From assembly GCA_015061035.1 (NCBI GenBank), contig SUXK01000001.1, forward strand, positions 248,001 through 312,000: 64,000 bases of DNA, given 5' to 3'. This document shows positions 1 to 64,000 of this stretch, piece after piece (position 1 is the first letter of the stretch; the number at the start of each line of letters is the position of its first letter). The position numbers and the translations under genes were made by a program. This stretch comes from Bacteroidales bacterium. Its GTDB lineage: Bacteria; Bacteroidota; Bacteroidia; Bacteroidales; G3-4614. The notes under the pieces were generated by a model. That model searched no databases, had not been told where the DNA came from, and saw only the letters and a list, made by a program, of their open reading frames with translations.

Positions 1-496
1 CAGCAATTAAGCAAACCTGCAAAGCCTGTTTTGCCTCAATTGTTTTCAAGTAATTTGCTTTCGCTTCTTTATTGCTCCATCTTAATCTTCCAAACAAATC
101 AATTTCCCAAGAAAAAGATAATTTAGCACCAACTTCAATATCTGTGTCTTTTCCAGCACCATTATAATTTAATGTTTCGCGATCGGCGTATGCATTAACA
201 TCAATAGATGGTACTAAATCGGCTCTTTTTATTTTGTGTAATCGTTCAAACTCTCTAACCCTTGCCTCGGCAACAAGAATATCTTTATTGTACTCCAAAG
301 TTTTATTGATTATGTCAATAAGAAGAGAATCATTTATAATCTTTTTCCACGAAATATCAGCAATACAAGTTGAATCTTGAGGTAAATCTTTTACAATCTG
401 TTCGGGCAACTCAATTTGAGGCTCTTTACAATGTTTTGAGACACCGCAACCAATAAGAGTAAAAGCACAAACAATAGTTATAATTATCTTCTGCAT
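1..496 (-). CDS. Outer-membrane efflux lipoprotein, TolC/OprM type (C-terminal part outside the window)
   Basis: Outer-membrane channel of the tripartite pump encoded with the next two genes. I translated it by hand: it starts at the ATG whose complement is at 494-496 and runs off the left edge after about 165 codons. Residues 1-17 form a lipoprotein signal with lipobox L14-I-G-C17. The mature part has the usual start of the OMF family, including a stretch ending in SWEIDLFGRLRWSN, which matches the conserved W-E-x-D-L-F/W-G-R-x-R motif of NodT/OprM proteins. The start overlaps the stop of the RND gene by 13 bp, so translation is probably coupled. Which substrates are exported cannot be told from the sequence. 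Confidence 0.88.
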   Translation of the reverse strand, partial: MQKIIITIVCAFTLIGCGVSKHCKEPQIELPEQIVKDLPQDSTCIADISWKKIINDSLLIDIINKTLEYNKDILVAEARVREFERLHKIKRADLVPSIDVNAYADRETLNYNGAGKDTDIEVGAKLSFSWEIDLFGRLRWSNKEAKANYLKTIEAKQALQVCLIA

Positions 497-3400
497 TGTC
501 TAAGTTTTTTATTTTTCAAATAATCTTTTACCTTATATATCCAAACAAAGAAGAATGGAACTAAAACAATACCAATAGACATTGCTATTATCATTCCAAA
601 AAATACACCAACACCAATCCCTTGTCTACTTGCTGAGCCTGGACCAGTAGCAAGAACAAGAGGAATCATACCTAACACAAATGTAAGAGAGGTCATGATA
701 ATTGGCTTAAATCTCTTGATTGAGGCATTTATAGCAGCATCAACAATGTCAACACCTTTATCAACCTGTTCTTTTGCAAATTCTACTATTAGTATAGCAT
801 TTTTAGCGGCTAAACCAATCAGCATAACTAAACCAATCTGGAAGTATATATTATTTTCCAATCCAAAAATAACAATGCCAAAGAATGCTCCAACGCAAGC
901 AATAGGAAGAGATAGAAGTACAGCAATAGGAACAGTCCAACTTTCATAAAGAGCAGCCAAGAACAAAAATACAAAGAGCAGTGCTAATAATAATACATAA
1001 CCAGTTTGTCCGCTCTGTTCCTTCTCCTGATATGAAAGTCCGCTCCATTCAATACCAATATTTTTATTAACCTTGTCTCTAACAATCTTTTCTAAACTCG
1101 CCATTGCTTGTCCCGAACTATAACCAGGTGCTGCCTCACCAGTAATTGAAGCGGCATAGTACATATTAAATCTTTTAATAGTACCAGGCCCCGTAGTATA
1201 AGAAGATGAGCCTAACGATGTAACTGGAATCATCTCTCCACCATTGCCTCTAACAAAGTACAGGTTCATATTGCTTTGATTTGCTCTAAAAGGTGCATCA
1301 GCCTGAAGGTAAACCCTGTAAACCCTATTAAATAGATTAAAGTCATTTACATACACCGAGCCAGTGAACGCTTTCACTGTTGTAAAAATATCGGCAACGG
1401 ATACACCCATAAGTTTGGCCATATCCCTATCAACATCAATATATAGTTGAGGAATTTCATTTTGAATAGAAGAACTTACTCTTGAAAGTTCTTTTTGCTT
1501 AGATGCGTAGAAAAGAATTGTATCAGCAGCACTCTTTAACTCATCGTATGTTGTATTCCCTTTTGCCTCAATAATCATTTCAAATCCGCCAGAAGAGCCA
1601 ATACCTGGAATAGCAGGAGGAGAACTTATCAGAACAATGGCTTCGGGATATTTATTCAGGTGATTTCTGACACTATCCATAAAAATAGATAAGTTCTTAT
1701 TCTCCCTCTCTTCCCATTGCTTCATTACCACAGTCAGTTGGCTTCTCGATTGGTTGGTTCCATGTCTTGGACTTGAACCAGTAACATTCATAACATGGCG
1801 AACATCGGGCAAAGATTTTAAATATTCAATAGCCCTATCGGTAACAACTCTTGTGCGTTCAAGCGAAGCCCCTTCTGGCAGTTCAAGTTCAACGGTAAAA
1901 TAACCTTGATCCTCTTGAGGAATGAAACTTTGAGGAACAAACTTCATCATAATTATTATAATTACAATGGAGATACCAAAGAATATAAAAACTCTTTTAG
2001 AATTATTAAGCCATTTGTTTATAACATTCTTATACCAACGATTACCGCTATCCAAAGCATTATTAATGACTCTGAAAACTTTATTCTTTTTTTGCTGATT
2101 ATCAATATCCTCCTTTTTTAGAACCATTGCGCACATAGCGGGGCTTAATGTAAGGGCAACAATTGTTGATATAATAACCGAAACGGCAATGGTAATAGTA
2201 AATTGTCTATATAGAATACCCGATATGCCGGGTAAAAAACTAACAGGAATAAATACGGCACACAAAACTAAAGAGGTTGCTATTAAAGCCCCGCCTAAAT
2301 TTTTCATAGCCTTTTTTGTTGCTTCGTATGGCGAAAGATTCTCCTCTCTGATATGTCTGTCAACATTCTCAACAACAACAATAGCATCATCTACAACAAT
2401 ACCAATAGAGAGAACAAGTCCAAGCAAGGTTAAGGTGTTAAGAGTAAAATCAAAGATTAACATAACTCCAAAAGTTCCTATTAAAGATATTGGAACAGCA
2501 ACAGCGGGAATTAATGTAGATCGCCAATTTTGTAGAGATAAGAATACAACCAAAATCACTAACAGAAGAGCCTCAAATAGAGTTTTATAAACCTCCCTGA
2601 TTGATTGACTGATGTACTCAGTCATATCAAAAGGAATGTCATAAGTAATACCTTCGGGGAAACTCTTGCTTATCTCCTCCATCTTCTCTTTAACCCTATT
2701 TGACACCTCCATAGCATTCATACCCGGTAGCATCTTTATCTCCAATACGGCAGCATTCTCTCCGTTGATACCACTTTCGGTGTTATACGATTGAGCCTCC
2801 AAATCAATTTTGGCAACATCTCTCAATCTCAATATAGAGCCATCTTTATTTGTTTTTATAACAATGTTCTCAAATTCGTTTACTGTTGATAGGCGACCTT
2901 GTGCAACAATAGGAATTGTAATATCATTACCTACTATGGGTTGTTGCCCTAACACTCCTGCGGCAGACTCTCTGTTCTGCTCTTTAATAGCCTTTTGAAT
3001 GTCTTGAACCGTTAAGCCAAGAGCAGCCAAATTTGCAGGTCTCACCTTAATTTGCATAGCGTAGTATCTGCTACCAATATTTGAAACCTGACCAACACCA
3101 TTAACACGTCTTAGTTGGTCTAAAACATTTAATGTGGCATAATTGCTCAAATATATCTCATCAAAATTTGGATTGGTTGATTTAAGTGCTATGGTCATCA
3201 ACTTGCTCGAAGCCTGTTTTTCAATAGAAATACCATTTTGAATAACCTCAAGAGGTAATCTGGCTTCAGCCCCTTTAACTCTATTTTGTACCTCAACAGC
3301 GGCTAAGTCGGCATTGCTGTCAATATTAAAAGTAAGAGTAGCAGAGAAAGTACCGGTATTTGTACTTTGTGACTCCATATATATCATGCCGGGAGTACCA

Positions 3401-3612
3401 TTTAAGGTTTGCTCAATAGGGGTAGCAACGGCTTGGGATACAGTTTCGGCACTTGCTCCAGGATATGAAGCCGACACCTTAACAACAGGAGGAACAATTT
3501 GAGGATATTGGTCAACAGGAAGCATCCATAAGCCAATAACACCAATTATCAAAATCAGAATTGATATGACCATCGAAAAAATCGGACGGTCAATAAAAAA
3601 ATCACTTTTCAT
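484..3612 (-). CDS. RND efflux pump inner-membrane transporter (HAE1/AcrB family)
   Basis: Proton-driven exporter of hydrophobic or amphiphilic compounds, working as a trimer in the inner membrane. The 1042 residues are full length for AcrB/MexB. The first transmembrane helix is at about 10-30; the proton-relay pair D408-D409 sits in GIVVDDAIVVVENV of TM4; the TM10 lysine is present in GLAAKNAILIVEFAKE. The two large periplasmic loops follow TM1 and TM7. The gene overlaps the adaptor upstream by 11 bp and the outer-membrane factor downstream by 13 bp, so all three are one operon. HAE1 membership is firm; drug versus detergent or bile-salt specificity is not inferable. Confidence 0.96.
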   Translation of the reverse strand: MKSDFFIDRPIFSMVISILILIIGVIGLWMLPVDQYPQIVPPVVKVSASYPGASAETVSQAVATPIEQTLNGTPGMIYMESQSTNTGTFSATLTFNIDSNADLAAVEVQNRVKGAEARLPLEVIQNGISIEKQASSKLMTIALKSTNPNFDEIYLSNYATLNVLDQLRRVNGVGQVSNIGSRYYAMQIKVRPANLAALGLTVQDIQKAIKEQNRESAAGVLGQQPIVGNDITIPIVAQGRLSTVNEFENIVIKTNKDGSILRLRDVAKIDLEAQSYNTESGINGENAAVLEIKMLPGMNAMEVSNRVKEKMEEISKSFPEGITYDIPFDMTEYISQSIREVYKTLFEALLLVILVVFLSLQNWRSTLIPAVAVPISLIGTFGVMLIFDFTLNTLTLLGLVLSIGIVVDDAIVVVENVDRHIREENLSPYEATKKAMKNLGGALIATSLVLCAVFIPVSFLPGISGILYRQFTITIAVSVIISTIVALTLSPAMCAMVLKKEDIDNQQKKNKVFRVINNALDSGNRWYKNVINKWLNNSKRVFIFFGISIVIIIIMMKFVPQSFIPQEDQGYFTVELELPEGASLERTRVVTDRAIEYLKSLPDVRHVMNVTGSSPRHGTNQSRSQLTVVMKQWEERENKNLSIFMDSVRNHLNKYPEAIVLISSPPAIPGIGSSGGFEMIIEAKGNTTYDELKSAADTILFYASKQKELSRVSSSIQNEIPQLYIDVDRDMAKLMGVSVADIFTTVKAFTGSVYVNDFNLFNRVYRVYLQADAPFRANQSNMNLYFVRGNGGEMIPVTSLGSSSYTTGPGTIKRFNMYYAASITGEAAPGYSSGQAMASLEKIVRDKVNKNIGIEWSGLSYQEKEQSGQTGYVLLLALLFVFLFLAALYESWTVPIAVLLSLPIACVGAFFGIVIFGLENNIYFQIGLVMLIGLAAKNAILIVEFAKEQVDKGVDIVDAAINASIKRFKPIIMTSLTFVLGMIPLVLATGPGSASRQGIGVGVFFGMIIAMSIGIVLVPFFFVWIYKVKDYLKNKKLRQCRR

Positions 3613-4822
3613 TGTTGTCCGATTTTATCAAATTAACACGCATTCCGTGACTTAGTTTATGATACCCCTCAACAATAATCATTTCATTGCCACCCAATCC
3701 TCTGCTTACAACAACCCTGTTTTTTACTTCGGGGCCTAACTCAATAAAGCGTTTTTCCACAACCGAGTCTTTTCTTGCAACAAAAACATAAGCAGCGCCC
3801 TTTTCAATAATTAAAGCCTTAGTTGGAACAACCACAGCATTTTCATGCACGTCCATAAGAAGTTTGACCTTTGTTAACTGACCAGGCAAAAGTATATGGT
3901 CAGGATTAGGCATTTGTGCTCTTACCGAAAAAGTACCAGTATTGGGGTCAACTTGAGGATCTGCAAAATCAACAAGACCATGTATTGGATACTCTGTATC
4001 ATCGGCTAATGTAATTGTTATATATGGATTCCAGTTTCGTTCTTCAATAGTTTTACCAAGATTAACATTTCGTTCCTTACTTTTTAAGTAATCCAATCCT
4101 GTCATACTGAAATTTACTTCAACAGTATCGCTATTAACCATTGTCGCAAGTAGTGATTTTCCGCCTGGTCCCACTAATGTGCCAATATCAGCAGAACTTT
4201 CGCTAATGTATCCCGAAATTGGAGAACGAACCTCAGTGTAACTTAATGCAATCTCTGCTTGAGTCAAGTCTGCTTTACTCATAATAACTTCAGCCTTAGC
4301 CGCCTCATATGCGGCAATAGCATTATCTAAATCCAACTGACTGGCAGCATTTTGTTCATAAAGAGGTTTAATACGTTTATAATCCTGTTCTGCTTTTAGT
4401 TCAAGCGCTTGGTTTTTGTTTAGTTGGGCTTTAGCCTTTTCAACTTTAGCACTATATACTTGGGGGTCAATAGCAAAAAGAATGTCATTCTTTTTAACAT
4501 AACCACCCTCTTCAAAAAACATCTTTTCTAAATAACCCTCAACCCTAGCTCTAATCTCTACATGTTGTTTAGCCTTAATTTTACCCGCATATTCAACGTA
4601 AATCTCAACATTTTCTCTGCTTACAGGTTCTGCTAAAACAGTGGGATATTGAGGAGGTAATGGCTTGGGCCAATATATCCAAACAATAACTCCTATAAAA
4701 ATTATAAGAATACCAATAAGAATATAAATATATTTACGAGGTATATTTTTTAGTTTATAAAATATATCTTTAAAGAATTTCCAGCATTTTGAAATCTTAC
4801 CAGTAGGAATATCTATTTGCAT
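3602..4822 (-). CDS. RND efflux periplasmic adaptor (membrane fusion protein)
   Basis: HlyD/AcrA-family adaptor linking the RND pump to the outer-membrane channel. Residues 31-51 form a single membrane anchor rather than the lipid anchor of AcrA. Next come the lipoyl-like half (EIRARVEGYLEKMFFEEG), a coiled-coil hairpin at about 120-185 rich in K, A and E, the second lipoyl half (SPISGYISESSADIGTLVGPGG), and a beta-barrel and membrane-proximal domain. 406 residues is normal. It is the first gene of the efflux operon; an upstream TACTTTTG may be its -7 element. Confidence 0.94.
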   Translation of the reverse strand: MQIDIPTGKISKCWKFFKDIFYKLKNIPRKYIYILIGILIIFIGVIVWIYWPKPLPPQYPTVLAEPVSRENVEIYVEYAGKIKAKQHVEIRARVEGYLEKMFFEEGGYVKKNDILFAIDPQVYSAKVEKAKAQLNKNQALELKAEQDYKRIKPLYEQNAASQLDLDNAIAAYEAAKAEVIMSKADLTQAEIALSYTEVRSPISGYISESSADIGTLVGPGGKSLLATMVNSDTVEVNFSMTGLDYLKSKERNVNLGKTIEERNWNPYITITLADDTEYPIHGLVDFADPQVDPNTGTFSVRAQMPNPDHILLPGQLTKVKLLMDVHENAVVVPTKALIIEKGAAYVFVARKDSVVEKRFIELGPEVKNRVVVSRGLGGNEMIIVEGYHKLSHGMRVNLIKSDNNEK

Positions 4823-4862
4823 ATTAAATCTATTAATTAGATGGAAACTATTTTATACTATG

Positions 4863-4870
4863 CAAAAGTA
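4863..4870 (-). promoter_or_regulatory. Candidate -7 element of the efflux operon
   Basis: TACTTTTG on the minus strand fits the Bacteroidetes TAnnTTTG consensus and lies about 40 bases before the adaptor ATG. A TTTG lies only 12 bases upstream of it, closer than the usual 19-21, so the -33 element is uncertain. Confidence 0.4.
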
Positions 4871-4952
4871 TAATTTATGGAGCAAATTATTTTTACGATA
4901 AATGTTAATTTTAACAAAAAACTTATCTAATAACTAAAATTTAATATTGTAT

Positions 4953-4999
4953 AAAAAAAAATCGCCCAATTACTTTTAATTATAGACGATTGTTTTTTT
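4953..4999 (-). terminator. Weak hairpin with A/T tracts after fmt
   Basis: AATCG and CGATT arms lie inside an A tract (4953-4961) and a T tract (4992-4998), with TAATTA/AATTA inner pairing. It sits between the fmt stop and the efflux operon and could end transcription of fmt on the minus strand. The stem is short and AT-rich. Confidence 0.4.
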
Positions 5000-5024
5000 A
5001 TAAAGAAAGAATATTTACCCCTTG

Positions 5025-5981
5025 TTAAACAAACTTGCAATATTCATTAAAAGAGTAGCCTCTAAGTAACTCTTCTACTGTTAAACGTTTCTTTCCCGGA
5101 AGTTGAAGAGATGAAATTCTTAATGCACCATCACCGCAATATACCTCAATAAAATGTTTGCCATCAGTTTTAATAGTACCTGTCTTTCCATTCTCCTCAA
5201 TAATATCAACGCTAAAAATTTTAACGGCTAAAGGCTCTTCTCCGTTGCCCAAATCCAATGCACCCCAAGCGGTAGGGTAGGGCGAAAGACCTCTAACTTT
5301 ATTGCGAATCTTTTCAGCACTTTCGCTCCAATCAATTTTACAGTCATTCTTGAAGATCTTAGGAGCAGCCTTTAGTTCAATATCCATAGGTTGCTCCTTT
5401 GTAGTAATGTTGCCCTCTGCAATAGCATCAACTGTTTTGCATACCATATCAGCCCCAACATACATAAGATTGTCATGTAGAGTTCCTGCACAATCATCAT
5501 CACCAATAGCAACTCTCTCTTGCATAATAATATTGCCAGTATCAATCTCGTGTGTCAAAAAGAAAGTTGTAACCCCACTCTCTTTGTCGCCATTCATAAT
5601 AGCCCAGTTAATAGGAGCAGCGCCTCTATATTGAGGCAATAGTGAGGCATGTAAATTAAAAGTTCCCAAAGGAGGCATATTCCATACACTTTCTGGTAAC
5701 ATTCTGAATGCAACTACAATCTGTAAATCAGCATTAAGGGATGCAAGTTCAGCAAGGAATGACTCATCTTTAAGTCTTTCGGGTTGCATAATGTAAAGAC
5801 CTTTACTCAAAGCATACTCCTTAACAGCGGAGTATTTAATCTTCTGACCTCTTCCGGCAGGTTTGTCGGGCATAGTAACTACGCCCACAACATTATAGCC
5901 ACCTTCAACAAGTTTTTTAAGGCTCTCCACAGCAAAATCAGGAGTACCCATATAAACAATTCTTATATCTTTACTATTCAT
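5025..5981 (-). CDS. fmt: Methionyl-tRNA formyltransferase
   Basis: Formylates Met-tRNAfMet with 10-formyl-tetrahydrofolate for translation initiation. 318 residues, normal length. The catalytic triad is visible as N109 and H111 in NLHASLLPQYRGAAP and D147 in THEIDTGNII. The C-terminal tRNA-binding OB-like domain starts at about 210. Last gene of a four-gene minus-strand run (tsaC, sugar transferase, ClC channel, fmt); the gap to the ClC gene is 38 bp, so co-transcription is likely. The start MNSKDIRIVYMGTPDFAV agrees with the family N-terminus. Confidence 0.97.
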   Translation of the reverse strand: MNSKDIRIVYMGTPDFAVESLKKLVEGGYNVVGVVTMPDKPAGRGQKIKYSAVKEYALSKGLYIMQPERLKDESFLAELASLNADLQIVVAFRMLPESVWNMPPLGTFNLHASLLPQYRGAAPINWAIMNGDKESGVTTFFLTHEIDTGNIIMQERVAIGDDDCAGTLHDNLMYVGADMVCKTVDAIAEGNITTKEQPMDIELKAAPKIFKNDCKIDWSESAEKIRNKVRGLSPYPTAWGALDLGNGEEPLAVKIFSVDIIEENGKTGTIKTDGKHFIEVYCGDGALRISSLQLPGKKRLTVEELLRGYSFNEYCKFV

Positions 5982-6019
5982 TGTCTTAAATTAAAATCCT
6001 TTTTTTTATAAAATAATCT

Positions 6020-7810
6020 TTAATCCTCTGAGTAGTGAACAAGCACTCTTCGGTATGAGTTGAATATCTTTGATTTAGAAACAAACCCAATATATTTGCC
6101 CTTATCCACCACAGGTAAATTCCAAGCGTTTGTTTCATCAAAAATTCTCATAACCTGCTCCATGGGTAATCCGAGTTCAATCTTTGCAGGAGGGGTAACC
6201 ATAAATTTGCTAACGTGAAAACGTTTATACAACTTCGGACGGAACATAATATTTCTAATATCATCCAATACAACCATACCCAAGAAGTTGTTATCATTAT
6301 CAACAACAGGGAATATATTTCTATTTGATTTTGATATAATCTGCACCATCTCTCCCAAATCCATTTCAGGTCTAACGGTAAGCAACTCAGTTTCAATAAC
6401 ACTATTCATTTTAAGAAGAGTAAGCACTGCTTTATCTTTGTGATGTGTAATAAGTTCACCACGTTTAGCAAGGCGGTGAGTATATATGCTATGACTACTG
6501 AAAATTCTAACTGTGCCATATGATGATAGCGAAGCAATCATCAGCGGAAGGAAAAGATCATATCCACCTGTCAATTCAGCAGTCAAGAAGAGAGCCATCA
6601 GAGGAGCATGCATAACACCAGCCATAACAGCAGTCATACCCATCAAAGCAAAGTTCTTTTGCGAAAGAGGGTCGGGCATCTCAATAAAGTGGTTAAATAT
6701 GAAAGCAAAAATAAATCCGCACATACAACCCACATACAAACTTGGGGCAAATGTTCCACCTACACCACCTGCACCATTGGTGGCGGCCGTAGCAAACGAT
6801 TTAAACATTATTATAAGAGCAATCATGAGAGTTAGAATCCAGAAACTATTTCTACCCTCATAAAAGAAACTCTCCTCTGTAATAGCCTGAGCATTACCGC
6901 TGATAATCTGTTCAATAGAGTCGTAACCCTCACCATAAAGAGGAGGTAAGAAAAATATTGCAGTACTTAAAATAATAGAACCGATAGCAAATTTAAGCCA
7001 TGGTTTGCTATTAAGTTTTCCAAACAACTTCTCCATAACCAAAATTGTACGAGTAAAGTACAGCGAGATAAAACCGCAGAATATACCCAGCATTAACACA
7101 ATCGGAAATCTTTGAGCCTTCCATATTTCAGTATGGTCAAACCTAAACTCAGGCATAGGACCATCAAAAATATATATAACTGTTGCCGCAGTTGCTGCCG
7201 AAATCATAAGTGGCATAACCGAAGCGGTTGTAAGTTCAAACATTAACACCTCAATAGTAAAAAGAAGTCCAGCAATTGGAGCCTTAAAAATGGCGGCAAT
7301 ACCAGCGGCAGCACCACAGCAAACAAGTAACATAAGTTGTCGGGCATCAAGTCGGAATATCCTGCCAATATTAGAACCAATAGCAGCCCCAGTATAAACC
7401 ATAGGGGCCTCTGCTCCCACCGAACCACCAAAGCCAATAGTAATAGAACTTGCTATAAGTGAACTATACGTGTTATGAGGCTTTAGCCTACTTTTGCGTT
7501 GGGCAATAGCATGAAGAACACGAGTAACACCATGGCTAATATTATCCTTAACAATATACTTGACAAATAACCATGATAGTAGAATACCTATCGAGGGGTA
7601 AACCAAGAATAGGTAGTTGGCGCCATCAATTGAGAAGTGCTCAGTAAGAGCGTCCTGTATAAAATGGATAATATATTTCAATAACATAGCAGCACCTGCA
7701 GCCCCTATACCAATAACGAGGCTCAATATGAGAATTAAATTCTTTTCAGGAATATGTTTTTCTCTCCAGATGGCTAATTTTAATGTAAAATTTTCTAATC
7801 TGCTAATCAT
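6020..7810 (-). CDS. ClC-family chloride channel/antiporter with C-terminal CBS pair
   Basis: Integral membrane anion channel or Cl-/H+ antiporter. Residues 1-440 hold the ClC helices with the selectivity segments GGSVGAEAP (128-136) and GGVGGTFAPSLYVG. The gating-glutamate position is E134; the usual GREGP reads GAEAP here. From about residue 455 there are two CBS domains (LLTVRPEMDLGEMVQII... and FMVTPPAKIELGLPMEQVMRIF...), which normally bind adenine nucleotides and regulate the channel. 596 residues fits the bacterial CBS-containing branch. It lies 5 bp downstream of the sugar transferase in the same direction. Confidence 0.95.
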   Translation of the reverse strand: MISRLENFTLKLAIWREKHIPEKNLILILSLVIGIGAAGAAMLLKYIIHFIQDALTEHFSIDGANYLFLVYPSIGILLSWLFVKYIVKDNISHGVTRVLHAIAQRKSRLKPHNTYSSLIASSITIGFGGSVGAEAPMVYTGAAIGSNIGRIFRLDARQLMLLVCCGAAAGIAAIFKAPIAGLLFTIEVLMFELTTASVMPLMISAATAATVIYIFDGPMPEFRFDHTEIWKAQRFPIVLMLGIFCGFISLYFTRTILVMEKLFGKLNSKPWLKFAIGSIILSTAIFFLPPLYGEGYDSIEQIISGNAQAITEESFFYEGRNSFWILTLMIALIIMFKSFATAATNGAGGVGGTFAPSLYVGCMCGFIFAFIFNHFIEMPDPLSQKNFALMGMTAVMAGVMHAPLMALFLTAELTGGYDLFLPLMIASLSSYGTVRIFSSHSIYTHRLAKRGELITHHKDKAVLTLLKMNSVIETELLTVRPEMDLGEMVQIISKSNRNIFPVVDNDNNFLGMVVLDDIRNIMFRPKLYKRFHVSKFMVTPPAKIELGLPMEQVMRIFDETNAWNLPVVDKGKYIGFVSKSKIFNSYRRVLVHYSED

Positions 7811-7815
7811 AAAAA

Positions 7816-9222
7816 TTACATTCCGCGACCAGTAAAAACAATTTTTATAGTATAAAATAAAATTTTAATATCAATTAAAAGCGACATATTTTCCAAATAT
7901 ATAATGTCAAATTTTAATCGTTCAATCATTTCATCAATATTACGAGCGTACCCATAATTAACCATCCCCCACGATGTAATACCAGGTCTAACTCTGTGAA
8001 GCAGACTATAATATGGCGCGCGTTCAATAATTTTGTCAACAAAATATTTTCTTTCGGGGCGAGGCCCAACCAACGACATATCCCCTTTAATTACATTCCA
8101 AAATTGGGGAAGTTCATCAATGCGGTATTTCCTCAGCCAGTGACCAAACTTGGTAATTCTCTTGTCATTAGGACTTGAAAGCAAAGGGGTCTCCTCTTCG
8201 GCATTCTCCACCATTGAGCGGAATTTATACATAGTAAACTCTTTACGTTTAAAGCCAATACGTTTTTGCTTGTAAATAATATTGCCTTTAGATGAGAGTT
8301 TTACCCTTATAGCAACATACAACATAAGAGGAGAGAGTACGATAAGAGCAAGAGTAGAGAGAATAATATCACAAAAACGTTTAATATTCTCTTCGGCATC
8401 CGACAAAGAAAGAACACTCACATCAACAAATGGAGCACCATAAATATCAGACAATCTGATTCTTGAAGTAAGAATTTCATACTCCCTTGCCTCTAACATA
8501 ATAGGCAAGTCATATTTATATAGCGAGTTTATAATGTTAAAAGTTTTTGCTCTGTCATTATGTTCTGGAGCAACAATGAGTTTTTTGATATTATTTTTTG
8601 ATATAACCTCGTCTAAATCCTCAAGGTTATATGCAGGAAGATTTGTTGTAGTGTTCTCTTCTCCTTTCAATTTAACATATCCCACAATATCGTAACCAAC
8701 CGAATATCTTAGGTTCTTGATTGATTCAACAAGTTTTACCGCACCACTGCTACATCCAATAACAAGAGTGTTAAATCCTATTGCTCCACTATGAACTTGT
8801 TTTGCAGTAACAGAGGTAATATAGCATCTGCCACAATATACCCAAGTAAAGCCAATAATAAATAGAGAAAGAACAAGATTGTAGTTATACTCGGTATAAA
8901 TATATTTGTTCATTAATGAGAAGAATAGTATTGATAACACCCATATAGCAATAGAAATGAAGGTGCTAACAAACTCTCCTGCTCTTGACTTAAAAATAAC
9001 TCTGTTGTGGTACCCCGAGAGATAGAAGATTAACATCATTCCCAATGGGTAAACAATCTGAGCAATAATAGTTCGGGGGGTAGATATAAAGTTCAAGAAC
9101 GAACCATACATATCTTCAAGAGGTAAAATATTGTAACGATATATATTAAATGTAAACCACGTTGCTAAAGCAGCAAAGCAGTCCCACAGAATATAACGTC
9201 TCTTTAACCTTTTGTTAATCAT
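7816..9222 (-). CDS. Polyprenyl-phosphate sugar-1-phosphate transferase (WbaP/WcaJ type)
   Basis: Initiates exopolysaccharide, capsule or O-antigen synthesis by moving a sugar-1-phosphate from a nucleotide sugar to undecaprenyl phosphate at the inner membrane. The N-terminal half has about four membrane helices (to about residue 135) and a CoA-binding_3/NAD-like domain (NTLVIGCSSGAVKLVESIKN). The C-terminal bacterial sugar transferase domain begins near 285 with YKQKRIG, MYKFRSM, RKYRIDELPQFWNV, KGDMSLVGPRPE and VRPGITSWG. 468 residues is typical. Its ATG overlaps the tsaC stop by 4 bp (ATGA arrangement), so it is translationally coupled to a tRNA-modification gene. The sugar cannot be assigned. 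Confidence 0.94.
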   Translation of the reverse strand: MINKRLKRRYILWDCFAALATWFTFNIYRYNILPLEDMYGSFLNFISTPRTIIAQIVYPLGMMLIFYLSGYHNRVIFKSRAGEFVSTFISIAIWVLSILFFSLMNKYIYTEYNYNLVLSLFIIGFTWVYCGRCYITSVTAKQVHSGAIGFNTLVIGCSSGAVKLVESIKNLRYSVGYDIVGYVKLKGEENTTTNLPAYNLEDLDEVISKNNIKKLIVAPEHNDRAKTFNIINSLYKYDLPIMLEAREYEILTSRIRLSDIYGAPFVDVSVLSLSDAEENIKRFCDIILSTLALIVLSPLMLYVAIRVKLSSKGNIIYKQKRIGFKRKEFTMYKFRSMVENAEEETPLLSSPNDKRITKFGHWLRKYRIDELPQFWNVIKGDMSLVGPRPERKYFVDKIIERAPYYSLLHRVRPGITSWGMVNYGYARNIDEMIERLKFDIIYLENMSLLIDIKILFYTIKIVFTGRGM

Positions 9223-9791
9223 TCTCTAATAATCTTAATAACACCACCGTCATCAACCTTTATAACACTCGATGCCGAAGGTTGGCTAACATCATCGCGT
9301 CTAAAATCAACAATGTAATCAACACTATCAATAATATAGTCTGTAATCTCTTTAAAATTTTTGGGAGCAACCTCGCCACTTATGTTAGCCGAAGTAGATA
9401 CAATAGCCTTCCTAAATTTGTAGCAAAGTTTTTTTGAGAACTCCTCCGCAGTAACTCTAATGCCTACACTACCATCATCAGAGAGTAGCAGGGGAGATAA
9501 ATTTCTACCGCGAGGATAAACAATAGTCAAAGGTTTATTAGCAACCTCCACTAAATCTTTAGTAATTTCAGGGGCAGCATCAGTGTAGAAATCAATTTTA
9601 ACAGCATTATCAATCAAAACAATCAATGCTTTGCTGTCAGCTCTGCGTTTAATTTCAAATACCCTTTTTACAGCCTCATCGTTGGTAGCATCGCAACCAA
9701 TACCCCAAATAGTATCGGTAGGGTAGAGGATAATACCACCTTTTGACAATACCTCACAAGCCTTTTTTATCTCATCATCAATAAATGCCAT
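9219..9791 (-). CDS. tsaC: L-threonylcarbamoyladenylate synthase (TsaC/Sua5/YrdC family)
   Basis: Makes threonylcarbamoyl-AMP from threonine, bicarbonate and ATP for the t6A modification of tRNAs reading ANN codons. 190 residues: a YrdC domain alone, with no Sua5 C-terminal extension. Family motifs seen are GGIILYPTDTIWGIGCDATN, IKRRADSKALIVLI, TIVYPRG and STSANISGE. First gene of the tsaC-sugar transferase-ClC-fmt run, with a good Bacteroidetes promoter 24-55 bases upstream. Confidence 0.93.
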   Translation of the reverse strand: MAFIDDEIKKACEVLSKGGIILYPTDTIWGIGCDATNDEAVKRVFEIKRRADSKALIVLIDNAVKIDFYTDAAPEITKDLVEVANKPLTIVYPRGRNLSPLLLSDDGSVGIRVTAEEFSKKLCYKFRKAIVSTSANISGEVAPKNFKEITDYIIDSVDYIVDFRRDDVSQPSASSVIKVDDGGVIKIIRE

Positions 9792-9814
9792 ACTACGTCA
9801 TTATAATAATAGAG

Positions 9815-9846
9815 CAAAGATATATTTAAAAAAGCAGTTAAACAAA
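9815..9846 (-). promoter_or_regulatory. Promoter of the tsaC operon
   Basis: On the minus strand, TTTG (9843-9846), 20 bases, then TATCTTTG (9815-9822): a full match to the Bacteroidetes -33/-7 consensus. Transcription would start about 15 bases before the tsaC ATG. Confidence 0.7.
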
Positions 9847-9979
9847 TAAATTGGCTTTCAGTTGTTGGATATAAACTATAATCCATTTAGCTGTTTTAGA
9901 CTTTAAAAATAAAAAAAATAAAAATTATGAGAACTTTTTTGGTGCTTAATATGTTATTAAGATAAACAGTGACAAAAAT

Positions 9980-10588
9980 ATGAAAAATAAACTACCAGCG
10001 TTGCAATTTGCCGAGGATGCCCTTGCTCCTGTAATCAGTGCAAAAACAATAAGTTATCATTATGGTAAACATACAAAAGCCTATTTTGATAATCTTAATA
10101 AACTAATATTAAGTTCTCCATTTGAGGGAAAAGAGTTAGAAGAGATTATCATTAATAGCAAAGGTGCAATCTTTAACAATGCAGCGCAGGCGTGGAATCA
10201 TATCTTCTATTTTGAACAATTTGCAGGAGAGCGTAACTCAAAACTTAGAGGAACAATAAAAGAGGCCATAGAGCGAGATTTTGGAAGCGAGATAGGATTT
10301 AAGGAACGATTTGTTATGGAGGGGATAAACATATTCGGATCAGGTTGGGTATGGTTATCTTGTGATGTAGAGGGAAATTTAGAGATTGACAAATGTCAAA
10401 ATGCCGATAACCCCATTCTATTCCGTCGCATACCTCTATTGTGTTTCGATGTATGGGAACACGCCTACTATCTCGACTACCAAAATCAACGTACCGAGCA
10501 TCTTTCGGCACTATGGACCATATTAAATTGGGAAATAATAGAAAATCGATATAAGTATCGAACTTTATTCCGAGATAAATGTTTATAA
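9980..10588 (+). CDS. sodB: Superoxide dismutase, Fe/Mn family
   Basis: Dismutates superoxide to peroxide and oxygen in the cytoplasm. All four metal ligands are visible: H27 (SYHYGKH), H74 (AWNHIF), D157 and H161 (FDVWEHAYYLDY). Q70, just before AWNH, is at the position where Fe-type enzymes carry the active-site glutamine, so an iron or cambialistic enzyme is likelier than strict Mn-SOD; this is inference. 202 residues is normal. The start gives the expected N-terminus (LPALQFAEDALAPVIS). Single-gene unit ended by the hairpin at 10689-10722. No clear TAnnTTTG promoter was found. Confidence 0.95.
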   Translation: MKNKLPALQFAEDALAPVISAKTISYHYGKHTKAYFDNLNKLILSSPFEGKELEEIIINSKGAIFNNAAQAWNHIFYFEQFAGERNSKLRGTIKEAIERDFGSEIGFKERFVMEGINIFGSGWVWLSCDVEGNLEIDKCQNADNPILFRRIPLLCFDVWEHAYYLDYQNQRTEHLSALWTILNWEIIENRYKYRTLFRDKCL

Positions 10589-10627
10589 TAATGTAAAGAG
10601 AAAAAGACAAACTACACTTTCAATAAA

Positions 10628-10643
10628 TTACGCGTGAGCGTAA
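10628..10643 (+). other. GTGA-loop hairpin in the sodB 3' region
   Basis: TTACGC-GTGA-GCGTAA is a perfect 6-bp stem closed by a GNRA-type GTGA loop. The same CGC-GTGA-GCG apex recurs in the terminator hairpin 60 bases downstream. Confidence 0.5.
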
Positions 10644-10688
10644 ATGCACTTAATAAGCATAATGTGATGAATTTTTAATGTTTTTAAA

Positions 10689-10722
10689 GGGCCATATCGC
10701 GTGAGCGACTGCCCTTTTTTTT
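10689..10722 (+). terminator. Intrinsic terminator of sodB
   Basis: GGGC (10689-10692) pairs with GCCC (10711-10714), with the inner CGC-GTGA-GCG stem, followed by eight T residues (10715-10722). Classic rho-independent form for the plus strand. Confidence 0.75.
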
Positions 10723-10807
10723 ATACCCAAATTAAAAATGTTCGGTAATAGGAAATAATTGTTGATAATTATTGCTGTTATTATCTCTCAGTTTAAATCT
10801 AAATTAA

Positions 10808-10815
10808 TATCTTTG
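10808..10815 (+). promoter_or_regulatory. -7 element of uvrD
   Basis: TATCTTTG matches TAnnTTTG exactly and ends only 8 bases before the ATG at 10824. The transcript start would fall within a few bases of the start codon, giving a leaderless or nearly leaderless mRNA. No clean TTTG was found at the -33 distance. Confidence 0.6.
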
Positions 10816-10823
10816 CTCTCTAT

Positions 10824-13109
10824 ATGCAATCCGTAAATTTAAAGAACCTAAATGATAGTCAACGCAGTGCTGTGGAGTATTGCGATGGCGTTTCGCTTGT
10901 CATTGCAGGAGCAGGATCAGGAAAAACACGTGTGCTTACACATAAGATTGCATACCTTTTGAGTATGGGATATTCGCCATATTCAATACTTGCACTAACC
11001 TTTACCAACAAAGCAGCGGCAGAGATGAAGAGTCGTATTGCTACAATGGTGGGGCAAGATATAGCATCTCGAATATGGGCAGGAACATTTCACTCAATAT
11101 TCTTGCGAATCCTTCGTCCTTATGCCAACAGGTTAGGATTTCCAACTGATTTTACTATTTACGACAGTTCAGATTCGCGTAGCCTTATAACCACAATCAT
11201 TAAGGATATGAAACTCGATGATAAAGTTTATAAGCCACGTAGTATAGCATCAATTATATCCCGAGCAAAAAATGCACTGATAACACCATCTGCATACGCT
11301 ACTAATAGAGAAATAGTAGAGGATGATTACAGGGCAAAACGACCTGCAACAAAAGATATATATAGAGCATATTTTGAACGTTGCCACCGTGCAGGAGCAA
11401 TGGACTTTGATGACATACTCCTCTATACAAACATACTTTTCCGCGATAATCCCGATGTAGTAGAACATTACGGAAACGTGTTCCGTTATGTATTAGTAGA
11501 TGAGTATCAGGATGTAAACTTTGCACAACACCTGATAGTAAAACAGATAGTAAAGCAATGCAAAAGGTTGTGCGTAGTGGGCGATGATGCACAAAGCATA
11601 TACTCATTCCGAGGAGCAAATATAAATAACATACTCAATTTGCAACACGAGTATGGCGATTGCAGAATATTCAAACTTGAGCAGAACTATCGTTCAACAC
11701 AAATGATAGTAAATGCAGCAAATAGCCTAATAGCAAAGAATAGGGGACAAATACCAAAACACCTGTTCTCTGAAAACGATAGAGGCGAGAAGGTAAGGCT
11801 TGTAAAGTCGTACTCCGATTACGAAGAGGCATATATGGTAGCAGGCTCAATAAGCGAGGTGCATTTGCGATATGGCGATACCTATAATACCTTTGCCATA
11901 CTCTATCGTACCAATGCCCAATCGCGAGCATTTGAGGAGGCACTACGCAAACGCAATATACCCTATCGTATATACGGAGGTATCTCATTTTATCAACGCA
12001 AGGAGATAAAAGACGTAATAGCATATATCCGATTAGTACTCAATCCAAGTGATGAGGAGGCGTTAAGGCGGATAGTAAACTATCCTGCACGCGGAATAGG
12101 AGATACCACCATAAAGAAAATATCAGAGTCAGCAACCACCCATGCACAAACGTTGTGGACAATATTGACCTCCCCATTGGAGTGGGGTGTAAAGATAAAC
12201 TCAGGAACACAAACAAAACTAAAAAACTTTGCAACACTCATAACAGAGTTGCAAGAGGAGGTAAAAACCAAAAATGCAGATGAATTTGTCAAAGACCTAA
12301 TCAAAAAAACAGGAATCTTTGCCGATGTATATGTTGATAATCTCCCTGAGAATGTAAGCAAACAAGAGAACCTGCAAGAGTTGGTAAATGCAATAATAGA
12401 TTTCTGTACCAACAGAGAAGAGAGTGGCGAGAGTGCAACAATAAGCGACTTCCTCTCAGAGGTATCACTTGCCACAGACCAAGACAAAGGCGATGAGGGC
12501 GAAGCAGAGAAGGTAACCCTTATGACCATACATGCCGCAAAAGGATTGGAGTTCCCCAATATATACATAGTAGGAATGGAAGAGGATCTCTTCCCCTCAT
12601 CAATGAGCAAAGAATCAGTTAGTGAATTAGAGGAGGAACGCCGTCTGTTTTACGTAGCAATAACCAGAGCAGAGAAACGATGCACCCTGTCATATGCAAC
12701 ATCGCGTTATCGCAACGGACAAACTACTGCACCATTGCCAAGTAGATTTTTAAAAGACTTGGATTATCAGTATATAAACGATACAACAGGAGTGTCGCAA
12801 TTAAGAGAGACAACAACTACGCAGTCGCAACCACGCATACAAACAAGAGTAGTAGTGCATGAAGAACCAACACAAACCCTACGCTCAATGCGATCGGCAA
12901 TATATACACCATCGCCCAAAACCGATATGGAGGCAAAGAAGAACGATGCAGAGTTGAAAGTTGGCTCACGAATCAAGCACGACCGATTTGGCGAAGGCGA
13001 AGTACTCTCAATGTCGGGCGAAGGAGATAATCGCAAAATAGTGGTAGAGTTTAAAAACGTAGGAACAAAAACACTATTACTGAAATTTGCCCGATATACT
13101 ATATTGTAG
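10824..13109 (+). CDS. uvrD: UvrD/PcrA-type ATP-dependent DNA helicase
   Basis: Superfamily 1A 3'-5' helicase acting in nucleotide excision and mismatch repair and in clearing of replication forks. Motifs in order: Walker A AGAGSGKT (28-35), LTFTNKAAAEM, motif II LVDEYQDVN, VGDDAQSIYSFRGA, EQNYRST, YRIYGGISFYQRKEIKD, TIHAAKGLEFPNIYIVGM and RRLFYVAITRAEKRC. The C-terminal tail (VGSRIKHDRFGEGEVL) is the PcrA/UvrD Tudor-like element. 761 residues is normal. A 53-bp gap holding a REP palindrome separates it from nspC, so both may share one transcript. Confidence 0.96.
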   Translation: MQSVNLKNLNDSQRSAVEYCDGVSLVIAGAGSGKTRVLTHKIAYLLSMGYSPYSILALTFTNKAAAEMKSRIATMVGQDIASRIWAGTFHSIFLRILRPYANRLGFPTDFTIYDSSDSRSLITTIIKDMKLDDKVYKPRSIASIISRAKNALITPSAYATNREIVEDDYRAKRPATKDIYRAYFERCHRAGAMDFDDILLYTNILFRDNPDVVEHYGNVFRYVLVDEYQDVNFAQHLIVKQIVKQCKRLCVVGDDAQSIYSFRGANINNILNLQHEYGDCRIFKLEQNYRSTQMIVNAANSLIAKNRGQIPKHLFSENDRGEKVRLVKSYSDYEEAYMVAGSISEVHLRYGDTYNTFAILYRTNAQSRAFEEALRKRNIPYRIYGGISFYQRKEIKDVIAYIRLVLNPSDEEALRRIVNYPARGIGDTTIKKISESATTHAQTLWTILTSPLEWGVKINSGTQTKLKNFATLITELQEEVKTKNADEFVKDLIKKTGIFADVYVDNLPENVSKQENLQELVNAIIDFCTNREESGESATISDFLSEVSLATDQDKGDEGEAEKVTLMTIHAAKGLEFPNIYIVGMEEDLFPSSMSKESVSELEEERRLFYVAITRAEKRCTLSYATSRYRNGQTTAPLPSRFLKDLDYQYINDTTGVSQLRETTTTQSQPRIQTRVVVHEEPTQTLRSMRSAIYTPSPKTDMEAKKNDAELKVGSRIKHDRFGEGEVLSMSGEGDNRKIVVEFKNVGTKTLLLKFARYTIL

Positions 13110-13123
13110 TTTTAGCAAAAAAT

Positions 13124-13154
13124 GTAGGAACGTGACCTATCACGTCCGCAAAAA
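13124..13154 (+). repeat. REP-like palindrome, GACGT class
   Basis: Begins GTAGG and ends GTCCGCAAAAA, with stem GGAACGTGA/TCACGTCC around CCTA. The termini are the same as those of the palindromes around the RAYT gene (45093, 45737) and of those at 14613 and 45845. It fills most of the gap between uvrD and nspC. Confidence 0.65.
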
Positions 13155-13162
13155 GATAAAAT

Positions 13163-14296
13163 ATGAAAAAAGAAGATATACCCTCACCATCATTTGTCCT
13201 TGAGGAGGAAAAATTTCGTAAAAACCTATCACTCATTCGTTCTGTAAAAGAGCGAGCAGGAATAGATATAATAATGGCATTCAAAGCCTTTGCATTGTGG
13301 AAAGTCTTTGATGTAGTGCGAGAGTATATACCATATACAACAGCAAGTTCCTTGTCAGAGGCACGATTGGCATACGAAGAGATGAAGTCATATGCGCACA
13401 CCTACGCACCAGTATATAGTGATAATGAATTTACTCAAATTATGGAGTGTAGTAGCCATATAACATTCAACTCGCTCACACAATACGAACACTTTCGCCC
13501 ACAGATTGAGGCATCAGAACGTCACATATCGTGTGGAATACGCATAAACCCAGAGTATTCGCAAGTAGAGACAGACCTCTATAACCCCTGCGCACCCGGC
13601 TCACGACTTGGAGTAACGGCAGATAAGTTACAGCAGTTACCACAAGACATTGAGGGGCTACATTGTCACACCCTTTGCGAGTCTGACTCATATATGTTAG
13701 CAAACGTATTAGAGAAGATAGAGGAGCGTTTTGGCTATCTATTGCCACAAATAAAGTGGTTAAATATGGGAGGCGGACACCTAATGACACGAGCAGGATA
13801 TGATATAGAACACTTAGTATCTTTGCTTCGCAGATTTAAAGCAAAATATCCAAACCTGCAAATAATATTAGAGCCGGGCAGTGCCTTTGCATGGAGAGCA
13901 GGGTATCTAAAATCCACTATACTGGATATAGTAGAAAACAGAGGAATCCGCACCCTAATGCTAAACGTATCATTTGCGTGCCATATGCCCGATTGCTTGG
14001 AGATGCCCTATCGTCCCGAAGTAGAGGGCGCACATCAACCAAAGAGCGGAGAGGTGGTATATCGTTTAGGCGGAAACTCATGCCTAAGTGGCGACTTTGT
14101 AGGCGATTACGCCTTTGACCGAGAGCCACAAATAGGCGATACCATAATTCTTTGCGATATGATGCACTACACTACCGTAAAAACAACAATGTTTAACGGA
14201 GTGTCGCACCCCTCAATAGTATGGGAGGCAGCCGATGGCACAGCAACTATACTTCGCCAATTTGGGTATGAAGATTATAAAAGTAGAATGAGTTGA
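13163..14296 (+). CDS. nspC: Carboxynorspermidine/carboxyspermidine decarboxylase
   Basis: PLP enzyme of the alanine racemase fold that decarboxylates carboxyspermidine or carboxynorspermidine, the last step of the aspartate-semialdehyde route to spermidine. The PLP lysine is K41 in IIMAFKAFALWKVF. Other family marks: GIRINPEYSQVETDLYNPCAPGSRLG, GLHCHTLCE, WLNMGGGHLMTRAGYD, ILEPGSAFAW, and NSCLSGDFVGDY with CDMMHYTTVKTTMFNG at the end. 377 residues is normal. The partner dehydrogenase is not in this window. Confidence 0.94.
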   Translation: MKKEDIPSPSFVLEEEKFRKNLSLIRSVKERAGIDIIMAFKAFALWKVFDVVREYIPYTTASSLSEARLAYEEMKSYAHTYAPVYSDNEFTQIMECSSHITFNSLTQYEHFRPQIEASERHISCGIRINPEYSQVETDLYNPCAPGSRLGVTADKLQQLPQDIEGLHCHTLCESDSYMLANVLEKIEERFGYLLPQIKWLNMGGGHLMTRAGYDIEHLVSLLRRFKAKYPNLQIILEPGSAFAWRAGYLKSTILDIVENRGIRTLMLNVSFACHMPDCLEMPYRPEVEGAHQPKSGEVVYRLGGNSCLSGDFVGDYAFDREPQIGDTIILCDMMHYTTVKTTMFNGVSHPSIVWEAADGTATILRQFGYEDYKSRMS

Positions 14297-14600
14297 TTAA
14301 ACTTTTTGGTCGCAAAAAGTTACAAAAACTCTCGCACCCGATAAAACAGTCATTCAACTTTTTGTTCGGGAGTCCTACGGACATCCCTCAGTCAAGTCTC
14401 ATTTGCCGTTACATCTATTCTTTCGTTTGCAGGGGCTGTGGAACTCGCTTCGCTCAAACAGTCCTCGCCCTATTTCTGCAAACTTCAAGGCTTTCACTAT
14501 GTTTTATAATGGTGCGAATTTATTTAAACATTACTATAGTTTTCAATGTGATATAATCTTATATATTATATTAAAACTTTTGTTGATTTAAAAAATATTA
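14297..14600. other. Non-coding stretch with a reading-frame relic and GC-rich palindromic patch
   Basis: No convincing gene. A 264-nt open frame from 14293 has no start context and an improbable composition. At 14432-14464 there is an imperfect hairpin (CTGT...ACAG around CTCGCTTCGCTC). The base composition is richer in GC than the flanks. It may be a repeat remnant; with a single copy in the window this cannot be tested here. Confidence 0.35.
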
Positions 14601-14609
14601 ATACTTTTG
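14579..14609 (+). promoter_or_regulatory. Promoter of structured leader, copy A
   Basis: TTTG (14579-14582), 19 bases, TACTTTTG (14602-14609): exact Bacteroidetes consensus. The transcript would begin within the following REP palindrome and run about 395 nt to the first ATG at 15010. Confidence 0.72.
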
Positions 14610-14612
14610 TAA

Positions 14613-14645
14613 GTAGGAATGTTGGCTTGCCACGTCCGTAAAAAA
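14613..14645 (+). repeat. REP-like palindrome, GACGT class
   Basis: GTAGGAATGTTGG-CTTG-CCACGTCCG followed by an A tract; the stem has one bulge and one G-T pair. It forms the extreme 5' end of leader copy A, directly after its promoter. Confidence 0.6.
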
Positions 14646-14687
14646 TAATAATAAAAATAAAAGTAATAACAATCTCATCTTTTGCCT

Positions 14688-14716
14688 CCCTCTCTACAGG
14701 AGAGGGTTGAAGTGAG
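14688..14716 (+). repeat. CCCTCTC/GAGAGGG hairpin repeat
   Basis: CCCTCTC (14688-14694), loop TACAG, GAGAGGG (14700-14706), then TTGAAGTGAG. A close relative, with the tail GGGGTGAGGA, is at 55076-55114, and a decayed one lies at about 45920-45945 in leader copy B. Confidence 0.45.
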
Positions 14717-14745
14717 AAATAATAAATTTTGCCTATGAAACATTA

Positions 14746-14961
14746 GCGTATAGTTGATACGCACATTTTAGATATTGGAAAAAGCGTTTTAGCAATTATT
14801 CTTTCTTCCTAAAAGTTTGGCGACTGAATAGACAGAAAGGAGTAATAGTTAAGATGCTCGTACTATATTGGTACGGGCTTTTAGTTATTCTTCTGTCGAG
14901 GTTGCGCCAAACACCATAGGAAGAGAATAGACTAAAGGTTCCGTGCTTTTTTTATGTGCGT
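14746..14961 (+). ncRNA. Structured leader RNA element, copy A
   Basis: Rod-shaped RNA of about 200 nt. Closing helix ACGCACAT (14759-14766) with ATGTGCGT (14954-14961); conserved internal segment TTTAGATATTGG; helix AAAAAGC with GCTTTTT; helix ATTC..TCTTCCTA with TAGGAAGAGAAT; helix TTTGGCG with CGCCAAA; ACAGAA with TTCTGT; apex GCTCGTAC/GTACGGGC with a 7-nt loop. A hairpin GCGTAT (14746-14751)/ATACGC (14757-14762) overlaps the 5' arm of the closing helix, so the two cannot form together. Copies B and C share the architecture with different helix sequences. It precedes the secreted-protein gene at 15010 by 48 nt. Confidence 0.72.
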
Positions 14962-15009
14962 GTTTTAAATAGGGATAGGAACACTATAATAACTTAAAAA
15001 TACATTAAA

Positions 15010-15504
15010 ATGAAAAAAGTATTGAAAATATTTTACTTTGCTGTATTGTTACAAATATTTATGCCAACTATTTTGGCAACGAACTATATGAATGTATATC
15101 TTACAACACAAGGTTCATTTCAGTCTATTAGTATAGATGAAATAGACAAGATTACCTTTCCCTCTGCAGATGAAGTAAATGTCACAATCTTAGGTGTAGC
15201 AATACCAATGGCAATAGATAATGTAGAGGTTATTACTTTCGGAGATGCCAATATAACAGCCATAGAGGAAATCGAAGTTGAAATATCTGATATAGAGATA
15301 ATCTATTATGGAGACCAACTACGTATTTCAAGTACTGAAGTAATTAATCAAGTTCAGATATACAATATGCAGGGTGTGTTGATACAGTCGTTTGCTCCAG
15401 AAGTAGAAATAGTAACACTTGAAGTAGGTGCTTATTCCAAAGGTGTATATGTAGTAGCAGTACAATCAGGAGAAGAGATAGTAACTAAGAAAATAATAAA
15501 ATAG
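15010..15504 (+). CDS. Secreted protein with T9SS type A sorting domain
   Basis: 164 residues. Signal peptide at about 1-23 (ending PTILA-TN). The middle has the VYLTTQGSFQSISIDEIDKITF pattern, resembling the start of the next protein (VNIYKGSDVLYSLPVAEIDSIKF). The last 75 residues look like a Por secretion-system C-terminal domain: LRISSTEVINQVQIYNMQGVLIQ, a short strand, YSKGVYVVAVQSGEEIVTKKIIK. Exported by T9SS to the surface or medium, by inference. No catalytic domain is recognised; it is nearly all sorting signal. First gene after leader copy A. Confidence 0.78.
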   Translation: MKKVLKIFYFAVLLQIFMPTILATNYMNVYLTTQGSFQSISIDEIDKITFPSADEVNVTILGVAIPMAIDNVEVITFGDANITAIEEIEVEISDIEIIYYGDQLRISSTEVINQVQIYNMQGVLIQSFAPEVEIVTLEVGAYSKGVYVVAVQSGEEIVTKKIIK

Positions 15505-15592
15505 TTGTTGTTCTTGTGTCTTATATATATAACTATTTTATGTATAGTCATTTGTTAATGACACTAAAACTAATAAATTAAAAATATAAAAT

Positions 15593-16291
15593 ATGAAAAC
15601 AAAACTAATCACATTGTTAATAGCAATATTTGCAGTAATAGGCAGTGCTTATACGCAGACAAAAGTAAACATTTATAAAGGAAGTGATGTTTTATATAGT
15701 TTACCAGTAGCAGAGATAGATAGTATAAAATTTGATAAGCAAAAAAACTATAACAAAAATGGTCATGAGTATGTTGATCTTGGTTTGTCTGTAAAATGGG
15801 CAACTTGTAATGTTGGTGCAGATTCTCCTGAAGATTACGGAGATTATTTTGCATGGGGAGAAACATCTTCAAAGGATATTTATTCATCAAAAACCTATAA
15901 TTGCTCTTTGGATGTTTATACAACAACATTGCCATTATTGTATGATGTAGCAAATGTAAAATGGGGTGATGGTTGGCGTATGCCAACTGTAGTTGAGCAA
16001 GAAGAACTAAGAGATACAAACAATTGTATCTGGACGTGGACTACCCAAAATGGAATAAACGGATTTAGAGTAACAAGTAAAAAGAATGGTAATTCTATAT
16101 TTCTTCCTGCTGCGGGTTATCGTTATGAAGGTAACCTTATTTATGAAGGTAATAGTGCAGGGTATTGGTCAAGTTCAATCAATACACAAGGTTACAGTTA
16201 TGCATTTTATATAGCCATTAGTTCGGGTTCTGTAACAGGAGGAAGTAATAATAAATATCTTGGGCACTCTATTCGTCCAGTTTGCGAGTGA
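15593..16291 (+). CDS. Secreted FISUMP/DUF1566-type protein
   Basis: 232 residues with a signal peptide (MKTKLITLLIAIFAVIGSAYTQ). After an N-terminal EIDSIKF segment comes a C-type-lectin-like domain of the Fibrobacter succinogenes major paralogous type: EYVDLGLSVKWATCNVG, YFAWGET, WGDGWRMPT, FLPAAGYR, GYWSSS and SIRPVCE. Such domains act in surface binding or as variable display scaffolds; no enzymatic role is claimed. 88 bp after the T9SS protein, same direction, probably the same transcript from leader A. Two shorter relatives are at 53911 and 54432, downstream of leader copy C. Confidence 0.82.
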   Translation: MKTKLITLLIAIFAVIGSAYTQTKVNIYKGSDVLYSLPVAEIDSIKFDKQKNYNKNGHEYVDLGLSVKWATCNVGADSPEDYGDYFAWGETSSKDIYSSKTYNCSLDVYTTTLPLLYDVANVKWGDGWRMPTVVEQEELRDTNNCIWTWTTQNGINGFRVTSKKNGNSIFLPAAGYRYEGNLIYEGNSAGYWSSSINTQGYSYAFYIAISSGSVTGGSNNKYLGHSIRPVCE

Positions 16292-16370
16292 TTTGCTCTT
16301 AATTAGAAATTAGTGTAATAAAAATTCATATGACTAATAAATAAAGAGGAAGTGCCTCGTGTGTAAAAAA

Positions 16371-16404
16371 AAATAACCATTGCCCTAAAAGCAATGGTTA
16401 TTTT
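16371..16404. terminator. Bidirectional terminator hairpin
   Basis: AATAACCATTGC (16372-16383) and GCAATGGTTATT (16391-16402) form a perfect 12-bp stem with a 7-nt loop, flanked by an A tract and TTTT. It lies between the plus-strand island and minus-strand recA and could serve both. Confidence 0.65.
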
Positions 16405-16449
16405 CATAACTACCAATAATAAATCTCCTAATTTTTTATATTTATCTAA

Positions 16450-16499
16450 AAACTAACAACTACCCAATGGGGCGGCTTTAGCCGACAACTAACAACTAT
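16450..16499 (-). repeat. Two-hairpin repeat starting at the recA stop codon
   Basis: On the minus strand it begins at the recA TAG (16496-16498) with TAGTTGTTAGTTGTC, then the hairpins CGGC-TAAA-GCCG and CCC-CATT-GGG, then GTAGTTGTTAGTT. Related copies are at 17745, 42265, 58069 and 61666, with compensatory changes in the first hairpin. Confidence 0.7.
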
Positions 16500-17518
16500 T
16501 TATTTTTAATAGCCTCCATAATTAGTCCTTCCAACTCCTCTGCAAGTTCGGGATTATCCATAACCATACGTTTAGCAGCGTCTCTGCCTTGACCAAGTTT
16601 GGTATCGCCGTAAGCAAACCATGAACCGCTCTTCTTGATAATTCCGTACTCAACACCAAGGTCAATAATCTCGCCCGATTTTGAGATACCCTCGCCAAAC
16701 ATAATATCAAACTCTGCTTTGCGGAATGGAGGAGCAACTTTGTTCTTAACAATCTTAACGCGGGTTTGGTTACCAATAACATCGTCACCCTCTTTAATTT
16801 GAGATACTCGGCGAATATCCAAACGAACTGAAGAGTAGAACTTCAAAGCGTTACCACCTGTAGTGGTCTCTGGGTTACCAAACATAACACCAATCTTTTC
16901 ACGTAATTGGTTGATGAATATACAAGTTGTATTTGTTTTGCTGATTGTTGAAGTAAGTTTACGTAACGCTTGGCTCATTAAACGTGCTTGAAGACCAACG
17001 CGGTTGTCGCCCATATCTCCCTCTAACTCAGCCTTTGGAGTAAGTGCTGCAACAGAGTCAATTACAACAATATCCACTGCCGATGATCTGATAAGTTGGT
17101 CGGCAATTTCAAGTGCTTGCTCTCCGCTATCGGGTTGCGAAATCCAAAGGTTCTCAACATCAACACCAAGTTTCTCAGCATAAAAGCGGTCAAAAGCGTG
17201 TTCTGCGTCAATAATAGCAGCAATACCACCATTCTTTTGAGCCTCAGCAATAGCGTGAATAGCCAATGTTGTTTTACCAGATGACTCAGGACCATATATC
17301 TCAATTACTCTACCTCTTGGGTAACCTCCAACACCAAGAGCAGCATTAAGTGCAATTGAGCCTGTTGAGATTACAGCAACCTCTTCAACCATATCATCAC
17401 CAAGTTTCATTATAGAACCCTTACCATAACTCTTCTCAATTTTATCCATTGCAATTTTAAGAGCTCTTAGTTTATCGTCCGATACGGTAACTTTTACTTT
17501 TTTCTCTTCGCTTTCCAT
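16496..17518 (-). CDS. recA: Recombinase A
   Basis: ATP-dependent strand-exchange protein and SOS co-protease. 340 residues with Walker A GPESSGKT (76-83), the Walker B region [12 protein letters not shown], loop L1 [19 protein letters not shown] and loop L2 [17 protein letters not shown]. It begins with an acidic/basic tail ([16 protein letters not shown]). Two tandem TATCTTTG elements lie upstream. The TAG stop is the first codon of a repeat element, so the protein end is intact while the 3' UTR is repeat-derived. Confidence 0.98.
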
Positions 17519-17572
17519 ATTCTAATACTTTTTTGTTTTACTTATATATTTTATTTCTCTCGTTTTCTATTG

Positions 17573-17580
17573 CAAAGATA
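17573..17580 (-). promoter_or_regulatory. recA proximal -7 element
   Basis: TATCTTTG on the minus strand, within TTTGCACTATCTTTGCAATAG; 55 bases before the recA ATG. Followed by CAATAGAAAA, exactly as in the distal copy 85 bp upstream. Confidence 0.62.
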
Positions 17581-17657
17581 GTGCAAACCGAGAGCAGAGT
17601 CAAACTCGTTTGAACTATGCTGAGGTGCAGCCTATTTTCGCAGTAGTTTTTCTATTG

Positions 17658-17665
17658 CAAAGATA
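17658..17665 (-). promoter_or_regulatory. recA distal -7 element
   Basis: Second TATCTTTGCAATAGAAAA, 85 bp upstream of the proximal one. The interval holds the inverted repeat GTTCAAAC-GA-GTTTGAC, on the minus strand. Confidence 0.55.
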
Positions 17666-17744
17666 ATTGGGTATATATGCCAAAACTTTGCACAGTATAA
17701 ATTTTTTAGAGAAATTTTTTATTAATTATTTTATTCTATCTAAA

Positions 17745-17792
17745 AACTAACAACTACCCCGCAGGGGCAACGAAGTTGACAACTAACAACTA
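17745..17792 (-). repeat. Two-hairpin repeat starting at a lipoprotein-gene stop codon
   Basis: Minus strand: the TAG stop (17790-17792) opens TAGTTGTTAGTTGTC, then CAAC-TTC-GTTG and CCCC-TGC-GGGG, then TAGTTGTTAG. Same family as 16450. Confidence 0.7.
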
Positions 17793-18635
17793 TATACTAT
17801 CCCCCTTATGGTCTTCAATCTGTTTCTGCAGGATAGCAATAGTTTGCGATGCAATAGCCTCATCGCGTTGATATTTTTTAATCTGCTTAATAATCTCTGA
17901 TAGTTTATAACTCTCAGTTATCGCTTTTCTGGTACTCTTTGCCAGTGTGTATGAGTAAGGTCTCTTGCCATCATACGAAACTGTTATAGGAGCACCTTTT
18001 GCTGATATTACAAATTGAGCAATGCCCAATGTCTTTGGCTCTCGGTGAGTAATAGTTTCAACGTTCATACCATTAATTTTGTATCGGTAATTGCTTGCTC
18101 CGTCATACGGAACAACCTCCGACATAATAAACTCACCGTTGGCAATAGCGAGTTTGAAACTCTCATGTTCAACGGCAGTGCTTCCTGAGTGAACGCTTAA
18201 GATTTCGAGTTTGCCCTCTTCGGTAACATATACTCTCAGACACGATTTTGTTTGACTATCCTTATTGGGATCGTGTCTATAAACAATTGTGCCCGAAGTT
18301 TGATACTCTTCGTTTTTTATAAGGTCAAAATCAACAATAGCCTTATCCAACTCCTTTTGTAGTATTTTAAGCATTGAGTCGGCATACACCATAGTCTGTT
18401 TGTTAATGGCAAGTTCAGCCTTACGTGCGAGTTGCATTCCTGCTCTTATCTCATCAAAAGCAGTATTATTTACAATCTTAATACTGTCGGTAAGAACTTT
18501 AACTCTTAGATAGTCGCTGAGGTCATACGCCTCTTTAGCCTTAAAATAAAAGTTGCGAGCCTCTTTGTTGTTATCGCAAGAGACAAACAACAAAGAGACC
18601 GCTGCAACTATTACGAAAAATATATTTTTCATCAA
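17790..18635 (-). CDS. Putative lipoprotein of unknown function
   Basis: 281 residues. Lipoprotein signal with lipobox LFVSC (Cys at about 20). The mature part starts with a lysine- and alanine-rich helical stretch (about 25-110, probable coiled coil), then a beta-rich part (TSGTIVYRHDPNKDSQTKSCLRVYV... and YDGASNYRYKINGM), and ends with a second helical segment (ESYKLSEIIKQIKKYQRDEAIAS). I do not recognise the family. It lies 39 bp after the DUF4301 gene, same strand, and may share its transcript. Confidence 0.7.
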   Translation of the reverse strand: MMKNIFFVIVAAVSLLFVSCDNNKEARNFYFKAKEAYDLSDYLRVKVLTDSIKIVNNTAFDEIRAGMQLARKAELAINKQTMVYADSMLKILQKELDKAIVDFDLIKNEEYQTSGTIVYRHDPNKDSQTKSCLRVYVTEEGKLEILSVHSGSTAVEHESFKLAIANGEFIMSEVVPYDGASNYRYKINGMNVETITHREPKTLGIAQFVISAKGAPITVSYDGKRPYSYTLAKSTRKAITESYKLSEIIKQIKKYQRDEAIASQTIAILQKQIEDHKGDSI

Positions 18636-18674
18636 TTTTTTAATTTCTGTTGTTATAAAACAACCACGTGTTTT

Positions 18675-20198
18675 TTACAAATGTGTCTCACGAAGGAGAT
18701 CATTTACAGTCTTAACAGGGTTGAATGTTGAGATAGGAACTTCAATAAATATTGTATTCCAGTCCGACATTGCACCATTCCACAATCCTGGACGCTCTAA
18801 TGCTTTAAGTACTTTACCGCTTTTCGATTTCTCAGATATAAAACCTGTGTTTTTGTCAATAAAGTCGGGTAGGTTATAGTGGTTGCCGTTCCAATCTCTA
18901 ACTGAGCATACAAGGTCAACAGGGTTAAAGTGTGAACCACCTTCAAATGCTGCTTTTGATTCAGCGTGAGCCATATTAATTTGACTGCTCTCTAAAATTT
19001 GTGGAGAGTAAGTGCCATCTTCATTGTATGCTAAGAATGGGCCACCGCCAGGCTCTCCAATATTTTTAACCATACCGCAAACGCGTAGAGGTCGGTTTAG
19101 TTTTTTGAGTAGGTACATAGCAAGGTCGCTATCTTCCAATTGTTTAATCTCAGGATTTCTTGTGCATAAATCTTTTTGTACAAATTGAATAATCTCACGT
19201 AAATCCTCAATAGTATAGTTTCCGCTTTCAAGAAGTTTTCCGTATTTGAAAATCTTCTCTCTTGCTTCAGCCAAAACACCAGCCAAAACTTTTTTGTAAA
19301 GTATAGTATCTGCTTTGAATGAGTCGGGAACAACATTGTCAATGTTTTTAATAAAGATAACGTCAGCATCAATCTCATTAAGGTTTTCAATTAATGAACC
19401 GTGACCACCCGGACGGAACAATAATGCTCCATTATCTCTGAATGGTTGGTTTTCACCATCGGCAGCAATAGTATCTGTCTCAGGTTTTTGCTCAGAGAAT
19501 GAGATATTATATTTAACTCCAAACTCTTTTTCGTAGCAAGGAACAACCTTTGCTGTAAGTTCTTTAAAGAATGGCAGATGGTCGTGCGATACAGTAAAGT
19601 GTATGTTTACTGTTGCATCGCCATTTTTAGCATACATAGCGCCCTCAACAAGATGCTCTTCCATTGCAGCACGTGATGCTTCGAGGTAACTATGGAAAAG
19701 GATAAGACCTTTAGGCAACCAACCATAGTTCAACCCTTTCTCAGCAAGAAGATTTTCAACAATACTTTTATATTTGCCTTCAGCCATTAATGTATCAATA
19801 TCGCCACCTTCGTTCTTTTTGCATAGTTCGTTAAGAGCGTTATAGAAAGCAAACGATTTAATATGCTCAAAGAATTTCTTTTCAAAGGCAGTTTCAGGAG
19901 TATCGTATTCAGCATCAAGAAAACCAAATAGGTCTTTGAACATTCTACTTGCAGCGCCCGATGCAGGAACAAACTTAACACTTTTTACGCCCTCTTCAAT
20001 AAGTTTATCCCATTTCTCGGCATAAGCCTCAGCAGAGTCGTTTAGTTGCATAATGCCATTGCCAAGAGATGCACTATTCTCAAGAACCAAATAGGGGAAT
20101 CCTTTTTTAAAACACTCTAATTGCTCCTCAACAGCCTCAACAGTCATACCTTTGGCTTTGATTTGAGCAAGATCTTCTTGTGAAAAACAATACTTCAT
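18675..20198 (-). CDS. DUF4301 family protein
   Basis: About 507 residues from the ATG at 20198 (MKYCFSQEDLAQIKAKG); the open frame extends 12 codons further upstream to 20234, but this start fits better and leaves room for a leader. The sequence contains FVPASGAASRMFKDLF, LFRPGGHGSLIENLNEIDADVIFIKNIDNV, and VKNIGEPGGGPFLAYNEDG, segments reminiscent of nucleotide-sugar pyrophosphorylase-like folds. DUF4301 is widespread in Bacteroidota and has no firm function. An upstream TATATTTG suits a promoter. Confidence 0.8.
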   Translation of the reverse strand: MKYCFSQEDLAQIKAKGMTVEAVEEQLECFKKGFPYLVLENSASLGNGIMQLNDSAEAYAEKWDKLIEEGVKSVKFVPASGAASRMFKDLFGFLDAEYDTPETAFEKKFFEHIKSFAFYNALNELCKKNEGGDIDTLMAEGKYKSIVENLLAEKGLNYGWLPKGLILFHSYLEASRAAMEEHLVEGAMYAKNGDATVNIHFTVSHDHLPFFKELTAKVVPCYEKEFGVKYNISFSEQKPETDTIAADGENQPFRDNGALLFRPGGHGSLIENLNEIDADVIFIKNIDNVVPDSFKADTILYKKVLAGVLAEAREKIFKYGKLLESGNYTIEDLREIIQFVQKDLCTRNPEIKQLEDSDLAMYLLKKLNRPLRVCGMVKNIGEPGGGPFLAYNEDGTYSPQILESSQINMAHAESKAAFEGGSHFNPVDLVCSVRDWNGNHYNLPDFIDKNTGFISEKSKSGKVLKALERPGLWNGAMSDWNTIFIEVPISTFNPVKTVNDLLRETHL

Positions 20199-20271
20199 AT
20201 TAAATATATTTAATGGTTTTATAAATCTTCTCACACAAGACTAAACGTTCTCTCTTTTATTTGAGAAAAAC

Positions 20272-20279
20272 CAAATATA
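20272..20279 (-). promoter_or_regulatory. -7 element of the DUF4301 gene
   Basis: TATATTTG on the minus strand, 74 bases before the preferred start codon; no clear TTTG at the -33 distance. Confidence 0.45.
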
Positions 20280-20399
20280 CGAATAAATTCGTAATTTGTT
20301 TTTAACCTATTCCACATCACGAGCAAATATTATTTACTCTATTCAGCAAATGTACTAATAAAAGATATAAAAATCAATTATGTTGTCACAAAAAAATTC

Positions 20400-20407
20400 T
20401 ATATTTG
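20400..20407 (+). promoter_or_regulatory. -7 element of the RelA/SpoT-type gene
   Basis: TATATTTG, followed within a few bases by GAGGAGAA, 22 bases before the ATG at 20430. No convincing -33 TTTG. Confidence 0.5.
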
Positions 20408-20429
20408 AGGAGAATTTATAAAAACAGTT

Positions 20430-22646
20430 ATGCAAGAGCAAGAATTGATGTTTTCGGCTGAAGAAAAGATAGAGTTTTTACGCTCATATTTAGAGTTGCG
20501 ACGCCAAACCCGAACAATAATAAATGAGTTTGAGTTTGAGAAACTTCGCCAAATAATATCTGAGGCAACCAGTAAAGATCAATACGGAAGAGATCGTAAC
20601 GGAAACAGTATCTTATTACGAAATCTGAACACTGCATTAATCCTTTCAAAAGAGGTGGGATTAGACCGCTCTACGTTGCTATCAATTCTATTGTATAATG
20701 TTATTGCGCATAAGAGTTTAAGTATCGGAGATATTGTTAAAGAGTTTGGCGATGATGTAGCAAATATAATAACGCATCTTTTAAAAACAGAGAGCCTATA
20801 TACTAAACACGCAACAGTGCAAAGCGACAACTTCAGAAAACTTCTGTTGTCATTTGCAAACGATGCAAGGGTTATAATAATTCTTATTGCCGATAACCTC
20901 TGTTTGATGCGTATGATAAACCATCATCCCGATAACGATTACCGATTAAGTATTGCATCTGAAGCATCATACCTGTATGCTCCGTTGGCACACCGATTGG
21001 GATTGTATAAAATAAAGTCAGAACTTGAGGACCTGTCGCTTAAATATACAAATAGAGAAGTATTTAATAGCATAGCATCAAAACTTACACAGACAAAGGA
21101 GAAACGTCAAAAATATATCGATTCGTTTATTGCTCCAATCCGACAAAAACTTCTTGAAGAGGGCTACAAATTTGAGATGAAGGGGCGAACAAAATCAATA
21201 TATTCGATATATAACAAGATGAAAAAGCAAAAGGCCGAGTTTGAAGATATATATGACCTTTTTGCAATACGAATAATATTAGACACTCCACTTGAAAAGG
21301 AGAAGGCAGATTGTTGGAGAATTTTCTCAATAATAGCCGATATGTATAAACCCAATCCCTCTCGTATGCGAGACTGGTTAACCATACCCAAGAGCAACGG
21401 ATATGAGTCGTTACATATAACTGTATGGGGTCCTGAGGATAGATGGGTTGAGGTACAGATACGCACCAAACGTATGGATGAGATTGCCGAAAACGGATTG
21501 GCGGCACACTGGCGTTATAAAGGTGTAAAGAGCGAGAGCGGATTGGATGATTGGTTAAACAATATGCGTGACATATTGGAATCGTCAGATGAGCGTGATA
21601 CCCTTGAACTTGTAAAAGATTTCAGCAAAGATGATTACGACAAAGAGGTCTTTGTCTTCTCTCCCAAAGGCGATTTGTATAAACTTACCAAAGGAGCAAC
21701 AGTCTTAGACTTTGCGTACCTGATACATACAAATTTAGGTAATAAATGTGTGGGCGCAAAGGTTGATGAAAAGAATCAATCGTTAAGGTATCAATTAAAG
21801 AGTGGCGATACCATTGAGATATTAACCTCGCCACAGCAAAAGCCAAAACAGGATTGGTTAAATATAGCAACCCAACCACGCACAAAACAGAAGATAAGGC
21901 AAGCGTTAAAAGAGGCAGAGAATCGCGAGGCTGAGTACGGAAAAGAGATGTTCTTCCGCCGTTTGAAGAACAGAAAAATAGAACTTGATGAGGCGGCACT
22001 TACTCAACTCATTAAGAAGTTGGGATTTAAAACTGCAACAAAGTTCTTCTCAAATGTAGCGCAAGATAAAATAGATATAAATGCAACAATTGACAAGTTT
22101 GTTGAGATAAGTAAAGACTCAGAGGAGGAGAATATTCATCAACGTTCGGCAGAGGATTACGTCCAACAAACCTCAGCACAACAATATACAAAAGAGGATG
22201 TGTTGGTAATTGATGGCTCGTTAAAGGATATAGAATATAAACTCTCAAAATGTTGTAATCCCATATATGGTGATGAGATATTTGGGTTTGTAAATTCACA
22301 GGGAGGAATAAAAATTCATCGTGTTGATTGCCCCAATGCTCCTGAGTTGCGAGGTCGTTTTGGTTATAGAGTTGTTCCAGCCAAGTGGTCGGGCAAACAT
22401 GGATCGCAATATGTAGTTGTGCTGCGAGTAGTTGGTAACGATGATATAGGAATAGTTACAAATATAACATCAATCATATCAAAGGAGAGTGGGGTGGCAA
22501 TGCGAAGCATCTCAATTGACTCAAACGATGGACTGTTTCAAGGACATATAACAGTAACAGTTAGCCATGTTCCAGCACTAAATGGTTTGATTAAGAAACT
22601 CAAAAACGTGAAAGGTGTAAAAAATGTAGAGCGAACAACTGAATAG
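20430..22646 (+). CDS. relA: RelA/SpoT homologue with degenerate hydrolase domain; (p)ppGpp synthetase
   Basis: Long RSH protein, 738 residues. The N-terminal hydrolase domain has lost its metal-binding HD pair: where the family has L-L-H-D it reads LLYN (87-90), and the later motif reads LIADNLCLMRM instead of K-L-A-D-R-x-H-N-M-R. The synthetase domain looks intact (FEDIYDLFAIRII, SRMRDWLTIPKSNGYESLHITVWG, VEVQIRTKRMDEIAENGLAAHWRYKG). TGS (VFVFSPKGDLYKLTKGATVLDFAYLIH) and C-terminal ACT domains follow. Likely role: alarmone synthesis during starvation without hydrolysis; a separate SpoT-like hydrolase would then be needed elsewhere in the genome. Confidence 0.93.
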   Translation: MQEQELMFSAEEKIEFLRSYLELRRQTRTIINEFEFEKLRQIISEATSKDQYGRDRNGNSILLRNLNTALILSKEVGLDRSTLLSILLYNVIAHKSLSIGDIVKEFGDDVANIITHLLKTESLYTKHATVQSDNFRKLLLSFANDARVIIILIADNLCLMRMINHHPDNDYRLSIASEASYLYAPLAHRLGLYKIKSELEDLSLKYTNREVFNSIASKLTQTKEKRQKYIDSFIAPIRQKLLEEGYKFEMKGRTKSIYSIYNKMKKQKAEFEDIYDLFAIRIILDTPLEKEKADCWRIFSIIADMYKPNPSRMRDWLTIPKSNGYESLHITVWGPEDRWVEVQIRTKRMDEIAENGLAAHWRYKGVKSESGLDDWLNNMRDILESSDERDTLELVKDFSKDDYDKEVFVFSPKGDLYKLTKGATVLDFAYLIHTNLGNKCVGAKVDEKNQSLRYQLKSGDTIEILTSPQQKPKQDWLNIATQPRTKQKIRQALKEAENREAEYGKEMFFRRLKNRKIELDEAALTQLIKKLGFKTATKFFSNVAQDKIDINATIDKFVEISKDSEEENIHQRSAEDYVQQTSAQQYTKEDVLVIDGSLKDIEYKLSKCCNPIYGDEIFGFVNSQGGIKIHRVDCPNAPELRGRFGYRVVPAKWSGKHGSQYVVVLRVVGNDDIGIVTNITSIISKESGVAMRSISIDSNDGLFQGHITVTVSHVPALNGLIKKLKNVKGVKNVERTTE

Positions 22647-22714
22647 GATTATTGAATTAGAAAATAGTAATTTTATACTTGTAGTCTATCAACTAACAAA
22701 CTAAATATTTTTAT

Positions 22715-23947
22715 ATGAAAAAGGGTAGGGTAATAAAAATATCAATAATTGTTACAATAGTTTTGGTATTTGCAATATGGATAAAATCTCGTTGGAAAGT
22801 ATGGTTTAGAGATTTACCCGAGCCAGAGTATGTTGTTGAGAATAAAATATCACGTTTGTTAATGACCTACGGCGAGGATGGTGAGTTATCGCGAACATTC
22901 ACATGGATGTGTGGCGATACATTACAGCCCTCAATATTAGAACTTGTTGTACTAACTGATACTCTACATTTTGAGGCGGAGGGAGAGATTTATGCTTCAC
23001 ACTCTGGAAAGGCAGCGTATTACAGAGCAGATATAGCATCGTTGCCACAAGGAATGAGTTACAGTTATAGAGTACTCTCTCAAACTGATACAACTGATTG
23101 GTACACCTTTGCAACCCCATACGAAACTGACCAGCGAAGGTTTATATATTTGGGTGATGTTCAAGATGATTACACAGGGGTAACTCCAAAGATATTTTCC
23201 GAGATATTTGAACTCTACCCTGATGTTGATTTCTATCTCTTTGGTGGAGATATAATAGAACGCCCGATGTCGGGCTACTGGGATTATTGGTTTGCATCAA
23301 TGCAAGAGGTGCCCAGAACAAAACCAATATTGGCAGCGGCAGGAAATCACGAGTACCTAAAATCATTCCCTCGCCACCTTGAAGATCGCTTTGGATTGGT
23401 CTTCCCTTATGCCTCAGCACATAACAACAAGGGTAATGCACTTCTTTCAATAAAAATAGGAGAGGGGCAAATTATATTGTTGGATTCAAATAAAGATTTT
23501 TGGAAATACTTTTATCAAAGGCGTTGGCTAAAGAATGAGTTAAAAAATAGCAAAGCACAGTGGCAAATAGTTACATTGCACCATCCAATATACTCAACAA
23601 AAGGAGCATTTAACCAACTCCTTCAACGTATGTTTTTCAATCCAGTAATAAAGAGTTGCGGAGCAGATTTAGTATTGCAGGGGCATGAACATACCTTTAT
23701 GAGAACTTCAAGGATTGATGAAGATAGTACTTTACAAATACCTGTTTATATAACATCTCACTGTTCTCCCAAGAGTTATAAGGTCTCATATCCCTCTGAC
23801 TACTCTAAAATTGATAATGGAGAAAAATATTACCAACTAATAACATACACCTCTGATAAAATAACCGTAGAGAGTTACAATTCGCAACACACACAAATTG
23901 ATAAGGTTGAAATAACCCCAAACCATGTATATGCGGTAAAAGAGTAG
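22715..23947 (+). CDS. Membrane-anchored calcineurin-like metallophosphoesterase (purple acid phosphatase type)
   Basis: 410 residues. An N-terminal membrane helix (about 8-24) places the catalytic part in the periplasm or at the surface. A fibronectin-like region (about 50-140) precedes the phosphoesterase domain with the metal motifs YLGDVQDD, FGGDIIE, GNHEYL, TLHHPIYS and LQGHEHTF, in that order. The arrangement resembles purple acid phosphatases. Substrate unknown. It follows the RelA-type gene by 68 bp; TATACTTG at about 22674 could be a separate weak promoter. Confidence 0.88.
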   Translation: MKKGRVIKISIIVTIVLVFAIWIKSRWKVWFRDLPEPEYVVENKISRLLMTYGEDGELSRTFTWMCGDTLQPSILELVVLTDTLHFEAEGEIYASHSGKAAYYRADIASLPQGMSYSYRVLSQTDTTDWYTFATPYETDQRRFIYLGDVQDDYTGVTPKIFSEIFELYPDVDFYLFGGDIIERPMSGYWDYWFASMQEVPRTKPILAAAGNHEYLKSFPRHLEDRFGLVFPYASAHNNKGNALLSIKIGEGQIILLDSNKDFWKYFYQRRWLKNELKNSKAQWQIVTLHHPIYSTKGAFNQLLQRMFFNPVIKSCGADLVLQGHEHTFMRTSRIDEDSTLQIPVYITSHCSPKSYKVSYPSDYSKIDNGEKYYQLITYTSDKITVESYNSQHTQIDKVEITPNHVYAVKE

Positions 23948-23979
23948 AGAAATTCGATTTTGATTTTAAAGTAAAAAAT

Positions 23980-24010
23980 GAGAGGGTGAAACAAATTGTC
24001 TCACCCTCTC
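23980..24010. terminator. Bidirectional terminator between convergent genes
   Basis: GAGAGGGTGA (23980-23989) and TCACCCTCTC (24001-24010) form a 10-bp perfect stem with an 11-nt loop between the convergent phosphoesterase and Na/Pi transporter genes. There is an A tract on the left and no strong T tract on the right, so it suits the minus strand best. Confidence 0.65.
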
Positions 24011-24045
24011 TGCTTAATTACTTATATATTAAACACACTTATCTG

Positions 24046-25776
24046 TTACTTTCCAAATGAGCGGTGAAGATCTTGTGATATATTAATCAAATAGTCTCCC
24101 ATCTTCTCAAGTTGACTAACCAGATCCAAATAGAATACACTTGTTTGATAACTCTTTCTATTATGCTCAATGTCATCAATCTCAGTATCTCTTAGACTAT
24201 TTCTTAGAGTATTGATATTCTCCTCAGCCTTATAAGCATTTGTAATATCGGTTAACTCTCCGTCATGAGCAGTGATTAAGTTTTTAACCATTACCTCGTA
24301 TGCTTTATCTACAACATCTGCCAACTCTTCAAGTTTCTGAATAGTTTGAGCGTCAAAGTTCTTGTTGTATGAGTTTCTGCGAGTAAGAATACGTGCAATA
24401 GACTCTCCCGAATCTCCAAGAGACTCTAACTCTCCAATTATTTTATACATTGCCTTAACCCTCTTTGAAGTAGTCTCACTTATATCTCCTGCCGATAAAG
24501 CGTTCAAGAAAGTTGCAATCTCAAACTCAATTCTATCCGAAATCTCTTCATATTTAATAAGTTTATCGCGTAATTCTTTAAACTTGTCAGGGTTAGTTTC
24601 TGAGATAATTGCTTTAGCATAACCAAGACCTTTTCTTGAGATTTCGGCAAAATGGATAATCTCGTCAAATGCTTGTTCGGTAGCAAGTTCAGGAGTGTCA
24701 AGATTACCAGCAGTAATATATTTAAGTCTGAAGTTTTCACTCTCTTGGTTTTTAGGAGTCTTGATAATCCATGTAACAGCCTTCTCAATATATTTAATAA
24801 ACCAAACCAATATACCAGTGTTAATGGTATTAAAAAGCGTGTGAAGCATTGAAAGACCATAAAGGGCTGCAACACCAGTTGCAGCAGTAGCACTTGTAAC
24901 TGCAAAATCATCGGCTGCTGGATTTGGTAATCCAAATAGTTCAATAATTTTACCTACAAGGGCAAGGAATGGAGAAAAGAATATTAAAGCCCAGATAACA
25001 CCGAATACATTAAAAATAGTGTGCGACATTGCCGCTCTCTTTGCTTGAGTATTACCCACTGCAGCAGCAATGTTAGCAGTGATAGTAGTACCAATGTTTT
25101 CTCCAAGTACCATTGCACAAGCCATATTAAATGGAATCCATCCCATACTTAGCATAATGAGGGTGATTGCCATAGTTGCCGAAGATGATTGAAGAACTAA
25201 TGTAAGTATTGTACCAAAGGCAAGGAACAAAAGAACAGAACTAAATCCGTAACTTGACCACGTTTTAACAAACTCCAATACTTCAGGAGTTTGGTTTAAG
25301 TCTGGAACAGACTCTTTCATAAACGAAAGACCAAGGAAAAGCAAACAGAAACCAACAATTAACTCTCCAATGTTTTGTCTTTGATTCTTTTTTGAATTGG
25401 AGAACAGGAATCCAAATAACATTAAAGGAACTGCTAATATTGAAATATCGGCTTTAAATCCCAACCAAGCCACTAACCATGCAGTAACAGTAGTACCTAT
25501 ATTGGCTCCCATAATAACACCAATTGCTTGGTGAAGAGTAAGGAGTCCTGCGTTTACAAAACTTACAACCATAACGGTAGTTGCCGAAGATGATTGAATT
25601 ATTGATGTAATACCAACTCCTGTCAGAACTCCTTTAAAAGGGTTTGAAGTCATTGCAGACAAAAAGCCTCTAAGTTTATTACCCGATGCCTTCTGAAGTC
25701 CAGAACTCATCAAATTCATACCGTAAAGGAACATTCCTAATGCTCCTAACAGTGTAAAGATTTGAAGTATTCCCAT
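24046..25776 (-). CDS. Na+/phosphate cotransporter, NptA/YjbB family with PhoU-like tail
   Basis: 576 residues. The membrane part (1-340) has the two inverted repeats characteristic of SLC34-like carriers, each with a QSSSAT motif (IIQSSSATTVMVV near 61 and LQSSSATMAITLIML near 195). The cytoplasmic tail from about 360 is helical and resembles PhoU (two bundles; EISDRIEFEIATFLNAL and LESLGDSGESIARIL). Transports phosphate with sodium; direction (uptake or efflux) is unclear in bacteria. Single gene with a 29-bp gap to the small membrane protein upstream. Confidence 0.93.
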   Translation of the reverse strand: MGILQIFTLLGALGMFLYGMNLMSSGLQKASGNKLRGFLSAMTSNPFKGVLTGVGITSIIQSSSATTVMVVSFVNAGLLTLHQAIGVIMGANIGTTVTAWLVAWLGFKADISILAVPLMLFGFLFSNSKKNQRQNIGELIVGFCLLFLGLSFMKESVPDLNQTPEVLEFVKTWSSYGFSSVLLFLAFGTILTLVLQSSSATMAITLIMLSMGWIPFNMACAMVLGENIGTTITANIAAAVGNTQAKRAAMSHTIFNVFGVIWALIFFSPFLALVGKIIELFGLPNPAADDFAVTSATAATGVAALYGLSMLHTLFNTINTGILVWFIKYIEKAVTWIIKTPKNQESENFRLKYITAGNLDTPELATEQAFDEIIHFAEISRKGLGYAKAIISETNPDKFKELRDKLIKYEEISDRIEFEIATFLNALSAGDISETTSKRVKAMYKIIGELESLGDSGESIARILTRRNSYNKNFDAQTIQKLEELADVVDKAYEVMVKNLITAHDGELTDITNAYKAEENINTLRNSLRDTEIDDIEHNRKSYQTSVFYLDLVSQLEKMGDYLINISQDLHRSFGK

Positions 25777-25805
25777 AACTTGAAAATTTAAATTGTGATT
25801 ATTGT

Positions 25806-26258
25806 TTATTGAACTAAGTTTTTAATTCTATCTATCTCATACTCATGCACCTCAGAACAGGGGTGATATTGAAAAGGAACATACTCAAATAGTTGAAGAA
25901 AAGCCTTGCCCGAAGCCTTACTGTAAAATATCTCTAATCTAATCCCTTCTCCTTCCTCTGACGGATTAATATTTTCAGGTGAAGATGCTAATGCACTTAA
26001 TAGAGAGGCTTTCATTTTTTTAGAAAAAGAAAAATCTCTCTTTTTATAAAACTCCCCACTCTCCGTATCCTTGTATCCCGATTTAAGAACAAAGGCAAGA
26101 ATTAAACCTAAAATAATTAATGCAATTCCGCCATATACAGCGCCATTGCTGTCAAAGACAATAGAAAGTATAATACCTATTAATAGGAGAGAAGAACTTA
26201 TAGTAATATCTTTTATAGAGCGAACTCTTATGAAATTTTTTTCCATTTTTTTAATCAT
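25806..26258 (-). CDS. Small membrane protein of unknown function
   Basis: 150 residues. Two membrane helices at about 19-36 (SSLLLIGIILSIVFDS) and 41-58 (YGGIALIILGLILAFVL), then a basic linker and a soluble domain ending in LEIFYSKASGKAFLQLFEYVPFQYHPCSEVHEYE. No family recognised. It may form a two-gene unit with the Na/Pi transporter, 29 bp downstream. Confidence 0.65.
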   Translation of the reverse strand: MIKKMEKNFIRVRSIKDITISSSLLLIGIILSIVFDSNGAVYGGIALIILGLILAFVLKSGYKDTESGEFYKKRDFSFSKKMKASLLSALASSPENINPSEEGEGIRLEIFYSKASGKAFLQLFEYVPFQYHPCSEVHEYEIDRIKNLVQ

Positions 26259-26423
26259 TTAGTTTATCAAATTAATAATTTTAAATAGTTGCGAAGGGAA
26301 TATAATTTTCCTGTCGCGTACATAGTAGACAAACAGCAGGCAAAACATACTCTGCCCATTGTTGTTAAGTACTATAAATCATATCTGATTTACAGTGCTT
26401 TAATCTATAAAGTATGTGATAAA

Positions 26424-26810
26424 CTAAATAATGAGTTTACCAAAACTTATCAATCGGTGAAAAGAGTTGGTAAATAATGTTTGAGATATATAAGAGGCGT
26501 TTAAGGTAGATATATCCTCCCCTTTATGAATAGGGTTGCCCTCTTCTGTAAATGAAAAGTTGTTTCGGTGATTATTGTTTGCTCTTTTAGAGAAAGAGTT
26601 TTGCCTAAATGTAACCGAAGAGAGTAGTGATTGAGGAGGAAGATAAAACTCCGATTCAAGTTCAGGAGAATCGGTATAGTAAGAATTCAATTCAATAGAT
26701 GCTGTTTTGTCTTCCTTATCTGTTGTAGGGTAAGGCTCCTCAGCATTAACCGCAATAAAAGATATTGCAACTATAAAAATTGAAATAAAATATTTCAGAA
26801 AACTTTTCAC
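26424..26810 (-). CDS. Small exported protein of unknown function
   Basis: 128 residues with a clear signal peptide (1-23, ending in AVNA-EE). The mature protein is acidic then asparagine- and serine-rich, with no recognised domain. A full -33/-7 promoter lies just upstream, which supports a real gene. The 165 bp beyond its stop hold only an imperfect hairpin (about 26368-26400). Confidence 0.6.
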   Translation of the reverse strand: MKSFLKYFISIFIVAISFIAVNAEEPYPTTDKEDKTASIELNSYYTDSPELESEFYLPPQSLLSSVTFRQNSFSKRANNNHRNNFSFTEEGNPIHKGEDISTLNASYISQTLFTNSFHRLISFGKLII

Positions 26811-26843
26811 TACTATTGTTTAATGAACTTTTTTGCTTTATTG

Positions 26844-26874
26844 CAAAGATACGAATATTATGTTATACAACAAA
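26844..26874 (-). promoter_or_regulatory. Promoter of the small exported protein
   Basis: Minus strand TTTG (26871-26874), 19 bases, TATCTTTG (26844-26851), giving a leader of about 27 nt. Confidence 0.68.
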
Positions 26875-26933
26875 CAGGTTTTTGCCTTTAGTTAAAAATA
26901 TAACATATTTTTCTTAAATATTAACAATAAGAA

Positions 26934-26971
26934 AAAGAGTGAGAGGTATACCTCTATTAGCACACCTCTCA
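26934..26971 (-). terminator. Terminator of ndk
   Basis: Arms TGAGAGGT (26940-26947) and ACCTCTCA (26964-26971); on the minus strand the hairpin is followed by CTCTTTTTC. It lies 24 bases beyond the ndk stop. Confidence 0.6.
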
Positions 26972-26994
26972 GTTAAATATTATAAAACTAATTA

Positions 26995-27459
26995 TTAATA
27001 CTCGTCGTTAGCGTATAAGAAATCAAAAGTAGAGAGTTTGTAGTCAAAAATCTCTTCGGGTGCGAAGAATCTTTTTAACTCAATCTCCGCAGTTTCAGGA
27101 GAGTCTGAAGCGTGAACAATGTTCTCTTGGAAACTCATACTGTAATCACCTCTAATAGTACCAGCAGGTGCTTTACGTCCTGTTGTTGGTCCAGTTATAG
27201 TTCTAACAGCCTCAATTGCATCAACACCCTCATAGCAACATACAATTACAGGACATGCCATCATAGAGTCTTTTACTCTTTGGAAGAAAGGTTTACTACT
27301 TAGGTGAGAGTAGTGTTCGCTCAAAATTTCATCGGTAAGTTGTACCATTTTCATTCCGCACAATCTTAAACCTTTGCGTTCAAAACGTGTTGTAACTTCT
27401 CCAATTAAACCTCTTTGTATTGTACAAGGTTTTAAAATAACGAGGGTTTTTTCTAACAT
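26995..27459 (-). CDS. ndk: Nucleoside diphosphate kinase
   Basis: Transfers the gamma-phosphate of ATP to NDPs through a phosphohistidine. The catalytic residue is H116 in ENIVHASDS. Other marks: LVILKPCTIQRGLIGEV at the start, HYSHLSSKPFF, and GPTTGRKAPAGTIRGDY. 154 residues is normal for a hexameric or tetrameric NDK. Single gene with its own terminator. Confidence 0.96.
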   Translation of the reverse strand: MLEKTLVILKPCTIQRGLIGEVTTRFERKGLRLCGMKMVQLTDEILSEHYSHLSSKPFFQRVKDSMMACPVIVCCYEGVDAIEAVRTITGPTTGRKAPAGTIRGDYSMSFQENIVHASDSPETAEIELKRFFAPEEIFDYKLSTFDFLYANDEY

Positions 27460-27610
27460 AATTGTTTATATTTTAGGGTTATATAAAATCAAAAAATGAG
27501 TTTAAAATAAACTTTTTATAAAGATATATACTTATTTTTTAATAAGCAATAATATCTATGAAAATCTTTTATAAATAACTAATTATCCACCTTTTTTGAG
27601 TAAAACCCCA

Positions 27611-27643
27611 AAAAAACTGTGTTGAAAATCATCAACACAGTTT
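27611..27643 (-). terminator. Terminator after the pRiA4b-type gene
   Basis: AAACTGTGTTGA (27614-27625) and TCAACACAGTTT (27632-27643), a 12-bp stem with a 6-nt loop, followed on the minus strand by seven T residues. It is 108 bases beyond the stop codon. Confidence 0.7.
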
Positions 27644-27750
27644 CTGTATAAATTTTAGTAATTGTTCTTTTTCTTAAAGAGATGCAAGATATATAACCAA
27701 ACAGCAAAAGACTCTCGTTGACGTTAATTGTAAATCTTGCATTATTACTC

Positions 27751-28308
27751 TTAGTAACCTCCGTTCTCCTCCGAGAAGTCCATGTCGCTGAAGCCTTCAG
27801 TATCTAATTCATCGGGGTTGTAGCCATTTTCAATGCCGTAGTCATCTTCGTCTATATCAATTGATGAAGTTGCTGCAAATTTTTTATCCATCTCCTCAAT
27901 TGACATAACTTGTTTGGGAGCATTGCCTTTGGCTTTTGTACACAATGGGTCTAACAAATTTTTACCCAATTCAATCTCTCTCAACTCCATAAAGAACGAA
28001 CGGTCAGCCATCATATCAAATACGAAAAGCGCGCGTTGGTGTTCCTCCTCAATCAATTCACTCAATCTGGTATCTTCCATCAACCAAACATCTTCATCAG
28101 ACGATGAGTCCATCTCAATAAGAGTAACCTCTTCTCTCTTTTCCCAGTTATCTTCGCAGATAAAGAAAGAGGTTAGTTGGTCTTTTGTGTAATTTACCGA
28201 TTCCAAAATTGCGTCATTTAACTCCAAGAATGTTGCTTCAGAGTCAATGCAAATTTCGCGTGAAAAGGTTTCTACCTCATCTGAAAGTAATAAAAACTTG
28301 TATATCAT
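27751..28308 (-). CDS. Plasmid pRiA4b ORF-3-like protein
   Basis: 185 residues. The first 125 match the pRiA4b ORF-3 domain pattern: MIYKFLLLSDEVETFSREICI at the start, TFLELNDAILESVNYTKDQLTSFF, WEKREEVTLIEM, and DTRLSELIEEEHQRALFVFDMMADRSFFMEL. The C-terminal 55 residues are very acidic (DIDEDDYGIENG...DMDFSEENGGY). The family is common in Bacteroidales chromosomes and is sometimes labelled as an IS1096 passenger, but no transposase is present here. Function unknown. It sits downstream of the lipid A genes with its own promoter-like element. Confidence 0.78.
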   Translation of the reverse strand: MIYKFLLLSDEVETFSREICIDSEATFLELNDAILESVNYTKDQLTSFFICEDNWEKREEVTLIEMDSSSDEDVWLMEDTRLSELIEEEHQRALFVFDMMADRSFFMELREIELGKNLLDPLCTKAKGNAPKQVMSIEEMDKKFAATSSIDIDEDDYGIENGYNPDELDTEGFSDMDFSEENGGY

Positions 28309-28348
28309 AAATATAAAATTTAATCTTCTTTCCTTCTTAATTCTAAGA

Positions 28349-28356
28349 CAAAGTTA
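28349..28356 (-). promoter_or_regulatory. -7 element of the pRiA4b-type gene
   Basis: TAACTTTG on the minus strand with ATTG (one change from TTTG) 18 bases upstream; about 41 bases before the ATG. Confidence 0.5.
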
Positions 28357-28408
28357 TGTAATACCTATTAAATAGACAATACATTTAATAAAAAAATATT
28401 CTTAATTT

Positions 28409-29182
28409 TTATTTCCCTTTGACAATACCTCTGTCAGAAGATTTTATGAATTCAACAATAACTCTTTTCTCTTCTGAGTCGGCTACTTCAGCCTCAATTT
28501 TATTCAAAGCCTCAGTGATGTTTAGTCCCGAATTAAACAGAATTCTATAAATATTTTGAATTTCCTCTATTTGCTCTGCTGAAAAACCTCTACGTCTCAA
28601 TCCAATTAGGTTTATACCAGCAAATACGGTAGGTATTCGTCCCACAACTGCGTATGGAGGTACATCCTTGTTTATGTGGCTTCCTCCTTGAATCATTACA
28701 TGAGAACCAATTTTAGAGAATTGGTGCATTAGAGTTCCTCCTCCAATTGTAGCAAAGTCATCAATCTCAACTTCTCCAGCAATTTGCGAAGCATTAGAAA
28801 TAATTATATTGTTTTTTAAAATACAATCGTGAGCAATATGAGAGTATGCCATAATAAGACAGTTGTTTCCAACAACAGTCTTTCCTCTTGATGCAGTACC
28901 TCTGTTAACGGTAACAAACTCTCTGATTGTTGTGTTATCTCCAATCTCTGCGGTACTATACTCTCCTCTGAATTTAAGGTCTTGAGGCTCTCCTGCAATA
29001 ATGGCACCTGAACATATATGACAATTCTTTCCAATACGAGAACCTTTTAATATGCATGCATTAGCATCAATTCTTGTACCATCACCAATTACAACGTCCT
29101 CTTCAATAGTTACAAAAGGACCAATAACAACATCTTTGCCTATTTGGGCATTTGGGTGTATCAAAGCAAGTGTTTGTTGCAT
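28409..29182 (-). CDS. lpxA: UDP-N-acetylglucosamine acyltransferase
   Basis: First enzyme of lipid A synthesis: adds a 3-hydroxyacyl chain from ACP to UDP-GlcNAc. 257 residues; left-handed beta-helix of hexapeptide repeats over 1-185 (IGKDVVIGPFVTIEEDVVIGDG...), then the helical LpxA C-terminus (GINLIGLRRRGFSAEQIEEI). The catalytic histidine is in the segment around HIAHDCIL. 14 bp downstream of lpxC/fabZ and clearly co-transcribed with it. Confidence 0.96.
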   Translation of the reverse strand: MQQTLALIHPNAQIGKDVVIGPFVTIEEDVVIGDGTRIDANACILKGSRIGKNCHICSGAIIAGEPQDLKFRGEYSTAEIGDNTTIREFVTVNRGTASRGKTVVGNNCLIMAYSHIAHDCILKNNIIISNASQIAGEVEIDDFATIGGGTLMHQFSKIGSHVMIQGGSHINKDVPPYAVVGRIPTVFAGINLIGLRRRGFSAEQIEEIQNIYRILFNSGLNITEALNKIEAEVADSEEKRVIVEFIKSSDRGIVKGK

Positions 29183-29196
29183 ATCTTATATATCTA

Positions 29197-30579
29197 TTAT
29201 TTGTTTTTTACTATTTGAGCCAAAAATTCAGCCTCTGTTGCAATTTTATCTCCTACAAAAACATATCCCTTCATTGAAGCACAACCTCTTCTTAACTCTG
29301 TCATAAACGACACGTGGAATATGGCAGTATCTCCTGGAACAACTTTTTGTCTGAACTTAACATTGTTTATAGTCAAGAAATATGTCGAATATGCTTCAGG
29401 ATCTTCAACGGTGTTTAGTACTAATAATCCACCAGTTTGAGCCATTGCCTCAACTAATAGAACTCCGGGAACAACAGGCTCTTGAGGGAAGTGGCCTTGG
29501 AAGAAAGGCTCATTTGCAGTAAAGTTTTTAATACCTACAATTGCCTTCTCATCCATGTTGATGATTTTATCAACCAATAGCATAGGGTAGCGGTGAGGTA
29601 ATAACTCTTTAATCTTGTTTACATCCATCAAAGGAGGATTGTTGGGATTGTAGTTAGGAGCCTGTATCTCTTGTTTTTTGATGTCTTTACGAATTGCTCT
29701 TGCAAGTTTGTTGTTTATTCCATGTCCTGAGCGAGTAGCAATAACTCTACCTTTGATAGGTCTGCCAATTAAAGCGAGGTCACCCATAAGGTCAAGAAGT
29801 TTATGTCTTGCAGGTTCGTTATCAAACACCAAAGGTTTGTTATTTATATAACCAAGTTCCAAAGAGTTTTTCTTTTGTGTTCCCATAAGGTCTGACAAAC
29901 GATCCAACTCCTCTTGCGACATCTCTTGGTCATATATAACAATGGCGTTATCAAGGTCTCCTCCTTTAATTAACCCCGCCTTTAAAAGAGGTTCAATCTC
30001 TCTTACAAAAACAAAAGTTCTGCTTGCTGCAATCTCTTCTTTAAATTTTGCCATATCCTCAAGTGTGGCAAACTGATTACTCAAAACAGGTGAGTTAAAA
30101 CTAATTAGAGTGTTGATGCTGAAGTTTTCATCTGGAAGAATGATAAGTGAAGCACCACTCTCTTCATCTTTAACCTCTATTTTATTTTTAACTACATAAA
30201 AATCTTGCTCAGCATTTAACTCTTCAATTCCTACACGTTCAATCTCTTCGGCATAACGAATTGCGCTACCATCAAGAATAGGAAATTCAGGAGCGTTAAC
30301 CTCTATTAAACAGTTGGTAATGCCGTATGCGTATAGTGCAGCCATACCATGTTCTATGGTGCTGACAGTTACATCGCCTTTTTTTACAACGGTACCGCGT
30401 TGTGTTTGACACACAGCCTCAGCAACTGCATCAATTATAGGCTCTCCTTCAATATCAACACGTTTTATCTTGTATCCGAAGTTTTCGGGAGCAGGGTTAA
30501 AAGTTACAGTAATGTCAAGTCCTGTATGTAAACCCTTGCCACTTAACGAGAAACTCTCTTTTAAACTTTTTTGTTTCAT
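29197..30579 (-). CDS. lpxC/fabZ: Fused LpxC deacetylase / FabZ dehydratase
   Basis: Bifunctional 460-residue protein typical of Bacteroidota. LpxC part (1-300) deacetylates UDP-3-O-acyl-GlcNAc; zinc-binding and catalytic segments [26 protein letters not shown] and [10 protein letters not shown] are present. FabZ part (from about 315) dehydrates 3-hydroxyacyl-ACP: [14 protein letters not shown] with the catalytic His, and [23 protein letters not shown] with the catalytic Glu. I place the start at the ATG at 30579 ([20 protein letters not shown]), which matches the family N-terminus; the open frame runs 14 codons further up to 30621. Confidence 0.95.
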
Positions 30580-30709
30580 AGTTTTAAATTTTGTGATAAA
30601 CACCTCTGCAAATAAACTCAAATATTTTTTACAAAAAAAGTTTTTTCTAAAAAAATATATGAAAAGATTAAATCTTTTTTAAGGTGTTTGTTTTTTTGAT
30701 TATTATATC

Positions 30710-31756
30710 TTACTTATCAGATATTTGTGATTTAAGGTGTTCTATCTCTTTTTGTAACTCTTTTATAGTTGCATTAATTTCGGGTAAACGTTTTGTTAAT
30801 ACCACTTGTCGGGCAAACTCTTTAGCAGGAACAGCAGGGTAACCTAATAGATTTGAATTTGATTCAACACTGTTTGGAATACCTGATTGCGCTCCAATAT
30901 TAACTCTATCTCCAATGGTTATGTGTCCAGCAAATCCTACTTGTCCGCCAATCATACATTGTTTGCCTACTTTAGTTGAACCAGCAACACCAACTTGTGC
31001 CGCCATAACAGTACTTTCGCCAATCTCAACATTGTGAGCAACCTGAATAAGATTATCCAATTTTGCACCTCTTCTTATAATAGTAGAACCCATTGTTGCT
31101 CTATCTATTGTAGTGTTTGCCCCAATCTCAACATTATCTTCCACAACAACGTTGCCTATTTGAGCAATCTTCATGTATTCTCCATTTTGTGGAGCAAAGC
31201 CAAACCCGTCGCTACCAATAACGCAACCAGCGTGTATTATAACGTTGTTTCCAATTTCGCAGTTGTGGTAAATCTTAACCCCGGGATATATAATACAATT
31301 TGTTCCAATTTTTACATTATCACCAATGTAGCATTGAGGATAAATTTTGCTATTGCTGCCAACTGAAGCATTGTTTGATATGTAAGAGAATGCACCTATG
31401 TAAAGATTTTCTCCAAGGGTTGCACTATCTGCAACAAAAACATTCTCTTCAATACCGCTCTTTTGGGGTCGGGTTGCTTGATCAACCATATTTAATAAAA
31501 GAGCCAGACATGCATATGGGTCATCAACCTTAATGAGAGTTGTCTTGACCTCTTGCTCTGGAATAAAATCTCTTCTGACTAAAACTGCACTTGCTTCGGT
31601 AGTGTAAATGCAGTGTGTGTATTTGCTATTTGCAAGAAACGACAAAGTCCCAGCTTTGCCATCATCTATTTTTGAAAGGTTGTTTACTTTAATAGAGGCA
31701 TCGCCAACAATTTCTCCATGTAGGAACGATGCAATTTGTTCAACTGAAAATTCCAT
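30710..31756 (-). CDS. lpxD: UDP-3-O-(3-hydroxyacyl)glucosamine N-acyltransferase
   Basis: Third step of lipid A synthesis. 348 residues: N-terminal uridine-binding domain (1-100, [24 protein letters not shown]), a left-handed beta-helix of hexapeptide repeats (105-310), and a C-terminal helix ([18 protein letters not shown]) as in trimeric LpxD. The active-site His is in [12 protein letters not shown]. First gene of lpxD-lpxC/fabZ-lpxA; the gap to lpxC/fabZ is about 130 bp. Confidence 0.95.
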
Positions 31757-31787
31757 AATAAATATTTTATGTAAAACCTCGTATTAT

Positions 31788-31817
31788 TAAAGGTAAAAAT
31801 AATTATATTTCTGCAAA
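31788..31817 (-). promoter_or_regulatory. Probable lpxD promoter
   Basis: Minus strand TTTG (31814-31817), 18 bases, TACCTTTA (31788-31795), one mismatch in the -7 element. Confidence 0.45.
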
Positions 31818-31908
31818 TTTCGTAAAAAAATTTTATATACTCCAATATTATTATACACTAAATTTGCCAATGTGAGAATAAATTGCCTGTTTTTCAGAAA
31901 AACTATCC

Positions 31909-32014
31909 AAAATCAGAACATGTTTGAGTCTGTAAAATTATAGTTGTATGTTATTTTATTTAGTAGATTAACAAAAATAATTTAACAATTTAACATTTGT
32001 TATGTTCTGATTTT
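31909..32014. repeat. 13-bp inverted repeat, 80-bp spacer
   Basis: AAAATCAGAACAT (31909-31921) and ATGTTCTGATTTT (32002-32014), perfect. The right arm runs into the -33 element of the downstream operon, so it may be an operator pair or form a large loop in RNA. Confidence 0.55.
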
Positions 32015-32093
32015 GTGTGTATAAATATATAATGTATTATAATTGCAAAAGTTTTTTTTAATTTTATGATTAACTGATAATACTCCATAAAAA

Positions 32094-35000
32094 ATGAAAA
32101 AATTGACAACTCTATTTCTATTATTCTTGATGTTAATGTTACAGAGTGTGGCAAATGCAACGGGAAAATTTTATGACCCATATATGCCCGAACCCTTACC
32201 AGAAAATGCACCTGAATGGATGAAAGCCATTGCCGAAAATCCATCGGGAGTAAACTTCTACGAAATGCAAGAAAAATATCAAGAGTGGACTGCAGGAGAT
32301 GTTGATGTTCGTGTAAGAATAGTGGAGAATAAACAAGTTGTAAACTTTTACAGAAGATGGATGAGTGCATATCGCGGTTATGTCTCTTCTGATGGAACAA
32401 TTAAACTTCCCACAATGGCAGAGTATAAAGCATATGTTGATGCAATAAACTCTTCTTCAAAGGCAACAAAAAACCTATTAAAGAGTGAATTACAACAACC
32501 CATCTGGCGAAATATAGGACCAAATAAAACTTATACCAATAAAAATGGAGAGTTAAAACAAAAAGACTCTCAAGTATGTGTTTATCGTATAGCCGTAAGT
32601 ATGACCGATAGTGCAACACTATATTGTGGAACTGAGAGTGGTGTTGTATTTAAAACAACTGACAAAGGAGAAACATGGCAACCATGTGCGCCTCAACACT
32701 ATTTTGGAGGTCCAATCTTTAGTATAGCCATTGACCCTGTTGATAAAAATATAGTTTATGTTGGCGGAGGTCCATGGCTGTGGAAAACAATTGACGGAGG
32801 GGAGAGTTGGACTCGTTGTAAAGATATTGATAGCAGAGTAAACTCAATAAAAATAAGCCCTAATAATAGACAAAAAATAACACTTGCCGTAGGAGATAGA
32901 GATAATACTCAGGGTAATGGATTCTATATCTCAGATGATGGCGGAGAAAATTTTTATTGCACATTACAGGGAGTATGTTTTGACCACGAACTACAACCTC
33001 GCAATCCAAATAGGATATATTTAATAAAAAGAGATTATCCTGGTGTATGGGCATCATTCTATTATTCAACCGATGGTGGATATAGTTGGAATAAGTCTCC
33101 TTTACATTCAAGTTTTACAATATGCGGTAGATTGGCTGTCAGTGAAGCAGAGGGTGGAGAAGATTATGTATATGCACTTGTTACATCTGATATATATGGA
33201 TATGATAGCGGTCCAATAGGAGGGAAAGGCGAACCTGCAATTCTTGTGTCAAAAGATGCAGGATTAACATGGGAAGACAAAACTATATATGATGGTTGGG
33301 GTACATTCTCTCCAGTTATGGATACTTCAGGCGGACAAGGATATTTTGATATGATGGTTGGGGCATCGGCAAGTGATCCCAAATTAGTTCTGTTTGGTTT
33401 AACATCTTTATATCGTTCCACAGAAGAGGGTAAAACCGATTTTAGAGATGGAGGTATAGGCGGTTATCAACGATCTGATTGGATGCATTGTGACATTCAA
33501 GATATAGCCGTACATCCATGTGGCGATACGTGGATATGTAACGATGGAGGTATAAAATATTCATCTGATTTCTTTGAAACAAAAGGGGAGGACAGATATT
33601 TCGGAATATACGCTTCAGATTATCAAGGTCTTGGAGTGGGATGGAATGAAGATGTAATGGCGGCAGGACGTTGGCATAATGGCGATGTAGTTCACGCAAA
33701 GAGTTATGGCGAAGGAAACTCGCTACATGTGGGGGGCGTTGAAATAGCAACAGGTTATGTAATGTTGAGTAATCCATGGAAGGTATATTTTACCGATGCA
33801 GGAACAAGAGTAGTATCACCAACAATGGGCGGCGTAATTGAGGATGATTATAAAACGTGGTTTTCAGAAATAAAGCCCTATGAGGCATTGCGAATAAATG
33901 GTAAAATTGCAACCGATCCAAGATATGCCCTGAAAGTTTTTATTCAAGATATGACAAATCCCTATGAAGGATATTTGTCAAGGGATGAGGGAGCATCGTT
34001 TGAAAAAGTATTTGATAGTGAAGGTGAAAATTTTTACGATTATGAGTATGCTCGTAGTAATCCCAATAGAGTATATATAATAGGAGATTGGCATATGTGG
34101 CGTTCCGATGATGGTGGGGTAACATTTAATCAACTATTATCCCAACCATTCCCAGAACTTAATATGTACACATATTTTACAAAAGTTGTAGTTGATCCTA
34201 ATGATGCTGACCACATATTGGCAATATGCTGTAATTATACGGGAAAAGTAGTAGAGAGTTTCAACGGAGGAGAGAGTTGGCAACAATATAACCTTGCAAA
34301 CCTGTCAGACAAAAAAGTACATCAAATAATACTTGTAGGAGATGAGTATGAGAGTACATATGTAACTTCTTATGAAGGAGCAACCGTCTGGTTTAAAGAT
34401 AATACAATGACCAATTTTATAGATTATTCAACAGGGTTGCCGCCCGGAGCAAGAATTTCAAAAGTGGTGCCATTCTATAAAGACGCCGTTTTGCGTATGG
34501 CAACCGATCAAGGACTATGGGAAGCACCACTCTATCATCAAGAGTTTAAGGCGGTACCACAACCAATTGCATTGAATCTTGGCAGTGGTGACTTAACATT
34601 AACACCTCAAAAACAAGTTCAATTTGATAGTTATAGTATTGTAAAACAAGATGAAAGTACAAGATGGCAATGGAGTTTCTCTCCGCAACCACAGTGGGTG
34701 AGTGATGCAACAATACGTAATCCTAAAGTAATATTTGGCAAAGGCGGAAGTTATGATGTAACTCTTACGATAACAAACTCGGCAGGAACATCAACACGCA
34801 CAATAAAAGATATGATTGTTATAGACTCTCCCGACTCAGTTGAGGAGAACGAGTTGTTGGGAGAGGTAGGAGTTTTGAATCCAGTTGTAGTAAACGGAGA
34901 GAGTTTACAGTTTGTGACATCAGGATTGAGAGAAGCCTCTATAATAACAATTCACAACACAAAAGGTCAACTAATGCACACACAACAAGTGGAGGCAGAA

Positions 35001-35105
35001 GAGGGCAGAGTAGAGATAGAACTCCCCAATCTGTCAGCAGGAGTATATATATATTCAATAAAAACAGCAACTCAAAAATTCTTTGGAAAATTTGTAAAAA
35101 AATAG
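32094..35105 (+). CDS. T9SS-exported giant beta-propeller protein (sortilin/BNR-like) with PKD and sorting domains
   Basis: 1003 residues. Signal peptide 1-22 (ending ANA). A family-specific N-terminal region (about 25-150) precedes a long array of BNR/VPS10-type blades, recognisable by repeats such as VFKTTDKGETWQPC, LWKTIDGGESWTRC, FYISDDGGENF, YYSTDGGYSWN, LVSKDAGLTWED, MWRSDDGGVTF and ESFNGGESWQQ. A PKD-like domain (about 845-910) and a T9SS type A sorting domain (last 75: TIHNTKGQLMHTQQ...SAGVYIYSIKTATQKFFGKFVKK) follow. Exported through the outer membrane by T9SS. It could be a glycoside hydrolase or an adhesive propeller; I see no catalytic signature that decides. Four bp before its paralogue. 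Confidence 0.86.
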   Translation: MKKLTTLFLLFLMLMLQSVANATGKFYDPYMPEPLPENAPEWMKAIAENPSGVNFYEMQEKYQEWTAGDVDVRVRIVENKQVVNFYRRWMSAYRGYVSSDGTIKLPTMAEYKAYVDAINSSSKATKNLLKSELQQPIWRNIGPNKTYTNKNGELKQKDSQVCVYRIAVSMTDSATLYCGTESGVVFKTTDKGETWQPCAPQHYFGGPIFSIAIDPVDKNIVYVGGGPWLWKTIDGGESWTRCKDIDSRVNSIKISPNNRQKITLAVGDRDNTQGNGFYISDDGGENFYCTLQGVCFDHELQPRNPNRIYLIKRDYPGVWASFYYSTDGGYSWNKSPLHSSFTICGRLAVSEAEGGEDYVYALVTSDIYGYDSGPIGGKGEPAILVSKDAGLTWEDKTIYDGWGTFSPVMDTSGGQGYFDMMVGASASDPKLVLFGLTSLYRSTEEGKTDFRDGGIGGYQRSDWMHCDIQDIAVHPCGDTWICNDGGIKYSSDFFETKGEDRYFGIYASDYQGLGVGWNEDVMAAGRWHNGDVVHAKSYGEGNSLHVGGVEIATGYVMLSNPWKVYFTDAGTRVVSPTMGGVIEDDYKTWFSEIKPYEALRINGKIATDPRYALKVFIQDMTNPYEGYLSRDEGASFEKVFDSEGENFYDYEYARSNPNRVYIIGDWHMWRSDDGGVTFNQLLSQPFPELNMYTYFTKVVVDPNDADHILAICCNYTGKVVESFNGGESWQQYNLANLSDKKVHQIILVGDEYESTYVTSYEGATVWFKDNTMTNFIDYSTGLPPGARISKVVPFYKDAVLRMATDQGLWEAPLYHQEFKAVPQPIALNLGSGDLTLTPQKQVQFDSYSIVKQDESTRWQWSFSPQPQWVSDATIRNPKVIFGKGGSYDVTLTITNSAGTSTRTIKDMIVIDSPDSVEENELLGEVGVLNPVVVNGESLQFVTSGLREASIITIHNTKGQLMHTQQVEAEEGRVEIELPNLSAGVYIYSIKTATQKFFGKFVKK

Positions 35106-35109
35106 AAAT

Positions 35110-38100
35110 ATGAAGATCAAAAGTTTAATATCATTACTGCTTTTTGCTACAATAAGTTTGAATATTTCAGCAGAGCAAAAAAGTGATGTAGAGAAATACT
35201 ATACACCGTATATTCTTGATTATCTGCCATCGGGTTCTCCTGCATGGATGGCAAAACTTGCAAAACCACAGGGACTGAACTATTATGCAATGCTTGATAG
35301 TTTTACACTCTATTTACGTAATAATCCCGATGCTCGAAAAAAAACGCCCCAAACAAAGCAGGTGGTAAATCACTTCCGCCGTTTTCAGGATGCGTATGTA
35401 AACTTTGTTGATAAAGAGGGAATAATCAGATTGCCCAAAGTAGAGCAATACCGAAAAGAGATAGCAGATATAAATAGAATTGTCTCACGAGACAACTTGT
35501 TAAAATCAACATCAGATGAGAAACAATCTGGCGACAAATGGAAGGTAATATCACCATTCATAACATATGATATTGAAACAAAAGAGATCTCTCCAGCACA
35601 AACAAATATTCAACGCTTAGCGGCATCACGTTCAAATCCCAATATCCTTTATTGTGGTTCAGAAACAGGATTGATATTCAAAACAATTGATAAAGGCAAA
35701 AATTGGATTCCATGTAATGGTGGCGAGTGGTTATCGGGCGAGATAACAGCAGTAGATATAAGTCACTCAGATCCAAATAAAGTTGTTGTTGGAGCGGGAG
35801 GAGCATTTTGGAAAACAACCGATGGTGGTGTAGTTTGGAGCAACATAACACCCGATCCAAATAATTATAGCCGTTCAAGTGTGATACAATTCAATCCTGC
35901 CAATGATAATATAATTTTGGCAGGGACACGAACAAATCTATATCGTTCAACTGACGGTGGAAATTCGTGGAGTCTTGTATTAAATGGAATGGCATTTGAT
36001 GTGAAGCACTCACTTCAGAATTCCAATATATGCTATGCTGCTGTAAAGCAAAACAGTACAGTAGTATTCTACAAAAGTAGTGATGCTGGAGCAAGTTGGA
36101 CTCAATTAACGGTTACAGACAAACCGTTAATAAGCGCTCGTATAGGATTAAGCGAAGCACCAACAGGAGCCGATTATGTATATCTTTGGGCTTGCCGTAT
36201 TGATAGTTATACACAATACGATGAACTATATTTAAGTGGTTCACCTCTAATATTCAAGAGTACCGATGCGGGAATGTCATTTGTTGAATACGATCCAGTT
36301 AGTCAAATGGAGGCTGCCGATAAACATGGAGGACAAGGATACTACGATATGGTGTGTGTAGCATCGGCAACCGATCCCGAAACAGTTCTATTTGGAATAA
36401 TACAACTATATCGGTCAACAGATGGCGGAAAAACTATTGAGAATATTGGAGGGTATTACGGAAATCCAAATAAGGCAAACTTTGATTTGCACTGCGACCA
36501 ACAATCTATCCAAACAAATGGAGCAGGAGATACTTGGTTGTCAACTGACGGAGGAATAATATATAGTAACGACTTTTTTGAGTGGCATGCCGAAGGTCGT
36601 TTTAATGGCATATACGCATCTGAAATGTGGGGATTTGATCAGGGCTGGAATGAAGATGTTATGGTTGGCGGGAGAAACCACAATGGAAATATGTCTCAAA
36701 TGGATCAATACAATGGAGTAACCATATCAATGCGAGGTTCAGAGAGAGCAACAGGATATGTATTCCTCTCTAATCCAAGAAAAGTTTTTTACTCTGATGC
36801 AAGTGGCGCTGTTATACTTCCTGAAGATTGGAATGACAATTTTGAAACACTATACGAATTTTGGATATATCCCAAAGAGTCTGCACAGCATGGAATAGGA
36901 TTTGAATTTGATCCTCGATATGCAGGATGTTTTTATGTAGTAAAAAGTTCTTCATTTTGGGAAGAAGAATATAAAGTATTATGGAGAACAACCAATGATG
37001 GACTTTCTTTTTCAGAGGTATATACATTTGATGAGCCAATAAGTTCGGTTACCATATCACGTTCTAATCCCGATAAAATAGTTGTTGGAACACATGGCTG
37101 TATGTATTTCTCAACAGATATGGGTAATACCTTTAAAAAATATGACTTACCCGAAGAGATGACATATACCATAAACTACAAAGTAGCAATACATCCTAAA
37201 AATGAGAATGAGATATGGGTAAGTGACAATAATCCTGGAGGAATGTGGGTTACCAAGGATAATGGTGTAACGTGGGAAAAGTATGATGAAGGGCTTACCT
37301 TTGCCTCTTGGGATAATACCATAGCAACACATCAGATAGGCCGATTCTTCCTTACAGGAAATGAGAAGAATGCGGTATATGCAGTTGCCTTTACTATGGG
37401 ATACTTGAACGAAAGATATACCACACCACGAGGAAGGCTTATATATCGGGATGATACCACCAATGGCTGGATTGATTTACACGAAGGATTACCTAAGGTA
37501 ATGGTTTTAAATCGCTTGTTACCATTCTACAAAGAGGGAGTTGTACGATTAGCAACCAATAATGGTATATGGGAGAGAGATTTAGTTGATAAAGATTTTG
37601 CTCCAATTGCACAACCACTGTTACTAAATGTAGGATCGGGAGATAATACCTCATCAACATATCCGCAAGAGATACAACTTGAGAGTTATAGTATAGTAAA
37701 TCAAACCAACGCCGAGTGGAAATGGGATATATACCCAGAGCCTCTGTATATAAGTTCAAAAACAGAGCGTAATCCCATAATGCGAATAGAACCTGATCAA
37801 ACTTACGATATATCACTAACAGTAACCACAGCCGAAGGAACTGATACAAAAACAATTAAATCTATGATAAAAGGTTCAAAACCAGTCCCTGAAGGAAGCG
37901 GAACAGAGGATGCGTATATTGCCTCTCATGATTTGAAACTAATATCAGGCAATAGTGTTGATAGAGGAGAAGAGTTTATATTCCAGTTGAACAATATTGA
38001 AAAAATTAATATTGAGATATATTCTTCAAACGGAAAGATGATGGCTGCCAAAACAGGTTCATCAACAATAAATATTCCAACAACAATGTTCTCAGCGGGA

Positions 38101-38169
38101 GTATATTACTATATGGCCGTAGATAATAAAGGATATAAATACACAGGAAAACTAATTGTAAAAAATTAG
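35110..38169 (+). CDS. Second T9SS-exported beta-propeller protein, paralogue of the preceding gene
   Basis: 1019 residues with the same architecture: signal peptide 1-21 (SLNISA-EQ), the same N-terminal region (YTPYILDYLPSGSPAWMAKLAKPQGLNYYAML), BNR/VPS10 blades (IFKTIDKGKNWIPC, FWKTTDGGVVWSN, LYRSTDGGNSWSL, IFKSTDAGMSF, LYRSTDGGKTIEN, WRTTNDGLSF, WVTKDNGVTWEKY), a PKD-like segment (about 855-920) and a type A sorting domain ending YYMAVDNKGYKYTGKLIVKN. It clearly arose by duplication with the first copy. 16 bp before the TonB-dependent receptor, so the three genes are one transcription unit. Confidence 0.86.
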   Translation: MKIKSLISLLLFATISLNISAEQKSDVEKYYTPYILDYLPSGSPAWMAKLAKPQGLNYYAMLDSFTLYLRNNPDARKKTPQTKQVVNHFRRFQDAYVNFVDKEGIIRLPKVEQYRKEIADINRIVSRDNLLKSTSDEKQSGDKWKVISPFITYDIETKEISPAQTNIQRLAASRSNPNILYCGSETGLIFKTIDKGKNWIPCNGGEWLSGEITAVDISHSDPNKVVVGAGGAFWKTTDGGVVWSNITPDPNNYSRSSVIQFNPANDNIILAGTRTNLYRSTDGGNSWSLVLNGMAFDVKHSLQNSNICYAAVKQNSTVVFYKSSDAGASWTQLTVTDKPLISARIGLSEAPTGADYVYLWACRIDSYTQYDELYLSGSPLIFKSTDAGMSFVEYDPVSQMEAADKHGGQGYYDMVCVASATDPETVLFGIIQLYRSTDGGKTIENIGGYYGNPNKANFDLHCDQQSIQTNGAGDTWLSTDGGIIYSNDFFEWHAEGRFNGIYASEMWGFDQGWNEDVMVGGRNHNGNMSQMDQYNGVTISMRGSERATGYVFLSNPRKVFYSDASGAVILPEDWNDNFETLYEFWIYPKESAQHGIGFEFDPRYAGCFYVVKSSSFWEEEYKVLWRTTNDGLSFSEVYTFDEPISSVTISRSNPDKIVVGTHGCMYFSTDMGNTFKKYDLPEEMTYTINYKVAIHPKNENEIWVSDNNPGGMWVTKDNGVTWEKYDEGLTFASWDNTIATHQIGRFFLTGNEKNAVYAVAFTMGYLNERYTTPRGRLIYRDDTTNGWIDLHEGLPKVMVLNRLLPFYKEGVVRLATNNGIWERDLVDKDFAPIAQPLLLNVGSGDNTSSTYPQEIQLESYSIVNQTNAEWKWDIYPEPLYISSKTERNPIMRIEPDQTYDISLTVTTAEGTDTKTIKSMIKGSKPVPEGSGTEDAYIASHDLKLISGNSVDRGEEFIFQLNNIEKINIEIYSSNGKMMAAKTGSSTINIPTTMFSAGVYYYMAVDNKGYKYTGKLIVKN

Positions 38170-38185
38170 ACCTTCTCATATACAG

Positions 38186-40408
38186 ATGAAAATAGGAAAA
38201 AAAAATATAGTATTACTTCTATTAGCCTTTTTAATAAATATACCATTGTGGGCTGACACTTTTGAAGATGGAGTAAACCTTGACGAGATAGTAGTTGCAG
38301 GTAGTCGTTGGACACAAAACAGAGACTTGCAACCTATAAAAATCTCACGTCTCGGTTTTGAGGAGAGTAACCAGTACAATCCTCAAACTGCAGCCGACCT
38401 TCTAAATATTTCTGGCGAGGTCTTTATACAAAAGAGCCAATATGGAGGAGGAAGCCCAATGATACGCGGATTTGCAACAAACAGACTTTTGTATTCAGTT
38501 GATGGCGTTAGAATGAATACAGCAATATATCGAGCAGGAAACATTCAAAATGTAATCTCACTCGATCCCTTTGCAATAGGCTCCTCCGAGATACTTTTTG
38601 GACCAGGAGCAGTAGGATACGGAAGTGATGCAATAGGAGGAGTAATGATTTTTAATACCCTAAAAACAAAACTCTCCGTAGCAGATACCCCCCTTGTATA
38701 TGGTTCCGCAACATTGAGAACAGCAACAGCCTCAACCGAGTTTACAGGACATGCTCACGTTGGTGTAGGATTTAAAAAGTGGGGATTTGTAACAAGTTTT
38801 ACTTACTCAAATTTTAATGATCTTAAACAAGGAACTCATGGTCCCGAAGATTATATAAAGCAATATAATGTGCAACCCAACTATGTAGCAGGAGAGGGGG
38901 TGAACGATATAGTAACACTCAATAGCGACAAGAGAAAACAGACACCAAGTGGATATAATCAATTCAATGTAATGCAAAAGTTGCGATATACCCCAGCAGA
39001 GAATTGGAATTTGGAGTATGCTTTTCATTATAGCGAAACATCAGACTATGCACGTTATGACCGTCATCTACGTATGCGAAACGGGCAACCTCGTTATGCT
39101 GAGTGGAACTATGGTCCACAAAAGTGGATGATGAACCAATTGGTGATAGAGAATATTCGTAAAACAGTAATGTACGACTCGTTGAAAGTTAATGCAGCCT
39201 TTCAAATATTTGAGGAGAGTAGAATAAGTAGAGATCTGAACAAACCCACTCGTGAAACGCAAAGCGAGAGAGTAGATGCGTGGAGTGCAACTATCGATTT
39301 TCGTAAGCAGATACTATCCAGCCTATCGTTGTTTTATGGAGCAGAGTATATTCAAAATAATGTAAAATCAACAGGAGAGGGATTAAATGTAGTAACAAAC
39401 GAAACATCTGTAATAGCATCACGATACCCAACAGCAAGGTGGTATAGTGCAGGAGTATATGCACAAACCGAGTGGCAAGCAACAAGAACGTTGAATCTTG
39501 AAGCAGGAGTAAGATATAACCACTATCTCATAAACTCCGATTTTTCAACCGCAGGATACGAAGTACCATTTGACGTTCATCAAAAATCTGATGCAGGAAG
39601 TGTTAGTGCAAACGTAGGACTAAATTGGAGACCAAAATATGGTTGGTTAATGCGATTAAACTATGCGCGAGGATTTAGAGCTCCCAACGTTGATGATATG
39701 GGAAAACTCTTTGATAGCGTAGATGGGTATATAACCGTACCAAATCCCAATTTAAAACCTGAGTATGCCGATAATGTTGAATTGGGATTGGCTAAAAAGT
39801 TTGGTAGGTATTTACAGATAGATATAACAGGGTATTATACCCATTTAAACAATGCAATAGTTCGTCGTAATTCAACATTCAACGGACAAGAAACAATGAC
39901 CTATCAAGGCGAAGAGTGCAGAGTACAATCACTTCAAAATGCAGCAGTAGCAAATGTATGGGGTATTCAGGCTGGAGTAAGTGCCGAGTTTGCAAAGTGG
40001 TTCTATTTTAATACACGCCTCAACTATCAGAAGGGAAGAGAGGAGATGGATAATGGAGAGAAATCACCCTCACGCCATGCCGCACCATTCTTTGGGAAAG
40101 CAGCATTAGGATTTAAGCACAACAAAGCCACAGTTGAGGTATATACACAATTTCAGGCTGAATGCAGTGCCGAGAATATGCCCGAAGAGGAGAAAGAGAA
40201 AACAGAGATATATGCTCTTGATGAAAACGGAAATGCATACTCACCAGCGTGGATAACCCTCAATCTAAGAGCATCATATAACGTATATAAAGGGCTATAT
40301 CTGAATGCAACCCTTGAGAATATAACAGACTCTCGCTATCGCCCATATAGTAGTGGAATAAGTGCAGCGGGGCGAAACTTTACCATAAGTGCAACATATA
40401 GTTTTTAA
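38186..40408 (+). CDS. TonB-dependent outer-membrane receptor, HmuR/hemoglobin-receptor-like
   Basis: 740 residues. Signal peptide 1-23 (PLWA-DT). There is no carboxypeptidase-like N-terminal domain, so it is not SusC. The plug domain (about 30-150) contains NLDEIVVAGSRW (TonB box region), GGGSPMIRGFATNRLLYSVDGVRMN and GSDAIGGVMIFNT. The beta-barrel has NYARGFRAPNVDDMGKLFD and ends in phenylalanine (FTISATYSF), the outer-membrane sorting signal. The plug motifs resemble heme, transferrin and lactoferrin receptors. Co-transcribed with the two T9SS propellers, suggesting surface capture and uptake of a shared ligand; the ligand is not known. Confidence 0.9.
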   Translation: MKIGKKNIVLLLLAFLINIPLWADTFEDGVNLDEIVVAGSRWTQNRDLQPIKISRLGFEESNQYNPQTAADLLNISGEVFIQKSQYGGGSPMIRGFATNRLLYSVDGVRMNTAIYRAGNIQNVISLDPFAIGSSEILFGPGAVGYGSDAIGGVMIFNTLKTKLSVADTPLVYGSATLRTATASTEFTGHAHVGVGFKKWGFVTSFTYSNFNDLKQGTHGPEDYIKQYNVQPNYVAGEGVNDIVTLNSDKRKQTPSGYNQFNVMQKLRYTPAENWNLEYAFHYSETSDYARYDRHLRMRNGQPRYAEWNYGPQKWMMNQLVIENIRKTVMYDSLKVNAAFQIFEESRISRDLNKPTRETQSERVDAWSATIDFRKQILSSLSLFYGAEYIQNNVKSTGEGLNVVTNETSVIASRYPTARWYSAGVYAQTEWQATRTLNLEAGVRYNHYLINSDFSTAGYEVPFDVHQKSDAGSVSANVGLNWRPKYGWLMRLNYARGFRAPNVDDMGKLFDSVDGYITVPNPNLKPEYADNVELGLAKKFGRYLQIDITGYYTHLNNAIVRRNSTFNGQETMTYQGEECRVQSLQNAAVANVWGIQAGVSAEFAKWFYFNTRLNYQKGREEMDNGEKSPSRHAAPFFGKAALGFKHNKATVEVYTQFQAECSAENMPEEEKEKTEIYALDENGNAYSPAWITLNLRASYNVYKGLYLNATLENITDSRYRPYSSGISAAGRNFTISATYSF

Positions 40409-40493
40409 AGGTAATAATATTCTCAATAGAACTATTCTATACTTCCTGAATTATATTTATAATTGTACATTTTTATATAATAAAAAATTATAT

Positions 40494-40501
40494 TACCTTT
40501 G
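40494..40501 (+). promoter_or_regulatory. -7 element of spt
   Basis: TACCTTTG, exact TAnnTTTG, 57 bases before the ATG. No good TTTG at the usual distance. Confidence 0.5.
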
Positions 40502-40557
40502 CTTGGTCAAAGAGATAAAACATCTTTGATGTCGATTTATATTAAAACATTCTGAAT

Positions 40558-41745
40558 ATGAAGTTGTTACAACAAAAGTTAGCAAAGTATGATGCTCCTC
40601 AAAAAGCGAAAGCATTAGGAGTATATCCCTATTTTAGAGCAATAGAGAGTGATCAAGACACAGAGGTTATTATAAATGGGAAGAAAGTTTTAATGTTTGG
40701 TTCAAACAGTTATTTAGGTTTAACCAATCACCCAAAAATCAAAGAGGCAGCCATTGAGGCAACAAAAAAATACGGAACAGGATGTGCCGGGTCTCGTTTC
40801 TTGAACGGAACACTTGATATACACACTCAATTGGAGAAGCGCTTGGCAGAGTTTGTAGGAAAAGAGGAGGCTATAATCTATTCAACAGGATTTCAAGTAA
40901 ACCTTGGAGTAGTATCATGCTTAACAGGAAGAGCAGACTATATTATTTGGGATGAGTTAGATCACGCATCAATCATTGAAGGACGCCGTTTGGCATTTTC
41001 AACACAACTAAAATACAAACACAACGATATGGAGTCTTTGGAGAAAGTGTTAAAATCACTACCCGAAGACAAAGTGAAATTGATTGTAACAGACGGAGTA
41101 TTTAGTATGGAGGGAGATGTAGCAAATCTACCCGAAATAGTAAGATTGGCAGAGAAATACAACGCTGCAACATACGTTGATGAGGCACATGGTATTGGAG
41201 TATTCGGACGCAATGGACGCGGAACATGCGATCACTTTGGAGTAACAAAGGATGTAGATTTGATAATGGGAACATTCTCAAAATCATTTGCATCATTAGG
41301 CGGATTTATAGCAACCGATGCCGTAACAGCAAACTATTTGCGTCACAACTCACGTTCATATATATTCAGTGCAAGTATCACACCAGCATCAACAGCAGCA
41401 GCAAATGCAGCACTTGATATAATGTTGAGCGAGCCAGAGCGTATTGAGAATCTATGGGAGATTACAAACTATGCCTTAGAGGGATTCCGTAATATGGGCT
41501 GTGAGATAGGAAACACATCAACACCAATCATACCATTGTATATTCGCGACAACAACAAAACATTTATGATAACACGCGAGTTGTTCGATGAAGGATTGTT
41601 TGTAAACCCAGTAGTATCACCAGCAGTACCAAGTCAAGACACATTAATCCGATTCTCATTAATGGCAACACACACCAAAGAGCAATTAGATTATGCTTTT
41701 GACAAAATAGAGAAGGTATTCAAGAAATACGAAGTAATAAAATAA
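40558..41745 (+). CDS. spt: Serine palmitoyltransferase (alpha-oxoamine synthase family)
   Basis: PLP-dependent condensation of serine with a long-chain acyl-CoA to a 3-keto sphinganine, the first step of Bacteroidales sphingolipid synthesis. 395 residues. PLP lysine K242 in GTFSKSFASLGGF; DEAH at 208-211; the DELDHASIIEG segment at 132-142; GSNSYLGLTNHP near the start. The long N-terminus starting MKLLQQKLAKYDAPQKAKALGVYPYFR favours SPT over 2-amino-3-ketobutyrate CoA ligase or BioF. The TAA stop is followed directly by GTTGTTAGTTGTCAG, as in the stop-codon repeats. Confidence 0.9.
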   Translation: MKLLQQKLAKYDAPQKAKALGVYPYFRAIESDQDTEVIINGKKVLMFGSNSYLGLTNHPKIKEAAIEATKKYGTGCAGSRFLNGTLDIHTQLEKRLAEFVGKEEAIIYSTGFQVNLGVVSCLTGRADYIIWDELDHASIIEGRRLAFSTQLKYKHNDMESLEKVLKSLPEDKVKLIVTDGVFSMEGDVANLPEIVRLAEKYNAATYVDEAHGIGVFGRNGRGTCDHFGVTKDVDLIMGTFSKSFASLGGFIATDAVTANYLRHNSRSYIFSASITPASTAAANAALDIMLSEPERIENLWEITNYALEGFRNMGCEIGNTSTPIIPLYIRDNNKTFMITRELFDEGLFVNPVVSPAVPSQDTLIRFSLMATHTKEQLDYAFDKIEKVFKKYEVIK

Positions 41746-41776
41746 GTTGTTAGTTGTCAGACTATCATATACAAAG

Positions 41777-41807
41777 AAAGAGTTGCATTTTAAAATGCAA
41801 CTCTTTT
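41777..41807. terminator. Terminator after spt
   Basis: AAGAGTTGCATTTT (41778-41791) and its exact complement AAAATGCAACTCTT (41792-41805), then TT. Preceded by AAAG, so it can act on both strands. A sister hairpin is at 47244-47275. Confidence 0.75.
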
Positions 41808-41849
41808 TGTATTATTCTATAACTGCTAACTGATAGTTGACAACTGATA

Positions 41850-42224
41850 TTACTTCATAAAAACAAAGTAAACAGCCATAATAAGGCAGATGAAGGCGGC
41901 AAGGTGATTCCAATGCAGAGCCTCTCCCTTAAAGCAAACCGAAGCAAATACAGTAAATACTACAAGAGTAATAACCTCTTGAATAACCTTTAATTGCATA
42001 AGTGTAAACGGTCCGCCATTTCCTACAAAACCAATTCTGTTAGCAGGGATTTGGAATGAATACTCCGCTAAGGCAATACCCCATGAAAATAAGATAACAA
42101 CCCAAATAGGCCACCCTGTTGAGATATTCATATCCTGTAATTTAAGGTGTCCGTACCAAGCAAGAGTCATAAATATATTAGATATGACCAATAGCGCAAC
42201 TGTATAAAATGCTGATAAATACAT
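41850..42224 (-). CDS. DUF486 family small membrane transporter (DMT superfamily)
   Basis: 124 residues, four membrane helices, with the DUF486 marks TLAWYGHLK, WGIALAEYSFQIPANRIG, and TLMQLKVIQEVITLVVF. The family belongs to the drug/metabolite transporter fold and probably works as a dimer; no substrate is known. Between the spt terminator and ttcA; the gap to ttcA is about 80 bp and contains a two-hairpin repeat. Confidence 0.88.
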   Translation of the reverse strand: MYLSAFYTVALLVISNIFMTLAWYGHLKLQDMNISTGWPIWVVILFSWGIALAEYSFQIPANRIGFVGNGGPFTLMQLKVIQEVITLVVFTVFASVCFKGEALHWNHLAAFICLIMAVYFVFMK

Positions 42225-42264
42225 AATTATTTAAATTAGGAATTATTCTTAAAATAAAATGTTT

Positions 42265-42314
42265 CTAAAAAACTAACACTACCCGAAGGGTAACGAAGTT
42301 GACAACTAACAACT
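42265..42314 (-). repeat. Two-hairpin repeat starting at the ttcA stop codon
   Basis: Minus strand: TAG stop (42306-42308) opens TAGTTGTC, then AAC-TTC-GTT and CCC-TTC-GGG, then TAGTGTTAG. Same family as 16450 and 17745. Confidence 0.68.
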
Positions 42315-43046
42315 CTTTTTGGGCAGATAATCGGGCATAATGTTCTCCATACTCTTCCAAATACTGCTTCTTACATTAGGGTTAAGTTTTTCGAGGTCAG
42401 TAATAATCTTTTCAATATCACTCCTAAAACTACTCTTTTCGTAATGACAACTCTTCTTTTGAATAACATAGCCTTCGTTTTTTGCCAACTCTTTAATATC
42501 TCTCTCCTCAATCAAAGCAAGAGGGCGAATAATTGTAACATCAAATTTATCCATTTGCAAAAGCGGAGGCATTGATGAGATAGAGCCCTGAAAAGCCATA
42601 TTCATAATAAGAGTGGCAATAACATCATCCTTATGGTGTCCCAATGCAATACGCTTAAAACCATTCTTTTTAGCATACTCAAAAAGAGCCTTACGCCTGT
42701 ACCACGAACACAAGAAGCAAGGCGACTTGCGTTTGTCTTTAGAAAGATCAATAGATATATCCACTACATCAAACTCAACACCTAACTCTTTGCAAAACCC
42801 TCTTAAATATTCGGTGTCTGAGGCATACCCCATACCCTTGTTTCTGATATGCAGGGCAGTAACACTAAATTTTGGAGAGTGAATTTTAGAACGCATAGCA
42901 AGAAGTTGAGTGAGAGCCAACGAGTCTTTACCACCCGATAACCCAACGAGTACCTTATCACCATCAGCAATAAGGCCATAATCCTTAACACAAGTTCTTA
43001 CCAACTTATCACACTTCTTTAATAAAGAGTTGCTATTTTGTTGCAT
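42306..43046 (-). CDS. ttcA: PP-loop tRNA thiolase, TtcA family
   Basis: Adenylates and thiolates a tRNA base (2-thiocytidine 32 in the reference enzyme) using a [4Fe-4S] cluster. From the ATG at 43046 it has 246 residues. PP-loop SGGKDS (37-42), cluster cysteines C110 and C113 in PCFLCSWYRRKAL, a third cysteine in KKSCHYEKSSF, and GHHKDDVIATL. The open frame extends to a TTG at 43094, but that codon lies inside a TAAATTTG promoter element, so 43046 is preferred. The stop is the first codon of a two-hairpin repeat. Confidence 0.9.
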   Translation of the reverse strand: MQQNSNSLLKKCDKLVRTCVKDYGLIADGDKVLVGLSGGKDSLALTQLLAMRSKIHSPKFSVTALHIRNKGMGYASDTEYLRGFCKELGVEFDVVDISIDLSKDKRKSPCFLCSWYRRKALFEYAKKNGFKRIALGHHKDDVIATLIMNMAFQGSISSMPPLLQMDKFDVTIIRPLALIEERDIKELAKNEGYVIQKKSCHYEKSSFRSDIEKIITDLEKLNPNVRSSIWKSMENIMPDYLPKKSC

Positions 43047-43091
43047 TGTAAAATAGAGTGATATTGTTCTCCCTTTCGTAAATTTTGCCTG

Positions 43092-43099
43092 CAAATTTA
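43092..43099 (-). promoter_or_regulatory. -7 element of ttcA
   Basis: TAAATTTG on the minus strand, about 46 bases before the ATG at 43046; it decides against the upstream TTG start. Confidence 0.5.
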
Positions 43100-43142
43100 C
43101 TATTTTATTATTTAATAAGAGTGATAAAACTAAACTTTTACC

Positions 43143-43150
43143 TAAATTTG
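43143..43150 (+). promoter_or_regulatory. -7 element of the small membrane-protein gene
   Basis: TAAATTTG on the plus strand, 43 bases before the ATG at 43193, divergent from the ttcA element. Confidence 0.45.
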
Positions 43151-43192
43151 TGTTCTATATAGTATATAGGTATATATATCATAACAGATATT

Positions 43193-43645
43193 ATGACAAT
43201 AAAAACCCAAATATTTTCAATGCGACCTATGCAGTTTGTAAACATAATATTGCATCTGCAACTGAAACGTTACCGCTATGTAGCAATAGCCGTGGCCATA
43301 GCATTGATAGCGTTGCCCATAATAAAACTACAATATATATATGCCTCAATAATAATACTGTTTGGAACAGTACCCTTTATAATATTTCATCTCTATTTCT
43401 CGGCTCTCACTCAGATAAAGATTAGCCCATTTGCCGATAAATACCTGCTAATAGATGAAAACAAAATCATAGTGCTACCAACGGTAGGAGAGGAGAAGGA
43501 GTTTAAAAGAGAAGAAATAAAATACAGAGGATATAACAGAGGGTATTACATATTAAGTACCCCCGATAAAGGACTGCTTATGGTATCAGCCGAAGCCTTT
43601 AATACAGAAGAAGAGCGAAACAAATTTTTAGAATTATATAGTTAG
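43193..43645 (+). CDS. Small membrane protein, YcxB-like
   Basis: 150 residues with two membrane helices (about 29-46, YVAIAVAIALIALPIIKL, and 48-68, YIYASIIILFGTVPFIIF), then a soluble beta-rich tail (YLLIDENKIIVLPTVGEEKEFKREEIKYRGY...) like the YcxB-like C-terminal domain. No defined function. The stop is 4 bp before the following gene, so they are translationally coupled. Confidence 0.7.
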   Translation: MTIKTQIFSMRPMQFVNIILHLQLKRYRYVAIAVAIALIALPIIKLQYIYASIIILFGTVPFIIFHLYFSALTQIKISPFADKYLLIDENKIIVLPTVGEEKEFKREEIKYRGYNRGYYILSTPDKGLLMVSAEAFNTEEERNKFLELYS

Positions 43646-43649
43646 AAAC

Positions 43650-45080
43650 ATGCAAAATATGAAACAGATAAAATATACAATCGTATCACTCATACTATTA
43701 TTTGTTGCATTACCCCTCTCGGCACAAACATTGGAGGAGGCAAAAAAGATGTATAAACAAGGTGAGTATGTACAACCCAAAGAGGTGTTCCGTAAACAAC
43801 TAAAGAGTCGCCCCAACGATGCACAACTAAACCAATGGTACGGAGTGTGCCTATATGAAACAGGCGAGGCAGAAAAAGCAGAGCCATATCTACAAAAAGC
43901 CGCAAAAAAGAAGATACAGGACTCATACCTATATTTAGGTAAAATAGCATTTGATAACTATAACTTTACCCAAGCAAAAGAGTATTTTGAACAATACATT
44001 GAGGCGTTAGAGAAAAACAAAGGAGATGTAGAAAAGGGAGAGAATCTATATAAAAGAGTCTCACGATGCGAGTCAATGCTACGCCGAACAGAGAAGGTTC
44101 AAATCATAGATTCAATAATAGTGGCACGAGAAAGATTTTTGGATAGTTACAAACTGTCGCACGAGTGTGGCTCACTATCATACTTCTCTGATATTTTCAA
44201 AGGCGATGAGGAGGGAACGCTCTACAAAAATCAACGCAATGACAAAGTGCTTTATGCAACCCCCACAGATAGCATCTACTCAATAAAGATGCGTAATAGA
44301 ATGAATGACGGCAACTGGAGCGAAGAGATACCAGTAGAAGTAATAGCTGATGTGGAAGGGAACAAAGCATATCCATATCTTCTCAGTGACGGATTAACTC
44401 TCTATTTTGCTACTGATAACGACTCATTGTCAATAGGAGGTTACGACATATTTGTAACACGCAAAAACCTGAACAGTGATGAATATCTCTCGCCAAGCAA
44501 TTTGGGAATGCCCTTTAACTCAACCGCAAACGACTATATGATGGTAATAGACGAATATCACAATGTAGGGTGGTTTGCAACCGAGAGAAATCAGCCTTCT
44601 GATAGCGTAGCCATATACATTTATATACCAAATGAGATAAAGGAGATATACAGTGATCTCTCGCTTGATTCAATAAAACCATACGCACAAATAACCTCAA
44701 TATCACAAACATGGCTTGAGGGCGAGGAGCAAAACTATAAACAACTATTAAAGCAGGTATATACCGAGATAAAACCCATACAAAACAAAGAGGAGGCAGA
44801 CTTTGAGTTTATAATAATACCGGGAGTAACCTATACAAAATACACTCAATTCAAGAATTCCAAAGCATTAGAACTCTATAAACTTGCCGAAGGAGTAGAA
44901 CGCGAGATTGCCAATCAACAAGCAACGCTTAAAGAGTTACGCACAAAATATGCCAAAGCAACACCCTCACAAAAAGAGAAACTTGCAGAGTTGATATTAA
45001 AGGCAGAAGATAACCTCAAAACTCTCTATCCTCAACCAGAGCAATATCGCAATGCCGCTCGCCGAGAGGAGGTAAAGTAG
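43650..45080 (+). CDS. Exported TPR and beta-propeller (PD40-like) protein
   Basis: 476 residues. Signal peptide to about 25 (ALPLSA-QT). TPR repeats at about 27-130 (EEAKKMYKQGEYVQPKEVFRKQL, WYGVCLYETGEAEKAEPYLQKA, YLYLGKIAFDNYNFTQAKEYFEQYI). A PD40-like propeller follows (YPYLLSDGLTLYFATDNDSLSIGGYDIFVTRK), then a helical tail. The order resembles PorE-type T9SS periplasmic proteins, but the OmpA-like peptidoglycan-binding end is missing. The start may be the second ATG (43659). A T9SS role is possible but unproven. Confidence 0.75.
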   Translation: MQNMKQIKYTIVSLILLFVALPLSAQTLEEAKKMYKQGEYVQPKEVFRKQLKSRPNDAQLNQWYGVCLYETGEAEKAEPYLQKAAKKKIQDSYLYLGKIAFDNYNFTQAKEYFEQYIEALEKNKGDVEKGENLYKRVSRCESMLRRTEKVQIIDSIIVARERFLDSYKLSHECGSLSYFSDIFKGDEEGTLYKNQRNDKVLYATPTDSIYSIKMRNRMNDGNWSEEIPVEVIADVEGNKAYPYLLSDGLTLYFATDNDSLSIGGYDIFVTRKNLNSDEYLSPSNLGMPFNSTANDYMMVIDEYHNVGWFATERNQPSDSVAIYIYIPNEIKEIYSDLSLDSIKPYAQITSISQTWLEGEEQNYKQLLKQVYTEIKPIQNKEEADFEFIIIPGVTYTKYTQFKNSKALELYKLAEGVEREIANQQATLKELRTKYAKATPSQKEKLAELILKAEDNLKTLYPQPEQYRNAARREEVK

Positions 45081-45092
45081 TTGTCAGCAAAA

Positions 45093-45120
45093 GTAGGGAC
45101 AGAGCATGCTCTGTCCGATA
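45093..45120 (+). repeat. REP palindrome, GACAGAGC class, upstream of RAYT
   Basis: GTAGG-GACAGAGCATGCTCTGTC-CGATA: perfect palindromic core. About 73 bp before the RAYT start codon. Confidence 0.8.
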
Positions 45121-45147
45121 GAAGGATTAAAAGAATATTTTTACGAT

Positions 45148-45175
45148 TAGGGACAGAGTAAACACAGTCCGAAAT
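45148..45175 (+). repeat. Decayed REP palindrome upstream of RAYT
   Basis: TAGGGACAGAGTAAACACAGTCCGAAAT: same ends as the neighbouring REP, imperfect stem. 18 bp before the RAYT start codon. Confidence 0.6.
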
Positions 45176-45192
45176 ATAAATTAAAAAAGATA

Positions 45193-45720
45193 ATGTCCAA
45201 GATATTGCCCAAAAGGAAATCACCTCGAGCACAATGGATAGAATATAATGCAGGATTGTATTTTATAACTATATGTACTCATAATTGGGTACACTATTTT
45301 GGTGAAATAAAATTTGGGAAAATCTATTTAACAGAGTTAGGGGAATATTTAGACAAAACATTACAAGGTGCGAGTAATCACAACAACTATATAAACATAT
45401 TGCAATATGTGATAATGCCAAACCATTTACACGCAATAGTTGAAGTAGAATATGAAGAATATTCGGACAGAGCGTGCTCTGTCCCTACGATGGATGAGCG
45501 TCTGGTAAATAAAGTAAAGTCCCCGAAAATACCACTTCTTTCAATATTTGTCAGATCCTTAAAGTCTGAGATTACAAGATATGCAAATATTAAAAATATT
45601 ACATTCAGATGGCAGAATCGTTATCACGACCATTTAATAAGGGGAGTAGAAGATTGTAACAACATATCTCAATATATAGAAAATAATGTATTAAATTGGG
45701 AAAAAGATTGTTTCTGTTAA
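45193..45720 (+). CDS. REP-associated tyrosine transposase (RAYT, Y1/TnpA-REP family)
   Basis: Single-strand endonuclease of the HUH class that recognises REP hairpins. 175 residues. The HUH motif is H78-L-H80 in VIMPNHLHAIV; a conserved tyrosine is Y130 (KSEITRYAN) in the place of the nucleophile; the C-terminal signature is FRWQNRYHDHLIRG with YIENNVLNWEKD. The start is like other RAYTs (YFITICTHNW at 23-32, LTELGEYL at 46-53). REP palindromes lie on both sides, and one is inside the reading frame at residues 91-99, SDRACSVPT, in the variable loop. All motifs and the frame are intact, so it may be active. Confidence 0.93.
   Translation: MSKILPKRKSPRAQWIEYNAGLYFITICTHNWVHYFGEIKFGKIYLTELGEYLDKTLQGASNHNNYINILQYVIMPNHLHAIVEVEYEEYSDRACSVPTMDERLVNKVKSPKIPLLSIFVRSLKSEITRYANIKNITFRWQNRYHDHLIRGVEDCNNISQYIENNVLNWEKDCFC
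45462..45490 (-). repeat. REP palindrome inside the RAYT reading frame
   Basis: TTCGGACAGAGCGTGCTC followed by TGTCCCTACGA on the plus strand; it is the flanking REP in reverse orientation, with one base change in the core. It is in frame and encodes SDRACSVPT. Confidence 0.8.
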
Positions 45721-45736
45721 GAGTTTGAATAAAAAA

Positions 45737-45765
45737 GTAGGGACAGAGCATGCTCTGTCCGAGAA
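45737..45765 (+). repeat. REP palindrome, GACAGAGC class, downstream of RAYT
   Basis: GTAGG-GACAGAGCATGCTCTGTC-CGAGAA, identical in core to the copy at 45093 and in the same orientation, 17 bp after the RAYT stop. Confidence 0.8.
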
Positions 45766-45810
45766 AGTAATATTGATACAACTTCAAAAAAAGATTTAAC
45801 TACTCTAATC

Positions 45811-45841
45811 TTTGTAAATTTAAAATTTATTAATACTTTTG
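45811..45841 (+). promoter_or_regulatory. Promoter of structured leader, copy B
   Basis: TTTG (45811-45814), 19 bases, TACTTTTG (45834-45841), same arrangement as for copy A. The leader to the ATG at 46246 is about 398 nt. Confidence 0.72.
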
Positions 45842-45844
45842 CAA

Positions 45845-45876
45845 GTAGGGACGTTGGTTTGCCACGTCCGCAAAAA
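45845..45876 (+). repeat. REP-like palindrome, GACGT class
   Basis: GTAGGGACGTTGG-TTTG-CCACGTCCG and A tract; stem GGACGT/ACGTCC with GG/CC inside and a bulged T. Forms the 5' end of leader B, as in leader A. Confidence 0.65.
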
Positions 45877-45984
45877 AAATAATAATAAAAGTAATAACAA
45901 TCTCATCTTTGAACATCCTTTACGGAAGAGGGCTGGGGTGAGGATAAAAAAAATTTGCCTATGAAATAAAACGTATAATTTAAT

Positions 45985-46183
45985 ACGAACATTTTAGATA
46001 TTGGAAAAGCGTTTGCTGATATTCTTATCCTTGAAACTTCGACACTTTCAAACAACCAAGAATAAAGCGAAGACGTTCATGCTATGTATATGGCGTGGGC
46101 TTTACTCGTTTATCTGGTTGTAAGGTAGTCGAAGACCTCAAGGGTGGATAAATAGAGTTTTGTCCGCGTTTTTTTATGTGCGT
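45985..46183 (+). ncRNA. Structured leader RNA element, copy B
   Basis: Same architecture as copies A and C with different helix sequences. Closing helix ACGAACAT (45985-45992) with ATGTGCGT (46176-46183), one mismatch; conserved TTTAGATATTGG; AAAAGCG facing CGCG and a T tract; TTATCC..TTGA with TCAAGG..GGATAA; CTTCGAC with GTCGAAG; ACAACCA with TGGTTGT; apex GTTCATGC/GCGTGGGC. A 5' hairpin CGTAT/ATACG overlaps the closing helix, as in copy A. 62 nt before the ATG of the small lipoprotein. Confidence 0.72.
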
Positions 46184-46245
46184 ATTTCTCAACTTTTTTA
46201 AGGACATAATATTGATAAGTTTATTTTTTTTTAATTTGATAAAAA

Positions 46246-46401
46246 ATGAAAAAGAATATTTATCGTTTCTTTGTGGTGATAGTTGCTACTACATTGCTAA
46301 GTGTTGCACTTCAAAGTTGTGCTATCTTTAGTGATCCAGCCTACCAAGAATCTTTCAGACAAGGATGGAATTTGACTGCACCTGAAGAATATCGTTACTA
46401 A
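46246..46401 (+). CDS. Very small lipoprotein
   Basis: 51 codons, found by reading the frame after leader B. Begins MKKNIYRFFVVIVATTLLS, lipobox LQSC (Cys at residue 25), then a 26-residue mature peptide (AIFSDPAYQESFRQGWNL...). The good lipoprotein signal and the position right after the leader support expression. Function unknown. Confidence 0.65.
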   Translation: MKKNIYRFFVVIVATTLLSVALQSCAIFSDPAYQESFRQGWNLTAPEEYRY

Positions 46402-46476
46402 TTCATTAAAAACAAAAACGGAGTAAACCGAAAAGCCGATAAGTGAGTAGGAGATATATTTAAAATTTAAATTATT

Positions 46477-46803
46477 ATGAAAAAAATATTTTTATTATTA
46501 GCAATCATTTTAGGATTTTCATTTAATATAAATGCAGAAAAAGCAGAAATTACAGGTCAAAAAGATAAATTTGTAGACTATGAAGTTATTCATAATAGCA
46601 GTAATTCACGTGGTCATAGTTATACAATAAAATTTAAGAATGATAATGATTTTTCTGTTATTTTGTCTATCCTTAAACCTAAAGGATGTAGTAACTATTC
46701 GGCGGAATATGGAATATGGATTCTTGCTTATGACACAAAAGAAGTGGTTGTGCTTACAGATGTTGAGCCATATGGGTGGTATATAGCTTTTAGAGAGAGT
46801 TAA
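46477..46803 (+). CDS. Small exported protein of unknown function
   Basis: 108 residues, signal peptide 1-20 (SFNINA-EK). The mature part is beta-rich, with a VDYEVIHNSSNSRGHSYTIKFKNDNDFSVILSI stretch that resembles the middle of the next protein (MRTVYFENYRNIPVTVLYVF). No domain recognised. In the transcript started by leader B. Confidence 0.65.
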   Translation: MKKIFLLLAIILGFSFNINAEKAEITGQKDKFVDYEVIHNSSNSRGHSYTIKFKNDNDFSVILSILKPKGCSNYSAEYGIWILAYDTKEVVVLTDVEPYGWYIAFRES

Positions 46804-46811
46804 ATATTGTT

Positions 46812-47222
46812 ATGTTTATGAGAAAGATACTATTTTTTATCATTATATCTCTATTGTTTAGTTATCAGATGGATGCTCAAAATACTGTTATTATTCAAAA
46901 TAGTACCACAAGTAATAAAGTTGATGATAGTAATAGTAAAGTATTTTATATACAAGGGATACCATCTACTGAGAATATTGGAGGAGTTGATGTTTATACA
47001 GAAGGAAATCCAGATCCATATGGTAATCCTTATATGAGAACTGTATATTTTGAGAATTATAGAAATATACCAGTAACAGTATTGTATGTTTTTACAGTTG
47101 GACGAGGAGGAAATGAAGAGGAGAGAGAAGGCTCTATAACGTTAGGTCCTAAGAAAACAAAATCTTTAGATAGAAGATATAACTCACCTAAGGACTTTAA
47201 ATTAATAGTTAGAGCCTTATAA
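46812..47222 (+). CDS. Small exported protein of unknown function
   Basis: 136 residues; the ATG two codons later (46818) is also possible. Signal peptide to about 22 (SYQMDA-QN). Beta-rich mature part ending in a basic tail (LGPKKTKSLDRRYNSPKDFKLIVRAL). It shares a NxYxxPVTVxxxF-like segment with the gene 9 bp upstream and may be a diverged paralogue. Unknown function. Confidence 0.65.
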   Translation: MFMRKILFFIIISLLFSYQMDAQNTVIIQNSTTSNKVDDSNSKVFYIQGIPSTENIGGVDVYTEGNPDPYGNPYMRTVYFENYRNIPVTVLYVFTVGRGGNEEEREGSITLGPKKTKSLDRRYNSPKDFKLIVRAL

Positions 47223-47243
47223 TTTTATGCAAATTAAAAGACG

Positions 47244-47275
47244 TAAAGAGTTGCACTTAAAAATGCAACTCTTTA
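47244..47275. terminator. Terminator hairpin after island 2
   Basis: TAAAGAGTTGCA (47244-47255) and TGCAACTCTTTA (47264-47275), 12-bp stem with an 8-nt loop. Near-identical arms to the spt terminator at 41777, with a different loop. Confidence 0.6.
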
Positions 47276-47416
47276 CTTTTATATCTAATCTGACTAATTT
47301 TACAACTTAGTCTGAGATTTAACTTATATATTGAATTAGGAATTAGTGTAAAAATGGTCTAATTAATTAAAAATCATTTCTAATTTCTCATTCCTCATTT
47401 CTAATTCAATCTAAAA

Positions 47417-48448
47417 CTATAACAGTTGAATATTATGTTTTAAGCACTCTGCTATTTGCTCTTCAGGCCAGATACTTGCTTGAACCTCTCCAATATGAGC
47501 CTTTTGAAGAAGATACATACACAAGCGAGATTGACCAATACCACCTCCAATTGATAGCGGAAGTTCATCGTTTAGAAGCATTTTGTGGAAACTCAACTCT
47601 GCACGTTCAGGACAACCCTTAATCTCTAATTGACTTTTAAGAGCAACCTTATCAACCCTAATACCCATTGATGAGAGTTCAAAAGGAATATCCAAAATAG
47701 GGTTCCACAACATAATATCACCATTCAAACCTCTGTAACCATCGCTGTTGATAGTAACCCAATCATCGTAGTCGGGAGCGCGTCCATCGTGAGGCTCTCC
47801 GTTTGATAGGTTAGAGCCTATACCAATAATAAATACTGCACCATATTTCTTTGTGATTTTTGCCTCACGCTCTTTTGGAGTGCAGTCGGGGTATAGTTGC
47901 AATAACTCTTCAGAGTTTATGAATGTAATGTTCTCAGGCAAGAAAGGAGTAATATGAGGGAAACTCTCGTAAACCTCCATCTCCAACTCTTTAATAATAG
48001 AGTATAGTTTATTTACAACCTCTTTAAGGTAGTCAAGGTTACGCTCCTTTTCGGTAATAACTTGCTCCCAGTCCCATTGGTCAACGTACAATGAGTGAAG
48101 GTTATCCAAATCCTCATCGCAACGAATTGCATTCATATCGGTGTAGATACCATAACCGGGAGAGATGCCGTATGCTCCTAACTTCATACGTTTCCATTTA
48201 GCAAGAGAGTGAACAACCTCTGCACGTTTACCCATACATTTGATGTTGAACGATACGGGAGCCTCTTTGCCACTCAGGTCATCGTTAATACCTGTTCCCG
48301 ACAATACAAACAATGGAGCAGTTACACGGCGAAGATTAAGTTTCTTTTTAAGTTTATCTTGAAACGAAACTTTTAAAGTTTTAATAGCCTCCTCAGTAGT
48401 TTCGGGAAGCAGTTTAAGTTTATAGTTTCTTGGTATTATAAGTGCCAT
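47417..48448 (-). CDS. asnA: Aspartate-ammonia ligase (AMP-forming asparagine synthetase A)
   Basis: Makes asparagine from aspartate, ammonia and ATP; homologous to class II aminoacyl-tRNA synthetases. 343 residues. Segments seen: VTAPLFVLSGTGINDDLSGKE, EVVHSLAKWKRMKL, YTDMNAIRCDEDLDNLHSLYVDQWDWE, GRAPDYDDW, LNGDIMLWNP and SIGGGIGQSRLCMYLL. Length and order match AsnA. Single gene with a TATATTCG at 48487-48494 as a weak -7 element. Confidence 0.96.
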   Translation of the reverse strand: MALIIPRNYKLKLLPETTEEAIKTLKVSFQDKLKKKLNLRRVTAPLFVLSGTGINDDLSGKEAPVSFNIKCMGKRAEVVHSLAKWKRMKLGAYGISPGYGIYTDMNAIRCDEDLDNLHSLYVDQWDWEQVITEKERNLDYLKEVVNKLYSIIKELEMEVYESFPHITPFLPENITFINSEELLQLYPDCTPKEREAKITKKYGAVFIIGIGSNLSNGEPHDGRAPDYDDWVTINSDGYRGLNGDIMLWNPILDIPFELSSMGIRVDKVALKSQLEIKGCPERAELSFHKMLLNDELPLSIGGGIGQSRLCMYLLQKAHIGEVQASIWPEEQIAECLKHNIQLL

Positions 48449-48526
48449 ATAATGAAATTCTAAACGTTCTTTGTAAAAATATTTTGCGAATATACTAAAA
48501 ACTTCAATAAGTTTTGCTATAAAATG

Positions 48527-49684
48527 TTACAAATACCTATTATCGGGGTATATTAAATATATAAGTCGTAACTTTTTGTAAATATCAAGTTGAGTTTTCC
48601 AACGAGCCTTAATCTCCTCTTCAGTTTTACCGTTGATAATATCTGAGCGTAGTTGAGCATCGCCCGATAACTTCTCAAAAAAGTTGTTGCTGTTAAAGAA
48701 ACTCTCCTTATTTGAGTAGTTGTTATACATATCAATCAAATATTTAAGGCTGAAACCTTGCAACTCTTCGCCCTCTCTAAGGTCAATGCCATAGCATAGT
48801 TCTCCTTTGTGAAGAGGATTTTTGTCAAACCCTTCAAGAGGGGTAGGAGTAAAGGTAAAATCTCCCAAATTTTTATCAGGAGCACCAATCATCTGAAAGG
48901 GATAATAAGTACCTCTGCCCACACTTATTTTTGTACCCTCAAACAGGCACAACGAAGGATAAAGATTTATACTCCTTCCGTTTGGTAGATTAGGCGAAGG
49001 CTTAATTTTAAGTTCGTAACTATCTCCGTGTTTCCACCCATCAACCGCTATAATTTTTAAATCAATATCCTTGCACTCTCCCCAGTTCTCACCCTTAATC
49101 ATAAGAGCAAGTTCAGCAACCGTAAGACCATGCATAATAGGTAAGGGGAGAGTCCCCACAAACGATTTTAAATTCATATCCATAACAGCACCATCAACAA
49201 AGTCGTTGGGGTTTGGTCGGTCTAAAACAACAAACTCTTTACCATGTTCTGCTGCCGATTGCATGGCATAATACATAGTGGATATATAGGTATAAAACCT
49301 TGCACCCACATCCTGAATATCAAATATAATCATATCAATATCCGATAGCTGCTCGGCACTCGGCTTCTTGTTTTTGCCATAGAGGGAAATAATCTTTACT
49401 CCACTACGGGTATCAATACCATCTTTAACACTTTCACCAGCATCAGCATTACCTCTAAAACCATGCTCGGGAGCAAAAATAGTTTTAATATCAATTCCTC
49501 TTGCTTTCAGGGTGTCCACCAAGTGAGTACCACACTCAGTAACCGAAGTTTGATTAACAATAAGAGCCACCCTTTTATTTTGGGTAATCTCAATAATACA
49601 GTCAATCTTATCGGCGCCACATTTAACCTTTGCATTGACAAAAACAAAAGGTAAGAGAAATATAAATATTATGTATCGTTTCAT
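48527..49684 (-). CDS. DUF1343 family exported protein, NamZ-like exo-N-acetylmuramidase
   Basis: 385 residues, signal peptide to about 18 (FVNA-KV). DUF1343 marks: RVALIVNQTSV, IFAPEHGFRG, SLYGKNKKPS, MIIFDIQDVGARFYTYISTMYYAM, VLDRPNPN, LPLPIMHGLTVAELA and NGRSINLYPSLCLFEGT. Characterised relatives (NamZ) cleave terminal non-reducing N-acetylmuramic acid from peptidoglycan fragments; this function is inferred by family. Good promoter just upstream (49720-49750). Confidence 0.88.
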   Translation of the reverse strand: MKRYIIFIFLLPFVFVNAKVKCGADKIDCIIEITQNKRVALIVNQTSVTECGTHLVDTLKARGIDIKTIFAPEHGFRGNADAGESVKDGIDTRSGVKIISLYGKNKKPSAEQLSDIDMIIFDIQDVGARFYTYISTMYYAMQSAAEHGKEFVVLDRPNPNDFVDGAVMDMNLKSFVGTLPLPIMHGLTVAELALMIKGENWGECKDIDLKIIAVDGWKHGDSYELKIKPSPNLPNGRSINLYPSLCLFEGTKISVGRGTYYPFQMIGAPDKNLGDFTFTPTPLEGFDKNPLHKGELCYGIDLREGEELQGFSLKYLIDMYNNYSNKESFFNSNNFFEKLSGDAQLRSDIINGKTEEEIKARWKTQLDIYKKLRLIYLIYPDNRYL

Positions 49685-49719
49685 CTTCTTTTCAGTATGC
49701 TATATACTTTAGTTTACAA

Positions 49720-49750
49720 CAAAGTTAAACAAACCTTTGTCAGTAACAAA
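49720..49750 (-). promoter_or_regulatory. Promoter of the DUF1343 gene
   Basis: Minus strand TTTG (49747-49750), 19 bases, TAACTTTG (49720-49727), 36 bases before the ATG. Confidence 0.68.
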
Positions 49751-49788
49751 AAAAATAACTAAAATTGCAAAAAATAAACATTGATTAT

Positions 49789-50235
49789 ATGAAAGCCTGC
49801 ATAAAAAATATATTAGTTCTCATTGCCATTGTTCTATTTAATGGAACAGCATATGGCGAAGAGGTACAACAAGATAGTGTTATCTTTTCACGAAGTTGTT
49901 CGTTTGAGGAGTCTATTGATATTCTTGGATTTGAAAAACGCTTAAAAGACAAAAACGAACTCTATATAGTTCGTAACAACACCAACCACACAATAACACT
50001 AATAAAATTGAGAGTCTTTTATAAAACCACAAATGATGAAATGTTGGATTATCGCGATGTAACACTCTCTGGCGAGTTGTTGCCACAAACAACAAAGCAG
50101 TTTGAGGTTGTAAGTTTTGATAAAGGCAAACGCTACTATTACCATAAATCACCCGACCAGAATCCAAAGTTAGAGGGCTATCCATTTAAGATAACATACG
50201 AACTTATCCGCTACGATGTAGCAGTTGAGAAGTAG
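49789..50235 (+). CDS. Small exported protein of unknown function
   Basis: 148 residues from the ATG at 49789 (the frame is open from a TTG at 49765, with no signal-like start there). Signal peptide MKACIKNILVLIAIVLFNGT with cleavage near AYG-EE. The mature domain is beta-rich: NELYIVRNNTNHTITLIKLRVFYKT, LLPQTTKQFEVVSFDKGKRYYYH, an immunoglobulin-like pattern. No family name given. Divergent from DUF1343. Confidence 0.68.
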   Translation: MKACIKNILVLIAIVLFNGTAYGEEVQQDSVIFSRSCSFEESIDILGFEKRLKDKNELYIVRNNTNHTITLIKLRVFYKTTNDEMLDYRDVTLSGELLPQTTKQFEVVSFDKGKRYYYHKSPDQNPKLEGYPFKITYELIRYDVAVEK

Positions 50236-50326
50236 TTTATTTAAATTAGGAATTAGGAATGAGAAACTTTACAGATAACTAACAACCGATAGCAATTAAA
50301 CATAACCCACCATAAAATTGTTATAG

Positions 50327-50389
50327 AGAGGAGTAACCCCAGAAAAGAGGTTATTTCTCTTTATTTTATGTTTAATTTTTAAAGGAGGA
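50327..50389 (+). promoter_or_regulatory. hsp20 leader with alternative hairpins
   Basis: Hairpin 1: AGAGGAGTAACC (50327-50338) with GGTTATTTCTCT (50349-50360), 12 bp including two G-T pairs. Alternative: TTTCTCTTT (50354-50362) can pair with the Shine-Dalgarno AAAGGAGGA (50381-50389) with one mismatch. The two share bases and exclude each other. A thermosensor is possible. Confidence 0.4.
50381..50388 (+). promoter_or_regulatory. Strong Shine-Dalgarno of hsp20
   Basis: AAAGGAGG, 7 bases before the first of two adjacent ATG codons (50396, 50399). Such a site is exceptional in this window, where only clpB has another. Confidence 0.8.
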
Positions 50390-50395
50390 CAAATT

Positions 50396-50824
50396 ATGAT
50401 GCCTGTAAAAAAGGGGCAGAACTGGCTGCCTACAATTTTTCACGATTTTTTTGGTAATGAGTGGATTGAACGAGCAAAGAACACATCAACGCCAGCGGTA
50501 AACATTATTGAAAACGACAAGGAGTATGAGGTGCAAATTGCCGCTCCGGGAGTATCAAAAGAAGATATCTGCGTAAATATAAACGAAGATAACTATCTTG
50601 AGATAACAGTTGAGAAAAAAGAGGAGAGTGATGAGAAGGATAAAAAAGGCAAATACCTTCGCCGAGAGTTCTCGTATTCACAATTCCGTCAAACATTGGC
50701 ACTCCCCGATAATATCGAAGCCGATAAAATTGAGGCAACTCAAAAGCACGGAATACTAAAGGTTGTAATTCCCAAGAAGGCACTACCAGCACCAAAAGCA
50801 CCTAAAAGAATAGATATAAAATAG
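50396..50824 (+). CDS. hsp20: Small heat-shock protein, Hsp20/alpha-crystallin family
   Basis: ATP-independent holdase chaperone. 142 residues. The alpha-crystallin domain spans about 36-128: TPAVNIIENDKEYEVQIAAPGVSKEDICVNINED near its start, RREFSYSQFRQTLALPDNIEADKIEATQKHGILKVVIPKK near its end. The IxI-like C-terminal motif is weak (KRIDIK). Translation starts behind a strong Shine-Dalgarno and a foldable leader, which suggests post-transcriptional heat control. Single gene; clpB, the partner disaggregase, is 5 kb away. Confidence 0.95.
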   Translation: MMPVKKGQNWLPTIFHDFFGNEWIERAKNTSTPAVNIIENDKEYEVQIAAPGVSKEDICVNINEDNYLEITVEKKEESDEKDKKGKYLRREFSYSQFRQTLALPDNIEADKIEATQKHGILKVVIPKKALPAPKAPKRIDIK

Positions 50825-50832
50825 TATCTCTA

Positions 50833-52020
50833 TTAACGTCTTATTCGCCATGTGTAGTTTCGGTATGAACTACTCTTGCCAAGAATAGCAAAGCGAATGT
50901 TCTCTATTGGGCGAATAAAATCGTAGAACATAGTCTCAAAACCATTAACATCACACTTTAATGTTTTTGAGGCTTTGTTTATAACAATGCTTTGAGATAA
51001 ATATCTTATCAAAAACATAGATGAGGCAAAAGCAATAAGCAATATGTTTGTGATACTACCCCAAATAATTAATGCTACAAAACTAACATAAAACAGAATA
51101 GTACAAACCCTCTCTATATTAAAAACAAAGTGAGCCGAAGTTTTAAGAATCTTATCAGTAAAAGAGCGCCTTAAACGCATCTCGCGCAAATCCCCATCAA
51201 TATCGTAAAGAGTATTTTCAATTTGAGCCTCCTCGGCAAGTTCCACTCTGCAATTATCTTTGGTCATAATTTCGTTTGCAAAAATATCATCCTCTCCATA
51301 CTGAATTGAGAGATTATTGGAGAAACCTCTATTATTGAAGAACAACTCTTTTCTGATAAACATATTAGTACCCTCGCCCATATATGGTTGGTGCATAATG
51401 GCATAACTAAAATATTTGAGTTTAAAAAATAGTCGGTAAAATCTGTAACTCCATTTGGCACGTTTATCCCCTTTCTCAAAACTGTTACCAATAACAATAT
51501 CAATATCGGTAATAAAATTCCTTACCATAGTAGATAGCCATTTGTCAGATAAAGGTCGGCAAAACGCATCAGTAAAACCAATAATGTCATATTTAGCGGC
51601 TTTAATAGCAACGGTAAGAGCAAGTTTCTTTCTGCTCAATGAGTGAGCCTCTTGCGGAACGTATGTATAACTAAGGTTGGGATATTTCTCTTTCAGAAGA
51701 GTTATAGTGTCTTTTAAATCGCTATCATCGCCATCGTTAACAATAACAACCTCAAAGTTAGGATAATCCTGATTTAAAAACGATGTAATATTGCGTTCTG
51801 CATCATTAAAATTTTCGCTGCAATAAACAATAACCGAAACGTTTGGCTTTGCTGCACTATGCCATATTTTACCCCTCTTGCTTCTGTTTGCATACCTGCT
51901 TGGTTTTGCAAAAATTGCAATATAGAATATAAGTTGAACTAACCATATTAAGGCAAAAAAGCCCAAGCCATATAGTTCAGTTACCGAAAAATTTTCAATA
52001 AAAAAGTTGTATATAAACAT
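50833..52020 (-). CDS. Membrane-bound family 2 glycosyltransferase
   Basis: 395 residues. One N-terminal membrane helix (about 18-38), a GT-A catalytic domain (NVSVIVYCSENFNDAERNITSFLNQDYPNFEVVIVNDG at 60-97, GFTDAFCRP as the DxD-like region, GEDDIFANE, and MRLRRSF in place of QRxRW), then two or three C-terminal helices (295-350). Likely builds an extracellular polysaccharide or lipid-linked glycan. 34 bp after the CpsB-type phosphatase, same operon, which supports an exopolysaccharide role. Product unknown. Confidence 0.88.
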   Translation of the reverse strand: MFIYNFFIENFSVTELYGLGFFALIWLVQLIFYIAIFAKPSRYANRSKRGKIWHSAAKPNVSVIVYCSENFNDAERNITSFLNQDYPNFEVVIVNDGDDSDLKDTITLLKEKYPNLSYTYVPQEAHSLSRKKLALTVAIKAAKYDIIGFTDAFCRPLSDKWLSTMVRNFITDIDIVIGNSFEKGDKRAKWSYRFYRLFFKLKYFSYAIMHQPYMGEGTNMFIRKELFFNNRGFSNNLSIQYGEDDIFANEIMTKDNCRVELAEEAQIENTLYDIDGDLREMRLRRSFTDKILKTSAHFVFNIERVCTILFYVSFVALIIWGSITNILLIAFASSMFLIRYLSQSIVINKASKTLKCDVNGFETMFYDFIRPIENIRFAILGKSSSYRNYTWRIRR

Positions 52021-52054
52021 TCTTCTCCTCTAATGTAAATAAATATAAAAACTA

Positions 52055-52801
52055 CTATAAAAGTTGGTCGTTTTTAATAGAGAGGGCAAGTTTCTCTGCA
52101 ATAGCAGGATACTCTTTTGAAGATAAAAACCTATTAATAACATCAACATGCCCAAAGTGGTGAAGGTCGCTGCCAACAAACGAAACATATCCTTTGTTTG
52201 CCAACCATAGAGCAGTCTCTTTCTCTCTATCACCGTAGTAACCAGTCAAAGACAGAAGATTAATCTGAAACTCACAACCCGAGTGAAACAACGTTTCATA
52301 AATCTCCCTCTTGCGTTGATAGTACCCATAACGTTCAGGGTGTGCAAGAATAGGCTTAATATCTCTAAGTTGCAATTCGTATATAATGTTCTTTAAGTCA
52401 ATAGGAGGTTGAACAAAAGAGTTCTCGATAAGCAGATAGTTATTAGGCATAACCAATATGTTATTCTCTTCAAGCATCTTTCTAAACCTATCGTCAATTC
52501 TATACTCTGCCGAATAGTGAACATCCATCTCCACACCCAAATCGAGCATACGAGTATTAAGTTTATCGTAAGCATTTTTTATAGTTTGAGGAGTATTCTC
52601 AAAATTCTCTTCAGCAATATGAGGAGTAGCAACAATCGACTCAATACCCCAACTCTTCATTGCCTTTAAAAGATCAATAGATACATCGGTATTAGGTGAG
52701 CCGTCATCAATGCCGGGAAGAACATGAGAATGAATATCAGTAGAGTAAAAAAGCGGTTGAGGCTCTCTCTTTTTCTTACTTTTAAAGAAACTTAGTAACA
52801 T
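52055..52801 (-). CDS. CpsB/CapC-type tyrosine phosphatase (PHP family)
   Basis: Manganese-dependent phosphatase that dephosphorylates the tyrosine kinase of capsule export systems. From the ATG at 52801 it has 248 residues; a longer frame to 52960 crosses the promoter element at 52828 and encodes an unlikely hydrophobic extension. Metal motifs: D22-x-H24-x-H26 in YSTDIHSHVLPGIDDGS, VATPHI, SAEYRIDDRF, LAHPERYGYYQ and VGSDLHHFGH. Upstream gene of the pair with the glycosyltransferase. Confidence 0.9.
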   Translation of the reverse strand: MLLSFFKSKKKREPQPLFYSTDIHSHVLPGIDDGSPNTDVSIDLLKAMKSWGIESIVATPHIAEENFENTPQTIKNAYDKLNTRMLDLGVEMDVHYSAEYRIDDRFRKMLEENNILVMPNNYLLIENSFVQPPIDLKNIIYELQLRDIKPILAHPERYGYYQRKREIYETLFHSGCEFQINLLSLTGYYGDREKETALWLANKGYVSFVGSDLHHFGHVDVINRFLSSKEYPAIAEKLALSIKNDQLL

Positions 52802-52827
52802 TATCTGCTCTCTCTTAAAAACTAATG

Positions 52828-52835
52828 CGAAGATA
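52828..52835 (-). promoter_or_regulatory. -7 element of the phosphatase-glycosyltransferase pair
   Basis: TATCTTCG on the minus strand, one change from TAnnTTTG, 26 bases before the ATG at 52801; supports the shorter start. Confidence 0.45.
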
Positions 52836-52897
52836 CTACATTTTTTTGAGAGAATAAAAGATAAAAACATTATTATAAAAAAAAGAGCAATAAACTT

Positions 52898-52928
52898 TTT
52901 GCTAAATAAAAAATTATGAGTACCTTTG
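52898..52928 (+). promoter_or_regulatory. Promoter of rpmE2
   Basis: TTTG (52898-52901), 19 bases, TACCTTTG (52921-52928). The leader of about 75 nt contains the hairpin GCACG (52957-52961)/CGTGC (52969-52973). Confidence 0.75.
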
Positions 52929-53009
52929 CGTGCCATTACGAGAGAACTATATAAACGCACGCTACCAACGTGCTACTAATTTCGGAAACAATTAAAAAGA
53001 TATATAACA

Positions 53010-53267
53010 ATGAAAAAAGGACTTCACCCCGAAAATTACCGCGAGGTTGTTTTCAAAGATATGTCGAACGAGGAGATTTTCATCACACGTTCAACAGTAG
53101 CAACAAAAGAGACAATTGAGGTTGATGGTGTAACATATCCTTTGGTAAAACTTGAGATTACCAATACTTCACACCCATTCTTCACAGGAAAACAAAAACT
53201 TGTCGATACAGCAGGTCGCGTTGATAAGTTCATGAGCCGTTACGCAAAATTTGCGAAGAAGAAATAA
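53010..53267 (+). CDS. rpmE2: 50S ribosomal protein L31 type B
   Basis: 85 residues, the cysteine-free form of L31 (no CxxC), with [58 protein letters not shown] and a basic tail. L31 bridges the two ribosomal subunits. The type B form works without zinc. Single gene, strong promoter and terminator. Confidence 0.97.
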
Positions 53268-53289
53268 TTGTTATAACACAATATAAAAG

Positions 53290-53321
53290 TAGCCCAATCT
53301 TTTACAGGTTGGGCTATTTTT
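53290..53321 (+). terminator. Terminator of rpmE2
   Basis: TAGCCCAA (53290-53297) and TTGGGCTA (53309-53316), then TTTTT. Stem 8 bp with an 11-nt loop. Confidence 0.75.
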
Positions 53322-53411
53322 GTATGTATGGCTTTAACTCATATAAGAGTAATTGTAAAGAGCAATCTACTTATTGTCATATTGGTCATATTGGTCTAAT
53401 TAGTCTAATAA

Positions 53412-53452
53412 AAAGGGAGAATCTCTCCCTTTCTAACATCTCATATGAGATA
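53412..53452. other. Two adjacent palindromes between rpmE2 and island 3
   Basis: AAAGGGAGA-ATC-TCTCCCTTT (53412-53432) and ATCTCATATGAGAT (53439-53452). Could be a second terminator or repeat debris. Confidence 0.35.
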
Positions 53453-53505
53453 CTCACATAGTCAACATTTACTTTGTTAGGTAATAAATATTTGGTAAAT
53501 ACTAG

Positions 53506-53537
53506 TTTGGAATTTTATAAATAATTCATTACCTTTG
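53506..53537 (+). promoter_or_regulatory. Promoter of structured leader, copy C
   Basis: TTTG (53506-53509), 20 bases, TACCTTTG (53530-53537). The leader to the ATG at 53911 is about 367 nt; no REP palindrome here, unlike copies A and B. Confidence 0.68.
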
Positions 53538-53622
53538 TAATATAATAAATTAATACTAATCTTTATCCCTTTATATAGAGGATAGAAAAAATGAATGCCT
53601 ATGAGATAATTACTATAGTATA

Positions 53623-53827
53623 ATACATACATCATAGAAATATAGAAAAAAGCGTTTTTGCTAAATTCTTTCTACTCGAAAGTTTGGCGACTAAAGGACT
53701 GACAGGAATAAGGTAAGGATGCTCGTACTTTTAGTACGGGCTTTTGGTTATTCTGTCAGTCCTTTAGTCGCCAAACACCTCGAGTAGAGAATATACTGAA
53801 AGTACCGTGCTTTTTTTATGTGTGTAT
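53623..53827 (+). ncRNA. Structured leader RNA element, copy C
   Basis: The best-paired copy. Closing helix ATACATACAT (53623-53632) with ATGTGTGTAT (53818-53827), one G-T; AAAAAAGC with GCTTTTTT; ATTC..TCTACTCGA with CGAGTAGAGAAT; then 23 perfect pairs from TTTGGCGACT to AGTCGCCAAA (GGACTGACAG facing CTGTCAGTCC); AATAA/TTATT; apex GCTCGTAC/GTACGGGC with loop TTTTA. The ATGCCTATGAGA segment before it echoes TTTGCCTATGAAA of copies A and B. 84 nt before the first ATG. Confidence 0.74.
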
Positions 53828-53910
53828 AAGTTTGTAAAGAAAAAGGTACTAAGAAAAATATTAAATTACAAAAGTAAGTTTGTGTAATAATTTAAAATTT
53901 AGATTTAAAA

Positions 53911-54381
53911 ATGAGAAAACTATTAATATTGAGTTTGTTTGTGCTTACATATGCGACTTTGTCGGCTCAAAACATTATAATACAGCAGAATAATAACCAA
54001 CAGGTACCTAAAGAAAAAATTATAGAGAAGAAAATATATGTCCCAGTAGAGAAGAAAGAAGAACCTAAACAACCAATCTGTTTACATGGTTATTTATATG
54101 TTTTTCCTGAAGATTTGGGATCGTTTAGAGAATATCCTAGAAAAATGATAGAGTCTTTAAATAGATCAAGGCCATATGGACGTGATAATTGGCGATTACC
54201 AACATATGAAGAATTACGATTGATAGCTGAGAATTATGATAAAATAGGAGATGTTAAATATATAGGGCAAATGGGAAGTTTTTATATGCATAGTTATTAT
54301 GGAAATGCTTGCGTTTGTCATACTCATGAATTAGTATCTGGCAATTATGATTATCCAATCCGTCTAGTCTCTACAAATTAG
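53911..54381 (+). CDS. Exported FISUMP/DUF1566-like small protein
   Basis: 156 residues, signal peptide 1-19 (TLSA-QN). A glutamine/asparagine- and lysine-rich linker (NIIIQQNNNQQVPKEK...VPVEKKEEPK) leads to a short C-type-lectin-like domain: ICLHGYLYVFPEDLG, DNWRLPTYEELRLIAENYD and YPIRLVSTN. The WRLPT and IRLV motifs are those of the DUF1566/FISUMP family, but the domain is shorter than at 15593. First gene after leader C. Confidence 0.75.
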   Translation: MRKLLILSLFVLTYATLSAQNIIIQQNNNQQVPKEKIIEKKIYVPVEKKEEPKQPICLHGYLYVFPEDLGSFREYPRKMIESLNRSRPYGRDNWRLPTYEELRLIAENYDKIGDVKYIGQMGSFYMHSYYGNACVCHTHELVSGNYDYPIRLVSTN

Positions 54382-54431
54382 ATTTGTTCTTATTCAATTA
54401 AAATAATGTTTAATTATAAAAAAATAAAAAT

Positions 54432-54989
54432 ATGAAAAAAATAATATTGTCAATATTAGCTATATTGAGTTCTTATAATGTGTATTCACAATCTATTTCT
54501 TATGGTGGAGTTGAGTGGTGTTGGTCAGTTTTTCAAGGTAATTATACTACTGTAAATTGTAAAGAGAAAATAAATCATCATGAATTTTACAGTAGGAATA
54601 TTCCATCTGGATGGCGTTTGCCAACAAAAGCAGAACTATTAAGTCTTCTAAGTTCAGCTAAGGCTTTATATATTTATACAAGTGATCCTAATTATGCTCG
54701 TTTCGAATTTGATGATAATAGATCCTTAATTGGTTTAACTTTGGATTTAACATTTGGTGTCGCATTTGGTGGATATCGTCAGACGATGGGAGCTAAATGT
54801 TCTTATTTAGTAAAGGAGGGTGTAATTAGTTTTAGTCATAGTCGACCTATTCGAGAAGAAATTCGCGAAGATAGAATATATCCTCTTTTAGAAAATAATG
54901 AACAAATAAGATTTGGTATTGAAGAATATGCTAAATTTGAAGCAACATTTGATAAACCTGCATCTGTAAGATTAGTTAGAGATTTGTAA
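54432..54989 (+). CDS. Exported FISUMP/DUF1566-like protein
   Basis: 185 residues, signal peptide 1-19 (NVYS-QS). Shares YGGVEWCWSVFQGNYTTVNC, SGWRLPTKAELLSLLSSAK and a final SVRLVRDL with the FISUMP/DUF1566 fold. 50 bp after the preceding relative, same transcript. No enzymatic residues recognised; a surface-binding role is conceivable. Confidence 0.73.
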   Translation: MKKIILSILAILSSYNVYSQSISYGGVEWCWSVFQGNYTTVNCKEKINHHEFYSRNIPSGWRLPTKAELLSLLSSAKALYIYTSDPNYARFEFDDNRSLIGLTLDLTFGVAFGGYRQTMGAKCSYLVKEGVISFSHSRPIREEIREDRIYPLLENNEQIRFGIEEYAKFEATFDKPASVRLVRDL

Positions 54990-55009
54990 TCAAAAGAATA
55001 TATTAACTA

Positions 55010-55045
55010 AATAGTCCCAAAGTTTAAGCAAACTTTGGGACTATT
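55010..55045. terminator. Terminator after island 3
   Basis: AATAGTCCCAAAGTTT (55010-55025) and AAACTTTGGGACTATT (55030-55045), a perfect 16-bp stem with a 4-nt loop, between convergent genes. No T tract, so efficiency is uncertain. Confidence 0.62.
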
Positions 55046-55075
55046 GATGAAGAAACACCCTTTTCAAAAGAAATA

Positions 55076-55114
55076 CCCCCTCTCGACCAGAGAGGGGGAT
55101 AGGGGGTGAGGATA
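55076..55114. repeat. CCCCCTCTC/GAGAGGGGG hairpin repeat
   Basis: Arms 55076-55084 and 55090-55098, loop GACCA, then ATAGGGGGTGAGGA. It reaches the clpB stop codon at 55115. Related hairpin at 14688. Confidence 0.5.
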
Positions 55115-57703
55115 TTAGTTTCCAAACACTAAACCATCTTCGTTAGCATCAATTACAATAGGTTTGCTCTTATCAACCTTTTGGGCAAGAAGTTCTTTAG
55201 AGAGGTGGTTAAGCACATCTCTGTGGATAACTCTCTTAACAGGTCTTGCTCCAAATTGTGGGTCGTAACCCTCGTGGGCAATAAACTTAACAGCCTTATC
55301 AGTAAAGTTAAGAGTAATACCATTTTGTGCCAATAACTTCTTAACGCTGTTTAATTGAATTGAAACAATCTCTCCAATTTCACTCTCGTTGAGCGGAGCA
55401 AACATAATAATGTCATCAATACGATTCAAGAACTCGGGGCGAACACTCTGTTTCAATAACTCCATAACCTCGTTTTTGCTCTTCTCAATAATCTCCTCGC
55501 GGTTACTGTCGTTAATACGCTCAAAGTTTTCACGAATAAGTGAAGAACCTATATTAGAGGTCATTATAATAATAGTGTTCTTAAAGTTTACCAAGCGTCC
55601 TTTATTGTCGGTCAGACGACCATCATCAAGCACCTGTAAAAGAGTGTTGAAAACATCAGGGTGAGCCTTCTCAATCTCATCAAAAAGAACAACAGAATAA
55701 GGTTTTCTTCTGATTGCTTCGGTAAGTTGACCACCCTCATCGTAACCAACATATCCTGGAGGCGAACCAATCAGACGGGTAACACTGAATTTCTCTTGAT
55801 ACTCACTCATATCAATACGAGTCATCATATTCTCATCATCAAAAAGATACTCAGCAAGAGCCTTTGCAAGTTCAGTCTTACCAACACCAGTAGTGCCTAA
55901 GAATATAAATGAGCCAATGGGGCGTTTGGGATCACTCAACCCTGCTCTGTTTCGCCTTACTGCGTCAGAAACAGCAACAATAGCCTCATGTTGCCCAACA
56001 ACGCGTTTGTGTAACTCCTCTTCAAGGTTAAGAAGTTTTTCGCGTTCGCTTTGTAGCATCTTGGTAACAGGTATGCCAGTCCAACGTGATACAACCTCTG
56101 CTATATCATCGGCAGTAACCTCCTCTTTAATCATAGCATTGTCGCCTTGTAGAGTTTTTAAATGCTCCTGAATATCGGCAATCTCTTTCTCTTTACCAAC
56201 AATTTTAGCATATCTGATTTCAGCAACCTTGCCATAATCACCCTCACGTTCTGCCCTCTCTGCCTCATATTTGAGGTTTTCAATATCAATCTTGTTTTGT
56301 TGAATCTTGTTGACAAGTTCTTTTTCTGATTTCCACTTTGCACTATATTGTTTCTCTTCCTCTTTGAGGTTGGCAATAGAGCGGTTTAGTTGTTCCAGTT
56401 TAGCCTTGTCGTTTTCACGTTTGATAGCCTCACGCTCAATCTCAAGTTGCATAATCTTACGGCTTATCTCATCAATCTCTTCGGGAACAGAATCCACCTC
56501 CAAACGAAGTTTTGCAGCCGCCTCATCCATAAGGTCTATGGCTTTGTCGGGTAAGAAACGATCCGAGATATAGCGTGATGACAATTGAACAGCAGCAATA
56601 ATAGCCTCATCTTTAATTCTAACCTTGTGGTGGTTTTCGTATCTCTCCTTTAACCCTCTCAATATTGAAATTGAGTCAGCCTCATCAGGTTCTTCAACCA
56701 TTACAATTTGGAAGCGTCTTTCAAGAGCCTTATCCTTCTCAAAATATTTCTGATATTCATCAAGAGTGGTAGCACCAATTGAACGAAGTTCTCCACGAGC
56801 CAATGCAGGTTTTAGGATGTTTGCGGCGTCCATTGCACCCTCTCCCTTACCAGCACCAACAAGGGTATGAATTTCATCTATGAATAGGATAATTTCTCCA
56901 TCGGCATGAATAACCTCATTAACAACAGCCTTTAAACGTTCCTCAAATTCACCCTTATATTTGGCACCAGCCACCAAAGCACCCATATCTAACGAGAAAA
57001 TCTCTTTACGTTTAAGATTTTCAGGTACATCGCCTCTAACAATTCTATGGGCAAGACCTTCGGCAATAGCAGTCTTACCGGTACCCGGTTCTCCAATAAG
57101 AATAGGATTGTTTTTAGTTCTGCGACTTAATATTTGCAAAACACGTCTAATTTCATCATCCCTACCAATAACAGGATCTAATTTACCATCTCTTGCTCGT
57201 TCGTTCAAGTTTATGGCATATTTTGATAGAGCATTATAGGTTTGCTCAGCACTTGCATCGTTAACCTTTTTGCCTTTGCGGAGTTCATCAATAGCACTAC
57301 CCAATCCCTTTTCGGTAATGCCAGCGTCCTTTAAGAACTGCGAAACTTTGTTCTTAACCAATAGTAAAGCCATGATAATACTCTCCATAGCAACAAACTG
57401 GTCGCCACATTTATTAGAGTAATCTTCGGCTTTAGTTAAAACCTCATTGCTCTCTCTGCTTAAATAAGGTTCGCCACCGCTAACCTTAGGTAGCATCTCA
57501 ATCTCTCTATTAATAGAGTATGTAAGTTGGTTTACATTTGCTCCCAATTTGTTAAAGAGGAATTCGGCAACGGAGCCATCAACCTCCATAACACCTTTGA
57601 GCAAGTGAAGTGTTTCAATAGATTGATTGCTGTTTCTGTTAGCAATCTCTACGGCTTTTTGAATAGCCTCTTGCGATTTAATTGTAAAGTTGTTTAAATT
57701 CAT
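55115..57703 (-). CDS. clpB: ATP-dependent disaggregase ClpB
   Basis: Hexameric AAA+ chaperone that resolubilises aggregates with DnaK and small heat-shock proteins. 862 residues: N-domain (1-145), NBD1 with GEPGTGKT (204-211) and [13 protein letters not shown], a coiled-coil M domain (about 400-530), NBD2 with [19 protein letters not shown] and [31 protein letters not shown], and a C-terminal domain with the [15 protein letters not shown] sensor. The ATG is preceded by AAAGGAGA. No SigAB-type -7 element was found upstream, in keeping with a special heat-shock control, which is inference. Confidence 0.97.
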
Positions 57704-57711
57704 AACTCAAA

Positions 57712-57719
57712 TCTCCTTT
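57712..57719 (-). promoter_or_regulatory. Strong Shine-Dalgarno of clpB
   Basis: AAAGGAGA on the minus strand, 8 bases before the ATG. With hsp20, one of only two clear sites in the window. Confidence 0.75.
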
Positions 57720-57971
57720 CATTAACAAATGTTTTTTATAACAATAAAAACAAAGAAAGTGCCATAAGGTTTTATATGACAAAATGTCCGTTTTGGGGTG
57801 ATTTACAGATAGTTGTATGTTGCTAATTTTGCAAAACCCGTTGAAAATTTGCAAGTTGAGTAACTGACAAAAAGTCATATTTTGTAGTTGTAATAATAAA
57901 ATAATTGTTCAACTTGCTACTTGCTTAAAAAATAAATCCTCCCAAATACCATATTTTCGCTCGTTTGTTTG

Positions 57972-57979
57972 TATCTTTG
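57972..57979 (+). promoter_or_regulatory. tgt distal -7 element
   Basis: TATCTTTG after CGCTCGTTTGTTTG; duplicated 86 bp downstream. Confidence 0.5.
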
Positions 57980-58057
57980 AGGTTGAACCTCGAAGATAAT
58001 CGGCACTCGCAGTAAAATACATCAGAACAAGTTCTATGTATTTCGCTCGTTTGTTAT

Positions 58058-58065
58058 TATCTTTG
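58058..58065 (+). promoter_or_regulatory. tgt proximal -7 element
   Basis: TATCTTTG after CGCTCGTTTGTTAT, 62 bases before the tgt ATG; same arrangement as the tandem elements before recA. Confidence 0.55.
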
Positions 58066-58068
58066 CTT

Positions 58069-58115
58069 ACTAACAACTACCCCGTAGGGGCAACTTTAGT
58101 TGACAACTAACAACT
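58069..58115 (+). repeat. Two-hairpin repeat in the tgt leader
   Basis: ACTAACAACTA, CCCC-GTA-GGGG, CAACT-TT-AGTTG, ACAACTAACAACT. This is the only family member not at a stop codon; it lies between the tgt promoter and its ATG. Confidence 0.65.
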
Positions 58116-58127
58116 ACTAAAAGACAA

Positions 58128-59258
58128 ATGGAATTTGAATTAATAAAAAACGATATATTAAGTAATGCAAGGGCAGGCGTTATAACCACTTCGCATGGAA
58201 AAATAGAGACACCAATATTTATGCCCGTAGGAACAGCGGCAACAGTAAAGTGCTGTCATCGCCATGAATTGGAGGAGGATGTAAATGCTCCTATAATATT
58301 AGGTAATACATATCATCTGTACCTGCGTCCGGGATTGGATATACTCCGTAATGCTGGAGGACTGCATGGCTTTGCTGGTTGGAATAGGGCAATGCTCACC
58401 GATAGTGGAGGTTTTCAAGTATTTTCACTGTCAGGAAACAGAAAGTTAAAAGAGGAAGGAGTACACTTCCGCTCGCATATCGATGGCAGTAAACACCTGT
58501 TTACACCCGAAAATGTAGTAGATATACAGCGAGTAATAGGAGCAGACATAATGATGGCACTTGATGAGTGCACTCCCGGAACAGCCGATTTTTCGTACGC
58601 AAAAAAATCGTTAGATTTAACAATGCGATGGTTACAACGAGGTTGGAAACACTTTAACGAAACATCCCCCTTGTATGGCCATAGTCAAGCATTTTTCCCA
58701 ATAGTGCAGGGGTGTGTATATCCCGAACTCCGCCGCAGGGCAGCCGAAGAGGTTGCCGCTCTTGGAGCAGAAGGAAATGCCATAGGCGGATTGGCAGTAG
58801 GAGAGCCAGCCGAGCAGATGTACGAAATGATTGAGGTAGTGAACGAGATACTACCCAAAGACAAACCACGCTATTTGATGGGAGTTGGAACACCAGCCAA
58901 TATACTTGAAGGAATAGAGCGAGGCGTAGATATGTTTGATTGTGTAATGCCAACACGCAACGGACGCAATGCAATGTTGTTTACTCGCAACGGAATAATG
59001 AATATGCGAAATAAAAAGTGGGCAACCGATTTCTCTCCAATTGAGGAGGGGGGAGCATCGTATGTTGATGAAGCATATACAAAAGCCTACCTGCGTCACC
59101 TATTCATAAGTGATGAGTTTTTGGCAATGCAAATAGCATCATTGCACAATTTAGCGTTCTATCTATGGTTGGTACGCGAGGCACGCCGTCAGATATTGAA
59201 TGGCACATTCAAATCGTGGAAAGATGAAATGATAGTCAAAGTGACAACACGCTTGTAA
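58128..59258 (+). CDS. tgt: tRNA-guanine transglycosylase (without zinc-cysteine cluster)
   Basis: Exchanges guanine 34 for a queuine precursor in tRNAs for Asp, Asn, His and Tyr. 376 residues. D92 in LTDSGGFQVFSL is the first catalytic Asp; the second is in RGVDMFDCVMPTRNGRNA. Also FPIVQGCVYPELR and GGLAVGEP. Where the usual enzyme has C-x-C-x2-C before YTRAYLRH, this one has GGASYVDEAYTKAYLRH with no cysteine; the distal His in SLHNLAF is kept. I recall the same loss in other Bacteroidetes. Probable operon with the LptF/G gene 18 bp downstream. Confidence 0.95.
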   Translation: MEFELIKNDILSNARAGVITTSHGKIETPIFMPVGTAATVKCCHRHELEEDVNAPIILGNTYHLYLRPGLDILRNAGGLHGFAGWNRAMLTDSGGFQVFSLSGNRKLKEEGVHFRSHIDGSKHLFTPENVVDIQRVIGADIMMALDECTPGTADFSYAKKSLDLTMRWLQRGWKHFNETSPLYGHSQAFFPIVQGCVYPELRRRAAEEVAALGAEGNAIGGLAVGEPAEQMYEMIEVVNEILPKDKPRYLMGVGTPANILEGIERGVDMFDCVMPTRNGRNAMLFTRNGIMNMRNKKWATDFSPIEEGGASYVDEAYTKAYLRHLFISDEFLAMQIASLHNLAFYLWLVREARRQILNGTFKSWKDEMIVKVTTRL

Positions 59259-59276
59259 AAATTGACTCTTTAGGTT

Positions 59277-60347
59277 ATGCTTAAGAAAATAGACTTTTAC
59301 ATAATAAAGAAGTTTTTAGGAACCTACATATTTGCAATAGTATTGATAATATCTATTGCGGTGGTGTTTGATATAAACGAAAAGATTGATGACTTTATAA
59401 ATGCACCGTTAAAAGAGATATTGTTTGATTATTATCTAAACTTTATCCCATATTTTGCGAATCTCTTTAGTCAATTATTCACCTTTATAGCAGTAATATT
59501 TTTTACTTCAAAGTTGGCTGATAACTCCGAGATAATAGCAATGTTATCAAGCGGAATAAGTTTTAAGCGGTTAATGGTCCCCTATATGGTTTCGGCAGCA
59601 ATAATATCATCGTTAACCTTTACCCTTAATAGTTTTGTAATACCGCCGGCAAACAAAACGCGAATAGAGTTTCAGAATAAATATGTATCAAACAAAAAAG
59701 TAGATTATGCACAAAACGTACAGTTGCAGGTATCTCCGGGAGTAATAGCATACATAAACCGCTACGATGATAATCTGAAAACAGGATATCGATTTTCGAT
59801 GGAGAAATTTGAGGGAAAGAGTCTGAGATCAAAACTGACAGCAGAGTCAATCCGATACGATAGCGCATATAGGTGGGTGGCGCGAAACTATACCATACGC
59901 GATTTTAACGGAATGGAGGAGACTTTCCGAAAAGGAACAAGATTAGATACCATAATAACCATAGCACCATCCGATTTTCTAATATCGCGATACGATGCCG
60001 AGTTGATGACCACACCAGAGTTAAAAGAGTATATAAAAAAGCAAGAGGCACGAGGAGCTTCAAACATAAAACCTTTTCATATAGAGTTTGAGTCACGAAT
60101 AGCATCAACCTTTGCAGCCTTTATATTAACATCAATAGGAATGTTCCTGTCATCGCGAAAAGTAAAAGGAGGAATGGGAGTAAACATAGGAATAGGTTTA
60201 ATATTAAGTTTTACCTACATTCTGTTCTCAACCATATCATCAACCTTTGCAACCAATGGCGATATGTCGCCACGTTTGGCTGTGTGGATACCAAATATAC
60301 TCTATCTCTTTATTGCAATATATCTATATACCAAGGCACCAAAATAG
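59277..60347 (+). CDS. LptF/LptG-family lipopolysaccharide export permease
   Basis: 356 residues with six membrane helices (three at each end: about 13-35, 55-80, 100-120 and 275-295, 302-322, 330-350) and a periplasmic beta-jellyroll domain between. YjgP/YjgQ family marks: MLKKIDFYIIKKFLGTYIFA, FTFIAVIFFTSKLADNSEIIAMLSSGISFKRLMVPY, and the end FATNGDMSPRLAVWIPNILYLFIA. It is the membrane part of the ABC transporter that extracts LPS. Which of LptF or LptG cannot be told alone. Confidence 0.93.
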   Translation: MLKKIDFYIIKKFLGTYIFAIVLIISIAVVFDINEKIDDFINAPLKEILFDYYLNFIPYFANLFSQLFTFIAVIFFTSKLADNSEIIAMLSSGISFKRLMVPYMVSAAIISSLTFTLNSFVIPPANKTRIEFQNKYVSNKKVDYAQNVQLQVSPGVIAYINRYDDNLKTGYRFSMEKFEGKSLRSKLTAESIRYDSAYRWVARNYTIRDFNGMEETFRKGTRLDTIITIAPSDFLISRYDAELMTTPELKEYIKKQEARGASNIKPFHIEFESRIASTFAAFILTSIGMFLSSRKVKGGMGVNIGIGLILSFTYILFSTISSTFATNGDMSPRLAVWIPNILYLFIAIYLYTKAPK

Positions 60348-60441
60348 GTAAAATAGAATCTTTGCAGTAAAAAAGTAAGGTAAATATTTGCATTTAAATA
60401 TCTTTTATTGTAAAATTGTAACCCCAAAAACAGAAAAAGAC

Positions 60442-61572
60442 GTGTCAAATAGAATACATGTAATATCTTTTCAAGTACCATATCCCGCCGATTACGGAGG
60501 GGTAATAGATGTATATTATAAGGTAAAAGCGTTAAAGGATGCAGGATACAAGGTAGCCTTGCACTGCTTTGCATATAAGGGAAGAAAAGACTCTCGAGCA
60601 TTACACGATATAGCCGATGAGGTATATATCTACAAGCGAAATACATGTATTTTATACAGACTATTGTCAAAACCCTATATAGTAAAAAGTCGTCAATCTG
60701 ATGAATTGCTCAACAGACTATTACAGGATGATGATCCAATTCTTTTTGAGGGGCTACACACCACTCATTTGTTATCATCTCCACTACTTAAGAATCGCAA
60801 AAAGTTTGTAAGGGCGCACAATGTAGAGAGTGATTACTATAAATATTTGGCAGATGCAACAGTGTCGGTTAAGAAAAAAATATTCTTCAACTGGGAGGCA
60901 CAGCGACTAAGCAAATATGAAAGCGTATTGGAAAATGCCGATGTAATATTTGCAATAACCGAAAAAGACAAACGATATTTCTCAGCAACATATCCATCGG
61001 TAACAACCGAACTATTACCCTGTTTTCACAACGGTAATGAAGATAATATCTCGCAACAAAGAGGAATGGGCGACTATGTCCTCTATAATGGAAACCTAAG
61101 TGTTGAGGAGAATTTGAATGCAGTCTATTTTTTGGCAGAGCGAATAATTCCAGCATTCCCAACACAAAAATGGATAATAGCAGGAGGTAACCCACCTAAG
61201 GAATTATACGAAGTATTCCAAAAGATGAATAATGTTGAGATAGTTGCCAACCCAACATCGCAGCAGATGTCTCGCTTAATAAGCGAAGCAGCAGCAAATG
61301 TATTGATCACATTCCAATCAACAGGCATAAAATTAAAACTGATAAATGCACTATACAAAGGAGGTCACTGCATTGTAAACGATAAGATGATTGAGAGTAC
61401 AGGTCTAAAAGATGTATGTATGGTAACCCACTCAGATAAAGATCTGATAGAGACAATAAAAACAGCCTTATCACAACAAATCACACCCCAACAACTTGCT
61501 GAGCGAAAAGAGGTACTACTCAAAAGTTACGACAATAACGAGAATATCAAAATTCTCACAAAATACCTATAA
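60442..61572 (+). CDS. Glycosyltransferase of the GT-B fold
   Basis: 376 residues from the GTG at 60442 (VSNRIHVISFQVPYPADYGG); the open frame starts at a TTG 54 bases earlier, but the GTG begins right at the first strand of the Rossmann domain. An N-terminal domain with GGVIDVYYKVKALKDAGYKV and RAHNVESDYYKYLA, and a C-terminal domain with DYVLYNGNLSVEENLNAVYFLAERI and KWIIAGGNPP, plus GIKLKLINALYKGGHCI near the end, fit GT4-like transferases. Sugar and acceptor unknown. Confidence 0.82.
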   Translation: MSNRIHVISFQVPYPADYGGVIDVYYKVKALKDAGYKVALHCFAYKGRKDSRALHDIADEVYIYKRNTCILYRLLSKPYIVKSRQSDELLNRLLQDDDPILFEGLHTTHLLSSPLLKNRKKFVRAHNVESDYYKYLADATVSVKKKIFFNWEAQRLSKYESVLENADVIFAITEKDKRYFSATYPSVTTELLPCFHNGNEDNISQQRGMGDYVLYNGNLSVEENLNAVYFLAERIIPAFPTQKWIIAGGNPPKELYEVFQKMNNVEIVANPTSQQMSRLISEAAANVLITFQSTGIKLKLINALYKGGHCIVNDKMIESTGLKDVCMVTHSDKDLIETIKTALSQQITPQQLAERKEVLLKSYDNNENIKILTKYL

Positions 61573-61665
61573 TTTAATTAGGGGTTAGTGCGTGTCTTTG
61601 CCATAATTAGTAATTAATACACTATCAACTATCCTATGTTAGAAGGGGAGTGCTCCTCTCGCAGC

Positions 61666-61712
61666 CAACTAACAACTACCCGTAGGGTGGCGTCAGCCAG
61701 CAACTAACAACT
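61666..61712 (-). repeat. Two-hairpin repeat starting at the pepD stop codon
   Basis: Minus strand: TAG stop (61704-61706) opens TAGTTGCTGGCTGACGCC, with GGC-TGAC-GCC and CCC-TAC-GGG hairpins, then TAGTTGTTAGTTG. Confidence 0.68.
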
Positions 61713-63170
61713 TTGTTCTGGGCTATTCTTAAGAATACCCAAAAGAAAGTTCCAGAATTTCTCAACCGAAGCAATCTCAACCCTCTCATCGGGAGAGTGG
61801 GGATGAAGCATATTAGGGCCAATCGAAATCATATCCAAATTTGGGTAAAGCGAAGATATAATACCGCACTCCAACCCTGCGTGCATAACCTTAGTCTTAA
61901 GATCCTCGCCAAAAGAGGTTTTGTAAAAATCTTTAGCAATATTCAAAATCGGAGAGTTTAAATTTGGAGTCCACGAAGGATAATCACCAAACAACTCAAC
62001 TTCAGCGTCAACAAGCGAGTATAAACTCCACAAACTTGATATGTAGTTATACTTTCTGCTATTCATTGTTGAGCGAACCAAAATTTGTACCCAAGCTATG
62101 CCATCCTTACAATTGACAATAGCCAAATTTGAAGAGGTCTCAACCGTATCTTCAATACCGGGAATCATCCGCTCCACACCATCGGGGGTAGCATCAATAA
62201 CATTAATAAACTTACGTTGAAACTCCATTGGAAGAATACCAATAGGCATATTAACCTCCTGACAATCTATCAAAACAGCATCATCAATAATATTATATTC
62301 ACTCTGATAAAGTCTGCTGAATAGAGTAACTTCCTTTAAAAAATCTTCGCAATCGTTTTCGTTAACAACCACAATGGCATTAGCATAACGAGGAATAGCG
62401 TTACGGGTATCGCCACCAATAATTTCTGAAACCCTGATACCGTAAGCCTGAATACAAAAATTCAAAAATCTAACCAATAACTTATTTGCGTTACCCCTTC
62501 CTCTATGAATATCAACACCCGAGTGGCCCCCTTTAAGACCTCTGATAGTAAGTTTGTAAGCCCTGCCTTTTATGTCGCACACCTCGTTTGTATATTTAAG
62601 TGAAGCCTTAAAATCAATAGCACCGGCACAACCAATAAACGCAGAGTTATCCTCTTCAGAATCGGTGTTAATCATAATAGAGTGTTTTAAAAACTCTTTA
62701 TCTAAGAGAGTAGCCCCCTCCATACCGCACTCTTCATCCGTAGTAAAAAGAGCCTCAATCTCAGGATGGGAGATTTCGTTATTATCCAAAATGGCAAGAG
62801 TTGCAGCAACACCAATACCATTGTCAGCACCCAACGAAGTATCCTTGGCCCTAACCCAGCCATTGTCAACAAAAATAGTCAACGGGTCAGTCGAGAAATT
62901 ATGCGAAGAGTTGTGAGTCTTCTGTCCCACCATATCAATATGAGATTGAATGATAATGCCCTTGCGCATCTCCATGCCTTTAGTAGCAGGTTTATGAATA
63001 AGAATATTACCTGCCTTATCTTTTACATAAGAGAGACCTCTCTCCTTTGCAAAATTTATAATATACTCCGAAATCTTTTCAAGATTATGCGAAGTGTGGG
63101 GGATTTTACAAATATCATAAAAGAATCGCCATACACACAAAGGTTGTAAAGGTAAAATTTGCTCTCTCAT
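61704..63170 (-). CDS. pepD: Aminoacyl-histidine dipeptidase (beta-Ala-His dipeptidase), M20 family
   Basis: Cytosolic di-zinc peptidase for dipeptides including carnosine-type substrates. 488 residues. Metal ligands in IIQSHIDMVGQK (His), LGADNGIGVAA (bridging Asp), TTDEECGMEGA (catalytic and metal Glu), INTDSEEDNSAFIGCAGA (Asp), and MHAGLECGII near the C-terminus (His). The insertion domain starts near 215 with GLKGGHSGVDIHRGRGNA. Start MREQILPLQPLCVWRFFYDICKIP is like PepD. Single gene; the stop is the first codon of a two-hairpin repeat. Confidence 0.95.
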   Translation of the reverse strand: MREQILPLQPLCVWRFFYDICKIPHTSHNLEKISEYIINFAKERGLSYVKDKAGNILIHKPATKGMEMRKGIIIQSHIDMVGQKTHNSSHNFSTDPLTIFVDNGWVRAKDTSLGADNGIGVAATLAILDNNEISHPEIEALFTTDEECGMEGATLLDKEFLKHSIMINTDSEEDNSAFIGCAGAIDFKASLKYTNEVCDIKGRAYKLTIRGLKGGHSGVDIHRGRGNANKLLVRFLNFCIQAYGIRVSEIIGGDTRNAIPRYANAIVVVNENDCEDFLKEVTLFSRLYQSEYNIIDDAVLIDCQEVNMPIGILPMEFQRKFINVIDATPDGVERMIPGIEDTVETSSNLAIVNCKDGIAWVQILVRSTMNSRKYNYISSLWSLYSLVDAEVELFGDYPSWTPNLNSPILNIAKDFYKTSFGEDLKTKVMHAGLECGIISSLYPNLDMISIGPNMLHPHSPDERVEIASVEKFWNFLLGILKNSPEQSC

Positions 63171-63191
63171 ATCAGATACCAGTTATCAGTT

Positions 63192-63260
63192 AACGAACAT
63201 ACTTTCGTTGAATCTGCTCACGCTCGGCAAAGTTTAAGTAAACTTATTTTGCCCTCGCTT
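63192..63260. repeat. Palindrome-rich intergenic segment upstream of pepD
   Basis: AACGAA (63192-63197)/TTCGTT (63204-63209), then GGCAAA..TTTA..TAAA..TTTGCC (about 63226-63253), flanked by ATCT/AGAT. Looks like an interspersed Bacteroidales repeat; one copy in this window. Confidence 0.4.
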
Positions 63261-63320
63261 ACTCGTAGATTTGTTAGTTAATTACTATTTACTGACTTAT
63301 TTATATAATAACAAATGGAT

Positions 63321-64000
63321 TTACGAATTGTTCACCTCTTTACCTCTTTTTTTGTAGAGCGAGATAGATATAAAAGTATAAACACCTATTAAGATTGTCA
63401 TAATAAGTTGAGCGCCATGAGCAACAAGAGCAAAAGCCCCAGCAGTATCATTGTTTAAACCATAAAGAGTAAGCACCGCAATAACAGCCCAGTGCCAAGG
63501 ACCAAGTCCACCCTGAACAGGAACACCCATTCCAATACTACCCATTAAGAAACAAGAGAAGGCGCAAACAATGCCTAACGATTCGGTCTGTTTAAAGGCA
63601 AAGAAGCATACATAAAGTTCAACAAAATATAGAAACCACATTAAAATGGTGTAGAAGAGAAATAGACCCTTCTTTTCCATCTTGAAAATAGTCTTAAAGC
63701 CATTAATTAGGTTATTAGCCATCTCCTTAATCTTAACTATAAGAGTATTCTCACTTTTAAAGCGGAAGAGCCAAACCAAAGCAATAATACCAACAGCAAT
63801 AACGCTATAAAGAGCAGGAGAGGTAATAATATTAACAATCCCCTCCTTAATAGAAGGGTTATTGTTTAGAATCTCTTTTAATACATCGAGTTGCAAAAAG
63901 AATGTAATAATAGTAATAGTAATAACAGTAAGAGTATCGGTTAATCGTTCCGAAATCATTGACCCTACCACCTTTATAAACGACTTATCTTCGCTTTGGG
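63321..64000 (-). CDS. Flippase-like / LPG-synthase transmembrane domain protein (N-terminal part outside the window)
   Basis: The frame is open to the right edge: upstream of the first possible start it reads QSEDKSFIKVVGSMISERLTDT, the usual entry to the conserved core of the UPF0104/AglD-like family (a K-x-x-G-S-x-x-x-E-R motif). About 226 residues are visible with five or six membrane helices and the GSIGMGVPVQGGLGPWHWAVIAVLTLYG segment typical of the family. Members share the membrane domain of lysylphosphatidylglycerol synthase; the job of stand-alone forms is not settled. The protein ends with a basic tail. Confidence 0.85.
   Translation of the reverse strand, partial: QSEDKSFIKVVGSMISERLTDTLTVITITIITFFLQLDVLKEILNNNPSIKEGIVNIITSPALYSVIAVGIIALVWLFRFKSENTLIVKIKEMANNLINGFKTIFKMEKKGLFLFYTILMWFLYFVELYVCFFAFKQTESLGIVCAFSCFLMGSIGMGVPVQGGLGPWHWAVIAVLTLYGLNNDTAGAFALVAHGAQLIMTILIGVYTFISISLYKKRGKEVNNS

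Follow-up and report, generated by a model that had tools for sequence, protein, structure and literature searches.

A leader RNA family of Bacteroidales with two mutually exclusive conserved folds, a putative bistable attenuator of exported-protein genes

The window analyzed in this study, a stretch of 64,000 nucleotides on contig SUXK01000001.1 and part of a 1.92-Mb host genome in 16 contigs, carries three copies (A, B, and C) of a leader element, all on the + strand (Table 1). The initial annotation had claimed three elements of approximately 200 nt, and these were found where it had placed them, with the helices and constant segments that it had quoted present on re-reading; the copies are real, but their number and size were underestimated, as the host genome has seven strong copies and the unit extends over approximately 240 bases. 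Its claims that each copy follows its own consensus promoter and lies before the first secreted-protein gene were borne out by a TTTG-N19/20-TAnnTTTG sequence upstream of A, B, and C and by a distance of ~46, 60, and 83 nt, respectively, from the end of the closing helix to the first ORF. An upstream leader of ~110 nt is also common to A and B (14610-14719 and 45842-45939), including GTAAGTAGGAATGTTGGCTTGCCACGTCCG and a GAGAGGG-type hairpin.

Table 1. Features of the three leader copies in the window and of the genes that follow them.
Feature	Position	Strand	Basis or remark
Copy A promoter, TTTG-N19-TACTTTTG	14579..14609	+	sequence; Bacteroidota consensus
Copy A whole leader element, GCCTATG to GGAAC (limits approximate)	14731..14982	+	alignments; covariance model R1, 261 bits over 14731-14967
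Copy A mini-ORF, ATG AAA CAT TAG	14735..14746	+	in-frame stop within 6 codons in 100/100 copies
Copy A hairpin H0, GCGTAT/ATACGC	14746..14762	+	shares a strand with H1 (3′ in H0, 5′ in H1)
Copy A rod fold closed by H1	14757..14963	+	ATACGCACAT (14757-14766) with ATGTGCGTGT (14954-14963)
Copy A alternative fold, 5′ hairpin	14784..14858	+	-24.5 kcal/mol, z -4.85; covariation
Copy A alternative fold, 3′ hairpin (14871-14946) and U7 tract (14947-14953), terminator-like	14871..14953	+	-27.3 kcal/mol, z -4.09
Copy A helix P, GTTCC (14938-14942) with GGAAC (14978-14982)	14938..14982	+	matched versus mismatched strand binding
First gene after copy A, 164 aa, secretion signal and Por_Secre_tail	15010..15504	+	
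Second gene after copy A, 232-aa exported protein	15593..16291	+	weak Lcl_C match
Copy B promoter	45811..45841	+	
Copy B whole leader element, type II sequence	45957..46205	+	covariance model match, 146.7 bits
Copy B mini-ORF, ATG AAA TAA	45961..45969	+	
Copy B 3′ hairpin and U7 tract	46093..46175	+	46092-46168: -27.8 kcal/mol, z -3.4
51-aa lipoprotein ORF after copy B	46246..46401	+	conserved at loci L025 and L026
DUF805b RNA (RF02914), flanked by the lipoprotein ORF and the following exported gene	46418..46453	+	33.5 bits, E 2.7e-6; gathering score 35.6
Copy C promoter	53506..53537	+	
Copy C whole leader element	53597..53849	+	covariance model match, 210 bits
Copy C mini-ORF, ATG AGA TAA	53601..53609	+	
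Copy C 3′ hairpin and U7 tract	53734..53817	+	53734-53810: -21.5 kcal/mol, z -2.4
First gene after copy C, 156-aa exported protein	53911..54381	+	

Across the family, a co-directional ORF begins 20-120 nt after nearly every copy. When the first downstream ORFs were scored by a simple rule, 104 of 134 (~78%) were exported, compared with 102 of 318 (32%) in the background, and their Pfam families were diverse, including Por_Secre_tail, BspA LRR, PEGA, BACON, DUF6567, Lcl_C, and others. Many copies are furthermore followed, ~15-25 nt downstream, by a DUF805b RNA. The element had been suggested to be a cis-regulatory leader or a processed small RNA; with the co-directional ORFs, the exported genes, and the DUF805b RNAs that follow it, the leader fits far better, although a small RNA that arises by processing or premature termination remains possible. 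At six loci, another conserved motif, ACCGATGnGCCGATGGGATATAAC..GGCA, was observed downstream and is DUF805b-like by appearance only.

The gene content behind the leader differs between neighbors. The interval between the genes of a decarboxylase (ornithine/diaminopimelate type) and recA contains the genes for the 164-aa and 232-aa proteins in the host, a different, 109-aa gene in one relative (G005), and no unit in another (G001), where only ~90 nt separate the two genes; the similarity of G005 to the window ends just past GGAAC. Thus, the leader together with its gene behaves as an accessory cassette. Such presence, absence, and replacement of a leader-plus-gene unit within one genus was observed by comparing window positions 14297-16495 with two loci. 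It may be asked whether the element is instead a DNA-level inverted repeat that marks or drives the exchange of accessory gene cassettes, for which the absence of the unit in G001 and the different exported genes in the host and G005 could be cited. This is, however, barely credible, because the G-U pairs, the position after a promoter, the strand-specific orientation to the gene, and the covariation that includes loops point to RNA, and because neither a target-site duplication nor a recombinase was seen. A search of plasmid and phage collections for the element gave no match, which also argues against a mobile DNA element.

Many gut and environmental Bacteroidota carry the leader element. 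Searched at the DNA level, 60 relatives yielded copies within the genus and in three further families of the order, and covariance model R1 matched 125 of 393 genomes of the order; in this order-wide search, the scoring was limited per genome, and the weak tail (~80 bits and below) was not taken as proven, because generic inverted repeats could score there. In named genomes, a pattern scan yielded at least 119 stretches, and the groups among the matches listed were Prevotellaceae, Paludibacteraceae, Alistipes, Muribaculaceae, Tannerellaceae, Dysgonomonas, and Symbiothrix. Dysgonomonas sp. 511 is a cultured bacterium with copies of the element. At two loci, the 5′ hairpin sequence (TTTATTCTGTT..AAAGTTTGCCGACTT) recurs in part immediately downstream of the element. 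In addition to its strong copies, the host genome has five weaker ones. Three weaker relatives of the element in this genome (C13:40578, C2:30157, and C4:314836) are located upstream of an ORF that resembles DNA-cytosine methyltransferases and close to small ORFs of the helix-turn-helix type, all recognized by eye, so that this type of leader may reach beyond exported proteins.

The rod fold (R) was evaluated by folding and by covariation. Compared with dinucleotide shuffles, the folding of A, B, and C gave z values of -7.8, -6.0, and -11.2, respectively, with 0 of 200 shuffles equal or better each time. In an alignment of 29 copies, the rod comprised 63 pairs, of which 27 had changed on both sides, with 90.2% of cells paired, and its covariation score was 0.348 compared with 0.08-0.10 when the partner strand was slid. 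Among ~26,000 column pairs in 93 copies, the 17 with the best covariation all belonged to the rod. The most conserved rod helix is GUUUGGC/GCCAAAC or CUUCGAC/GUCGAAG. The initial annotation had inferred a selected RNA structure and had set covariation in an alignment of many homologs as the test; for the rod, this covariation proved overwhelming. The rod is, however, just one of two conserved folds, and that reading had missed the two-hairpin fold as well as the mini-ORF and the pairing downstream. A coding frame across the 3′ half (MLVLYWYGLL...) was rejected, because indels in the loop break the frame.

The other fold (S) consists of two tandem hairpins, is incompatible with the rod, and has its second hairpin adjoining a conserved U6-8 tract. 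Four strands, of the UAUUC, GAAUA, UAUUC, and GAAUA type, pair as 1:4 and 2:3 in the rod and as 1:2 and 3:4 in the tandem hairpins. On the same 29-copy alignment, S had 89.8% of cells paired, a covariation score of 0.256 compared with 0.09-0.11 for slid strands, and 65 double-change cells compared with 24 in shuffles. In the 93 copies, the strand that precedes the U tract also covaried, at a high rank, with the 3′ strand of the tip. When the two halves of 35 copies were folded separately, they far surpassed shuffles, with a mean z of -2.5 for the 5′ half and -3.8 for the 3′ half. Furthermore, the S strands paired better within than between copies (p<=0.0003), and this held in a less redundant set; the p values for strand matching, for S as for hairpin H0 described below, ignore relatedness. 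The four strands are similar AU-rich repeats, and it could be that part of the S covariation echoes R. Taken together, the comparative analysis established that one sequence family keeps the pairs of two mutually exclusive predicted folds, R and S.

The foot of the 3′ hairpin is GC-rich (GCGUGG/CCACGC type) and lies directly against the U tract. In 70 of 76 copies, the best fold of the 3′ half had its foot on this tract, with a mean of -25 kcal/mol. The tract is 6-8 long in 98 of 100 copies, whereas the A tract varies, although the script that selected the 100-copy set demanded a U tract (run of at least 5). The 3′ hairpin on the U tract in the S fold looks like an intrinsic terminator, a resemblance that is judged from the sequence alone. 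What is expected of a transcription attenuator, namely two exclusive conserved folds of which one is terminator-like and stands before the gene, is therefore met by comparative evidence, which bears on architecture only. For A, B, and C, respectively, R was calculated to surpass S in stability by 8, 19, and 39 kcal/mol, which means that termination would need kinetic trapping or a factor. When growing transcripts were folded, short ones favored the 5′ hairpin, and the best fold then shifted from this hairpin to the rod. The conserved middle helix of the rod coincides with the apical regions of both S hairpins.

At the 5′ end of the element, an invariant GCCUAUG opens a mini-ORF that consists of ATG, zero to five codons, and a stop. 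The stop fell within six codons in 95 of 95 copies and, with a looser pattern, in all 100 copies where it was readable and all 37 sequence clusters, compared with 30% of upstream-flank ATGs and 44% of shuffles. Because codon 2 and the length vary freely between copies, sensing of a particular amino acid or of a stall peptide is not indicated; as regards a leader-peptide mechanism, the short upstream ORF is present, and the expectation of signal-specific codons or a signal-specific peptide was not met. H0 lies directly after the mini-ORF, and its 3′ strand is the 5′ strand of the rod closing helix H1, so that H0 and H1 compete. Both pairings are kept by matched changes (for H0, p<=0.0005), with H0 passing its criteria in 72 of 100 copies and not being found in part of the set. 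A further helix (P) joins the strand before the U tract (GUUCC, GUACC, GUGCC, or GUCC) to a strand 15-40 nt downstream (GGAAC, GGUAC, GGCAC, or GGAC), and the binding of its strands in the 100 copies was -8.25 kcal/mol when matched and -5.19 kcal/mol when mismatched. The comparison of copies thus demonstrated the mini-ORF as a reading frame, the strand sharing of H0 and H1, and the predicted P pairing, the translation of the mini-ORF being inferred only. A second downstream ORF starting in TTTATGTGCGTA was not accepted, with lengths and frames that vary widely among copies, and a CCUAU/AUAGG contact of the mini-ORF with the patch before the A tract or with DUF805b did not covary in general.

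The mini-ORF and its hairpins are the ground of the chief rival explanation, a ribosome-sensing translational attenuator in which the mini-ORF would act as the sensor and H0, H1, and P would alter translation or decay without termination, in the manner of tetQ. The mini-ORF is present in all 100 copies as the first ORF of the transcript, with TAnnTTTG commonly ~35 nt upstream. H0 and H1, which have one strand in common, each show covariation, and tetQ offers a precedent in Bacteroides (PMC5418344). Moreover, H0, H1, and P involve strands that are transcribed later than the U tract or lie away from it, and an output through translation or decay would fit this no worse than attenuation by termination. 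The variable codon 2 and length of the mini-ORF nevertheless speak against this rival, as does the GCCU preceding the ATG, which is not an A-rich start context. Another order of the class, moreover, retains only the core, which was found there in 3 of roughly 290 sampled genomes (four loci). Inspection by eye indicated that these copies keep both hairpins and mostly P and apparently lack the mini-ORF, H0, and H1; S is kept by 3′ stems that differ in sequence yet pair, such as CUAUACUU/AAGUAUAG. Hence, none of these three parts is likely to be the ancestral switch, and we regard the translational attenuator as rather unlikely. The U tract in these copies is mostly poor (UUUCUG), so that the ancestral output in that order may have been something other than transcription termination.

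We propose that the element is a cis-acting bistable attenuator leader for exported-protein genes, a reading that, without transcript, termination, or expression data, we hold with about even confidence. Two incompatible folds and a tiny front reading frame, both kept by evolution, look like a genetic switch. S would be the early, termination-prone state, which is inferred from the 5′ hairpin being the best fold until ~30 nt or more of the 3′ half has been made, and R with P (and H1) would be the stable read-through state. The 5′ hairpin would, if held together, favor termination and, if opened, favor read-through and expression. Because the conserved rod helix coincides with the apical regions of both hairpins, a loop-loop contact of these regions is the likely first step of the conversion of S to R, again by inference. 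In Bacteroidales, a ribosome on the mini-ORF may block H0 and thereby favor H1 and the closed rod, which would couple expression to translation initiation. The output, be it termination, translation, or decay, is inferred, as are the direction of the switch and its signal.

Two other roles deserve consideration. A metabolite or an RNA-binding protein might stabilize S or R, making the element a ligand- or protein-binding riboregulator; the two conserved folds, the conserved unpaired patches, and the regulon-like arrangement of more than 100 copies before exported proteins would be compatible with it. What the downstream genes have in common is, however, export and not a pathway, so that the common pathway expected of a metabolite riboswitch is missing, and no compact conserved pocket stands out from a conservation that is mostly helical, which makes this role quite improbable. 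It may also be possible that the very stable rod protects the mRNA as a 5′ structure or acts in trans as a terminated or processed small RNA. An end at the U tract would yield an RNA of ~230 nt, and many Bacteroides small RNAs derive from 5′ regions. This is very unlikely in our judgment, as a gene follows nearly every copy and as a simple stabilizer would need neither two covarying incompatible folds nor a mini-ORF.

If the attenuator reading is correct, the element could represent a new class of RNA switch, in which the zipping of tandem hairpins into a rod in cis serves as a built-in timer that decides between termination and read-through, gated in Bacteroidales by the mini-ORF ribosome, so that many exported-protein mRNAs of gut Bacteroidota would answer one translation-coupled signal; this wider idea is speculative, and we remain doubtful of it. 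The element appears to be among the commoner structured leader RNAs of Bacteroidales, yet it stands outside every Rfam family. It would name a post-initiation layer of control for small exported proteins and lipoproteins, the means by which gut Bacteroidota contact their surroundings. It also offers a testable model of a loop-to-rod switch in cis, and the conserved mini-ORF makes the link between translation and expression directly testable.

The earlier statement that the element is not a named RNA family agrees with the absence of any Rfam match to it in the window at the gathering threshold, and no family in Rfam 15 matched it in windows and relatives at E values up to 5-10. Weak miRNA-type matches on copy C, far below gathering scores, were chance hairpin matches. 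The DUF805b model (RF02914) did not match the element itself, its matches falling downstream, and the open-access literature that was searched contained no description of the element. Weinberg 2010 lists a Bacteroidetes "GUCCY-hairpin" outside Rfam (PMC2864571), and an overlap of this hairpin with helix P is not excluded. Retrons, bridge RNAs, and omega RNAs were dropped on genomic context alone, because the copies precede exported-protein genes and not transposase or RT genes.

Several known systems bear comparison. 6S-Flavo and other rod RNAs have in common with the element a rod of ~200 nt in Bacteroidota, but the element has no Rfam match, nearly always precedes a gene, and has two folds; 6S-Flavo, Flavo-1, and Bacteroidales-1 were excluded, as they gave no Rfam match at relaxed thresholds. 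The DUF805b and DUF805 RNAs (RF02914 and RF03081) are likewise cis-regulatory RNAs of Bacteroidota, and DUF805b-type RNAs stand directly after many copies. They are nevertheless a separate motif of 35-68 nt, whose two models do not match the element, and the element often occurs without DUF805b. The DUF805 motifs reportedly stem from a 2017 paper. FopS, which is also a multicopy paralogous RNA family in Bacteroides, has a single-stranded 5′ stretch and a terminator hairpin, acts in trans on PUL mRNAs, and is in Rfam (PMC11697453). Identity with this small RNA was rejected, as structure and role differ. E. coli toiL is an analogous uORF sensor of translation stress (PMC12121999).

The tetQ leader resembles the element in that this Bacteroides leader, too, combines alternative pairing with a very short reading frame, but no resistance gene is downstream of the element, the mini-ORF varies from 1 to 6 codons, and the long covarying rod, the terminator-like hairpin, and the many paralogs per genome are its own. 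The tetQ leader (CTnDOT) encodes a three-codon leader peptide. In Bacteroides, tetQ is listed under translational attenuation (PMC5418344). With pT181-type attenuators, the element shares a choice between terminator and read-through that is made by the pairing of a leader hairpin loop. In the pT181 repC leader, the pairing of a hairpin loop with another hairpin decides between terminator and read-through, in a system with an antisense RNA. The two hairpins of the element, in contrast, lie in one RNA, would zip in cis into a single rod, and do not require an antisense RNA. Attenuators of the pT181 kind are treated in PMC4878617. Thus, the attenuator leader is of a known kind, whereas the family, the loop-to-rod design in cis, and the gating by a mini-ORF appear to be new.

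Follow-up and report, generated by a model that had tools for sequence, protein, structure and literature searches.

A structured leader RNA of Bacteroidales, probably acting in cis, upstream of exchangeable exported and defence-type genes

The window, a stretch of 64,000 nucleotides of a Bacteroidales genome that was analysed here as a whole, contains three copies of a leader sequence (A, B and C), each with small genes downstream, and this raises the question of what the leader is and what the genes behind it have in common. An earlier note on this DNA had proposed one RNA element ahead of a set of surface or periplasmic display proteins, with FISUMP-type proteins behind both A and C. The features of the three loci are as follows.

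14579..14609, + strand: leader A promoter-like site, TTTG-N19-TACTTTTG (from the sequence)
14726..14967, + strand: leader RNA copy A (model matches)
14938..14942, + strand: pseudoknot 5' strand GTTCC of A, immediately 5' of GTGCTTTTTTT (pairing analysis)
14978..14982, + strand: pseudoknot 3' strand GGAAC of A (pairing analysis)
15010..15504, + strand: exported mini-protein (164 aa) with a predicted T9SS type A sorting domain at residues 102-164
15593..16291, + strand: exported FISUMP/Lcl_C-like protein (232 aa), paralogue of the target of a diversity-generating retroelement (DGR) in the same genome
45811..45841, + strand: leader B promoter-like site, TTTG-N19-TACTTTTG (from the sequence)
45952..46189, + strand: leader RNA copy B (model matches)
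46161..46165, + strand: pseudoknot 5' strand TGTCC of B (pairing analysis)
46202..46206, + strand: pseudoknot 3' strand GGACA of B (pairing analysis)
46246..46401, + strand: 51-aa lipoprotein-like ORF behind B, with a relative also behind leader F
46418..46453, + strand: Rfam DUF805b motif 5' of the second B gene (33.5 bits, gathering threshold 35.6)
46477..46803, + strand: small exported protein, no family
46812..47222, + strand: small exported protein, no family
53506..53537, + strand: leader C promoter-like site, TTTG-N20-TACCTTTG (from the sequence)
53592..53831, + strand: leader RNA copy C (model matches)
53802..53806, + strand: pseudoknot 5' strand GTACC of C (pairing analysis)
53845..53849, + strand: pseudoknot 3' strand GGTAC of C (pairing analysis)
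53911..54381, + strand: exported protein with a weak Lcl_C match and a WRLPT motif
54432..54989, + strand: exported protein with a weak Lcl_C/FISUMP match and a WRLPT motif

Covariance models were built from six copies in the window's genome (A, B and C together with D, E and F, which lie elsewhere in it; model R1) and from 44 diverse members (model R2). In the window, A, B and C were the sole strong matches to R2, at 182-186 bits, and the next was the antisense strand of C at 36 bits, confirming that the three leaders are real. The six copies align across ~240 nt with a mutual identity of only 49-82%, and a double change that keeps the pairing was found in 24 of the 70 predicted pairs; copy A alone gave a folding z of -6.95. 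Among the 44 diverse members, changes on both sides were seen in 64 of the 70 pairs, and 505 double-change cells were counted versus 149.5 after shuffling and 67-96 when the columns were slid by 1-3, in an alignment that was made to the model and thus leans towards the structure. The leader is a structured RNA: a terminal helix closes a long hairpin that covaries, and a pseudoknot brackets a conserved U-run.

The 5' strand of the pseudoknot is located just 5' of the U-run (GUUCC in A, UGUCC in B and GUACC in C), and the complementary strands (GGAAC, GGACA and GGUAC, respectively) are found beyond the closing helix. At least five contiguous pseudoknot pairs were present in 87 of 118 copies (permuted mean 45.5, maximum 58), with many different helix sequences, of which some are composed of A/T only and probably pair by chance. 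This set began from 146 copies: seven that lacked a T-run or downstream DNA were dropped, and of the remaining 139 rows a further 21 were dropped for want of a recognisable apical hairpin, which left the 118. Six-base matches between the 3' arm of the apical hairpin and the CCACGC strand were found in 100 of 118 copies (permuted mean 76, maximum 84). A terminator model formed by this 3' arm and CCACGC 5' of the U-run was considered, but we do not commit to it, as the lower stem covaries strongly and would be crossed by such a pairing. The AAAAAGC strand may also form a competing local hairpin, for which a loose pattern matched 91 of 146 copies and a stricter one 33 of 139. When several copies were inspected by eye for a common short ORF starting from an ATG after the U-run, neither the frames nor the lengths were conserved.

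The position of the leader was examined relative to promoter motifs and genes. A TAnnTTTG motif was found near the 5' end of the leader (from -140 nt to +40 nt of the RNA) in 108 of 142 copies, its frequency peaking 13-23 nt 5' of the RNA. In control stretches of 180 nt, the motif was seen in 229 of 1982 taken downstream and in 32 of 282 taken upstream. A -33-like element was present as well in 73 of the 142 copies. The TTTG-N19-TACTTTTG site at leader A is presumably of the Bacteroidetes -33/-7 promoter type. In 118 of 125 cases the longer open frame shared its strand with the RNA, and the first ATG or gene start was a median of 60.5 nt past the RNA. The promoter motif, the conserved fold, the shared strand and the gene just downstream together mark the element as a putative cis-regulatory leader RNA. 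The DUF805b motif (RF02914) was found between leader and gene above its gathering threshold of 35.6 at leader F (35.9 bits) and at three further loci (L277, 46.7; L270, 37.7; L243, 41.7), and below it at B (33.5), D (35.5) and E (30.5), and Rfam scans gave no DUF805b match at A and C. In the window's genome, a leader lies upstream of five of seven DUF805b matches above 30 bits (one of these leaders, at C3:13879, being weak), and two are without one.

Within the order, R1 matched 76 of 295 genomes (E up to 0.01) and R2 matched 52 of 149 (1e-5); across the phylum, R2 matched 48 of 395 (1e-4), and the window's genome was among the matches in every one of these searches. Nineteen loci from the phylum search were read, and by eye most carry the same internal motifs. 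An exact leader pattern was found in at least 120 stretches of named genomes, and among the 80 listed nearly all belong to Bacteroidales records; R1 recovered 78 of these 80, the two that it missed being matched by R2 (63 and 47 bits). Antisense matches reached up to 45.2 bits, hinting at the scores that generic hairpins can attain, and the genome searches with R1 and R2 were made within the phylum. R2 found 20 matches in the window's genome, one of them antisense, which gives 19 copies, the weaker ones down to 37 bits. One copy (L121) is in a record titled Synergistales bacterium MS502-76, which is possibly mislabelled or a mixed bin. In another genome (G023; contigs C54, C338, C497, C597 and others), many leaders lie no more than a few hundred bases from the low-numbered end of a contig. 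This is what would be expected if the repeats break metagenome assemblies, and copy numbers in that genome are probably underestimated.

With Rfam 15, no match at gathering was found in the window, and permissive scans of copies A-F and 12 class- or phylum-level loci gave leader matches that were all far below gathering. A further 20 loci matched only tRNA, DUF805 and DUF805b, and 12 loci of the genus only DUF805b. The leader was not described in the portions of the literature that were searched, including parts of PMC8040213, PMC9723704 and PMC4159848, and the supplements of PMC8040213 could hold the element unnamed. On the scans and genome searches together, the leader appears to represent a new family, without an Rfam 15 match, that is order-wide and reaches more sparsely into the phylum.

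The gene next to leader A encodes the 164-aa mini-protein, in which a C-terminal sorting domain was found above the curated cut-offs of TIGR04183 (34.8 bits versus 23; residues 107-164) and PF18962 (31.2 bits versus 27; residues 102-163), making it a predicted T9SS type A substrate. It had been described as mostly a sorting domain, but this does not hold, as the domain accounts for only 35-38% of the protein. The N-terminal half forms a segment of its own, in which there are two IDxIxF-like stretches; the first of these is kept in four of four aligned relatives. Five homologues were used for an AlphaFold2 model (mean pLDDT 63), whose confident part is mainly the sorting domain; the two best fold matches of this model were the T9SS C-terminal domains 8gl6_D and 7pq4 (E 7e-4), with DUF3244 Ig-like domains just below. 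The second protein matched Lcl_C (PF07603, which we take to be the former DUF1566) with an E value of 1.5e-5 and 25.7 bits, under the cut-off of 34.9, and FISUMP (TIGR02145) with 3.6e-4 and 21.3 bits, under the curated cut-off of 41.65. The ORFs and the T9SS mini-protein named at this locus were thus upheld, and the second protein, below both cut-offs, is FISUMP-like only.

Profile scans of the three proteins behind leader B reached no curated family cut-off, and N-terminal export signals were recognised in all three by eye, in agreement with their earlier description as small exported proteins of no recognised fold. A near-identical 51-aa lipoprotein is encoded behind B (46246-46401) and behind F (L011:8785-8937), at both followed by DUF805b and then by different exported genes. 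Just 5' of leader B (45089-45762), palindromic GGACAGAGCATGCTCTGTCC-type repeats flank an ORF (45193-45720) with a match to Y1_Tnp, a family of IS200-like transposases (24.5 bits versus a cut-off of 23). The two C proteins scored 22.1 and 17.9 bits for Lcl_C, versus a cut-off of 34.9, and both contain a WRLPT motif by eye, hence the label FISUMP-like is fair for them but membership of the family is not proven. The structure predicted for the second (54432-54989) has a mean pLDDT of 36.

The genes downstream were compared in 146 copies, comprising 80 of 83 matches in one search and 66 of 76 in the other; of the 13 matches left out, 12 were antisense and one was a second match on L107. Loci in named genomes had been chosen by the exact leader pattern and the others by model score. 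At least 500 nt of downstream sequence was available for 139 copies, of which 134 have a first ORF and five have none. Two home-made, crude rules for export were applied to this order-level set. By the strict rule 106 of the 134 first ORFs are exported; with a minimum length of 100 aa the count is 92 of 113, versus 100 of 462 control ORFs (p 2.8e-32, with p values overstated because the rules are crude and related genomes are not independent). The loose rule gave 115 of 134 and, for at least 100 aa, 102 of 113 versus 165 of 462. Control ORFs less than 3 kb downstream on the RNA strand had been excluded. When counted by sequence cluster, 66 of 89 are exported by the strict rule, and seven ORFs called non-exported are on reading short and probably spurious. 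These counts were made in the order-level set alone, and it is only there that a bias to export is established.

The 130 first proteins fell into 89 sequence clusters, and FISUMP was thereby lost as the common factor of the cargo. A family scan of 124 proteins (the 130 first proteins minus 10 short or duplicate ones, plus four genes in second or third position in the window) recorded T9SS tails in nine, BspA-type LRR in nine, Lcl_C in four, PEGA in three, lipocalin-like domains in three and BACON in two. A FISUMP regulon was rejected, the cargo being far more varied. Ten proteins that looked non-secreted were picked for a closer scan, which put a name to six of them: a ResIII-type helicase (L113), an EVE-HNH protein (L246), a WYL protein (L104), a methyltransferase (L236), an EVE protein just under the cut-off (L267) and an SNF2-PLD helicase that the loose rule had miscalled as exported (L262).

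In the window's genome, the first gene was judged by eye to be exported behind 15 of the 19 leader copies, in line with the genome-wide link between the RNA and signal peptides that the earlier note had suggested as a check. Behind three of the 19, an exported lipoprotein gene comes second after a small HTH-like ORF, and the remaining copy stands at the start of a restriction-modification operon. In that operon (L316; G000:C13:40585-40819 and downstream), the leader is followed by a C5 DNA methylase, a BpuJI-type endonuclease and a second C5 DNA methylase, all above the Pfam cut-off. The HTH-like first ORFs (66-71 aa; L317:880-1077, + strand; L322:3695-3907, - strand; L319:782-994, + strand) lie behind weak leaders, and in L317 and L322 the start codon is inside the 3' strand of the RNA, directly after the U-run. 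The HTH label was given by reading the sequence, with Pfam HTH_3 below the cut-off for L319 and nothing for L317 and L322. At the class- and phylum-level loci that were read, SusC-like N-termini, lipoproteins and cytoplasmic-looking genes (L328, L329, L337 and L343) were found, and some class-level copies are located 5' of regulator-like genes.

The first genes that could be named among the non-exported ones were mostly restriction- or defence-type or regulatory, and no nameable first gene was a cytoplasmic housekeeping gene, the finding that the earlier note had said would count against it. The idea of one RNA ahead of display proteins is therefore supported in part, by the export bias (92 of 113 versus 100 of 462), but its restriction to display proteins is contradicted by the defence and regulatory cargo. 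Strictly surface proteins were rejected as the cargo, given the restriction and other defence-type genes behind leaders. The link between the genes is exchangeable surface or defence cargo, not FISUMP.

Matching chromosomal sites were then compared between sister genomes, and at five of eight comparable sites the cargo was replaced and the leader kept; the cargo was kept at the other three (F/L270, L276/L278 and L281/L282). The A site is the slot between what we take to be a decarboxylase gene and, on the same assumption, recA. In this slot, the window's genome (G000) and G004 carry the leader, the mini-protein and the FISUMP-like protein, G006 the leader, the mini-protein and other genes, G002 the leader, DUF805b and an unrelated 109-aa exported protein, and G005 only 106 nt with neither leader nor cargo. 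Between G000 and G002, identity is ~94% over the promoter and leader to +16 past the RNA, no similarity is found across the cargo, and identity returns to 97-98% at recA. The BLAST similarity ends at 14983, one base past the pseudoknot strand. At B, similarity to G002 breaks at +17 (46206, the last base of the pseudoknot strand), the cargo is unrelated and similarity then resumes. At the D site each of four genomes has a different cargo and the breaks are at +91, +82 and -2; further breaks were found at +84 (L263/L264) and +19 (L269/L271, a site matched by its upstream flank only), all of these HSP ends being uncertain by a few bases. At these five sites the leader persists while its cargo is exchanged.

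A weak leader copy (44.7 bits with R2, with a 7-bp pseudoknot by eye) was also found at the head of a candidate DGR operon outside the window (L353; G000:C5:180510-185663, minus strand), and the only RVT_1 match of the genome (46.1 bits) lies 4 kb behind it. The order in the operon is leader, T9SS mini-protein, 671-aa protein, 187-aa ORF, template repeat and reverse transcriptase (RT), and the 671-aa protein has a FISUMP-like domain at its C-terminus. Over 212 columns, mismatches between the template and the variable repeat fall on 20 of 58 adenines and on three of 151 other bases (p 4e-10). An RT called by RVT_1, a template repeat and an adenine-biased variable repeat are therefore present, as expected of a DGR, and we assign the locus to this class on its sequence. 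The DGR target shares 62% identity over 181 aa with the 15593-16291 protein, shares the first 49 residues of that protein at 59%, and itself scores 20.8 bits for FISUMP (TIGR02145). Three other FISUMP-type genes behind leaders (L319, L271 and L275) also differ from the DGR template more at adenines, less cleanly (uncorrected p 0.0003, 0.00006 and 0.02, respectively). Neither this link nor the cargo exchange had been foreseen in the earlier note.

The reading that we favour, and regard as probable, is that the leaders are one structured RNA family at the 5' end of messengers, where they would control exchangeable exported or defence cargo in cis. The TAnnTTTG site just 5' of the leader would make it the 5' end of the messenger, the RNA would then fold into the long hairpin, the terminal helix and the pseudoknot bracketing the U-run, and the gene would begin a median of 60 nt downstream, sometimes past DUF805b. 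The leader may decide whether the transcript or translation enters surface or defence genes, which evolve fast and are costly; the shared head (leader, DUF805b and signal-peptide start) could serve as a recombination handle by which cargo is swapped and control kept. Regulation by the leader is what we infer from these features. A wider reading, of phylum-wide RNA-headed cassettes in which the leader marks fixed slots and swapped surface, secreted, anti-phage or DGR genes come under the same RNA control, is put forward tentatively, as a possibility somewhat short of likely.

The swaps themselves, at five of eight sites with breaks at -2, +16/17, +19 and +82 to +91 from the RNA end, and the several leader copies per genome would also suit a repeat that is mainly a DNA recombination handle, with the RNA fold secondary or kept for another reason. 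However, covariation of helix and pseudoknot, the 5' promoter motif and the strict orientation point to selection on the RNA, and copies A-F of a single genome are only 49-82% identical, making this explanation unlikely. A MITE-like inverted-repeat DNA element would likewise account for the long inverted repeat, the several copies per genome and the variable cargo, but it was rejected as very improbable in the face of compensatory changes in almost every pair, a single orientation to the genes and the promoter motif. Two exact leader patterns gave zero matches in viral contigs, a result that says little on transposons.

An independent trans-acting small RNA, with its own promoter and ending at the U-run, would fit the promoter motif, the length of ~240 nt and the conserved U-run. 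The 3' strand of the pseudoknot is located past the U-run in a covarying helix, for which reason this candidate was set aside, and same-strand genes at short distance and a strongly non-random cargo also argue against it; we judge it quite improbable. That the leader is part of a retron or of the DGR itself is suggested by the only RVT_1 match of the genome being in an operon headed by the leader RNA, but there are 19 leader copies for one RT match and the template repeat is a separate downstream sequence. Another RT could be missing because the genome is 86% complete, and we give this explanation hardly any credence. If the leader is a cis-acting messenger head, as preferred here, the recurrence of a ~240-nt folded leader ahead of exported and defence-type genes that are unrelated to each other points to a common layer of control where the genome meets phages and hosts. 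It would offer a searchable handle, through covariance models and conserved motifs, on arms-race genes of unassigned function, and the same leader with different cargo at one site amounts to a natural experiment on RNA sensing and gene exchange.

Among known systems, a riboswitch was considered, and the leader cargo was found to be diverse and not of one metabolic pathway. In antitermination by NusG paralogues of the UpxY/LoaP type, 5' leaders control operons for surface products, and the leader described here resembles these in its place before such genes. This mechanism was rejected, as a second, specialised NusG was not found in eight genomes of the genus, seven of which have one PF02357 match and the eighth none. 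Flavo-1, which we take to be an Rfam family, gave no match in the Rfam scans of the window copies and further leader loci. According to PMC9723704, Flavo-1 and other flavobacterial elements are, like the leader, structured and repeated in Bacteroidota, some of them in 5' regions, and Flavo-1 hits are sense or antisense to transcribed regions without clear function. Messengers of Bacteroidota generally have short 5' regions, in contrast to the ~240-nt leader; PMC9723704 quotes medians of 24 nt for F. psychrophilum and of 32 nt for B. thetaiotaomicron. PMC4159848 names DUF1566 and Fib_succ_major among the known target domains of DGRs. The FISUMP-like protein at A is of the same kind as these variable proteins and a paralogue of the target in its own genome. 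It differs from a DGR target in that the only RT match of the genome and the template repeat are at another locus, and its end is not close to the template (29 nt at 83%). The DUF805 and DUF805b motifs (RF03081 and RF02914) are, like the leader, Bacteroidota motifs 5' of start codons and often share its 5' region; however, they are 35-68 nt in length, whereas the leader extends over ~240 nt, lies upstream of them and has a fold of its own.
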